Below the pieces are notes generated by a model that had not been told where the DNA came from, did no database searches, and worked only from the letters and a program-made list of their open reading frames with translations. Positions 1 to 36,537 of a stretch of DNA of 36,537 bases are shown one piece after another (the stretch's first letter is position 1; each line of letters begins with the position of its first letter). This DNA is from Saprospiraceae bacterium (GTDB lineage: Bacteria > Bacteroidota > Bacteroidia > Chitinophagales > Saprospiraceae), in contig JANQFJ010000317.1 in the NCBI GenBank assembly GCA_028277915.1, forward strand, positions 1 to 36,537, given 5' to 3'. The translations under genes were made by a program, and so were the position numbers.

Positions 1-668
1 ATAATCTCCCGCTCTACGCTAATTTGGGTATTGCCCAATTGGAGCAATTGATTAAGCAAAATGAGTTGTTTTTAATTGACAATTTGTTGAACAAACTCAA
101 AGCCGATGGTTTAATCATTCATGTAAACCCTTTACAGGAATGGTTACAACCTGAAGGTGATCGATTTGAAAATCCGCCAATTGAAACCATAAAAACTATC
201 GTAGAATACGCAACTTTTCCAATCATTGTAAAAGAAGTTGGTCAAGGTATGGGCTATGAGAGTCTGAAAGCATTATTTCAATTACCTATTGAAGCGATTG
301 ATTTTGCAGCAAATGGAGGGACCAATTTTGCTAAACTTGAATTATTGCGAAGTGATAAAAAGAAGCAGGAAATATACAGTAAACTGGCCCTGGTTGGACA
401 TAGCGCTGAAGATATGATCAGGTTCACCAACCAGATAATTGAAAAACTCGGTGAAAAAAGAAAATGCAAGCAGGTGATCATTTCTGGAGGTATTCGTAAC
501 TTCCTCGATGGGTATTATGTAATTAATAAATTACCTTTGCCTTGTGTTTATGGACAGGCATCTGGTTTTTTGAAGCATGCCAAAGGATCTTACGAAGAGT
601 TGAGAGATTATGTTGACGCTCAGATTGAGGGATTGAAATTGGCAAATGCATTTTTAAAATTGCGATAA
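1..668 (+). CDS. fni: Type 2 isopentenyl-diphosphate delta-isomerase (C-terminal part, 5' truncated by window edge)
   Basis: This is the FMN-dependent type 2 isomerase that interconverts isopentenyl and dimethylallyl diphosphate. The reading frame is open from base 3 (NLPLYANLG...), and the family's PLxANLG segment lies before the first possible start in the window, so the gene begins upstream and the TTG at 24 is internal. Visible signatures are HVNPLQE (the family's substrate/Mg-binding His, Asn, Gln and Glu are all present), a KEVGQGM segment, an AANGGTNFAKLE loop and SGGIRNFLDG, which correspond to the phosphate- and flavin-binding loops of the TIM barrel. HMG-CoA reductase follows 15 nt downstream on the same strand, which supports a mevalonate-pathway role. 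Identity is firm; the N-terminus is not in view. Confidence 0.93.
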   Translation, partial: NLPLYANLGIAQLEQLIKQNELFLIDNLLNKLKADGLIIHVNPLQEWLQPEGDRFENPPIETIKTIVEYATFPIIVKEVGQGMGYESLKALFQLPIEAIDFAANGGTNFAKLELLRSDKKKQEIYSKLALVGHSAEDMIRFTNQIIEKLGEKRKCKQVIISGGIRNFLDGYYVINKLPLPCVYGQASGFLKHAKGSYEELRDYVDAQIEGLKLANAFLKLR

Positions 669-683
669 CAGAGAATAATAAAA

Positions 684-2045
684 ATGAAAAAATCGATAAC
701 AGGTTTTTCAAAATTATCAAAAAGAGGCAAACTTCGATGGATCGTTGAAAACTTTTTCGTGGACCCTGAAAATGTAATGCGTGAGTTAAAAAGTTATTGG
801 CTTCAAAATGAAGCTCAACAAAAAATCCTGGATGGGTTCAGTGAAAACACGATCAGCAATTATCCATTACCCTACGGCGTCGCACCCAATTTTGTCATCA
901 ATGACAAAACTTATTGTGTGCCAATGGTTATCGAAGAAAGCTCTGTTGTCGCTGCCGCTTCTGCAGCCGCAAAGTTTTGGATGACTCGTGGAGGTTTCAA
1001 AGCCAAAGTCATTTCAACCCGTAAAGTCGGGCAGGTTCATTTTATATGGAAAGGCGATTTTTCAAAATTGCAAAGTAAGTTTCCACAGTTGGAAAAACAG
1101 CTACGAAAAAATGCTTATCCAATTACCCAAAATATGGAAAAGCGAGGTGGTGGAGTCGTGGACATCCATTTGGTTGATATGTCCGAGCATGAAAAAGACT
1201 ACTATCAGCTCAAAGTTACTTTTGAGACATGCGATTCTATGGGAGCTAATTTTATCAATTCAGTTCTGGAAGAATTCGCCAAAACACTCCAAAATTTTAT
1301 CATTCAGGACACTAATTTCACTGATTCGGAAAAAGACGTTATGATTGTGATGTCTATCCTTTCCAATTATACGCCAGAATGTTTAGTGAGGGCTTGGGTG
1401 GAATGCCCTGTTGATAAACTCGGATCGTTTTCCAACGATATCGATGCCGCAACTTTTGCACATAAATTCTGTAAAGCCATTCGTATCGCACACATTGATC
1501 CGCATCGCGCAGCAACCCATAATAAAGGGATCTTCAATGGAGTTGACGCAGTAGTTTTAGCCACCGGGAATGATTTCCGGGCCATCGAAGCTTGTGGTCA
1601 CACTTATGCAGCAAGAGATGGTCAATATCGCAGCCTGAGTTATTGTAAGACAGAAGACGGCAAATTCAAATTCTGGATGGATATTCCGTTGGCAATTGGA
1701 ACAGTTGGAGGATTAACTACTTTGCACCCAATCGCAAAACGCTCTTTGGAATTGTTGGATAATCCAGGTGCTGAAGAATTGATGATGATTATTGCCGCTA
1801 CAGGCTTGGCACAAAATTTCGCAGCGATCCGTTCATTGGTGACTACTGGAATTCAGCAAGGTCATATGAAAATGCATCTCCTGAATATCCTCAACCATCT
1901 TGAAGCTACACAGGATGAAGTGGATTTGGCGCTCGAATTCTTTAATAATAAGGCAGTTTCATTCACCGCAGTTCGCGAATTTCTAAACAGCCAACGCCCT
2001 GTCGACAAAAAACTCAGCAAAGCGTTTGTTTATAAAAAAACCTAA
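684..2045 (+). CDS. mvaA: Hydroxymethylglutaryl-CoA reductase, class II
   Basis: The enzyme reduces HMG-CoA to mevalonate, the committed step of the mevalonate route. At 453 aa it is slightly longer than the roughly 430 aa typical of class II. Family landmarks are VIEESSVVAAAS (catalytic Glu84/85), DSMGANFINS near 184-193, THNKGIFNG with catalytic Lys281, ATGNDFRA with catalytic Asp297, and GIQQGHMKMH with catalytic His394. GND rather than GQD, and the DxMGAN form, place it in class II. It is not a degradation gene here, because its partner is the isomerase 15 nt upstream, in a probable operon. Its stop codon overlaps the stop of the convergent small gene by 4 nt. NADH versus NADPH preference cannot be read from the sequence. 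Confidence 0.95.
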   Translation: MKKSITGFSKLSKRGKLRWIVENFFVDPENVMRELKSYWLQNEAQQKILDGFSENTISNYPLPYGVAPNFVINDKTYCVPMVIEESSVVAAASAAAKFWMTRGGFKAKVISTRKVGQVHFIWKGDFSKLQSKFPQLEKQLRKNAYPITQNMEKRGGGVVDIHLVDMSEHEKDYYQLKVTFETCDSMGANFINSVLEEFAKTLQNFIIQDTNFTDSEKDVMIVMSILSNYTPECLVRAWVECPVDKLGSFSNDIDAATFAHKFCKAIRIAHIDPHRAATHNKGIFNGVDAVVLATGNDFRAIEACGHTYAARDGQYRSLSYCKTEDGKFKFWMDIPLAIGTVGGLTTLHPIAKRSLELLDNPGAEELMMIIAATGLAQNFAAIRSLVTTGIQQGHMKMHLLNILNHLEATQDEVDLALEFFNNKAVSFTAVREFLNSQRPVDKKLSKAFVYKKT

Positions 2046-2350
2046 CTTAAAAGTTCAGTTTTCAAAAATTCTTTCACACCCTCTTGCCCTGATATTTCAA
2101 GGTCAATACCTTTTTTATAGGGTTGAAAATGTAATTTTATTTCAAAAAACGGACAACAAGCGCGTTCAGCTGCATCCAGTTCCATTAGTTTGCTACCAAA
2201 CCCTCCCTCTTCTTCAAACTTGAAAAGATATCCATCATTCAATTCTACAATTTTACCAACCGCCTCAAATATTTCTTTTTTCAATAATGCTTTTCTTTTT
2301 CTAAATTCCTCACCCGTTAAACGACAAGTTAAATTTTTATTAGCTTCCAT
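2042..2350 (-). CDS. Small CCPF-motif protein of unknown function
   Basis: A 102-aa protein that is probably cytoplasmic, with no signal peptide or membrane segment. It contains ERACCPFFEIKLHF, a Cys-Cys-Pro-Phe motif after a short acidic/helical N-terminus, followed by an ISGQEGVKEFL tail. I recall small bacterial proteins with the same ERACCPF core and G.EG.K.FL ending, so I consider it a real gene. I know of no assigned function. The adjacent cysteines could bind a metal or a thiol-reactive ligand, which is inference. It lies convergent to HMG-CoA reductase (4-nt stop overlap: TAA on the plus strand, TAG on the minus strand) and back-to-back with the GHMP kinase gene. It therefore interrupts the isoprenoid genes on the other strand. 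Confidence 0.75.
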   Translation of the reverse strand: MEANKNLTCRLTGEEFRKRKALLKKEIFEAVGKIVELNDGYLFKFEEEGGFGSKLMELDAAERACCPFFEIKLHFQPYKKGIDLEISGQEGVKEFLKTELLS

Positions 2351-2433
2351 AAATTAATGTTTTTAGAAGTTTACCAAATTTAAGACTTTTCAAACAGATC
2401 GAAATATCCAACTGTAAAGAGACCAAAAAAGTA

Positions 2434-2441
2434 TAAATTTG
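2434..2441 (+). promoter_or_regulatory. Bacteroidota -7 box (TAAATTTG) of the GHMP kinase gene
   Basis: TAAATTTG matches the TAnnTTTG consensus and ends 20 nt before the ATG at 2462, a plausible position for a short leader. A clear TTG -33 box is not visible; CTG at 2412-2414 is at the right spacing (19 nt) but imperfect. Confidence 0.55.
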
Positions 2442-2461
2442 CAATCATCTTATGAGAAGAC

Positions 2462-3385
2462 ATGACTGACACTTTCTACGCACATGGCAAACTATTGTTG
2501 ACTGGAGAGTACTTTGTTTTGGACGGAGCGCTGGCTTTGGCTTTGCCTTGCAAATTGGGTCAAACCATGACAATTCAGTCCATTGAAACCAGAGATCCAA
2601 TTTTAAAATGGAAAAGCCTGGATCATGAAGGCAAGACCTGGTTTGAGGCAACGTTCGATTTGTATGCTTTTAGGCTAAAAAACTATACCGACAAACAAAC
2701 CGCAATCACCTTGCAGGGAATTCTCGAGATCACAAATAGCCTTAATCCATTTTTTTTTAATCCCGAAAAAAGCTATCAAGTTGAAACAAAACTAGAATTT
2801 CCAAGACTTTGGGGACTTGGGACCAGTTCGACACTCATCTACAACATCGCTCAGTGGGGTAAAGCCAATCCATACGAAATCCTTGAAGCGACATTTGGTG
2901 GATCAGGTTATGACCTTGCCTGTGCGGGAGCTGATGGTCCCATTTTGTACCAAAAAACAAATAGTAAAATCCATTTTGAAAGATGTGATTTTAGCCCTTC
3001 TTTTAAAGAAAATTTATATTTCATCTTTCTCGGGAAAAAACAAAACAGCCGTGACGGTATTGAGCATTATAAACAGAAAGTCAAAAACCAGCCTACTCTG
3101 ATCGATCAAGTCACAAAATTGACAAAATCGATTCTTGAAAGTAAGAGTCTGGCTAACTTTGAGTATCTGGTTGAAAAACACGAAGATTTCGTTTCAAAAA
3201 CTTTAACTTTACCAAAAGTCAAAGATCAATACTTTAAGAACTTCCCCGGAGTTGTAAAGTCATTAGGAGCATGGGGAGGTGATTTCGTGCTGGCAACAAG
3301 CGATTGGGGTGATACAAAAACCAAAGAATATTTCAACGAAAAGGGTTTTGAGGTGTTTTTAAAGTATAATGACTTAATACTTTGA
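2462..3385 (+). CDS. GHMP kinase of the GYDIA type, probable mevalonate-pathway kinase
   Basis: A 307-aa GHMP-superfamily small-molecule kinase. Visible parts are an N-terminal HGKLLLTGEY strand-loop (8-17), the ATP-binding glycine/serine loop GLGTSST (118-124), and GSGYDLACA (147-155). The last corresponds to the signature that gives the Bacteroidota GYDIA kinase family its name, here with Leu for Ile. The motif also resembles GSGFD of phosphomevalonate kinases. Proximity to HMG-CoA reductase and type 2 isomerase makes mevalonate or phosphomevalonate kinase the likeliest activity, but the substrate is inferred from context. It has its own -7 box at 2434 and lies 30 nt before the flavoprotein gene, with which it may be cotranscribed. 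Confidence 0.85.
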   Translation: MTDTFYAHGKLLLTGEYFVLDGALALALPCKLGQTMTIQSIETRDPILKWKSLDHEGKTWFEATFDLYAFRLKNYTDKQTAITLQGILEITNSLNPFFFNPEKSYQVETKLEFPRLWGLGTSSTLIYNIAQWGKANPYEILEATFGGSGYDLACAGADGPILYQKTNSKIHFERCDFSPSFKENLYFIFLGKKQNSRDGIEHYKQKVKNQPTLIDQVTKLTKSILESKSLANFEYLVEKHEDFVSKTLTLPKVKDQYFKNFPGVVKSLGAWGGDFVLATSDWGDTKTKEYFNEKGFEVFLKYNDLIL

Positions 3386-3415
3386 TTGTGAAACAAAAGA
3401 ATAATTTTTGAATTT

Positions 3416-4141
3416 ATGCCATGGAAATGGTACGATAGCAAAGTCATAAAAATTGAGGATCAAACGCCAACAACGAAGCGGTTTTTTGTAGAAATCTCTG
3501 AAGAAGAACCGATAGACTTCACACCAGGGCAGTTTGTGACGATGGATCTTCCAATCAGTGATAGACGCAATAAACGCTGGCGGAGTTATTCGATTGCCAA
3601 TGCACCGAACGGCATCAATATTTTGGAATTTTGCATTGTTCGCCTGGAAGGTGGAGCAGCCTCAGAATATCTTTTCAATGAACTAAAAGTTGGTGAAAAA
3701 ATACGTTTCAAGGGCCCATCCGGAAAATTCATTTTACCTGATCCTATTGAAAAAGATCTCGTTTTGATTTGTACAGGTACTGGTGTAGCTCCTTACCGCA
3801 GTATGCTGATTGATTTGCATAATAATAAAAAACCTCATAAAAACATACATTTGATTTTTGGTACACGATACGAAAATGGCATTCTTTATCGCGATGAATT
3901 TGAACAGTTGGAAAAAGAAATTTCAGATTTCAAATATTCCGTTACGCTCTCTCGTGAAGAAAACTGGAAAGGCCTGAAAGGGTACGTCCATCAGGTGTAC
4001 TTGAAGGAATATAAAAATGTACGATCAGACATCGATTTTTATATCTGTGGTTGGAGGAATATGATTGATGACGCCGTTGCTAACTTGATCCTGGAACTAG
4101 GTTATGATAAGTCGCAAGTGCATTATGAGCTTTACGGTTAA
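3416..4141 (+). CDS. FAD-dependent ferredoxin-NADP(+) reductase-like oxidoreductase
   Basis: A 241-aa soluble flavoprotein with the two-domain ferredoxin reductase fold. The FAD-binding barrel carries PGQFVTMDL (about 37-45) and RSYSIANAP (56-64, the RxYS FAD motif), followed by a GGAAS phosphate loop (79-83). The NAD(P) half carries GTGVAPYRSM (121-130) and a CGWRNMIDD segment, and the chain ends in HYELYG, typical of ferredoxin/flavodoxin-type reductases. No 2Fe-2S domain is fused, so a separate carrier protein must be the partner; none is nearby. The start is ATG, preceded by a poor TAatTTTTG sequence. The 30-nt gap after the GHMP kinase allows cotranscription, although a metabolic link is only conjecture. 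Confidence 0.87.
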   Translation: MPWKWYDSKVIKIEDQTPTTKRFFVEISEEEPIDFTPGQFVTMDLPISDRRNKRWRSYSIANAPNGINILEFCIVRLEGGAASEYLFNELKVGEKIRFKGPSGKFILPDPIEKDLVLICTGTGVAPYRSMLIDLHNNKKPHKNIHLIFGTRYENGILYRDEFEQLEKEISDFKYSVTLSREENWKGLKGYVHQVYLKEYKNVRSDIDFYICGWRNMIDDAVANLILELGYDKSQVHYELYG

Positions 4142-4231
4142 AAGATTTTAAACTTGTCTTCTCGAATACATTTCACCTAAGCTCATTATATTATTCAACC
4201 CTTTCGTGATGTTTCTGTTATACTTCACAGC

Positions 4232-4239
4232 TATCTTTG
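4232..4239 (+). promoter_or_regulatory. -7 box (TATCTTTG) of the msrA-DM13-barrel operon
   Basis: Exact TAnnTTTG match ending 16 nt before the msrA ATG at 4256. The three following genes are separated by only 7 and 21 nt, so this is the likely promoter of all three. No convincing TTG -33 box. Confidence 0.6.
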
Positions 4240-4255
4240 TAATAAAAAAAGAAAT

Positions 4256-4942
4256 ATGCTAAAGCAACTATTGGTTTTCACATTGCTTTTTTTAATCACT
4301 TCGGTTGGTTGTAGTCAGCAAGATGTGAAAACAACAAAACCTAAAAAGAACGGGACCAAATCCATTGCCGAATACATTAAAAAAGACAAATACACGGATT
4401 ATGAAGTAGCTACTTTTGCAGGCGGCTGTTTTTGGTGTACCGAAGCCGCATTCGAACGCATCAATGGGGTAAAAGATGTGATCAGCGGATATTCAGGTGG
4501 ACATACAGAACGTCCCACTTACAAAGAGGTCGGCGGCGGATCAACCGGCCATGCAGAAGCAATAATGATTTATTATGATCCACAAGTTGTTAGTTTTCAA
4601 ATACTTCTGGATGTGTTTTTTGTAGCACATGATCCGACGACGCTCAACAGACAAGGGCCGGATGTTGGAGAAGAATATCGTTCAGCCATATTTTATCATA
4701 ATAATGCACAAAAAGATTTAGCTGAAAAAACAATAAAAAAGATTGATGATTCCGGAAAATTAGTCAATCCAATCGTCACCAAATTGAGTCCGTACACTGA
4801 GTTTTGGGTAGCAGAAGATTATCACCAGAATTTCTATGAACTCAATCCTAACCAGCCATATGTAAGAAGTATTAGTCGCCCGAAAGTGGAAAAAGTAAAA
4901 AAAGAATTTGCTTCAATTTTAAAAACAAAATACCGAAAATAA
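4256..4942 (+). CDS. msrA: Peptide methionine (S)-S-oxide reductase, lipoprotein form
   Basis: Reduces methionine-S-sulfoxide in proteins. The 228-aa chain starts with a lipoprotein signal (hydrophobic residues 5-16, lipobox ending in Cys19), so it should be anchored in the periplasm rather than cytoplasmic. The catalytic motif GGCFWC lies at 56-61 with nucleophile Cys58; GYSGG, GHAEA and DYHQNF are the usual active-site and structural motifs. The only other non-lipid cysteine is Cys61. Near the C-terminus, where many MsrA have PYC before xxIxPK, this one has PYV, so a common recycling cysteine is absent. It is the first gene of an apparent operon with a DM13 lipoprotein and an outer-membrane barrel, which may supply electrons or localisation. 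Confidence 0.93.
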   Translation: MLKQLLVFTLLFLITSVGCSQQDVKTTKPKKNGTKSIAEYIKKDKYTDYEVATFAGGCFWCTEAAFERINGVKDVISGYSGGHTERPTYKEVGGGSTGHAEAIMIYYDPQVVSFQILLDVFFVAHDPTTLNRQGPDVGEEYRSAIFYHNNAQKDLAEKTIKKIDDSGKLVNPIVTKLSPYTEFWVAEDYHQNFYELNPNQPYVRSISRPKVEKVKKEFASILKTKYRK

Positions 4943-4949
4943 AACAATC

Positions 4950-5636
4950 ATGAATAAGGCTATTTATTTTTTAGCCGTCGTCAGCGTGCTGATGACGGGT
5001 TGTATCGGTGACGATATTATCTTTGATACGGTTGAAGAAGAAGTGCGTATTTCCAACCCGATTGACAGTCTCAAATTGGGTGATAGTTATGCATTTGAAG
5101 AAAAATTTTTAAACAATGTCGGGCAAGAAGAAGAACGCTTTGTGCTTTGGTCAAGTTCCGATCCTTCAATACTATCAATTGATGGAGAAGGTTTGGCAAC
5201 CGGACTCGCTTTAGGAAATGCTACTGTCACTGCAACTGTGGATATCGACGGCACTGGTTCTGTGATGGATCAGGTTCCGGTGACGGTCAACGAAGATAGT
5301 ACCGTAGTTAGCATCACCGAAAGAACAGGCGAATTGCAAACTACCAGCAGTTATGTGTTACAAGGCTCTTTTGTACTCCGAAATGAAGAAAATCAGCTGA
5401 TTTTGGAATTGGAAAACGATTACATCGCTTCATCCAGTTTGCCAGGGCTTTATGTTTATATGACCAATAACCCAAACTCGGTCAACGGAGCTTTGGAGTT
5501 GGATAAAGTTTCCGTATTTGATGGTGCGCATAGTTATGAAATTCCAGTCGGAGTCGAGCTAAGCACTTATGATTATCTGCTTTACTACTGCAAACCTTTC
5601 GGAGTAAAAGTAGGCGATGGTGAATTCGAAAATTAA
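4950..5636 (+). CDS. Lipoprotein with bacterial Ig-like (Big2) and DM13 domains
   Basis: A 228-aa lipoprotein: short signal peptide with lipobox LMTGC (Cys18). Next comes a Big2-like Ig fold (about 35-115; VLWSSSDPSILSIDGEG...ATGLALGNATVTA). A DM13 domain follows (about 120-228; GSFVL..., LPGLYVYMTNNP, HSYEIPVG, YDYLLYYCKPFGVKVGDGEF). The single non-lipid cysteine, Cys214, is the conserved DM13 cysteine in the YCKPF segment. DM13 domains have been proposed to act in electron transfer or redox reactions, but direct biochemical support is limited. It sits 7 nt after msrA and 21 nt before a barrel gene, so one transcript is likely. The domain call rests on the motif pattern and has not been searched. 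Confidence 0.8.
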   Translation: MNKAIYFLAVVSVLMTGCIGDDIIFDTVEEEVRISNPIDSLKLGDSYAFEEKFLNNVGQEEERFVLWSSSDPSILSIDGEGLATGLALGNATVTATVDIDGTGSVMDQVPVTVNEDSTVVSITERTGELQTTSSYVLQGSFVLRNEENQLILELENDYIASSSLPGLYVYMTNNPNSVNGALELDKVSVFDGAHSYEIPVGVELSTYDYLLYYCKPFGVKVGDGEFEN

Positions 5637-5657
5637 TCGACTCAAAACAAATAAATC

Positions 5658-6530
5658 ATGCTACATTATAAAAATATTTTGCTCTCAGGATTATTTCTGC
5701 TTTTAACCAATTTAGTCTTAGCTGGAGGCGGGTGGCCACAACCCAAAGGCAAAGGATACTTCAAATTATCTCAATGGTGGGTGATTTCAAACCAACATTT
5801 TACGGATACGGGTTTGCTTGATCCAAATGTCACTACAGGAACTTTCAATACAAGTATCTATGCAGAATATGGATTTACAAACCGGCTCACAGGAATCGTT
5901 TATTTTCCATTTTTCAGTCGTGTTTATACCAATAATATCGTTTCAGGAACTACAGGAAAAGTGATCGTTCCAGGAGAGTCGATCAATTCAATTGGTGATA
6001 CCGACGTAAGTTTTAAATATGGGTTGATCGTTAACAAACCGGTTGTATTAAGTGCTACTTTGACTTTGGGCTTGCCTTTTGGAAATCCTGCCGGAGGTAG
6101 CCAGGGAAATTTACAAACCGGTGATGGAGAATTCAATCAGATGCTGATTTTTGATGCTGGCACAGGATTTAAAGTAGGAAATGTAAGCTCATATGCCAAC
6201 GCCTATTTTGGATTCAATCAGCGCAATGGCGGATATTCTGACGAATGGCGCTTTGGTTTTGAAGCAGGTGCCAATTTGTTCAAAAATAAAGTTACGGCAA
6301 TCATGCGGTTTTATGGGGTTCGATCTTTGAACAATGGAACCCAAAATGATGACAATAATGCGGGAACCAGCTTCTTTGCGAATAATAGTGAACACTTTAC
6401 TATTTCACCAGAAATTGCCTACAATATCAAAGAAAATTGGGGCGTATCTTTTACTTATGGCAAAGCAGTTGCAGGAAGGTTGATTTTCGCAGATCCTTCT
6501 TATTCTGTTGGTGCGTTTTTAAAATTTTAA
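5658..6530 (+). CDS. Predicted outer-membrane beta-barrel protein
   Basis: A 290-aa exported protein. A signal peptide (hydrophobic about 6-22, ending LVLAGG) is followed by a GGWPQPKGKGYFKLSQWW start typical of transporter-like barrels in Bacteroidota. Repeated amphipathic strands follow (TSIYAEYGFTNRLTGIVYFPFF, DTDVSFKYGLIV, ISPEIAYNIKENWGVSFTYG). It ends in Phe (AFLKF), as expected for a BAM substrate. The overall look resembles the phenol-degradation meta-pathway (MetA) barrel type, whose members are mostly uncharacterised. Third gene of the msrA-DM13 operon. The ligand is unknown; it could equally be a structural barrel. Confidence 0.72.
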   Translation: MLHYKNILLSGLFLLLTNLVLAGGGWPQPKGKGYFKLSQWWVISNQHFTDTGLLDPNVTTGTFNTSIYAEYGFTNRLTGIVYFPFFSRVYTNNIVSGTTGKVIVPGESINSIGDTDVSFKYGLIVNKPVVLSATLTLGLPFGNPAGGSQGNLQTGDGEFNQMLIFDAGTGFKVGNVSSYANAYFGFNQRNGGYSDEWRFGFEAGANLFKNKVTAIMRFYGVRSLNNGTQNDDNNAGTSFFANNSEHFTISPEIAYNIKENWGVSFTYGKAVAGRLIFADPSYSVGAFLKF

Positions 6531-6561
6531 ATTTTTAAAAACTATGCTATAAAAAATGTGT

Positions 6562-6569
6562 TATCTTTG
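6562..6569 (+). promoter_or_regulatory. -7 box (TATCTTTG) of the nifU-like gene
   Basis: Exact TAnnTTTG match, identical to the msrA box, ending 30 nt before the ATG at 6600. No clear -33 TTG. Confidence 0.58.
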
Positions 6570-6599
6570 TAGAATAATTCTAAATAAGCGAAAGAGAAA

Positions 6600-7217
6600 A
6601 TGGAAAATAAAACAGCAACTAAAAATCCAGTCATGCTCTATACAGAGCAAACGCCGAATCCTGAGTCATTGAAATTCGTAACTAACCGAATGATCTACAA
6701 AGGCACCGCGGATTTTAGAGAAGAAGAATTAGCCAGAGAATGGTCTCCAATGGCGACTGCATTATTTGAATTGCCCTACGTGAAAGGCGTTTATATCTGC
6801 AATAATTTTGTAACTCTAACCAAAGAATTTAATTACTCCTGGGAAGATATCATGCTCCAGGCTAAAGATTATATCAAAAAATATATAGAAGATGGCAAAC
6901 CTATTTTAACCGAAGGATTTGAAGAAGCGATGGAAAAGCTGGAAGAAGAGCGCGGAGCGAGCTACGAATATACCGGCGAAGAGGCAGAATTGGTGAAAAA
7001 AATCAAAGAACTTATTGATACCTATGTCAAGCCGGCAGTTGAAATGGACGGCGGAAATATTGAATTTAAAAAATTCGACAAAGGAACAGTTGTAGTTGTC
7101 CTGCAAGGAAGCTGCAGTGGATGCCCATCATCAACGGTGACGCTCAAAGCAGGAATCGAAGGCATGCTCAAACGAATGGTCCCTGAAGTAACCGAAGTTG
7201 TTGCTGAGATGGGTTAA
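6600..7217 (+). CDS. Nfu/NifU-family iron-sulfur cluster carrier protein
   Basis: A 205-aa cytoplasmic protein with two domains. The N-terminal Nfu-type domain (about 12-100) starts YTEQTPNPESLKFVTNR and has the ELPYVKGVYICNNFVTLTK core. The C-terminal NifU domain (about 128-203) contains GSCSGCPSSTVTLKAGIE with the cluster-binding CxxC at Cys172/Cys175. Proteins of this architecture bind a 4Fe-4S cluster at a dimer interface and hand it to apo-proteins. A glutamate-rich linker (107-130) joins the domains. It has its own promoter box and a strong terminator, so it is probably monocistronic. No other suf or isc gene is in the window. Confidence 0.92.
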   Translation: MENKTATKNPVMLYTEQTPNPESLKFVTNRMIYKGTADFREEELAREWSPMATALFELPYVKGVYICNNFVTLTKEFNYSWEDIMLQAKDYIKKYIEDGKPILTEGFEEAMEKLEEERGASYEYTGEEAELVKKIKELIDTYVKPAVEMDGGNIEFKKFDKGTVVVVLQGSCSGCPSSTVTLKAGIEGMLKRMVPEVTEVVAEMG

Positions 7218-7245
7218 ACGAATAATTGTTAATGAATTTTTTTAT

Positions 7246-7284
7246 AAAAAGGCTGAAACCAAAGTGTAGGTTCCAGCCTTTTTT
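7246..7284 (+). terminator. Rho-independent terminator of the nifU-like gene
   Basis: Left arm 7246-7260 and right arm 7269-7283 form a 15-bp stem with one A/C mismatch and an 8-nt loop (aaagtgta). The GC-rich core GGCTG/CAGCC is followed by TTTTTT. It lies 28 nt after the stop codon. The A-run before the stem means it could also work on the other strand. Confidence 0.85.
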
Positions 7285-7485
7285 ATAGCCTTTTGGGGTC
7301 GTAAAAGCCTAATCTCTACTTACATGAACATTTACTTTTTAATCCGGTAAATCTACTAAATGTAAGTTCAAGCATTTATTTATTTCGAAAACTTTGAAAA
7401 GGTTACTGTGAAAAATAAATTTTATTTCAAAAACTATTTTCCTTCTTCAAAGTAATGTTCATTTTTGCAGTCTAAATAGTAAACC

Positions 7486-8292
7486 ATGACCCACAATGAA
7501 CTGGAAAAACTCTGCTTGCAGAGTTGTAAAATAGTCAGAAAAGTTGGCAATTTTATCAAACAGGAAACTGGAAAAGTAACTGCCGAAGCCATCGAAACGA
7601 AAAGCCTCAACAGCCTTGTCAGCTACGTTGACAAAACCGCCGAAGAGCAACTTGTGCAAGGCTTAAACATTTTACTCCCCAATTCAACATTCCTGACCGA
7701 AGAAGAAACCGTCGAACAAAAAGATGGTGAATTCAGATGGATCATTGATCCCTTGGATGGTACTACCAATTTTTTGCACCAGCTTCCATTTTTCTCCATA
7801 AGTGTCGCTTTGCAACATCATAAACAGACTATCCTGGGTATCGTCCTGGAAATCAATCGCGACGAATGTTTTTATGCCTGGAAAAACGGTGGCGCTTATT
7901 TGAATAACAAAAAAATTAAAGTCAATCAGACAAAAACGATTGGTGATTCACTGATAGCAACTGGATTCCCCTATTACGATTATGACCGGATTCAACCCTA
8001 TTTAGAGACTTTGGATTATTTCATGAACAGTACGCGCGGGATTCGCCGATTAGGTTCCGCTGCTTTGGATCTGGCTTATGTGGCCTGCGGTCGATTCGAT
8101 GCTTTTTATGAGTACAGTTTGAATGCCTGGGATGTAGCTGGAGGTGCTTTCATCGTTCAGGAAGCTGGTGGAAGTGTAGTAGATTTTAAAGGAGGAGATA
8201 ATCACCTCTTCGGGAAAGAGATCATCGCGATGACCCCAAACTTGAAAGCTGCGTTTTTCAAACCCATAAATTCTGCATTTTATCCACGATAA
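7486..8292 (+). CDS. Inositol-monophosphatase-family phosphatase
   Basis: A 268-aa Mg-dependent sugar/inositol phosphatase of the FIG superfamily. Metal-binding residues are seen as TEEE at 71-74, the IIDPLDGTTNF motif (Asp88, Asp91) and AWDVAGGAFIVQEAGG near 214-229 (WD motif). The family covers inositol-1-phosphatase, CysQ-like PAP phosphatase and related activities; the substrate cannot be decided from sequence, though the length and the SISVAL segment after the first motif favour the SuhB/IMPase type. The 268-nt upstream gap holds the nifU terminator, a nested inverted repeat (7318-7367) and an imperfect -7 box CATTTTTG about 20 nt before the start. Confidence 0.88.
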   Translation: MTHNELEKLCLQSCKIVRKVGNFIKQETGKVTAEAIETKSLNSLVSYVDKTAEEQLVQGLNILLPNSTFLTEEETVEQKDGEFRWIIDPLDGTTNFLHQLPFFSISVALQHHKQTILGIVLEINRDECFYAWKNGGAYLNNKKIKVNQTKTIGDSLIATGFPYYDYDRIQPYLETLDYFMNSTRGIRRLGSAALDLAYVACGRFDAFYEYSLNAWDVAGGAFIVQEAGGSVVDFKGGDNHLFGKEIIAMTPNLKAAFFKPINSAFYPR

Positions 8293-8388
8293 ATAAATTA
8301 TGTCTATTCAGAGCTTCTTTTCATCGAAGAGTGTGCTTTTTCTAAAAAGGATAAGTTATTTTTATGGTGCTAACCTTCAGTTTAAAAA

Positions 8389-9627
8389 ATGAGCGTTAAT
8401 GAAAATGTAAAAGTTGCCCTCGAATCGGTGAAATCAAATCTATTGCGAGCGATTCTGACGATTCTAATCATAGGCTTTGGTATTATGGCTTTGGTTGGGA
8501 TTCTGACTGCGATCGATGCAGCACTTTATTCCCTACAGGACAATTTTATCCGGATGGGAGCCAATTCATTTGAAATAGAACCAAAAAGAGATCGCGTTTC
8601 TGGAAATCGTCATGGAAGAAGAGCAAAAAGAGCGGACGTGATCACTTTTAACCAGGCCATGGAATTTAAAGATCGTTTTAATTTTCCGGCAAGGGTCTCT
8701 GTAAGAGTTTTTGGAACATCGCTCGCCACTGCAAAATTCGGTGATGAAAAAACCAACCCGAATGTTCGGTTTATTGGAATTGATGAAAATTTTCTTGACG
8801 TAAAGGGATATGAAATAGAACACGGCCGTAATTTGTCAATGGCTGAGGTGATGAGTGGCAGCAACAAAATCATCATCGGAATGGACATCGTCAATTCACT
8901 TTTTGATAAAAAACCTGAAAAAGCTGTTGGTAAAGTCATCTCCGTCGGAAATATCAAATACAAAATCGTTGGCATTCTGAAGTCAAAAGGCTCTACCCTG
9001 AATGCCAATGAGGACAGAGTCATTTTTGCTCCGTTGCTCAATGTAAAACGTTACTACGGCACTCAAAGAAGAAATTATAACATATCAGTTGCCACATTTA
9101 AACCAGAAGACGTGGAAGCTGCAGAGGCTGTTACCATTGGTCTTTTCAGAAACGTCCGTGGCTTAAAAGCATCACAGGAAAACGATTTTGAGCTTTTCAA
9201 AAGCGATAGTTTTATTAGTATTTTAAAAGAAAACACAGTTAAGTTCCGTTGGGCGGCAATTACCATTGGATTGATCACTTTGCTTGGTGCTGCGATCGGT
9301 TTAATGAATATCATGTTAGTATCTGTCACTGAACGAACTCGTGAAATCGGCGTCCGGAAAGCACTGGGTGCTACCCGAGCGAATATCCTTTTGCAATTTC
9401 TTACAGAAGCTGTTGTTATCTGTCAGCTAGGTGGAATAATGGGTATCATTTTAGGAATATTAATCGGTAATGTGGTCACTTTAGCAATGGGTGGAAGCTT
9501 CCTCATTCCCTGGGCCTGGATGCTTTTGGGTGTTACCGTCTGCATGATTGTCGGGCTTATATCTGGCTTATATCCAGCGCTGAAAGCGGCTCGTCTTGAC
9601 CCAATTGAAGCATTGCATCATGAATAG
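8389..9627 (+). CDS. ABC transporter permease, MacB/FtsX type
   Basis: A 412-aa inner-membrane permease of the macrolide-exporter/lipoprotein-release (type VII) ABC family. Order: TM1 about 20-45; a large periplasmic MacB-like domain about 46-280, beginning with a basic stretch; TM2 about 288-312; the cytoplasmic FtsX signature VTERTREIGVRKALGATR (313-330); TM3 about 337-365; TM4 about 375-397; and the closing YPALKAARLDPIEAL. Such proteins couple a periplasmic adaptor or substrate to a separate ATPase, and neither an ATPase nor an adaptor gene is adjacent, so the partners are encoded elsewhere. It is followed by a repeat-like intergenic stretch. No exact -7 box is visible in the 96-nt upstream gap. 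Confidence 0.9.
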   Translation: MSVNENVKVALESVKSNLLRAILTILIIGFGIMALVGILTAIDAALYSLQDNFIRMGANSFEIEPKRDRVSGNRHGRRAKRADVITFNQAMEFKDRFNFPARVSVRVFGTSLATAKFGDEKTNPNVRFIGIDENFLDVKGYEIEHGRNLSMAEVMSGSNKIIIGMDIVNSLFDKKPEKAVGKVISVGNIKYKIVGILKSKGSTLNANEDRVIFAPLLNVKRYYGTQRRNYNISVATFKPEDVEAAEAVTIGLFRNVRGLKASQENDFELFKSDSFISILKENTVKFRWAAITIGLITLLGAAIGLMNIMLVSVTERTREIGVRKALGATRANILLQFLTEAVVICQLGGIMGIILGILIGNVVTLAMGGSFLIPWAWMLLGVTVCMIVGLISGLYPALKAARLDPIEALHHE

Positions 9628-9633
9628 ATAAGT

Positions 9634-9667
9634 GTTATGGTTAAGGGTTATTAGTTAAGAGTTTATG
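9634..9667 (+). repeat. Short degenerate GTTA-heptad repeat followed by a pyrimidine-rich tract
   Basis: Five imperfect units (GTTATG, GTTAAGG, GTTATTA, GTTAAGA, GTTTATG) lie directly after the permease stop. A strongly pyrimidine-biased tract to about 9745 (with CATCCTCCG and CTCTTCTTCC) follows. A similar arrangement occurs at 27524-27586. I read it as a dispersed intergenic element; whether it is transcribed is unknown. Confidence 0.45.
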
Positions 9668-9741
9668 ATTTTTAATACAACTGCCATCCTTCTACACTGT
9701 CCCATCCTCCGCCTCTTCTTCCTCCGTTCTCAATTCTTTCC

Positions 9742-9749
9742 TACCTTTG
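9742..9749 (+). promoter_or_regulatory. -7 box (TACCTTTG) of the polysaccharide flippase gene
   Basis: Exact TAnnTTTG match ending 37 nt before the ATG at 9787, at the end of the pyrimidine-rich tract. No obvious -33 TTG. Confidence 0.55.
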
Positions 9750-9786
9750 TTTATTTTGCAATTTTAAATCAACCCGGGGCTACTGA

Positions 9787-11229
9787 ATGAACAGGGAGTT
9801 TTTCATCAATATTATCTTTTTGGTTTCGATCAATTTGCTGATCAAACCTTTTTTCATTTTTGGAATTGACCGCACCGTTCAAAATGTAGTCGGAGCTGAG
9901 ACTTATGGGATATATTTTGCTTTGTTGAATTTCACTTACTTGATGCAGATTTTTAATGACTTTGGCATCAACAGTTTTAACAACAGAAACATTGCCCGGC
10001 ATAATCAGCTCCTCGATAAGTATTTTCCTAATATCATTGTTGTGAAAGGCTTTTTGGGACTTGTTTACCTAGCCATCACTTTTGGAATTGCCTGGCTTTC
10101 AGGGTATGGAATATATCTCGATCTGCTTTTTTTCATTGCGTTTAATCAGTTGCTCATTTCACTAATTTTTTATTTGCGATCAAACATATCAGGCCTTGGG
10201 AGGTACCGTATCGACAGTTTTTTATCAGCTCTTGACAAACTGTTGATGATTTTAATCTGCAGTGTTTTACTATGGGTACATCCTTTTAGTGAAAATTTTA
10301 AAATCGAATATTTCATTTATGCTCAAAGCGTGTCATTATTACTTACGGCTTTGTTCGCCTTTGGAATTATCAATAAACATCTGAAAAGCCTTTCTTTCAG
10401 ATTCAATCCGGCGTTTATAAAACTCCTTTTTAAAGAAAGTTACCCATACGCCCTGGTTATTTTTCTGATGACAGCCTATACTCGTATTGACGGTGTGATG
10501 ATCGAGCGAATATTGCCAGATGGTGCTTACGAAGCAGGAGTCTATGCCTCCGCATATCGATTGTTGGATGCAAGTAATATGTTTGCTTTTTTGTTTGCAG
10601 GATTACTTTTACCCATGTTTTCCAAACTTATCAAACAAGGCAACAGTGTCGAATCCCTCCTGCGATTTAGTTTCAGAATGATCTGGGCAGGAGCAATTAC
10701 GTTGGTGCTTGCAACTATCTTTTATAGTGAAGACATTATGATTTTTTTGTATAAGGATGCAACCTTTTATTGGGGAAATGTACTTATGTATTTGATGATT
10801 AGTTTCATTGCTTTGAGCGGGATCCAGATCTATGGGACACTGCTCACTGCCAATGGTAGTCTGATGAAAATGAACATCATTTTTGTTATCGGCGTGTTCA
10901 TTAACGTTGTTTTGAATTATTTTTTAATAAACCTTTACAAAGCTGAGGGAGCAGCTATTGCAACCATTATTACTCAGTTTTTTGTATTGATTGCACAGGT
11001 TCAGTTGGTTAATTCAACTTTCAATTTGAAAACCCGGGCTTCAAATATTTTCAGAATGGTGGCTTTCATCAGTATAATAACCGGAGTAGCTTGGCTAATC
11101 AATTTTTTAGCAATTTTTGGGTGGTTGATCAGCTTTTTAACAATCATGATTTTTGGACTGTTACTAGCTGTACTTTTCCGCCTGATCGATTTAAGAATGA
11201 TTCGAAATTTCACCATTACCGAAAAATGA
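9787..11229 (+). CDS. Polysaccharide/oligosaccharide flippase (Wzx-like, MATE/MOP superfamily)
   Basis: A 480-aa polytopic inner-membrane protein with about 12-14 hydrophobic segments and short polar loops. The N-terminus (FFINIIFLVSINLLIKPFFIFGIDRTVQNVVGAETYGIYFALLNF) has the typical layout of polysaccharide exporters, with the GxxxYGxYFALxNF segment after TM1. YRIDGVM-like and SAYRLLDA-like segments in the middle also fit the family (here AYTRIDGVMIERIL and YASAYRLLDASN). It should flip lipid-linked glycan units to the periplasm. A Wzz-like and an O-antigen-ligase gene follow on the same strand, forming a late-stage surface-glycan set without any glycosyltransferase in view. Confidence 0.87.
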   Translation: MNREFFINIIFLVSINLLIKPFFIFGIDRTVQNVVGAETYGIYFALLNFTYLMQIFNDFGINSFNNRNIARHNQLLDKYFPNIIVVKGFLGLVYLAITFGIAWLSGYGIYLDLLFFIAFNQLLISLIFYLRSNISGLGRYRIDSFLSALDKLLMILICSVLLWVHPFSENFKIEYFIYAQSVSLLLTALFAFGIINKHLKSLSFRFNPAFIKLLFKESYPYALVIFLMTAYTRIDGVMIERILPDGAYEAGVYASAYRLLDASNMFAFLFAGLLLPMFSKLIKQGNSVESLLRFSFRMIWAGAITLVLATIFYSEDIMIFLYKDATFYWGNVLMYLMISFIALSGIQIYGTLLTANGSLMKMNIIFVIGVFINVVLNYFLINLYKAEGAAIATIITQFFVLIAQVQLVNSTFNLKTRASNIFRMVAFISIITGVAWLINFLAIFGWLISFLTIMIFGLLLAVLFRLIDLRMIRNFTITEK

Positions 11230-11471
11230 CTTATTGCGTTTGCAGAGATCAAAAGAATCGAATATTACTTTGTAACTATAAAATTCAAGTTGCGGTTAAC
11301 TTTAAATCCAACAGGAAGCGTTCAATTTTGAAATAAATCAAAGATTTAATACAAATTTCTCCGATTCAATTGGACTATCCACAACTTAGGGTAAAACGAG
11401 ATTGAATACCTTTAACATTACGGTGACAAAATCTTTTAAGAACACAAGTAAAATATAAAGGTCATTTTTTC

Positions 11472-11479
11472 TACTTTTG
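11472..11479 (+). promoter_or_regulatory. -7 box (TACTTTTG) of the wzz-like/ligase operon
   Basis: Exact TAnnTTTG match ending 18 nt before ATG 11498. It overlaps the in-frame TTG at 11477, so that TTG cannot be transcribed from this promoter. This decides for the ATG start and implies a leader of only about 10-15 nt. Confidence 0.6.
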
Positions 11480-11497
11480 CGCGAAAGACCAATCTTT

Positions 11498-12598
11498 ATG
11501 GAGCAGAAAGATAATCTTCTTGGTGTTATCAGCACCTTGTTTAAGTGGAAAAAGCAAATAATCTATGTTTGTGCATTCGCAGCAGCGGGAAGCGTCGTTA
11601 TATCACTTTTTTTAGACAACTACTACGAATCCACCACCACCTTTTATGCCGCCAGCCCTGATCAGGCACTTCCCGAACCAGTCGGTACAGAAGTCAACGA
11701 CAGAAAATATTATGGTGAACCAGAAGACATTGACCGTGTTCTCAGCATTGCAGAATCTAAAGAAATTGCGACTTACCTTATCAACAAGTACAACCTTTAT
11801 AAACACTATGAAATTGATACTACACATCGACTGGCAGAGCACAAGGTAAACAAAGCCTTTCGAACACATTACAATGTCAAAAAAACAAAATACGATGCTA
11901 TCGAGATTTCGATAGAAGATAAAGATGCCGAACTAGCCGCCCAAATGGTCAATGATGCTCGTCAGAAAGTAGAGCAAATTGCGCAGGACTTGATCAAAAA
12001 CACGATGGACATAAAAATCAGTACTTACAAGCAGGCTATCATTGATAAAAACAGAGAATTGGAAGTCATTGGTGATACCTTGATCGCAGTTCGAAACCGA
12101 TATGGCGTATATAACACGATCACACAAAGCGAAGGATTTTCGGGTTTGATCACCAAAACGGAATCCATCCTTTCGAGAGAATTTGCCCGCCGTGATATTT
12201 TGGCCGGTAAGCCTTCCATACATCGCGATACCATTGCTATGATCGATGCTATGATCAATGGTATGGAAAAACAATTGGTTTCGCTCAGAGGGTTGTTAGA
12301 CAAATTCAACCAAGGTGTTTCTAAAGTTGAAGTTCTGGAACAAATTCACGAAGAAGCTAGGGATCAATTAAGTTTGGACAAAGAACGATTAAAACAACTG
12401 GAAGCTCTCCGAAATTCTCATATCAACACCATTTTTATTATCGAAGTAGGGGAAGTTCCGCTGTACAAATCACGCCCGGTTCGATCGATTATTTGTATAG
12501 CTTCAGTTTTTATTGCTTTTGTATTAAGCGCAATTGCCATTCTGATATTAGATGTTTATAAAGACGTCAACTGGCGGGAATTGATCAATGCCAAGTAA
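11498..12598 (+). CDS. Wzz-like polysaccharide chain-length determinant / co-polymerase
   Basis: A 366-aa inner-membrane protein of the Wzz family. TM1 is at about 20-39 and is followed by YYESTTTFYAAS, a typical Wzz entry to the periplasm. A mostly helical, charged periplasmic part (about 90-325, coiled-coil-like) follows, then TM2 at about 330-352 after a Pro-rich KSRPVRS segment and a short cytosolic tail. No Walker A or tyrosine-kinase domain is fused, so it is the Wzz type rather than the BY-kinase type. The ATG at 11498 is preferred over the upstream TTG because the promoter box covers the TTG. Its 3' end overlaps the ligase start by 11 nt, indicating translational coupling. Confidence 0.85.
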   Translation: MEQKDNLLGVISTLFKWKKQIIYVCAFAAAGSVVISLFLDNYYESTTTFYAASPDQALPEPVGTEVNDRKYYGEPEDIDRVLSIAESKEIATYLINKYNLYKHYEIDTTHRLAEHKVNKAFRTHYNVKKTKYDAIEISIEDKDAELAAQMVNDARQKVEQIAQDLIKNTMDIKISTYKQAIIDKNRELEVIGDTLIAVRNRYGVYNTITQSEGFSGLITKTESILSREFARRDILAGKPSIHRDTIAMIDAMINGMEKQLVSLRGLLDKFNQGVSKVEVLEQIHEEARDQLSLDKERLKQLEALRNSHINTIFIIEVGEVPLYKSRPVRSIICIASVFIAFVLSAIAILILDVYKDVNWRELINAK

Positions 12599-14051
12599 TA
12601 CCGCCATATCATCCCTCCCGAATCAAAGCCAGCAGTTTTTTAAAGTTTTTGCCGGGATAGTACTTTTGAGTATTTTTTCAGCAATTGCTTTTGATGCTTA
12701 TTTTCTGGCTGGTTTTCCTGCTTTGTTACTCCTGACTTATATGGCGATTGTGGATTTTAGAAAAATATTTTTCTTACTGATAATTTGCATCCCGCTTTCA
12801 ACAGAGTTCTATTTTCCGAATGGTTTAGCGACTGATTTACCAACTGAGCCATTGATGATCGGATTGATGTTCATTTACGGAGTTTATGTTTTACGTCATG
12901 GCAAAGAGATGGAAAGCAGTTTTATTCGCCATCCGATTGCTTTACTTTTGACCCTCCACCTTTTTTGGATATTTGCAACTACCATTACTTCGAGTCTTTT
13001 CTGGGTTTCTTTGAAATTTTCTTTGGCAAAAGTTTGGTACGTTGTAGCTTTCTTTTTTTTAGCAGGAAGTATTTTAAAAACAGAAAAAGATTTTAAGACT
13101 TTTTTCTGGTGTGTTCTGATCCCATTGCTTTCTACAATTTTAATCATTTGGATTCAACATGCAGCGCATGGATTTTCGTTTGATTCTGTAAAAGGAGTCC
13201 TTGACCCGTTTTATAGAAACCATGTAAATTATGCCTCACTACTCGCATTATTTATTCCTTTCGTTTGGTTTGCCCGTCAATGGTACCCGAAACGCAGCTT
13301 TAAGCGCTGGGTCGTGACAATCAGCTTAATAATTTTAGTCATTGCTATTCAGCTTTCATACACCCGGACAGCTTATGTCACTTTAATTCTGGCTATTGGA
13401 GCCTATTTCATAATACGTTTGAAACTAGTCCGTCTTGCCTTGATAGCTTCAGTCATTGCGCTGTTGACTGGCTTTGCTTATTTGGTTAAAAACAACACAT
13501 ACCTTCAGTACGCTCCTGAATACGAGCGTACGGTTACACATCACAGGTTTGACAATCTTGTTTCTGCTACTGTAGAGATGAAAGACATTTCCACAATGGA
13601 GCGCTTTTACAGATGGATTGCGGGATTGCAAATGGCAAAAGATAAATTGGTGGTAGGATATGGCCCGGGTAATTTTTATAATTTTTATAAATCATACACT
13701 GTCAGTAGCTTTAGAACTTATGTGAGTGATAACCCCGAAAAATCCGGAATCCACAGCTATTTTTTACTGATGCTCGTCGAACAAGGGATTCCCGGAATGC
13801 TGATTTTTATTACCCTTAGTTTTTATGCATTGATCCGCGGAGAAAGAATTTATCATGAATCAGCGGATAAATATCGAAAAAACATGGTCATGGGCGTGTT
13901 GTTGTCATTTGTTGTGATCAATGCCTTTCTTTTAATAAACGACATGATCGAAACCGACAAGATGGGTTCTTTCTTTTTTATTGGCCTGGCTGTTTTGATA
14001 AATGCTGATCTGGCAAATCAAAAGAGCAAAAAAGCTAAACAACAGAAATAG
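12588..14051 (+). CDS. O-antigen ligase / polymerase family protein (WaaL/Wzy type)
   Basis: A 487-aa polytopic membrane protein with about 10-12 TM segments and the Wzy_C-type signature: NHVNYASLLALFIPF (about 207-221), a large periplasmic loop with VGYGPGNFYNFY, then SGIHSYFLLMLVEQGIPGMLIFI. Proteins of this fold either ligate glycan to lipid A-core or polymerise repeat units; the sequence does not settle which. It overlaps the wzz-like gene by 11 nt (ATG within the end of the upstream gene), so the two are expected to be made together. Its last 17 nt overlap the 3' end of the convergent thioesterase gene. Confidence 0.85.
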   Translation: MPSNTAISSLPNQSQQFFKVFAGIVLLSIFSAIAFDAYFLAGFPALLLLTYMAIVDFRKIFFLLIICIPLSTEFYFPNGLATDLPTEPLMIGLMFIYGVYVLRHGKEMESSFIRHPIALLLTLHLFWIFATTITSSLFWVSLKFSLAKVWYVVAFFFLAGSILKTEKDFKTFFWCVLIPLLSTILIIWIQHAAHGFSFDSVKGVLDPFYRNHVNYASLLALFIPFVWFARQWYPKRSFKRWVVTISLIILVIAIQLSYTRTAYVTLILAIGAYFIIRLKLVRLALIASVIALLTGFAYLVKNNTYLQYAPEYERTVTHHRFDNLVSATVEMKDISTMERFYRWIAGLQMAKDKLVVGYGPGNFYNFYKSYTVSSFRTYVSDNPEKSGIHSYFLLMLVEQGIPGMLIFITLSFYALIRGERIYHESADKYRKNMVMGVLLSFVVINAFLLINDMIETDKMGSFFFIGLAVLINADLANQKSKKAKQQK

Positions 14052-14418
14052 GGTTTTTATGCTCATCAATTGCCACTAATGTAAATGTTCCTCCTATCGC
14101 TTCTTCTCGATAGTCTGAATACATTTGTTCAATGTAGATTTTCACCTGAATATCAACACTCGTATTTCCAACCCTTGCTACCTTTCCAACCAACTCTATC
14201 AAAGTTCCACTTGGAATGGGTTTATTAAAATCAATCCGACTGGACGAAACCGTTACTACTTTTTTTCGGCTAAAACGAGTTGCCGTAATGAATGCTACTT
14301 CGTCCATCAATTGCATAGCGTTTCCGCCAAATAATGTATCGTAATGATTTGTCGTATTTGGAAAAACTGCTCTAAAAATACGTGTTTCTGATTGATCGAT
14401 TTTTTCTTGAATGGTCAT
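14035..14418 (-). CDS. Acyl-CoA thioesterase, hotdog fold (YciA/BFIT-like)
   Basis: A 127-aa single-domain hotdog protein, probably hydrolysing acyl-CoA in the cytoplasm. Seen: NHYDTLFGGNAMQLMDEVAFITATRFS (about 23-49), the usual N-H-x-x-x-LFGG-x-x-x-x-x-MDE active-site helix of YciA and brown-fat-inducible thioesterases. VVTVSSSRIDFNKPIPSGTLIELVGKV follows as the second strand set. Chain-length preference is not readable. It has its own exact -7 box (14439-14446). The 3' end overlaps the ligase gene on the other strand by 17 nt; there is no functional link between the two. Confidence 0.9.
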   Translation of the reverse strand: MTIQEKIDQSETRIFRAVFPNTTNHYDTLFGGNAMQLMDEVAFITATRFSRKKVVTVSSSRIDFNKPIPSGTLIELVGKVARVGNTSVDIQVKIYIEQMYSDYREEAIGGTFTLVAIDEHKNPISVV

Positions 14419-14438
14419 TTTAAATATTAATTTTTCAG

Positions 14439-14446
14439 CAAAAATA
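14439..14446 (-). promoter_or_regulatory. -7 box (TATTTTTG) of the thioesterase gene
   Basis: On the minus strand this reads TATTTTTG within ggTTATTTTTGC, 20 nt upstream of the ATG at 14418. The same AAGGTTATTTTTGC context recurs before the lipoprotein gene at 30641. Confidence 0.58.
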
Positions 14447-14559
14447 ACCTTCTGCCCTTAGAATGAACCTTTGCTGAAACTTTTTATGCATTTTTAAAAA
14501 TGGAGAATAATAAAGTATTAATTTCAAGCTGATAATACTTGTCTATAAAATCTTTAAAA

Positions 14560-17013
14560 ATGCTTCGATTTTTTTTATTTGCAACACTTCTTTTCATATC
14601 GACATCCTGCAATACTTCAAAAAATGCCCAGGGCAACAAGTTAGCTTCCATTGCTTCCAAAACCACTAGAATGCATAAATTGACTGGCTTTTTTAACTTT
14701 TACTGGGATAAAGAAAAAGGCGAAATCTGGCTGGAAATTGAAAAATTTGACACTGAATTTTTATATGTCAATTCACTGGCTGCAGGAGTTGGTTCAAATG
14801 ACTTGGGGCTTGATCGCGGGAAGCTAGGCAAATCCCGCGTTGTTAAGTTTATCCGAATCGGTCCAAAAGTTTTGATGATCCAACCCAATTATAAATTTCG
14901 GGCAGAAAGTGAAAACCCTGACGAATCACAATCCGTCGAAGAAGCCTTTGCACAATCTGTTTTGTGGGGATTTGAGATTGGCAGTGAAAGTGATGGAAAA
15001 GTGCTTGTGAACGCTACAGATTTTTTTTTGAGGGATGCACAAAATGTTAAGACAACATTACAAAACAAAGATCAGGGCAGCTATAAACTGGATCCTTCGC
15101 GAAGTGCAATCTACCTTCCCCGCACAAAAAATTTTCCTGAAAACTCTGAATTCGAAGCTATTCTTACTTTTACAGGGCAACCAAAAGGGAGTTATGTTTA
15201 CCAGGTCGTTCCTACTCCGCAAGCTATTACAGTTCGCCAACACCATTCTTTTGTAAACCTTCCAGATGATGGTTATCAACCCAGAAATTTTGATCCCAGG
15301 AGCGGTTATTACAGTGTTAGTTATTCCGATTATGCCACTCCCATTGACGAACCTCTGGTAAAGCGCTTTATAACGCGACACCGATTGAAAAAAAAGAATC
15401 CTGAACAACCGGTTAGTGAAGCGGTTGAACCAATTATTTATTATTTGGATCGCGGAGCACCCGAGCCTATCAGGTCCGCATTGATTGACGGAGCAAAATG
15501 GTGGAACCAAGCTTTTGAAGCAGCAGGTTATCAAAATGCTTTCCAGGTCAAATTACTCCCGAAAGGAATTGACCCGATGGATATTCGCTACAATCTTATC
15601 CAATGGGTTCACCGATCGACGAGAGGGTGGTCTTATGGAGGTTCAGTCACTGATCCCAGAACAGGCGAAATTATTAAAGGTCATGTTTCACTGGGTTCTT
15701 TACGGGTCAGGCAGGATTTTTTGATTGCTCAGGGATTGTTGGCTCCTTATGAAAAAGGAAAATACGTTTCAAAAGAAATGGAAAAAATGGCATTAGCTAG
15801 GCTTCGCCAACTGTCTGCTCATGAAGTTGGACATACGCTTGGTCTCGCCCATAACTTTGCAGCCAGTGTCAATGACAGGGCTTCTGTAATGGATTATCCG
15901 CATCCTTTTATTACGCTTCAAGCTGATGGGAAATTAAATTTTTCAAATGCTTATGATAATAAAATTGGAGAATGGGATAAAAGGGCGATAATTTATGGTT
16001 ACCAGGATTTTCCAAAAGGAACTGATGAAGCAGAAGCTTTGCGGAACGTTATCGAAGGATCAATTTCAAAAGGATTATTTTATATCTCCGACCAAGATGC
16101 TCGTCCAGCAGGTGGAGCTCATCCGAAAGCGCATCTTTGGGACAATGGAGATGATGCCATTGAGGAACTCCATCGGCTCACAAAAATTCGAGAAGTGGCA
16201 CTTAAAAACTTTGGAAAAAACAATATTCCTGAGCATAGCCCGATGGCAACCCTTGAAGAAGTTTTAGTACCGATTTATTTCGCACATCGATACCAGATTG
16301 AAGCTGTTTCAAAACTTATTGGAGGCGTGGAATACAGCTATTCACTTCGAGGTGACAATCAGGTCACTAACAAAGTTGTTTCGGCAAATAAGCAACGAGA
16401 AGCATTGAAATTGCTGATCGGAACGCTTCAGCCAGAGTTTCTGCAGATTCCAAAAAATGTAGTCGATCTTATTCCACCCAAACCTATTGGTTACAGCAAA
16501 GGAAGAGAAAGCATTAAAGGAAAAACGGGACCAATCTTTGATCCGTTTTCAGCAGCTGAAAATTCAGCAGATGCAGCGCTTTCTTTTTTGTTTAACCCGC
16601 AACGAGCAAGTCGTTTAGTGAAACAAAATGCGCTTGGAGAAAGTGATTTTTCATTGTCAGAAATGATTGAAACACTAATAAATTCGGGCTGGAGCGATCA
16701 CACAGACCCTTACCACACTGAGTTGCAACGCATTGTAGATCATTTGGTTTTAAAACATCTTTTACAACTTGCAGCCAGTACCCGATCTTATGGACAAGTC
16801 AATGGAATTGCTTTACAAGAAATCGAAAACCTTAATGTCTGGTTACAGATGGAATACGGCGATGCAAAAAACAAATCACGGCAAGCCCATTTGCTCAAAG
16901 CTATTGAAGAAGTAGCTTTGTTCAAAAAAGATCCCTACAAATGGAAAATGGAACCCGCTTTAAAAATGCCGGATGGATCACCAATTGGTTGTGGAGGGTC
17001 TATGAATTTTTAA
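14560..17013 (+). CDS. Zinc-dependent metalloprotease lipoprotein (DUF5117/DUF5118, met-zincin)
   Basis: An 817-aa exported protease. It begins MLRFFLFATLLFISTSC, a lipoprotein signal with the lipid Cys at about 17. The ATG at 14560 is chosen because the upstream in-frame TTG (14539) would put charged residues before the signal. An N-terminal DUF5118-like piece and a DUF5117 beta-rich region (about 45-300) precede the metallopeptidase. HEVGHTLGLAHNF at 421-433 (HExxHxxGxxH) and SVMDYPHPF with Met444 as the Met-turn define a zinc met-zincin. Members are common in Bacteroidota and mostly uncharacterised. The stop overlaps the convergent DUF1501 gene by 4 nt. An inverted repeat pairs 14488-14498 with the start codon region. 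Confidence 0.9.
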   Translation: MLRFFLFATLLFISTSCNTSKNAQGNKLASIASKTTRMHKLTGFFNFYWDKEKGEIWLEIEKFDTEFLYVNSLAAGVGSNDLGLDRGKLGKSRVVKFIRIGPKVLMIQPNYKFRAESENPDESQSVEEAFAQSVLWGFEIGSESDGKVLVNATDFFLRDAQNVKTTLQNKDQGSYKLDPSRSAIYLPRTKNFPENSEFEAILTFTGQPKGSYVYQVVPTPQAITVRQHHSFVNLPDDGYQPRNFDPRSGYYSVSYSDYATPIDEPLVKRFITRHRLKKKNPEQPVSEAVEPIIYYLDRGAPEPIRSALIDGAKWWNQAFEAAGYQNAFQVKLLPKGIDPMDIRYNLIQWVHRSTRGWSYGGSVTDPRTGEIIKGHVSLGSLRVRQDFLIAQGLLAPYEKGKYVSKEMEKMALARLRQLSAHEVGHTLGLAHNFAASVNDRASVMDYPHPFITLQADGKLNFSNAYDNKIGEWDKRAIIYGYQDFPKGTDEAEALRNVIEGSISKGLFYISDQDARPAGGAHPKAHLWDNGDDAIEELHRLTKIREVALKNFGKNNIPEHSPMATLEEVLVPIYFAHRYQIEAVSKLIGGVEYSYSLRGDNQVTNKVVSANKQREALKLLIGTLQPEFLQIPKNVVDLIPPKPIGYSKGRESIKGKTGPIFDPFSAAENSADAALSFLFNPQRASRLVKQNALGESDFSLSEMIETLINSGWSDHTDPYHTELQRIVDHLVLKHLLQLAASTRSYGQVNGIALQEIENLNVWLQMEYGDAKNKSRQAHLLKAIEEVALFKKDPYKWKMEPALKMPDGSPIGCGGSMNF

Positions 17014-18455
17014 GCTAAAACGTCCTTTACAACCTTTCCGTGAACATCAGTAAGGCGATAACGGCGACCCTGAAACTTGAATGTAAATCGCTCATGGTCA
17101 ATCCCTAACAAGTGCATCATGGTAGCCTGAAAATCATGAACATGAACTGGTTTGCTTCGAATGTTATATCCAAATTCATCCGTTTCGCCATAAGAAATTC
17201 CTTTTTTCACACCAGCACCTGCCATCCAAATCGTGAAACACCTGGGATGATGATCCCTTCCGTAATTGTCCGGGGTCAATTTACCCTGAGAGTAACAACC
17301 TCTCCCAAACTCTCCACCCCAAATCACCAAAGTATCTTCCAACAGTCCTCTTTGTTTCAAATCCTGGAGCAATGCGGCTGATGCCTGGTCCGTTGATTTA
17401 GCCATAATCTTGATGTCATTTGGCAAATTACCATGTTGATCCCAACCTTGATGGTACAATTGGACAAAACGGACACCGTTCTCAATTAGTTTTCGCGCAA
17501 GCAGGCAATTGGCTGAATAGGTTCCGGGGATTCGGGATTCATCTCCGTACATATCAAAAATATAGTCAGGTTCATTTGAAGTATCCATCGTTTCGGGTAC
17601 AGAAGTTTGCATTCGATAGGCCATTTCATACTGTGCAATTCGGGATTTGATTGCTTCGTTCCCGGTTTGTTGAAATTTGATATCATGTAACTCTGCCAAA
17701 TGATCCAGCATCCTTCTACGGTCGGACTGACTCATTCCAGAAGGGTTATTTAAATAAAGTACAGGGTCTTTTCCAGACCGAAACATGACACCCTGATGCT
17801 CGGATGGCAAAAATCCATTTCCCCATAATTTTGCGTAAAGCGGTTGATCACCTTCTTTTCCTCGGGAGAGTAATACGCAAAATGTTGGAAGGTTTTCATT
17901 ATCACTCCCAAGTCCGTAACTCATCCACGAACCTATGCTAGGACGACCAGCTTGTTGAGAGCCTGTTTGAATAAATGTAATTGCAGGATCGTGATTTATC
18001 GCCTCGGTATGCATTGATTTTATAAAACAAATATCATCGACAATTTGCTGATGATAAGGCATCAGGTCACTCAACCAGGAGCCGCTTTGACCGTATTGCT
18101 TAAACTCATAATTGCCCAAAGCCAATGGAAAGGAACGCTGGTTGGAAGTCATTCCAGTTACCCTTTGGTCGCCGCGAACTGAGGAAGGCAACTCCTCTCC
18201 AAACATTTCTTTAAGTTTTGGCTTGTAATCGAATAATTCCAACTGAGATGGAGCACCGCTTTGAAAAAGATAAATAACTCTTTTAGCTTTTGGAGCAAAG
18301 TGTGGCAATTCAGGATCGAACTTGCTTAATGCATTTTTCAAAAAACCATCACTAACAAGGGAAGAGAGCGCTAAAGAACCAAGACCTAACAAACTATTGC
18401 TTAAAAATGTCCGCCTGTTAAAACTTGAAAAATAATCTTTTTCTGAAGAACTCAT
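17010..18455 (-). CDS. DUF1501 family protein (sulfatase-like fold), Tat-type signal
   Basis: A 481-aa exported protein. The N-terminus has NRRTFLSNSLLGLGSLALSSL, a twin-arginine-like signal. The body has the family landmarks YLFQSGAPSQLELFDYKPKL, SMHTEAINHDPA, RPSIGSWMSYGLGS, HQGWDQHG and WGGEFGR, with GRDHHPRCFTIWMAGAGVKKG near the end. DUF1501 proteins share the alkaline-phosphatase/sulfatase fold by family assignment; substrate and reaction are not established. It starts 2 nt after the stop of the DUF1553 gene (TAGTTATG), so translation is probably coupled. This pair is the standard arrangement in Planctomycetes and some Bacteroidota, which implies joint function. Confidence 0.88.
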   Translation of the reverse strand: MSSSEKDYFSSFNRRTFLSNSLLGLGSLALSSLVSDGFLKNALSKFDPELPHFAPKAKRVIYLFQSGAPSQLELFDYKPKLKEMFGEELPSSVRGDQRVTGMTSNQRSFPLALGNYEFKQYGQSGSWLSDLMPYHQQIVDDICFIKSMHTEAINHDPAITFIQTGSQQAGRPSIGSWMSYGLGSDNENLPTFCVLLSRGKEGDQPLYAKLWGNGFLPSEHQGVMFRSGKDPVLYLNNPSGMSQSDRRRMLDHLAELHDIKFQQTGNEAIKSRIAQYEMAYRMQTSVPETMDTSNEPDYIFDMYGDESRIPGTYSANCLLARKLIENGVRFVQLYHQGWDQHGNLPNDIKIMAKSTDQASAALLQDLKQRGLLEDTLVIWGGEFGRGCYSQGKLTPDNYGRDHHPRCFTIWMAGAGVKKGISYGETDEFGYNIRSKPVHVHDFQATMMHLLGIDHERFTFKFQGRRYRLTDVHGKVVKDVLA

Positions 18456-18457
18456 AA

Positions 18458-21400
18458 CTAATATTTTATAACAAATTCATCAAAATTCATTATTGTAGAA
18501 GCAATAAAGCTACAAGTAGCCAACTCAGTTTTATCCAGTTGCTGATCCACCGGATATTCACCAACACTCAACCAATCCCTCGTTTTTTTTGTGTCGTTTT
18601 CAAAAACTTTAAATTGCTTTTTGTATAGGTTTTTCAAAACTTTTAACTCTTCCTTTTGAGGTATTCTTCCCGTTAAAAGCCTGAAAGCAAAAATAATTTT
18701 TTCATCAATTTCACTTGTTGTTTCTTTCACCATCTTTTCACCCAAAAGCCTTGCTGCTTCAACAAATTGAGGATCATTCATCAAAACCAAAGATTGCAAG
18801 GGAGTCATTGTTTTTTGGCGACGCACCACACAAAAATAACGATCCGGTGCATCAAAATTTAACATTGACGGAGGAGGAGCGCTACGTTTCCAAATCGTGT
18901 AAAGACTTCGGCGATACAAACTGTCACCCTGCTGCTGACTATACTCCACCGCGTTTCGTGTAGCAAGCGCTTTCCAAATTCCCTCTGGCTGATATGGATA
19001 CACACTTGGGCCACCAATTTCTTTAACTAAAAGACCACTTGCTGCAAGTGCCTGATCCCGAATCAATTCTGCCGGAATTCGATGAGCTGGAAAATGCGAA
19101 TACCACAAATTTTGAGGATCAATTTCCTTAACATTCTTTGGCTGATGAGAAGATTGCCGGTAAGTTGAAGAAAGAACAATTTTTTTGATTAAAACCTTAA
19201 TATCCCAGCCATTTTCCATAAAATCAACAGCCAGCCAGTCCAATAGTTCCGGATGAGAAGGCTGATTGCCCTGGCTTCCAAAATCTTCTTGCGTTTCAAC
19301 CAATCCTTTACCAAAAAGTAAAGCCCAAATTCGATTAACAGCTACTCTGGCCGTCAGTGGATTTTTTTGATCCATCAGCCATTTTGATAACCCAAGACGG
19401 TTTTTAGGATATTCCTCTGGGAACGGAAAAAATAGTTCTGGTGTATTTGGAAATACTTTCTCCGCTGGAACATCATAAGCACCTCTTTCGAGCACAAAAG
19501 TAGGACGAGGCTCGCCTCTTTCTTTCATCACCATAACTTCCGGTTCATCAGTTATCAGGAGGTTTTCATCTTCTCTCAGATTAGTGAGTGCTGTAAGGTT
19601 CTTATTAAAATTTTCATTAAAGCGTTTGAGTAAATAGGTTTCCAATAATAGGTTTTCCTGTTTTTCGGAACGCTCATTTTCTGTAATTCTCAAATACATA
19701 GAAAGCGCATTTTTCTGTGAAGAAATGGACTCAACTTCGATTAAAGAAAGTTGTCGGTCATAGATCTTCAATTCATCCATCATTATATTTTCAATGGATT
19801 TTCTTAACTCAATTCCAATCAAAAATGGCAGGTTGGACCAGTTGGTTTTATTTACTCCATGTAAAATACTTTTTTGCAAGTTGTCTTTCAAAAGTTTGGT
19901 TTCAGGCTTTTTACCATTTAAAAAAACCTGAACTCCTGAAGCCTTGCTATTTCCATTGTAGGTTAAAATAATATTGGTCCAGTTGCCTATTTCAATCGTA
20001 TCAATTGTCTGAATATCAATGCAGTTATCCGGCCAGACATGATTAAACTGGAAAGACAAAGTTCCATCTTTATTGAGGTTGCAAAGCCATCCCCGGAATC
20101 CTTCAAAATCCCCGTTCCCTTTTCCAAAAACGGGTCCTTCGATTCCATCTTCGAGTGGTTTTAGCCAAATGCTGACAGAAAAAGGTTGATTCCGGTCGAA
20201 ATCCAAATCACGGTTAAACCGGATACCGGCATCACCTACAAATTGGATTCCTTTGCCATTAACTCCATCGACAAGGCGTACTTTTTCATCTTTGTGCCCC
20301 CAGATATTAGCATCCAATTTGTTTTTTGCGCTATTGAAGTAAGCAATGGTGGAATCTTTAGTGTTGATTTTTTTTGGAGGTTTTTTTTCAAGATTTATCT
20401 GGCTGAGTAGAATTTCTTTATCATATTCAAAATTGAAATCCGCAAGTAGTCCAACCTTCTTTAAAGCAACTTTTTCAGGATTCTTTTGCGCATTTTTCAA
20501 CCACTTTTTAAAGGCCTCAATATATTTTTCCGGTAATAATTCTCGCTCCAATGAATCAATTTGAGGTCGATTTTTTTCCAACTTTTCTTTTACTTCATCA
20601 GAAACCAAGATAGCAGTTGGAGCAGCTTCTCCATTGTATGGAACAATGCCTGCTTCATTGATATTATTAAAAAAAGCAAAAAGGGAATAATAATCCTTCA
20701 TAGAAATCGGATCATATTTGTGGTCATGGCAGCGGGCACATCGCATTGTGAGTCCCATGAAAGCTTTTCCAAAAGTATTCGTGCGGTCAGCAACGTATTC
20801 AACACGATATTCTTCATCGACCACACCTCCTTCCTGAGATTGTGGGTGATTGCGGTTGAAGCAAGTTGCAATCAACTGATCCCGAGTGGGTTTCGGCAAC
20901 AAATCACCTGCTAATTGTTCGGTAACAAACAGGTCATAAGGCATATTTTTGTTAAAGGCATTGATTACCCAGTCGCGATATGGCCAGGTGTTACGCATGC
21001 CGTCATCCTGATAGCCATGTGTATCCGCATAACGAGCCAGATCCAGCCAATCCAGGGCCATTCGTTCACCAAAATGTGGCGAGGACAGCAGACTATCTAC
21101 AGCCTTTTCAACTGCATCTGGTGATTCATCCGCTAAAAACCTATCAATCTCATCAATTGCTGGAGGAAGACCTGTTAGATCGAAACTCAGGCGTCTTATT
21201 TGTGTTTCTTTTGAAGCTATTTCAGATGGAGTCAATCCTGCTTCTTCAATTTTTTGCAAAATGAAATAATCAATTTCGTTGGTTGCCCACTCATCATTTT
21301 TTACATCAGGAACTTCTTTTTTTAAAGGTGCTGTAAAAGCCCAATGTTGCTTCCATTTTGCACCTTGATCGATCCATTTTATGATCAACGCTTTTTCCCG

Positions 21401-21775
21401 AGATGACAAGGAAAGATTTGATTCGGGGGGAGGCATTTTGAAGTTTGGATCATCACTCAAAAATCGATTAACAGCAACACTTTTGTGTGATTTTCCTTTA
21501 ACAAAAGCATACCCGTTACCGCTTTCCAATTTTTCGAAAGCCGTTTCCTCCAAATCCAGTCGCAATCCAGCTTTTCTTGTTTTTTCATCGGGACCGTGAC
21601 ACATAAAACAGCGATCGGAAAGTATTGGACGGATGTGAAAATTGAAATCAATATTTTCGGGTAATTTCGAATAGGCTTCTTCCACACCAAGAGGAAGTTC
21701 ATTTTTGCATGATGCGAAAAGAACGAAAACTATGAAAAAAGGTACTAAGATTCTATAATTCCAGTTTTGAAGCAT
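18458..21775 (-). CDS. Cytochrome-like DUF1549/DUF1553 lipoprotein with inserted LamG domain
   Basis: A large 1105-aa exported lipoprotein (signal about 8-22, lipobox FASC with Cys23). Domain order: planctomycete-type cytochrome C domain (about 45-140) with the heme-binding motif CFMCH at 56-60; DUF1549 (about 160-370) with a second CxxCH, CARCH, at 346-350; a LamG/concanavalin-like domain (about 500-690); and DUF1553 (about 790-1060). Two CxxCH motifs suggest two covalently bound hemes, if both are used. The family is abundant in Planctomycetes, with no firm biochemical role; electron transfer coupled to polymer or sulfated substrate use has been speculated. It is coupled to DUF1501 downstream. 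A hairpin and U-tract end exactly at its ATG. Confidence 0.88.
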   Translation of the reverse strand: MLQNWNYRILVPFFIVFVLFASCKNELPLGVEEAYSKLPENIDFNFHIRPILSDRCFMCHGPDEKTRKAGLRLDLEETAFEKLESGNGYAFVKGKSHKSVAVNRFLSDDPNFKMPPPESNLSLSSREKALIIKWIDQGAKWKQHWAFTAPLKKEVPDVKNDEWATNEIDYFILQKIEEAGLTPSEIASKETQIRRLSFDLTGLPPAIDEIDRFLADESPDAVEKAVDSLLSSPHFGERMALDWLDLARYADTHGYQDDGMRNTWPYRDWVINAFNKNMPYDLFVTEQLAGDLLPKPTRDQLIATCFNRNHPQSQEGGVVDEEYRVEYVADRTNTFGKAFMGLTMRCARCHDHKYDPISMKDYYSLFAFFNNINEAGIVPYNGEAAPTAILVSDEVKEKLEKNRPQIDSLERELLPEKYIEAFKKWLKNAQKNPEKVALKKVGLLADFNFEYDKEILLSQINLEKKPPKKINTKDSTIAYFNSAKNKLDANIWGHKDEKVRLVDGVNGKGIQFVGDAGIRFNRDLDFDRNQPFSVSIWLKPLEDGIEGPVFGKGNGDFEGFRGWLCNLNKDGTLSFQFNHVWPDNCIDIQTIDTIEIGNWTNIILTYNGNSKASGVQVFLNGKKPETKLLKDNLQKSILHGVNKTNWSNLPFLIGIELRKSIENIMMDELKIYDRQLSLIEVESISSQKNALSMYLRITENERSEKQENLLLETYLLKRFNENFNKNLTALTNLREDENLLITDEPEVMVMKERGEPRPTFVLERGAYDVPAEKVFPNTPELFFPFPEEYPKNRLGLSKWLMDQKNPLTARVAVNRIWALLFGKGLVETQEDFGSQGNQPSHPELLDWLAVDFMENGWDIKVLIKKIVLSSTYRQSSHQPKNVKEIDPQNLWYSHFPAHRIPAELIRDQALAASGLLVKEIGGPSVYPYQPEGIWKALATRNAVEYSQQQGDSLYRRSLYTIWKRSAPPPSMLNFDAPDRYFCVVRRQKTMTPLQSLVLMNDPQFVEAARLLGEKMVKETTSEIDEKIIFAFRLLTGRIPQKEELKVLKNLYKKQFKVFENDTKKTRDWLSVGEYPVDQQLDKTELATCSFIASTIMNFDEFVIKY

Positions 21776-21819
21776 AAAAAATGCTTTGTATCAAAAAACT
21801 CTATTAAAGATACAAAGCA
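21776..21819 (-). terminator. Hairpin with U-tract directly before the DUF1553 start codon
   Basis: On the minus strand, TGCTTTGTATC and GATACAAAGCA (plus 21809-21819 and 21782-21792) form an 11-bp perfect stem with a 16-nt loop, followed by six T and immediately the ATG at 21775. It lies 41 nt after the stop of the S9 peptidase gene, so it can terminate that transcript. It could also act as an attenuator or start-occluding hairpin for DUF1553. Confidence 0.7.
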
Positions 21820-21860
21820 CTTTTCCTCTTTCCAATCCCTTTAATTTTTAATTATCAAAT

Positions 21861-24137
21861 TTAAGGTGTTGTTGACTTTTTCTTAGGTCCCGGGGGTACG
21901 TTCTTCAACATATAATCCGTCATCATTGTATAAAGGTGTCTCCTGGTATTTTCCCCTTCATAAATGCTGTGGGAACGATTTGGGTATGGCATGACCTGGA
22001 AAAGTTTATTATGTTTAACCAATTCATTTATAAGTACTTCTGTATTTTGATAATGCACATTATCATCACCGGTTCCGTGTACGAGCAATAAATTCCCTTT
22101 TAGGTTTTTGGCATAAGTGACCGGTGATCCTTCGATAAAATCTTCAAGATTTTCCCAAGGAACACCCATGTAACGCTCCTGATAAATATTATCGTAATAC
22201 AATTGATTGGCAACCGGAGCAATAGAAATTCCGGTTTTGTAAATTTCCGGATAACGGAACAGCAGGTTCAAGGTCATTGATCCTCCACCACTCCAACCCC
22301 AAACAGATATTCGGTCCCGATCAATGAATTCCCAGTTTAAGATCTCCTCAGCAGCCATTGCCTGATCGCGGGAATTGATCACGCCTATTTTTCGATAAAT
22401 GCTTTTTCGCCAGTCCCTTCCTTTCGGGCTTGGTGTACCTCTGTTGTCCATTGTGATGACGATGTAGCCTTTTTGAGTCATCATCAGATGCCAAAGGTTT
22501 CCATTCCATGTATCCCTTGCCGTTTGGCCGGCAGGCTCACCGTAGACATAAAAAAGCACCGGGTATTTTTTAGAAGGGTCAAAATTAGGTGGTTTCATCA
22601 TATAACCATCCATTTCAACTCCATCTGTCGTTTTTACTTTAAAAAATTCAGTTGGAGTTTTTGCCAAACTTTCATATTTCGCTTTGAATTTTTCATTATC
22701 AATCAGCAACCGAATTCGTTTATGGTCAGGTAAACTAATCAGCTCTTTGATTGGAGGTGTATTGATATTTGAATAGGTATGAAAAGCATATTTACCTCCA
22801 GGAGCGATTTGGTAAGAATGTGTCCCCGGCTGATCCATAGGGCTTAGACGCTGTGCTTTTCCTTTTTTGTAAAGTGGCAATCGGTACAAATACCGTTGAG
22901 TTGGATTATTGGGAGAGGCGATGAAATATATCCAGCCTCCTTTTGTATCAATCTCCTGAAGTGAAATCACATCGTAATTTCCCTTTGAAATTAAAGTTTC
23001 TTCTTTTCCATCTTTCGAAATGCGATAAACGTGGCGCCACCCATCTTTTTCACTCGTCCAGGTGAATTCTTTTCCATCTTTGAGCCACAACCAATCATCA
23101 AAATTGATCGCATTAACCCAGGCCTCATCTTTTTCATTATAAATATTTGTGGCTTCTCCGCTTTTATGGTTACACCACCAAAGATTAGCAGTGTTTTGTT
23201 TTCGGTTTAATTGTTCTACCAAAATATGTTCACTGTCTTCTCCCCACATCATTCGAGGCAAGTAATTTTGAATATTATCACCGAAAATATTCATCCATGT
23301 CGTATTTCCGCCGGAAGCTGGTATTACGCCAATTCGACACGCTGATGGATCTTCACCTACTTTCGGATATTGAACAGGTATATTGTACGAATAAACTGAA
23401 TCGGTATTATTGATCATCAAAAAATTTCGAATATCCTTTGCATCAACCTGCCAGTAGGCTATATTTTTCCCATCGGGACTCCAACGAAAACCATCCCTGC
23501 AACCAAACTCTTCTTCATACGCCCAGTCAAATGTTCCATTGATGAGTGTTTCTGAGCCATCGGTTGTCAATTGAGTGATTTTTTGTGATTTTATATCTTC
23601 AACGTAGACGTTGTGCTCACTCACGTAGGCCACACGATCGTCATCAGGTGAAAATTTTGCAAACATCAACGAAGATCCTGAAAGGCCTTTTCCAAGTTGT
23701 TGTAATTTTCCGGTTTTCAGATTTAAAACCCAGTAATCACCTTTGGTATGATAGCGCCAAACACGTCTTGTGTTTGTAAAAATCAATAACAGGTTTTTAT
23801 CGCTGGACCAAATGTAATTGGAGATTGCCATAGGTGAATCTTCTCCTTCGGGGATCAGTTGTTTTGCACTTAATAAAACTTCTCGTTCGCCTGATTTGGT
23901 TTGATAAGAAACTATGTCTCTGGCACCTTTAAATACTTTTGAATATTCCAGGGTTGTATACGCTATGCCGTTGTCAATCCATCTGGCCTGTCCGAAATAA
24001 TCCAATTGAAATTCATTAGAATAAATTCTGTCAAGCGTCAGTAAGCTGGAGTCAGTTTGTGCAAAAACGTTTATTTGAAATATTAAAAAAAGAAAAAATG
24101 TGAATGGTAAAAATGGAGTGTTTGGTTCTCGAACCAT
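21861..24137 (-). CDS. S9B dipeptidyl-peptidase-IV-like serine peptidase
   Basis: A 758-aa exported prolyl-oligopeptidase-family enzyme: signal peptide ending NVFAQ (about 5-27), an eight-bladed-propeller-type DPPIV N-domain (about 60-500) and an alpha/beta-hydrolase C-domain (about 510-745). The propeller contains DWAYEEEF, the double-Glu motif that binds the substrate amino terminus in DPP-IV. The catalytic triad is visible as Ser616 in GWSGGGS, Asp691/692 in HGTGDDNVH and His723 in RSHSIYEG. The usual GWSYGG is GWSGGG here. ATG 24137 is used: an upstream in-frame TTG (24158) sits right behind a terminator and would only add seven residues. It probably removes N-terminal dipeptides from periplasmic peptides. 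Confidence 0.9.
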   Translation of the reverse strand: MVREPNTPFLPFTFFLFLIFQINVFAQTDSSLLTLDRIYSNEFQLDYFGQARWIDNGIAYTTLEYSKVFKGARDIVSYQTKSGEREVLLSAKQLIPEGEDSPMAISNYIWSSDKNLLLIFTNTRRVWRYHTKGDYWVLNLKTGKLQQLGKGLSGSSLMFAKFSPDDDRVAYVSEHNVYVEDIKSQKITQLTTDGSETLINGTFDWAYEEEFGCRDGFRWSPDGKNIAYWQVDAKDIRNFLMINNTDSVYSYNIPVQYPKVGEDPSACRIGVIPASGGNTTWMNIFGDNIQNYLPRMMWGEDSEHILVEQLNRKQNTANLWWCNHKSGEATNIYNEKDEAWVNAINFDDWLWLKDGKEFTWTSEKDGWRHVYRISKDGKEETLISKGNYDVISLQEIDTKGGWIYFIASPNNPTQRYLYRLPLYKKGKAQRLSPMDQPGTHSYQIAPGGKYAFHTYSNINTPPIKELISLPDHKRIRLLIDNEKFKAKYESLAKTPTEFFKVKTTDGVEMDGYMMKPPNFDPSKKYPVLFYVYGEPAGQTARDTWNGNLWHLMMTQKGYIVITMDNRGTPSPKGRDWRKSIYRKIGVINSRDQAMAAEEILNWEFIDRDRISVWGWSGGGSMTLNLLFRYPEIYKTGISIAPVANQLYYDNIYQERYMGVPWENLEDFIEGSPVTYAKNLKGNLLLVHGTGDDNVHYQNTEVLINELVKHNKLFQVMPYPNRSHSIYEGENTRRHLYTMMTDYMLKNVPPGPKKKSTTP

Positions 24138-24160
24138 AATTAAAGCCTTTTTATTCAATC

Positions 24161-24196
24161 AAAAAAAATACCTTGAAAATTGGCTTTCCAAGGTAT
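24161..24196 (-). terminator. Rho-independent terminator of the methyltransferase gene
   Basis: On the minus strand, ATACCTTG (plus 24189-24196) pairs with CAAGGTAT (24168-24175) around a 13-nt loop, followed by a run of eight T. It sits 67 nt past the methyltransferase stop and just upstream of the S9 peptidase start. Confidence 0.8.
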
Positions 24197-24263
24197 AACT
24201 TTTTCAATTCTTTGTAACAATCAGGGATTGTTCTTAACTTTTTTTATGATTCATTTGTCGTTT

Positions 24264-25916
24264 TTAGTCAAGAGATCGCAACAAATTGATACTTACTGTC
24301 GCCAGATCAGATGGAGGATATTTAGCATGATGATTTGGATCAAGCGATAATCCTGCTGCCTTTGCCGCTTTGATAAACACATCGTATTCCACAATATACT
24401 GATCCGAAAAACCATGTGTGCCGTCGTAGGCCGTTACAGCGGTTTTGCCAATATTTGCGGCTGCCAGCGCTGGCGGGATGGTATGCAATTCGATGACCAA
24501 CAGTCCAAATTTTTTCACATAAGGCGTCCATTTTTTGAAATGTTCTATTAAACTTTGAGTAACATTATCGTTTAAAAGCCTTTCTCCTCGGAAACAAAAC
24601 GCCCCGGTTGAAGACGTGTCTAAAATCTGCGGACTTCGATTGGGTCGATTATAAATTCTATTGTGATCTAAAAAGGAACGGACGTTGAGCAACTCACCCA
24701 AATTGATATTGTAATTTTCTTTCAATTTTTTTGCAAGCTGATCCGGGTCACCAATATCTCCCCAGACCACTTCTCCCCAAATGTCAGCTTCTTTTAAAGT
24801 TTGATCTGTAGAAACAAGGGCTGCCTCGTTGAAATCAGAACCGACGATGAAAAGCGGATGCTCTTCCAGCATTTTTCCGCGCAATGTTTTTGTCCAGATC
24901 ACATCAAAAAGGTGTTCCAAAAACGCCCCATTTCCAGAACCCATGTCCGCAAAACCTTTTGGTTGCTCTTCAATCGGGCGATTGAAGAGGTCAATTACGA
25001 TTTCGTCAATTTTTTTAAAATAGCCTGCATGCGCTCCGCCACTTCCCCAAACATTCATTGTCCGATTGACATGGATTTCAGGACTTGTAGGTGGTCGTTC
25101 CCAGAAAATTCGTGGATTGCCATACAGCAATTCTTTTACAGAATTAAACGTTGGCAGATAAGAAACGGTCACTCCATACGCTGCTGCCCTTTTGGCGAAA
25201 AACATACCTTTTGCTGTAAAACTAAACGTTGTTTCCTGGTTTTCAAACCATTCTTTTTCAGTTAAAAATGAGAAAATCGCAAACAAGGTGTCTGAATCTC
25301 CGCCTATTTCTTTTATATCAAAAACTGGATTCAATTGACCGTAGTCTTTAAAAAATCCTTTCATGCCCAAAGCCACCAAAAACGGTCCTATGATTAATCC
25401 TTCAATATGCCTTAACATCTCTTCCTGGACCGTGTTTGTCATTTCATCATTCGATTTTTCAAGATTCCAGTTTTGTTTTAGTTGGTTTAAAATTGACTGG
25501 AGCTTTTCAGCAGCCCTTTTTTCAAATTTTCCAAAAAGAAATTTCTCAAAATCAATCAGAACCGGAATAAAAGAAACCACTTCCCGATAAATATCAACAT
25601 ATTTAAAAGCACGCTCACCTTTTTCGGTCAAAGTAAATTCAATCTGATTATTGCTCACAATATTTTGAGTAAGCCAACCTTGAGAACACAAAATTCGCAG
25701 TGCGACATTGAGATACCCTTCATTGCCTGTGGTCAAAGATTGAATTTCATTTAAACTGACTGTTTTCTTTTCATCTATTAATTTCAAAATTCCGCCATCC
25801 TTCAAGGCAAGTGATGAAGAAGAAACGGAAAATCCGTCAAGATGTTTGAAGATAATTCCCCGAAGTCTGGAGCGTTCTTCTTTTGGTAGGTCAAAAGACA
25901 TTTTTGGTTTTATCAT
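24264..25916 (-). CDS. Class I SAM-dependent methyltransferase with duplicated N-terminal winged-helix-like module
   Basis: A 550-aa protein without signal peptide. The methyltransferase core is in the C-terminal half: FADMGSGNGAFLEH at 322-335 is the SAM-binding glycine motif, VGSDFN (358-363) is the next acidic strand, and VVWGDIGDP (383-391) fits motif II/III. Before it are two similar segments (about 20-129 and 165-267), each with H(L/I)(D/E)G, a hydrophobic helix, L..A...L...W, FT..(E)KG and a closing L(F/Y)G, i.e. winged-helix-like modules seen in dimerising O/C-methyltransferases. The sequence around NVWGSGGAH and GTHGFSDQYIVEYDVF reminds me of AprA/polyketide-type methyltransferases, but no synthase is present. 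The substrate is unknown. ATG 25916 is kept; a Met at codon 6 is an alternative start. A terminator follows. Confidence 0.8.
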   Translation of the reverse strand: MIKPKMSFDLPKEERSRLRGIIFKHLDGFSVSSSSLALKDGGILKLIDEKKTVSLNEIQSLTTGNEGYLNVALRILCSQGWLTQNIVSNNQIEFTLTEKGERAFKYVDIYREVVSFIPVLIDFEKFLFGKFEKRAAEKLQSILNQLKQNWNLEKSNDEMTNTVQEEMLRHIEGLIIGPFLVALGMKGFFKDYGQLNPVFDIKEIGGDSDTLFAIFSFLTEKEWFENQETTFSFTAKGMFFAKRAAAYGVTVSYLPTFNSVKELLYGNPRIFWERPPTSPEIHVNRTMNVWGSGGAHAGYFKKIDEIVIDLFNRPIEEQPKGFADMGSGNGAFLEHLFDVIWTKTLRGKMLEEHPLFIVGSDFNEAALVSTDQTLKEADIWGEVVWGDIGDPDQLAKKLKENYNINLGELLNVRSFLDHNRIYNRPNRSPQILDTSSTGAFCFRGERLLNDNVTQSLIEHFKKWTPYVKKFGLLVIELHTIPPALAAANIGKTAVTAYDGTHGFSDQYIVEYDVFIKAAKAAGLSLDPNHHAKYPPSDLATVSINLLRSLD

Positions 25917-25943
25917 ATTAGTTAAAGATTTATACTAATAACT

Positions 25944-25973
25944 CCCTAAAATTCATGCCTGAATTTTTTAGGG
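25944..25973 (-). promoter_or_regulatory. Strong inverted repeat in the methyltransferase leader
   Basis: CCCTAAAATTCA (25944-25955) pairs with TGAATTTTTTAGGG (25960-25973) with a two-T bulge and a TGCC loop. It lies 27 nt upstream of the methyltransferase ATG. There is no U-tract on either side, so it is not a terminator; it may be an operator or mRNA leader structure. Confidence 0.45.
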
Positions 25974-26131
25974 CAATGCTTCTACTTTTAAAACCAAGCT
26001 AATTTGTGAAAAGTTGCTAAAAAATGAGCTTTAAGTTGGTAATCTTATGATCACAGAATTTTTTGATAATTGTCTTCAAATCCAGACAAATTTTGTTGAA
26101 ATCACCAAGCAAGGAAAAGGCTGCTTACAGG

Positions 26132-26533
26132 TTATTTAATCCTTCGCCATTTGATTGTTCTTTTCATGATGCCATAGCGGATATTGAGTTTGAAGGAATC
26201 TTCGGTAGTAGGTTTGATATCACAGTCCATGTATTTGTCGAGTTTTGGAATGTATATTTCTCCGTTGACATAATTGCCGTTTTCATACTTTAAACCGGAG
26301 ATGAGTCTTTCGTTTTTTCGGGGGTTTCCGTTTTTGTCCAATTCATGTCCTTTTGCAGGTTTTACAAGAATTCCAACATAGGTGTTTCCATCTTTTTTAA
26401 ATTCCATAACAGCATGATCATAGTCATTGGTCCAAACGCCGACAATGTTGCCTTCTCTTTTAGGTGGAATTAAATCGTTTGCTGAAATTGAATACGAACA
26501 AAGGATTAAAAATAAAAGCAGCCAATGTTTCAT
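26132..26533 (-). CDS. DUF2147 family exported protein
   Basis: A 133-aa protein with a Sec signal peptide (hydrophobic 4-17, cleavage near SISA-ND). The body follows the DUF2147 pattern: IVGVWTNDYDHAVMEFKKDGNTYVGILVKP, LDKNGNPRKNERLISGLKY, NGEIYIPKLDKYMDCDIKP and a closing KRTIKWRR. The family consists of small periplasmic beta-rich proteins without established function. It is transcribed in the same direction as the methyltransferase, 215 nt upstream of it; that gap holds the inverted repeat described separately and no gene. No clean promoter or terminator is visible. Confidence 0.82.
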   Translation of the reverse strand: MKHWLLLFLILCSYSISANDLIPPKREGNIVGVWTNDYDHAVMEFKKDGNTYVGILVKPAKGHELDKNGNPRKNERLISGLKYENGNYVNGEIYIPKLDKYMDCDIKPTTEDSFKLNIRYGIMKRTIKWRRIK

Positions 26534-26721
26534 AGGACAGAATATTAAGTTTTGTTTTTAGCAATAACAAGTAAAAAATGAATTTTCCGACGGTTTTATT
26601 ATTATAGTTTGACGTATAATTAAAGGTTTTTCGATGACAAATAGTTTCTTTTTAACAAATTTTTAGCCTTCGGATTTCTAAAAATCTTTTTAAAGATCAC
26701 CTTAAAATTACGAATTTAAAA

Positions 26722-26729
26722 TACCTTTG
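26722..26729 (+). promoter_or_regulatory. -7 box (TACCTTTG) of the exonuclease III gene
   Basis: Exact TAnnTTTG match ending 23 nt before the ATG at 26753. A 14-nt direct repeat (26673-26686 and 26729-26742) starts at its last base, and an inverted repeat ATCTTT/AAAGAT lies at 26685-26698. Confidence 0.58.
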
Positions 26730-26752
26730 GATTTCTAAAAATAAACATTCTT

Positions 26753-27520
26753 ATGACGAAAATTATCTCTTACAACGTCAATGGTATTCGTGCCGCAACC
26801 AATAAAGGCCTTTTGACCTGGATCAATGAAAATGACTTTGATATCGTCTCGGTTCAGGAGATCAAGGCTATGAAGGAACAAGCTCCCTTGGCCTTGATTG
26901 AAGAATTGGGTTATCACCATTATTGGCATTCCGCTGAAAAAAAAGGATATAGCGGTGTAGCCACGTTTTCAAAAAAAGAACCTGATAATGTTGTCATAGG
27001 TTGTGGAATAGAAAAATATGACCGCGAAGGACGTATCCTGCGAACAGATTTTGGAGATACCACATTGCTCAATTGTTATTTCCCAAGCGGAACGACAGGA
27101 GATATTCGACAAGATTTTAAATACGAATTTTTAAATGATTTTTTTAATTGGATTGAAAACCTGAAAAAAGAAAGACCAAACCTGATTATCGTTGGGGATT
27201 ATAATATCGCCCATACGGAAATGGATATCCACAATCCAAAAAGTAATAAAAACTCATCTGGCTTTTTGCCAGAGGAACGAGCCTGGATGACCAAGTGGTT
27301 TGAAAGTGGTTTTACGGATGCATTTCGACATCTCAATCCCGAATTGGTTCAATACAGCTGGTGGAGTTTTCGTGCGAATGCAAGAGCTAACAATAAAGGT
27401 TGGAGGATTGATTATCAGAGTGTTAGCAATCCTTTGAAAGACAAAATCAAACAGTCATTTCAAATAAAGGACGCGGTTCATTCTGACCATTGTCCAGTAT
27501 TTATGGAAATTGATATTTAG
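26753..27520 (+). CDS. xth: Exodeoxyribonuclease III (AP endonuclease family)
   Basis: A 255-aa cytoplasmic repair nuclease of the EEP fold that cleaves DNA at abasic sites and trims 3' ends. Seen: SYNVNGIRAA (Asn metal/phosphate site), VSVQEIKA (metal-binding Glu), GDYNIAHTEMDIHNPK (Asp/Asn catalytic segment), WWSFRANARANNKGWRIDYQ (DNA-contact loop) and the terminal HSDHCPVFMEI (catalytic Asp-His). All active-site elements are present. The full-length chain has the normal size for the family. It has its own promoter and is followed by a short, repeat-like intergenic stretch before the convergent thioredoxin-fold gene. The symbol xth is family-level; the exoA/xthA subtype is not resolved. Confidence 0.93.
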   Translation: MTKIISYNVNGIRAATNKGLLTWINENDFDIVSVQEIKAMKEQAPLALIEELGYHHYWHSAEKKGYSGVATFSKKEPDNVVIGCGIEKYDREGRILRTDFGDTTLLNCYFPSGTTGDIRQDFKYEFLNDFFNWIENLKKERPNLIIVGDYNIAHTEMDIHNPKSNKNSSGFLPEERAWMTKWFESGFTDAFRHLNPELVQYSWWSFRANARANNKGWRIDYQSVSNPLKDKIKQSFQIKDAVHSDHCPVFMEIDI

Positions 27521-27583
27521 TTTTTGGTTAAAGGTAAAATGGTTAAGTAGTTAGATGGCCATAGCATCCTCCGTTCGTCTCTT

Positions 27584-28744
27584 TTACATTTTATAAATTT
27601 CGTCGAGGAGTTTTTGAGTTTCGGAGTAATCTTCCCCTGATTCTTTAGCTATATCAATGGCTTTTTTTGCTGCTTTAATGGCTTTTTTCTTTTTACCAAG
27701 TTTGGAGTACAATGCTGCCAAAGTATCATTGTTGTAAAAATTATTATCCATTTTAATGGATTTTTTTGTCCATTTGACAGCTTGCTTCAGTTGCTTTTTA
27801 TCATCAACAACTGTGTAAAAAGTCCAGGCAATGTCATTTAATTCTCCAGGATCATTGGTCGGGAAATCTTTATAATACTCGATCGCAGATTTTGCAAAAT
27901 TGTCTCGATCACCTGCTTGTCGATAATAGCTCAATCGAAAAGCAGCCGAAAGTTGTTTTGCTTTTTCGGGATAAACCTTCTCGTATAAAGCATCAATTTG
28001 CTCAAGGCTTGAACTTTCAGCGCTATCATTGATTGAATTGAAAATCAGTGTCTGCAATTTTGATGATACTTCAATTTGTCCGAATTTTTTGATATACACA
28101 TCTTTGTTTTCAACAAAATGGTTGAAAAGATCAGAATCCGTATCACTTACATATTTAAAAATAAACTCCAGGTTTTCATCGCTGTTCCAATCATTTTGGG
28201 TTTTCATATAGGCTTCAACGGCTGGTGCGTGGCTTCCGTCATAAGCTTCATAAAGGACTGAAGCATATTTTTTTAAAAAATCGGGATCGCGATCTCCTTT
28301 TTCAAAACGTACCTTCAATGAAGAAATTCGCTTCGATGGATCAAGTGCAGTATTACCTAATTCAATGAATTCAGGGGAATCCTTATATCCCGCTGATCGA
28401 TGGATCAAAGAGCCATCAGCTGCAACAAAAAGCAAGGTTGGATAGACTTTTACATTGTATGTTTGTGCAAAACTCAGCCCTTCCCCTTTTTCCATATCCA
28501 TCTGGACATTGATGAATTTTTCATTATAAAACTCTCCTACATTTTTTTGTGGAAATACATCCCTTGCCATTTTTTTACACGGTCCGCACCATACAGTATA
28601 CGCATCAACAAAAATCAGTTTGTCCTCTTTTTCGGCTTTCGCCAGAATGCTTTCCCAGTCTCCATTACTAAATTCAATCCCTTCTTGCCCAATGGCAACC
28701 GTCATGACCATGGCATAAACAATAACTGAAAGTATTTTCTTCAT
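27584..28744 (-). CDS. Exported thioredoxin-fold protein with C-terminal TPR-like helices (copy 1)
   Basis: A 386-aa protein with a Sec signal peptide (about 4-20, AIG-Q) followed by a thioredoxin-like domain (about 25-130) with WCGPCKKM (active Cys53/Cys56) and the cis-Pro segment VYPTLLF. The rest is alpha-helical, with TPR-like spacing (about 290-380: WTKKSIKMDNNFYNNDTLAALYSKLGKKKKAIKAAKKAI). It probably acts as a periplasmic thiol-disulfide reductase or oxidase; its partner is unknown. The upstream gene, 40 nt away on the same strand, is a paralogue with the same layout. ATG 28744 is preferred over the TTG one codon earlier. CPxC is CGPC, as in thioredoxin. Confidence 0.85.
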   Translation of the reverse strand: MKKILSVIVYAMVMTVAIGQEGIEFSNGDWESILAKAEKEDKLIFVDAYTVWCGPCKKMARDVFPQKNVGEFYNEKFINVQMDMEKGEGLSFAQTYNVKVYPTLLFVAADGSLIHRSAGYKDSPEFIELGNTALDPSKRISSLKVRFEKGDRDPDFLKKYASVLYEAYDGSHAPAVEAYMKTQNDWNSDENLEFIFKYVSDTDSDLFNHFVENKDVYIKKFGQIEVSSKLQTLIFNSINDSAESSSLEQIDALYEKVYPEKAKQLSAAFRLSYYRQAGDRDNFAKSAIEYYKDFPTNDPGELNDIAWTFYTVVDDKKQLKQAVKWTKKSIKMDNNFYNNDTLAALYSKLGKKKKAIKAAKKAIDIAKESGEDYSETQKLLDEIYKM

Positions 28745-28784
28745 CAATTTATGGAATTGTTATTCTTAAAGGTTTAAAAAACAG

Positions 28785-29951
28785 TTAACTCTGTTCAATT
28801 TTTTGGATGAGTTGGTTTATCGCTCGCTGAATATTTTTTTGACCTTCGGCTAATTCTAAAGATTTATTTGCGATTTCGAGTGCATCATCTTTTTTTCCGT
28901 TCATCATTAAAATTTCAGCATAAGTGTAATAATGATCGTATCGTTTTCCAGAATGTGCTGCCTTTTTAGCAATTTTTTCAGCATACCTCATCGCCTTGAA
29001 GTCACTTGAAAAACTGATCATTATTTCTTTTGCGAGTGTGTGCAATCCATCTGTATCATTCTTGATTTCCTTTTTTACGTAAGCATTACAAACTTTGATG
29101 TAATTTTCTGCGTCACCTTTTGCCCGAAAATATTTTAAATCAGCATTCAAACTAAATTCTTCCGCCTTTTGAGGATAGTATGCTTTCATTTTAGATTTTG
29201 CCTCTTCATGAAGGTCATCACTTTTAAATTCAATGGCTTTTTGCGCTGTTTTTTTGCAGGCGTTTTCAATTTTTAGAGCAACAGCTTCTTTTGATTCCAA
29301 TGCTTCGATTTTTGAACGATATTTTATCAACAAATCAAAAATCCGAGAATCTGCTTCAACAACAGCTTCAAAAATGAATCGAAGATTAAATGCTGTTGTG
29401 AGGTTTTCCTGAGATTTTAAATAATCATTTGAAACCTTTAAACTTGGTTTACCTGCTTTATTGAGTGCTTTTACGTACTGAAAAACCATTTCCGGATCAC
29501 GATCTCCTTTTTCATATTTTTCAGCATATTCTCCACTTTTATCTGACTTCCCAAGAACTGATTGACCCAGCTCAATAAATTGTTCTACTTGTCTAGCTCC
29601 TTTTGTTTTATGCACTACTTTTCCATCACCATCAATAAAATAGAGCGTAGGATAGGCCGATACAGGATATTTTTGCTGAAACATTCTCCCGGGCTTTTTT
29701 TCCATGTCAATTTTCAAGTTGATGAAATTTTGATTGAAAAACTCCCCTACGTCACTATCTGTGAAAACATATTTTGACATTTTTTTGCAAGGTCCACACC
29801 AAGTCGTAAAAGCATCCACGAATATAATCTTATCCTGTATCTGTGCCTGCTCCAGTGCTTCCTCCCATGTTCCATGAAAAAAATCAATACCCTGAGCATC
29901 GATTTGATTTAAACTTGAAACTATCAGAAATAATAAGGTTATACACCTCAT
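28785..29951 (-). CDS. Exported thioredoxin-fold protein with C-terminal helices (copy 2)
   Basis: A 388-aa paralogue of the downstream gene. The signal peptide (1-20, ends DAQ) is followed by GIDFFHGTWEEAL, DKIIFVDAFTTWCGPCKKM (Cys52/Cys55), VGEFFNQNFINLKIDMEK, AYPTLYF and YEKGDRDPEM. All of these blocks recur in order in copy 1, including the EKGDRDP linker between the thioredoxin and helical parts. The helical half has diverged more (many Lys/Glu; TPR-like EIANKSLELAEGQKN near the end). Tandem arrangement with a 40-nt gap implies duplication and joint transcription. Both keep a functional-looking CGPC, so neither copy looks degenerate. Confidence 0.85.
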   Translation of the reverse strand: MRCITLLFLIVSSLNQIDAQGIDFFHGTWEEALEQAQIQDKIIFVDAFTTWCGPCKKMSKYVFTDSDVGEFFNQNFINLKIDMEKKPGRMFQQKYPVSAYPTLYFIDGDGKVVHKTKGARQVEQFIELGQSVLGKSDKSGEYAEKYEKGDRDPEMVFQYVKALNKAGKPSLKVSNDYLKSQENLTTAFNLRFIFEAVVEADSRIFDLLIKYRSKIEALESKEAVALKIENACKKTAQKAIEFKSDDLHEEAKSKMKAYYPQKAEEFSLNADLKYFRAKGDAENYIKVCNAYVKKEIKNDTDGLHTLAKEIMISFSSDFKAMRYAEKIAKKAAHSGKRYDHYYTYAEILMMNGKKDDALEIANKSLELAEGQKNIQRAINQLIQKIEQS

Positions 29952-30092
29952 AATTATTTTTATTTTATTTTTTAAAATTTATACTGCAAGTTAAAAAGAT
30001 TCTTTCTGCTTTGCACAAGAAAAAACGCTTGTCACAAGACAGGGGATCGTAATTCGATCCATTTTAACAAATCAGTAACAAAGATTGTGAAA

Positions 30093-30641
30093 TTATTTAT
30101 TTTGAAAGCCTTTGACCAACTCCTCCGGTGATTTGCCAATGTTTTCTAAAACTACTCTCACCTGATCAGCAAGTTGATCTTCTGGAAAACGGTTCAAAAA
30201 ATCATCATAACATATTTTAGCGTTTTCCAAGTCGTTCATGTGATTTTCATACGTGAAGCCTTGCAAAAAAAGTGCGTCCGGCGCTCTTTCATAATTAGTG
30301 TAATTCTGATGTATATTTTTAAAAAGGTTCACTGCTTCCTCAAAAGAACCTATCCCAACAGCAACATTCCCCGCTCGAAAAAGATAAGCAGGACTCAACT
30401 CATCCTCCGGAAAAACTCTTGCAAAAGTTTTACTCTTTTCGATTAAATCATTTGCCAGTTTTCGGTTTATTTTTTGTTCGGCATTTGCTTTCAACGTATC
30501 TTCCAATTGTTTGATTTCCTGCACTAATTTTTCTTTTTCTGTCATTGGATTTTTTTGAGTTTCAGATCCAGAGTTTGTACAACTTTGACAAACCAAAATG
30601 CATAAAGAAGTAATTACGACTATTGAAAGTATTTTTCTCAT
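30093..30641 (-). CDS. Small lipoprotein with tetratricopeptide-like helices
   Basis: A 182-aa lipoprotein: signal about 3-20, CQSC lipobox with lipid Cys near 21. A charged coiled-coil stretch (MTEKEKLVQEIKQLEDTLKANAEQKI) comes next. TPR-like helical pairs follow (AYLFRAGNVAVGIGSFEEAVNLFKNIHQNY, APDALFLQGFTYENHMNDLENAKICYDDFLNRFPEDQLADQVRVVLENI). The second pair resembles the outer-membrane lipoprotein/YbgF type of TPR, and may serve in periplasmic or outer-membrane complex assembly (inference). Its promoter box is at 30657-30664. It lies divergently to DUF1800, and 141 nt before the thioredoxin pair on the same strand. Confidence 0.8.
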   Translation of the reverse strand: MRKILSIVVITSLCILVCQSCTNSGSETQKNPMTEKEKLVQEIKQLEDTLKANAEQKINRKLANDLIEKSKTFARVFPEDELSPAYLFRAGNVAVGIGSFEEAVNLFKNIHQNYTNYERAPDALFLQGFTYENHMNDLENAKICYDDFLNRFPEDQLADQVRVVLENIGKSPEELVKGFQNK

Positions 30642-30656
30642 TTTTCAAGTTTAATG

Positions 30657-30664
30657 CAAAAATA
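30657..30664 (-). promoter_or_regulatory. -7 box (TATTTTTG) of the TPR lipoprotein gene
   Basis: The minus strand reads AAGGTTATTTTTGC, 15 nt before the ATG at 30641, and matches the context of the thioesterase promoter. No -33 TTG seen. Confidence 0.58.
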
Positions 30665-30765
30665 ACCTTTTTGCTTTTTAATTATGATAAAACTATACCA
30701 ATCCGAAAAGTATCAACCGATAATTTTCAGGCGACCTTAAACCTCCTGATTTGTCAGCAGTCAAA

Positions 30766-32169
30766 ATGGAAAATATTTTGAAAATGACAGCCATCGAAAA
30801 AATAAAACATCTTTATTGGAGAGCCGGATTTGGAATGAGTCCAAAAGAGTGGAAAAATGCAAGCAACCTTAGCCTGGAACAAGCGGTCAACGACCTTTTT
30901 GATCGAGCAAAATCAATACAAAAAATTAAAGCCCATGTATTTGAGTTTCCCTCTGATCGGCCAAAGAACCTGAGCAAAGAAGAAAAAAAAGCCATTCGAA
31001 AAAATGAGAGAAAACTGGTTTTAAAACAAAATGCAGACTGGGTTCGGCGAATGGCTGATCCATCGGAAAGTGCTTTGCTCGAAAAAATGTGTTTGTTTTG
31101 GCATGGCCATTTTGCATGCACAACCAAGGGTTCGAAAATTGCAAATGACCAATTGAATACTATTCGTAAACATGCTTTGGGCACTTTTGGTGATCTGGTT
31201 CATGCGATGGCAAAAGATGTTTCGATGATCCGATTTCTCAACAACCAACAAAATCGAAAGAACAAACCAAATGAAAATTTTGCGCGGGAACTGATGGAGT
31301 TATTTACCATTGGACGTGGAAATTATACCGAAAATGACATCAAAGAAGCTGCTAGAGCTTTTACCGGATGGTCGAGTAATTTCAAAAGAGATTTTGTTTT
31401 TCGAAAAAATCAACATGATTTTGGAAGCAAAACTTTCATGGGCAAAAAAGGAAATTTCAATGGCGATGAGATCATTGATATTATTTTAGCACGTCCGGAA
31501 ACCGCTGATTTTATCGTTCGAAAAATTTACCGTTTTTTCGTGAACGAACGAGTCGATGAGACAAGAGTCAAATACCTGTCTAAATTATTTTACAATTCAA
31601 ACTATGACATCAAAAAACTGATGCATTCGATTTTTTCGAGCGGTTGGTTTTACTATCCTGGGAATATCGGTACAAAGATAAAATCACCCATAGAATTGAT
31701 GGCTGGAACAATGCGCACGCTTGGGGTAATGTTTGATGAACCAACCACTTTATTCTTCCTAGAAAAAGCTTTGGGGCAGGTTTTGTTCAATCCGCCAAAT
31801 GTTGCAGGATGGCCCGGCGGAAAAGCCTGGATTGATAATTCTACTTTAATGCTACGATTGAATTTGGTCACATATCTATTTCAAGCAGTTGATTTAAATT
31901 TTAAAACAAAAGAAGAATTTGAAAGTGCGCAAAGAAATAAAAGAGTCAGAAGAATAAAAGCTGAGGTCGATTTAATCCCTATGGTTGAATTTTTCAAAAA
32001 CGACCCCCAATCAAGCGTTTTTAAAAACTTGTCTTCTTACTTATTACAGGCAAACTCGAATTTGGAATTAACTGATTTCGACCGCTTTATTATTAAAAAC
32101 AATCAAGATGATTTTGTTAAAACACTGATTTTAAGATTGATGTCATTGCCCGAATACCAAATGTGCTAA
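30766..32169 (+). CDS. DUF1800 family protein
   Basis: A 467-aa protein (from ATG 30766; another ATG at 30784 and a TTG at 30751 are alternatives). Hallmarks of the family are HLYWRAGFGMSP near the start, LFWHGHFAC, NQQNRKNKPNENFARELMELFTIGRGNYTENDIKEAARAFTGW (about 165-207), PNVAGWPGGKAWIDNSTLMLRL and a C-terminal helical tail. The function is undefined; the family usually sits next to DUF1501, as here (59 nt upstream of it). No signal peptide is obvious, which is unusual for an assumed partner of an exported protein, unless export happens through the partner. No exact -7 box was found upstream. Confidence 0.87.
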   Translation: MENILKMTAIEKIKHLYWRAGFGMSPKEWKNASNLSLEQAVNDLFDRAKSIQKIKAHVFEFPSDRPKNLSKEEKKAIRKNERKLVLKQNADWVRRMADPSESALLEKMCLFWHGHFACTTKGSKIANDQLNTIRKHALGTFGDLVHAMAKDVSMIRFLNNQQNRKNKPNENFARELMELFTIGRGNYTENDIKEAARAFTGWSSNFKRDFVFRKNQHDFGSKTFMGKKGNFNGDEIIDIILARPETADFIVRKIYRFFVNERVDETRVKYLSKLFYNSNYDIKKLMHSIFSSGWFYYPGNIGTKIKSPIELMAGTMRTLGVMFDEPTTLFFLEKALGQVLFNPPNVAGWPGGKAWIDNSTLMLRLNLVTYLFQAVDLNFKTKEEFESAQRNKRVRRIKAEVDLIPMVEFFKNDPQSSVFKNLSSYLLQANSNLELTDFDRFIIKNNQDDFVKTLILRLMSLPEYQMC

Positions 32170-32228
32170 GAGAGGAGAGCCAACGGAAGAAGAAAGAGTG
32201 ACTCTTTATTTTAAAATAAAACCAAATC

Positions 32229-33419
32229 ATGAAAAGAAGAGATTTTTTTAAAACATCTGCCCTGGCTTCAACCAGTTTGATGATACCATCATTTTTAAAA
32301 GGATATGTTGGAAAAGGGTTGTTTAGCAGCCGATCAGGGAAAAATTTAGTTGTCATCCAACTATCTGGCGGAAATGACGGACTCAACACGGTTGTGCCTT
32401 TTCAAAATGATATCTACTACCGAAGTCGCCCTACTTTAGGGGTTGATAAAAATAAAGTTTTAAAAATTAGTGATGCACAGGGGCTGAATCCGGTAATGGA
32501 ACCATTGAGACCGTTGTACGACGATGGGTTGATGTGTATCATCAACTCTGTGGGTTATCCAAATCCTGATCGCTCGCATTTCCGCTCGATGGACATTTGG
32601 CACACTGCGAGTTCAAGCGACGAATATCTTTCCACCGGTTGGATTGGCCGATATTTGGACAACCACTGTGAAGGTTGTACACCTCCGTATCATGCGTTGG
32701 AAGCGGATGACAGCTTAAGTTTAGCATTGAAAAGTGTTGAGCAAAATGGGTTTGCAATGAGTGACCCAAAATCTTTGAAAAGAGCCACTAACAATAAATT
32801 TTTAAAAGCCATTTCGAATCATGATCACCGTCACGAAGAAAATGTGGCTTATTTGTATAAAACCATGATTGATACACAGTCGTCTGCAAATTATCTTTTT
32901 GAGCAATCAAAAATTTATCAATCCAAACAGTATTATCCTCAAACGCCTTTTGGTCGAGACCTAAAGCAAATAGCTGAACTCATTACAGCAGAAACAGATA
33001 CAAAGATTTATTATGTCAGTCTGAGTGGTTTTGACACTCATGCTAATCAAAAAAATCAACAGGAACGACTGCTCAGACAATACGCGGACGCGGTTGCTGC
33101 TTTCGTAAAAGATTTAAAACAAAATCAACTGCTGGAGGATACTTTGATCTTGACTTTTTCAGAATTCGGAAGACGTGTAAAACAAAATGGCAGTAATGGC
33201 ACAGACCACGGAACTGCGAATAATTTGTTTTTATTTGGAGGTAAGTTAAAAACTCCTGGTTTTTATAATTCCGCTCCCGATTTAAAAATTTTGGACAATG
33301 GCGATTTGATTTATGAAATTGACTTCAGACGGGTTTATGCTACCATTTTGGAAGACTGGCTGGATGCTGATGTAAAACAAATTTTAAAAGGGAATTTTGA
33401 AAAATTGAATCTCGTTTAA
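32229..33419 (+). CDS. DUF1501 family protein with twin-arginine signal
   Basis: A 396-aa exported protein beginning MKRRDFFKTSALASTSLMIPSFLKG, a textbook Tat signal (RRDFFK). The body has VVIQLSGGNDGLNTVVPF, NPDRSHFRSMDIWHTAS, STGWIGRYLDN, SGFDTHANQ and SEFGRRVKQNGSNGTDHGTANN, the usual DUF1501 conserved blocks (sulfatase/alkaline-phosphatase-like fold, metal-binding Asp/His expected in the last blocks). It is shorter than the 481-aa paralogue at 17010 and its blocks differ, so it is a separate subfamily. It lies in an operon with DUF1800. Its stop overlaps the GH25 stop by 4 nt on the opposite strand. Catalytic activity is not established for the family. Confidence 0.88.
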   Translation: MKRRDFFKTSALASTSLMIPSFLKGYVGKGLFSSRSGKNLVVIQLSGGNDGLNTVVPFQNDIYYRSRPTLGVDKNKVLKISDAQGLNPVMEPLRPLYDDGLMCIINSVGYPNPDRSHFRSMDIWHTASSSDEYLSTGWIGRYLDNHCEGCTPPYHALEADDSLSLALKSVEQNGFAMSDPKSLKRATNNKFLKAISNHDHRHEENVAYLYKTMIDTQSSANYLFEQSKIYQSKQYYPQTPFGRDLKQIAELITAETDTKIYYVSLSGFDTHANQKNQQERLLRQYADAVAAFVKDLKQNQLLEDTLILTFSEFGRRVKQNGSNGTDHGTANNLFLFGGKLKTPGFYNSAPDLKILDNGDLIYEIDFRRVYATILEDWLDADVKQILKGNFEKLNLV

Positions 33420-34126
33420 TAATCAATCACTAAACTAATAGTAGGTTCTTTCGAAAGACAAAATGACTCTAATCGGGTCAGGTTTCCGTTAAAAACATTA
33501 AAATCTACATCTCCGTTTATACCATTCAGCCGACCTCGATTTCCATATTGCCAAAAATCCCATTGTTTGTTAAACGCTAGTCGCGGTTCGCTATAACTAT
33601 AACGAGCAATCCAAATGGGATAATCATCAAGGTTGCCGGCTATGTATTTGTTGAAATAGGTGATATTGGTGTAAATGATCGGTTTGATCCTGTAATGATG
33701 CTCAATCATCTCTAACCAGGTTTTTATTCTAAAAACTACCAACTCTTCAGAAGCACCATCATCCACCTCAACATCCAAAACTGGAGGGAGATCTCCTATT
33801 TCGAGGGTTACATTATCCATGAAATTCTTGGCTTGTTTATAAACAGAAAGTGTTGGCCGGAAAAAATGATACGCTCCACGCTTTATGCCCACTCGCTTCA
33901 TCTCATACCAATTATAGCTGTAAAGGCTATCTGCAAATGATTCTCCTTCTGTAGCTTTAACAAAGGCAAAAGAAATGTCTTGAGCAACAATACTATCCCA
34001 TTCTATTTTTGACTGATAATGAGACACATCAATTCCGTGCACCTCATATTTGGGCATCCGTTTCGTAAGCGGATTACAGCTATAGAATAGCAAAAAAAAT
34101 AATATTGCGGCGACCAGGTATCTCAT
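33416..34126 (-). CDS. GH25 lysozyme lipoprotein
   Basis: A 236-aa protein with a lipoprotein signal (LFFLLFYSC, lipid Cys17) and a GH25 muramidase domain (about 28-215). Seen: HGIDVSHYQSKIEW with Asp33; FAFVKATEG; RGAYHFF; LPPVLDVEVDDG with catalytic Asp118/Glu120; IIYTNITYFNKYI; and WIARYS / WDFWQYG near the end, all in family order. GH25 enzymes cleave the beta-1,4 bond between MurNAc and GlcNAc. The lipid anchor suggests a cell-envelope enzyme that remodels peptidoglycan rather than a phage endolysin, and no phage genes surround it. It is convergent to DUF1501 with a 4-nt overlap. Confidence 0.93.
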   Translation of the reverse strand: MRYLVAAILFFLLFYSCNPLTKRMPKYEVHGIDVSHYQSKIEWDSIVAQDISFAFVKATEGESFADSLYSYNWYEMKRVGIKRGAYHFFRPTLSVYKQAKNFMDNVTLEIGDLPPVLDVEVDDGASEELVVFRIKTWLEMIEHHYRIKPIIYTNITYFNKYIAGNLDDYPIWIARYSYSEPRLAFNKQWDFWQYGNRGRLNGINGDVDFNVFNGNLTRLESFCLSKEPTISLVIDY

Positions 34127-34321
34127 TTCTGTTTTTGGTTATTTTAACCCATCATAAAACTAACGTAATTTTCTTTCTATTTGTGATTGTATGACTAAAT
34201 AATTATTTGTAAAATGGCAGGCAATTGTATAATACACTTTTGAATAGAATAAATATAAATATAAAAAAAGATAACGTAAAATCCATCTTTTATCCTTCCA
34301 AAAAAATAAATTAACTAAAAC

Positions 34322-35509
34322 ATGCCTAATCATCGACAGCTTTTCTTGAAACATATTGCACAGACCTCTGAAATACCACTTATGCTCGAAATTGAATCTT
34401 CTGAGGGGGTCTATTTATATGATAAAAGTGGAAAAGCGTATATTGATATCATCTCTGGAATCGGAGTAAGCGTGCTAGGCCACCGTCACCCTCGGGTGGT
34501 AAGTGCTGTGAAAGATCAGCTTGATAAATATTTACATACTCTTGTTTACGGCGAAGGCATTTTAAGTCCACAAGTTGAGTTGGCAACTAAGCTTGTTGAA
34601 AACCTTCCTGAACCTTTGGATTGTGTTTATTTCGTCAATTCCGGAAGTGAAGCAGTTGAAGGAGCGATGAAACTTGTCAAGAGATATACTGGTCGATATG
34701 AAATTATTTCATTTTGCAATGCCTATCATGGAAGCACACACGGTGCATCGAGTTTAATGAGCAATCCTGCTTTTACTCAGGCTTATCGCCCCCTTGTGCC
34801 AGGTATTCGCCATGTCGAATTTAATGATGAAGCTTCGCTAGAAAAAATTACTGATAAAACCGCAGGAGTATTTGTTGAACCCGTTAGGGGAGCAGCGGGT
34901 GTTCAACTTCCAACCGACAATTATTTGAAAAAACTGAGAAAGCGTTGTGATGAGATAGGAGCATTGTTGGTTTTGGATGAAATCCAAACTGGTTGTGGTA
35001 GGACAGGGACATTGTTTGCTTTTGAGCAATACGGTATCGTTCCTGATGTTTTATTGCTGGCAAAAGGTCTGGGCGGTGGAATGCCAATCGGTGCTTTTAT
35101 TGCTTCAAAAGAAGTTATGGATGTTTTTTCGTATAACCCTTCACTAGGTTATATCACTACATTTGGTGGGCATCCGGTTTGCTGTGTAGCAGCCTTAGCT
35201 ACTTTAGAAGAGCTCATTGAAACCGATTTGATTGCTCGAGTGAAACAAAAGGAAAAATTGTTTCGGGAATTATTAGTTCATCCAAAAATCAAAGAAATCA
35301 GAAGCGCCGGATTAATGATGGCTGTGGAATTTGAAAGTTTTGAGTTTCTTCAGGTTGTAGTGAGCAACTGTTTGAAAAATGGATTGATAATCGATTGGTT
35401 TTTGTTTAATAATCGAAGCATGCGTATTGCTCCGCCTTTGATCATTAAAGAAGATGAAATCAGGAAAGCATGTTCTATTATTTTGAATGCAATTGACTTT
35501 AGTTCGTAG
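34322..35509 (+). CDS. Class III PLP-dependent aminotransferase
   Basis: A 395-aa cytosolic enzyme of the ornithine/acetylornithine aminotransferase group. PLP-site elements: SGSEAVEGAMKL (107-118), FCNAYHGSTHGAS, VFVEPVRGAAGV, VLDEIQTGCGRTGTLFAFE (Asp219) and LLLAKGLGGGMPIGAF with the Schiff-base Lys248. The closing blocks TTFGGHPVCCVAALATLE and RSAGLMMAVEFE are typical. Substrate specificity (ornithine, acetylornithine, 4-aminobutyrate, lysine) cannot be told from the sequence, and no pathway neighbour helps. It stands alone between divergent GH25 and convergent rpoN and shares a strong bidirectional terminator with the latter. Confidence 0.92.
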   Translation: MPNHRQLFLKHIAQTSEIPLMLEIESSEGVYLYDKSGKAYIDIISGIGVSVLGHRHPRVVSAVKDQLDKYLHTLVYGEGILSPQVELATKLVENLPEPLDCVYFVNSGSEAVEGAMKLVKRYTGRYEIISFCNAYHGSTHGASSLMSNPAFTQAYRPLVPGIRHVEFNDEASLEKITDKTAGVFVEPVRGAAGVQLPTDNYLKKLRKRCDEIGALLVLDEIQTGCGRTGTLFAFEQYGIVPDVLLLAKGLGGGMPIGAFIASKEVMDVFSYNPSLGYITTFGGHPVCCVAALATLEELIETDLIARVKQKEKLFRELLVHPKIKEIRSAGLMMAVEFESFEFLQVVVSNCLKNGLIIDWFLFNNRSMRIAPPLIIKEDEIRKACSIILNAIDFSS

Positions 35510-35514
35510 AAATT

Positions 35515-35545
35515 AAAAAGGAAGATGTAATTCATCTTCCTTTTT
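35515..35545. terminator. Bidirectional rho-independent terminator between aminotransferase and rpoN
   Basis: A perfect 13-bp stem (AAAAAGGAAGATG at 35515-35527 with CATCTTCCTTTTT at 35533-35545) with the 5-nt loop TAATT. The T-run on each strand fits termination in both directions, between two convergent genes. Confidence 0.92.
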
Positions 35546-35568
35546 AGATATTCATTTGTACACTTTTA

Positions 35569-36537
35569 TCATAATTCTTTTCTTAGTCTTGCTACGGGTA
35601 CATTGAGTTGTTCACGATATTTTGCAACCGTACGTCGAGCAATATTATAACCTTTTTCGCGAAGAATATTTTTCAATTTTTCATCAGAAAATGGTTTTCT
35701 TTTATTTTCATCTTCGATAATATCCGTGAGAATTTTTTTCACCTCAAGGGTTGAAACCTCCTCTCCTGTGCTCGTTTGTAAAGACTCAGAAAAGAAATCT
35801 TTTAAACGTTTTGTTCCAAATTCAGTCTGAACAAATTTACTGTTTGCTACTCTTGAAATTGTAGAAATATCGAGTCCTGTAATATCTGCAATATCTTTGA
35901 GAATCATTGGCCGTAGGGTCTTTTGATCTCCTGTGCGGAAGTATTCGTACTGGTATTGCATGATCGAATACATCGTTTTGTACATTGTTTGTTGCCTTTG
36001 ACGAATCGCGTCAATGAACCACTTAGCAGAATCAATTTTTTGCTTGATAAACATGATCGCTTCTTTTTCCTGCTTATCCGCTTTTTTTACTTTTTTGTTT
36101 ATCTGGTAGTTTTTGAGCATATCTTTGTAATGCTCATTTACTCTTAGGTCAGGGGCATTCCTGGAATTTAATGTCAATTCTAGCTCATTATCGCGATTGA
36201 CGATTGTAAAATCTGGAACAATATAATATGTCGTTCTGCCTTTACCGCTGGTATAACCACTTGCAGGCTTTGGATTCAATTTCAATATTTCATCAATAGC
36301 ATCTTTAAGCTGGGTTTCAGAAATACTGAGATACCGCTGTAGTTTTTGATAGTGTTTTTTAGAAAATTCATTGAAATACTCATCAATAATTCTTACACAT
36401 AATCGAAGAATTGAAATTTCTTGATCTGACAAATTATCACTTTCGGTTTCTAACTTATTTTGAAGTTGAAGCAAAAGGCATTCTTGCAGGTTCTTGGCAC
36501 CAATACCCGGAGGATCGAATCTTTGAATTCTTTTCAG
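35569..36537 (-). CDS. rpoN: RNA polymerase sigma-54 factor (C-terminal part, truncated by window edge)
   Basis: The reading frame runs off the right edge, starting there with LKRIQRFDPPGIGAKNLQECLL, the sigma-54 core-binding FDPxGVxArNLxECL block; the true start is outside. Then come YLSISETQLKDAIDEILKLNPKPASGY, the DIADITGLDISTISRVANSKFVQTEFGTKRLKDFF helix-turn-helix that reads the -12 element, and the near-universal RpoN box ARRTVAKYRE close to the C-terminus, ending NVPVARLRKEL. It directs transcription from -24/-12 promoters together with bEBP activators. No such activator or convincing -24/-12 promoter was found in the window. Confidence 0.95.
   Translation of the reverse strand: MKRIQRFDPPGIGAKNLQECLLLQLQNKLETESDNLSDQEISILRLCVRIIDEYFNEFSKKHYQKLQRYLSISETQLKDAIDEILKLNPKPASGYTSGKGRTTYYIVPDFTIVNRDNELELTLNSRNAPDLRVNEHYKDMLKNYQINKKVKKADKQEKEAIMFIKQKIDSAKWFIDAIRQRQQTMYKTMYSIMQYQYEYFRTGDQKTLRPMILKDIADITGLDISTISRVANSKFVQTEFGTKRLKDFFSESLQTSTGEEVSTLEVKKILTDIIEDENKRKPFSDEKLKNILREKGYNIARRTVAKYREQLNVPVARLRKEL

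Follow-up and report, generated by a model that had tools for sequence, protein, structure and literature searches.

Locus and Domain Organization

The window, a 36,537-nucleotide stretch of contig JANQFJ010000317.1 from a Saprospiraceae bacterium, carries on its reverse strand a complete open reading frame (24264–25916) that starts with ATG and encodes a protein of 550 amino acids. We annotate it as a stand-alone AprA MT1-like methyltransferase. It matches Pfam families AprA_N (PF23526), WH_AprA (PF23589) and Methyltransf_36 (PF23525), all above the Pfam cut-off and in the expected order. Beyond these three, Pfam found no domain in the open reading frame, which ends at residue 550.

Three parts can be delimited, all on the reverse strand. 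Module 1 (residues 12–128; 25533–25883), a winged-helix copy with a putative lid role, is defined by AprA_N at 18–84, a weak WH_AprA match at 54–130, its secondary structure and a model of the segment folded alone. Module 2 (residues 158–266; 25119–25445), also a winged helix, is defined by WH_AprA at 172–267, by its alignment with MppJ and by an element order repeating that of module 1; in the Pfam scan of the 550-aa protein the match at 172–267 came with a second stretch. The SAM-binding catalytic domain (residues 280–544; 24285–25079) matches Methyltransf_36 at 3.1e-110 and includes a stretch (24399–24665) with the predicted metal-site residues H418, H478 and Q506 and the nearby H501, delimited by invariance and alignment. 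Pfam labels Methyltransf_36 as "AprA MT2-like", whereas the nearest solved relative by sequence is MT1; judged by these matches, the label is misleading for this protein. AprA MT2 itself (6d6y) is a more distant fold match to the full model (Z 18.7).

A mechanically called antisense frame (24801–25265, forward strand, 154 aa) overlaps the methyltransferase and has no support. Elsewhere in the window, two adjacent reverse-strand frames at 27584–29951 (387 and 388 aa) share near-identical WCGPCKKM motifs, look thioredoxin-like by eye and form a tandem gene pair. The reverse-strand region 17010–21775 presumably encodes a DUF1501-type secreted protein with a cytochrome-like partner of 1105 aa, and we take the forward-strand region 30751–33419 to encode another DUF1501-type secreted protein with a 472-aa partner.

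Family Assignment

AprA MT1 and SxtA are metal-dependent C-methyltransferases acting on malonyl units in polyketide loading modules. The window protein matches AprA MT1 at 1.4e-67 over residues 24–543 and SxtA at 4.4e-67 over residues 24–536, with 28–32% identity to the solved AprA and SxtA structures. Its predicted structure, an AF2 model built on 56 sequences (pLDDT 88.7, pTM 0.89), superposes along nearly its whole length on both 6b3a (AprA MT1; Z 33.3, 2.7 Å, 502 residues aligned) and 7ucl_A (SxtA; Z 39.2, 2.6 Å, 505 residues). Outside this group, no structure among the matches listed covers both N-terminal modules at a comparable Z. The AprA-like affinity proposed in the first-pass annotation is thus borne out by the sequence match, the full-length structural match and the order of Pfam domains. 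The same annotation had called the arrangement of two modules plus a SAM domain unusual, and this is not supported: the solved AprA MT1 and SxtA have the same layout, Pfam already holds AprA_N together with WH_AprA, and the full-length structural match makes the two-module layout the known layout of that group. The less ordinary part is that the enzyme stands alone, without a synthase, here and in many other Bacteroidota.

The best structural relatives outside the AprA/SxtA group are MppJ, MrsA and SgvM, which cover only module 2 and the SAM domain. An enzyme of the COMT/MppJ type has a single winged-helix domain followed by a SAM domain, whereas the window protein has two such modules. Module 2 is the equivalent of the N-terminal dimerisation domain of MppJ-type C-methyltransferases.

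Duplication of the Winged-Helix Module

The two N-terminal segments are related, and their internal duplication is real. Paired motifs reported earlier (HLDG 25–28/HIEG 170–173, LALKDGGIL/VALGMKGFF, FTLTEKG/FSFTAKG, VVSFIP/VSYLP and FLFG/LLYG) are all present and colinear on one local alignment of residues 22–129 with 167–266. Self-alignment likewise places the segments above controls: Smith–Waterman comparison within the single protein gave a score of 65 (z 9.1 against 100 shuffles), and hhalign of segment 10–140 against 160–282, using profiles on 56 sequences, gave 35.3 (E 1.8e-5). The hhalign controls stayed lower: 60 column shuffles averaged 12.3 (SD 2.0) and peaked at 16.7, the reversed segment scored 20.9, and five windows from the SAM domain gave at most 16.6 against segment 2 and 14.9 against segment 1.

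Taken by itself and scanned against 24,736 Pfam models, segment 1 has WH_AprA as its second-best match, behind AprA_N (2.1e-6; 28.6 bits for WH_AprA, with the cut-off at 27); HTH_34 (0.0041) and Dimerisation (0.24) follow among the winged-helix families. In the AF2 model the element order H-H-E-H-H-E-E-H-H-H-H, with a long first and a short second helix, occurs twice, at 12–128 and at about 158–266. Modelled alone (51 sequences, pLDDT 87.4), module 1 again adopts a winged-helix fold, so that structure prediction places this fold in both segments and not in one only. The isolated module aligns with MppJ residues 5–139 (Z 11.8, 131 residues, but with a large rmsd of 5.1 Å), with MarR-type cores such as 3bpx_A (Z 10.1, 1.6 Å, 67 residues) and with AprA MT1 residues −6 to 120 (Z 9.9, 3.6 Å, 127 residues). 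Module 2 and the SAM domain (model 158–547) align with MppJ chain residues 5–337, and both modules therefore map onto one reference domain. The profile score, the WH_AprA match of segment 1 and the repeated element order together uphold the earlier suggestion of a duplicated winged-helix module of the dimerisation type.

The duplication is old, as DNA similarity between the two module halves does not exceed chance (best blastn E 0.074). Module-to-module similarity extends through the family, though most members show less of it: over 95 sequences the medians are 47 for the score and 4.5 for z. The window protein stands out unevenly: the C-terminal halves of its modules are the most alike of the 95 (53, against 36 for the next and a median of 20), and its N-terminal halves rank 91st. 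Recent intragenic gene conversion could account for such a contrast, and we consider it very improbable here, since the halves share no DNA similarity beyond chance; alignment also shows that module 1 of both AprA and SxtA ends in the Y-L-x-G motif, which points toward an old state retained rather than newly made.

Independent recruitment of two copies of a common fold, with no duplication at all, also deserves consideration. Winged helices are widespread, module 1 also resembles MarR, and Pfam scans of 51 members place module 1 nearer the O-methyltransferase Dimerisation family than WH_AprA in 28, the window protein being the only one of the 51 whose module 1 matches WH_AprA at E ≤ 0.01. Against this reading, WH_AprA ranks first after AprA_N among all Pfam models in the window protein, the element order in the AF2 model is identical before and after the winged-helix core, the motifs are colinear and the profile score lies far above its controls; we judge independent recruitment to be improbable and regard module 1 as an ancient second copy of a module 2-type domain. 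At a conservation of ≥97%, module 1 has 11 columns (among them D27, G28, N65 and Y68), compared with 30 for module 2 and 87 for the SAM domain; the 11 in module 1 suggest a working part rather than decoration.

Predicted Metal Site

Residues H418, H478, H501 and Q506 are invariant in all 130 stand-alone relatives. Three of them, H418, H478 and Q506, align with His, His and Gln in both AprA MT1 and the SxtA methyltransferase, while H501 aligns with His in AprA and Gln in SxtA. The titles of 6b3b, 7uch and 7ucl name Mn2+ together with malonate or dimethylmalonate. By this alignment, and by analogy with the two-His site of SgvM, H418, H478 and Q506 are likely metal ligands, an assignment that we in part presume from general background on these enzymes.

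All 130 stand-alone members have Asn at position 419, where AprA and SxtA carry Asp, so that the active sites of the two groups differ. Among more distant relatives, L108 has Phe at the position of H478, L107 has Gln at that of H418, and in L109 Gln replaces H478 and Gly replaces Q506; either the proposed ligands vary across the wider family or L107–L109 are misaligned at these positions. V249, likewise present in 130 of 130, aligns with Thr in AprA and Ile in SxtA. An Ile-to-Thr change in SxtA, perhaps at this same position, is said to permit a second methylation (PMC10784701).

Distribution and Lineage

The gene is present in a single copy in its 4.3 Mb assembly, which is 75.7% complete. Its relatives are mostly from Bacteroidota (80 loci kept out of 95). 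Within the same family, 398 genomes were sampled and 86 of them contain the stand-alone enzyme, as do 16 of 59 relatives in a further sample; it also occurs in Aquimarina and other Flavobacteriaceae. AprA_N was found in 23 of 296 genomes of the phylum (21 over the cut-off) and Methyltransf_36 in 3 of 99 genomes of the class (2 over the cut-off); taken together, the family, phylum and class counts indicate a patchy occurrence.

Three same-genus homologues (L084, L085 and L087) are 63% alike mutually and 51–52% alike to the window gene, which the tree groups with L017 and L110 at 0.837. The window gene is a divergent lineage. Recent horizontal transfer of this copy was considered and provisionally set aside; the GC content of the gene is 0.393 and that of the window 0.378.

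Stand-alone homologues L005, L008, L010, L011 and L081 lie on contigs labelled Thermoanaerobaculia, Cyanobacteriota and Neomarinimicrobiota; as L008 and L010 are 71–75% identical to the Bacteroidota homologues L002 and L012, transfer or mis-binning is likely. One genome holds a second copy (G482:C286:13265-14215), 36% identical and spanning residues 7–322 only, with a full-length copy elsewhere. Six matches were found in plasmid records, all below 60% identity, and none in phage records. A Burkholderia stagnalis plasmid (L109, 5632–7770) encodes a 713-aa protein with a partial Methyltransf_36 next to a ketoacyl-ACP synthase III and an AMP-binding protein, and a Streptantibioticus plasmid (L107, 11599–14529) has a 977-aa frame in which Methyltransf_36 is followed by a second methyltransferase domain.

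Genomic Neighbourhood

A conserved neighbourhood was sought as a clue to the substrate and none was found across taxa; the neighbours in the window, a DPP IV-type peptidase and a DUF2147 protein, do not recur at the loci of relatives. The methyltransferase gene is immediately preceded by a DUF1456 gene in the same orientation at 35 loci (within L016–L077, almost all from Aquimarina), usually at a distance of 60–90 bases, and the two may form an operon. A VOC/glyoxalase-type gene is found near the methyltransferase in 11 flavobacterial loci, in eight of which (L022, L026, L031, L033, L037, L053, L055 and L075) it is directly downstream, overlapping or within 3 bases.

Members of the Bacteroidota-centred subfamily are fused to neither a GNAT decarboxylase nor a carrier protein or synthase. 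The first-pass remark that no synthase is near holds within the window and does not extend to the genome, where a type I synthase locus (contig C98 of the same assembly, G000:C98, L136) encodes KS-AT-ACP repeats, KS-FabA and KR-DH proteins; this locus, which we take to be PUFA-synthase-like, has no visible link to the methyltransferase. A dedicated polyketide synthase was rejected as a partner: besides the unlinked C98 locus, the marker PF16197 occurs in 8 of 20 methyltransferase-bearing genomes, and a synthase is thus not required. A free GNAT partner fared no better, with no AprA-type GNAT in the same genome at E ≤ 0.001 and weak matches in 2 of 10 genomes; given the 75.7% completeness of this genome, a partner may be missing from it.

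Proposed Function

We lean, with modest confidence, towards a separate, unfused class I SAM methyltransferase akin to AprA MT1 and SxtA MT, performing metal-dependent C-methylation of a malonyl-type substrate with module 1 as a lid. The C-terminal domain would bind SAM and, most probably, one metal ion (Mn or Fe) through H418, H478 and Q506. This metal would hold the carbonyl or carboxylate of malonyl-ACP or malonyl-CoA and promote its enolisation, after which one or two methyl groups would be transferred from SAM to the alpha carbon. The target may be a malonyl-type thioester or a similar enolisable acid. Module 2 is the winged-helix domain usual across the COMT/MppJ superfamily, and module 1 may act both as a lid and, within the one chain, in place of the domain of a partner subunit. 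As no GNAT decarboxylase is fused to the enzyme, its methylated product would be handed on undecarboxylated. The predicted fold, the duplication, the family, the residue conservation and the stand-alone state are results of the analysis, whereas the metal, the substrate, the number of methylations and the role of module 1 are inferred.

The substrate might instead be a free alpha-keto acid or another small enolisable acid, methylated by metal-dependent MppJ-like chemistry. The structures that match best after AprA and SxtA are those of MppJ, MrsA and SgvM, neither a carrier protein nor a synthase is conserved nearby, and a free acid would explain the absence of a fixed partner. These enzymes match only from about residue 153 onwards, without module 1, and share 12–17% identity with the window protein against 29–32% for AprA and SxtA, so that we hold this to be a serious though unlikely candidate. 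A further departure would keep the AprA fold with changed chemistry, namely O- or N-methylation of a small molecule: the invariant N419 in place of Asp fits such a change, as does the sharing of the module 2 and SAM fold by many COMT-type O-methyltransferases, while retention of the likely metal residues in 130 of 130 members speaks against it, and we give this option a low likelihood.

If malonyl-type C-methylation is the correct reading, a reaction of a few natural-product synthases would have a stand-alone counterpart, a small separate C-methylation enzyme, and the two modules would offer a clear-cut example of module duplication converting a homodimer into a single chain. More speculatively, and at long reach, we envisage a widespread synthase-free Bacteroidota branch that uses SAM to convert malonyl thioesters directly into methylmalonyl- or dimethylmalonyl-type building blocks, independently of B12, and feeds them into a lipid or metabolite; its members would be one-chain "frozen dimers", the duplicated winged helix replacing the partner subunit.

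Comparison with Known Systems

AprA MT1 from the loading module of apratoxin A synthase (6b39, 6b3a, 6b3b and 7uch) superposes on model residues 11–550 with Z 30–33 and shares with the window protein both N-terminal modules, the likely metal residues and the His at 501. It differs in having Asp at the position of N419 and in being part of a polyketide synthase, where it is joined to a GNAT domain, whereas the window protein stands alone. The usual fusion is also seen in a synthase encoded on a Janthinobacterium plasmid, a PKS-embedded relative with AprA_N, WH_AprA, Methyltransf_36, GNAT, carrier and KS-AT domains.

The SxtA methyltransferase (7uci, 7ucl) matches model residues 16–550, carries Gln at the position of H501 and, according to the title of 7uci, is fused to a decarboxylase, a fusion that the window protein lacks. 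Its product is reported to be methylmalonyl-ACP (PMC10784701).

The alpha-keto-acid C-methyltransferases MppJ, MrsA and SgvM resemble residues 153–549 through one winged helix and a SAM domain, having a single N-terminal module where the window protein has two. SgvM is reported to be a homodimer in which H244 and H296 bind the metal, a Lewis acid in the reaction (PMC10502145), and this two-His site resembles the predicted His pair of the window protein.
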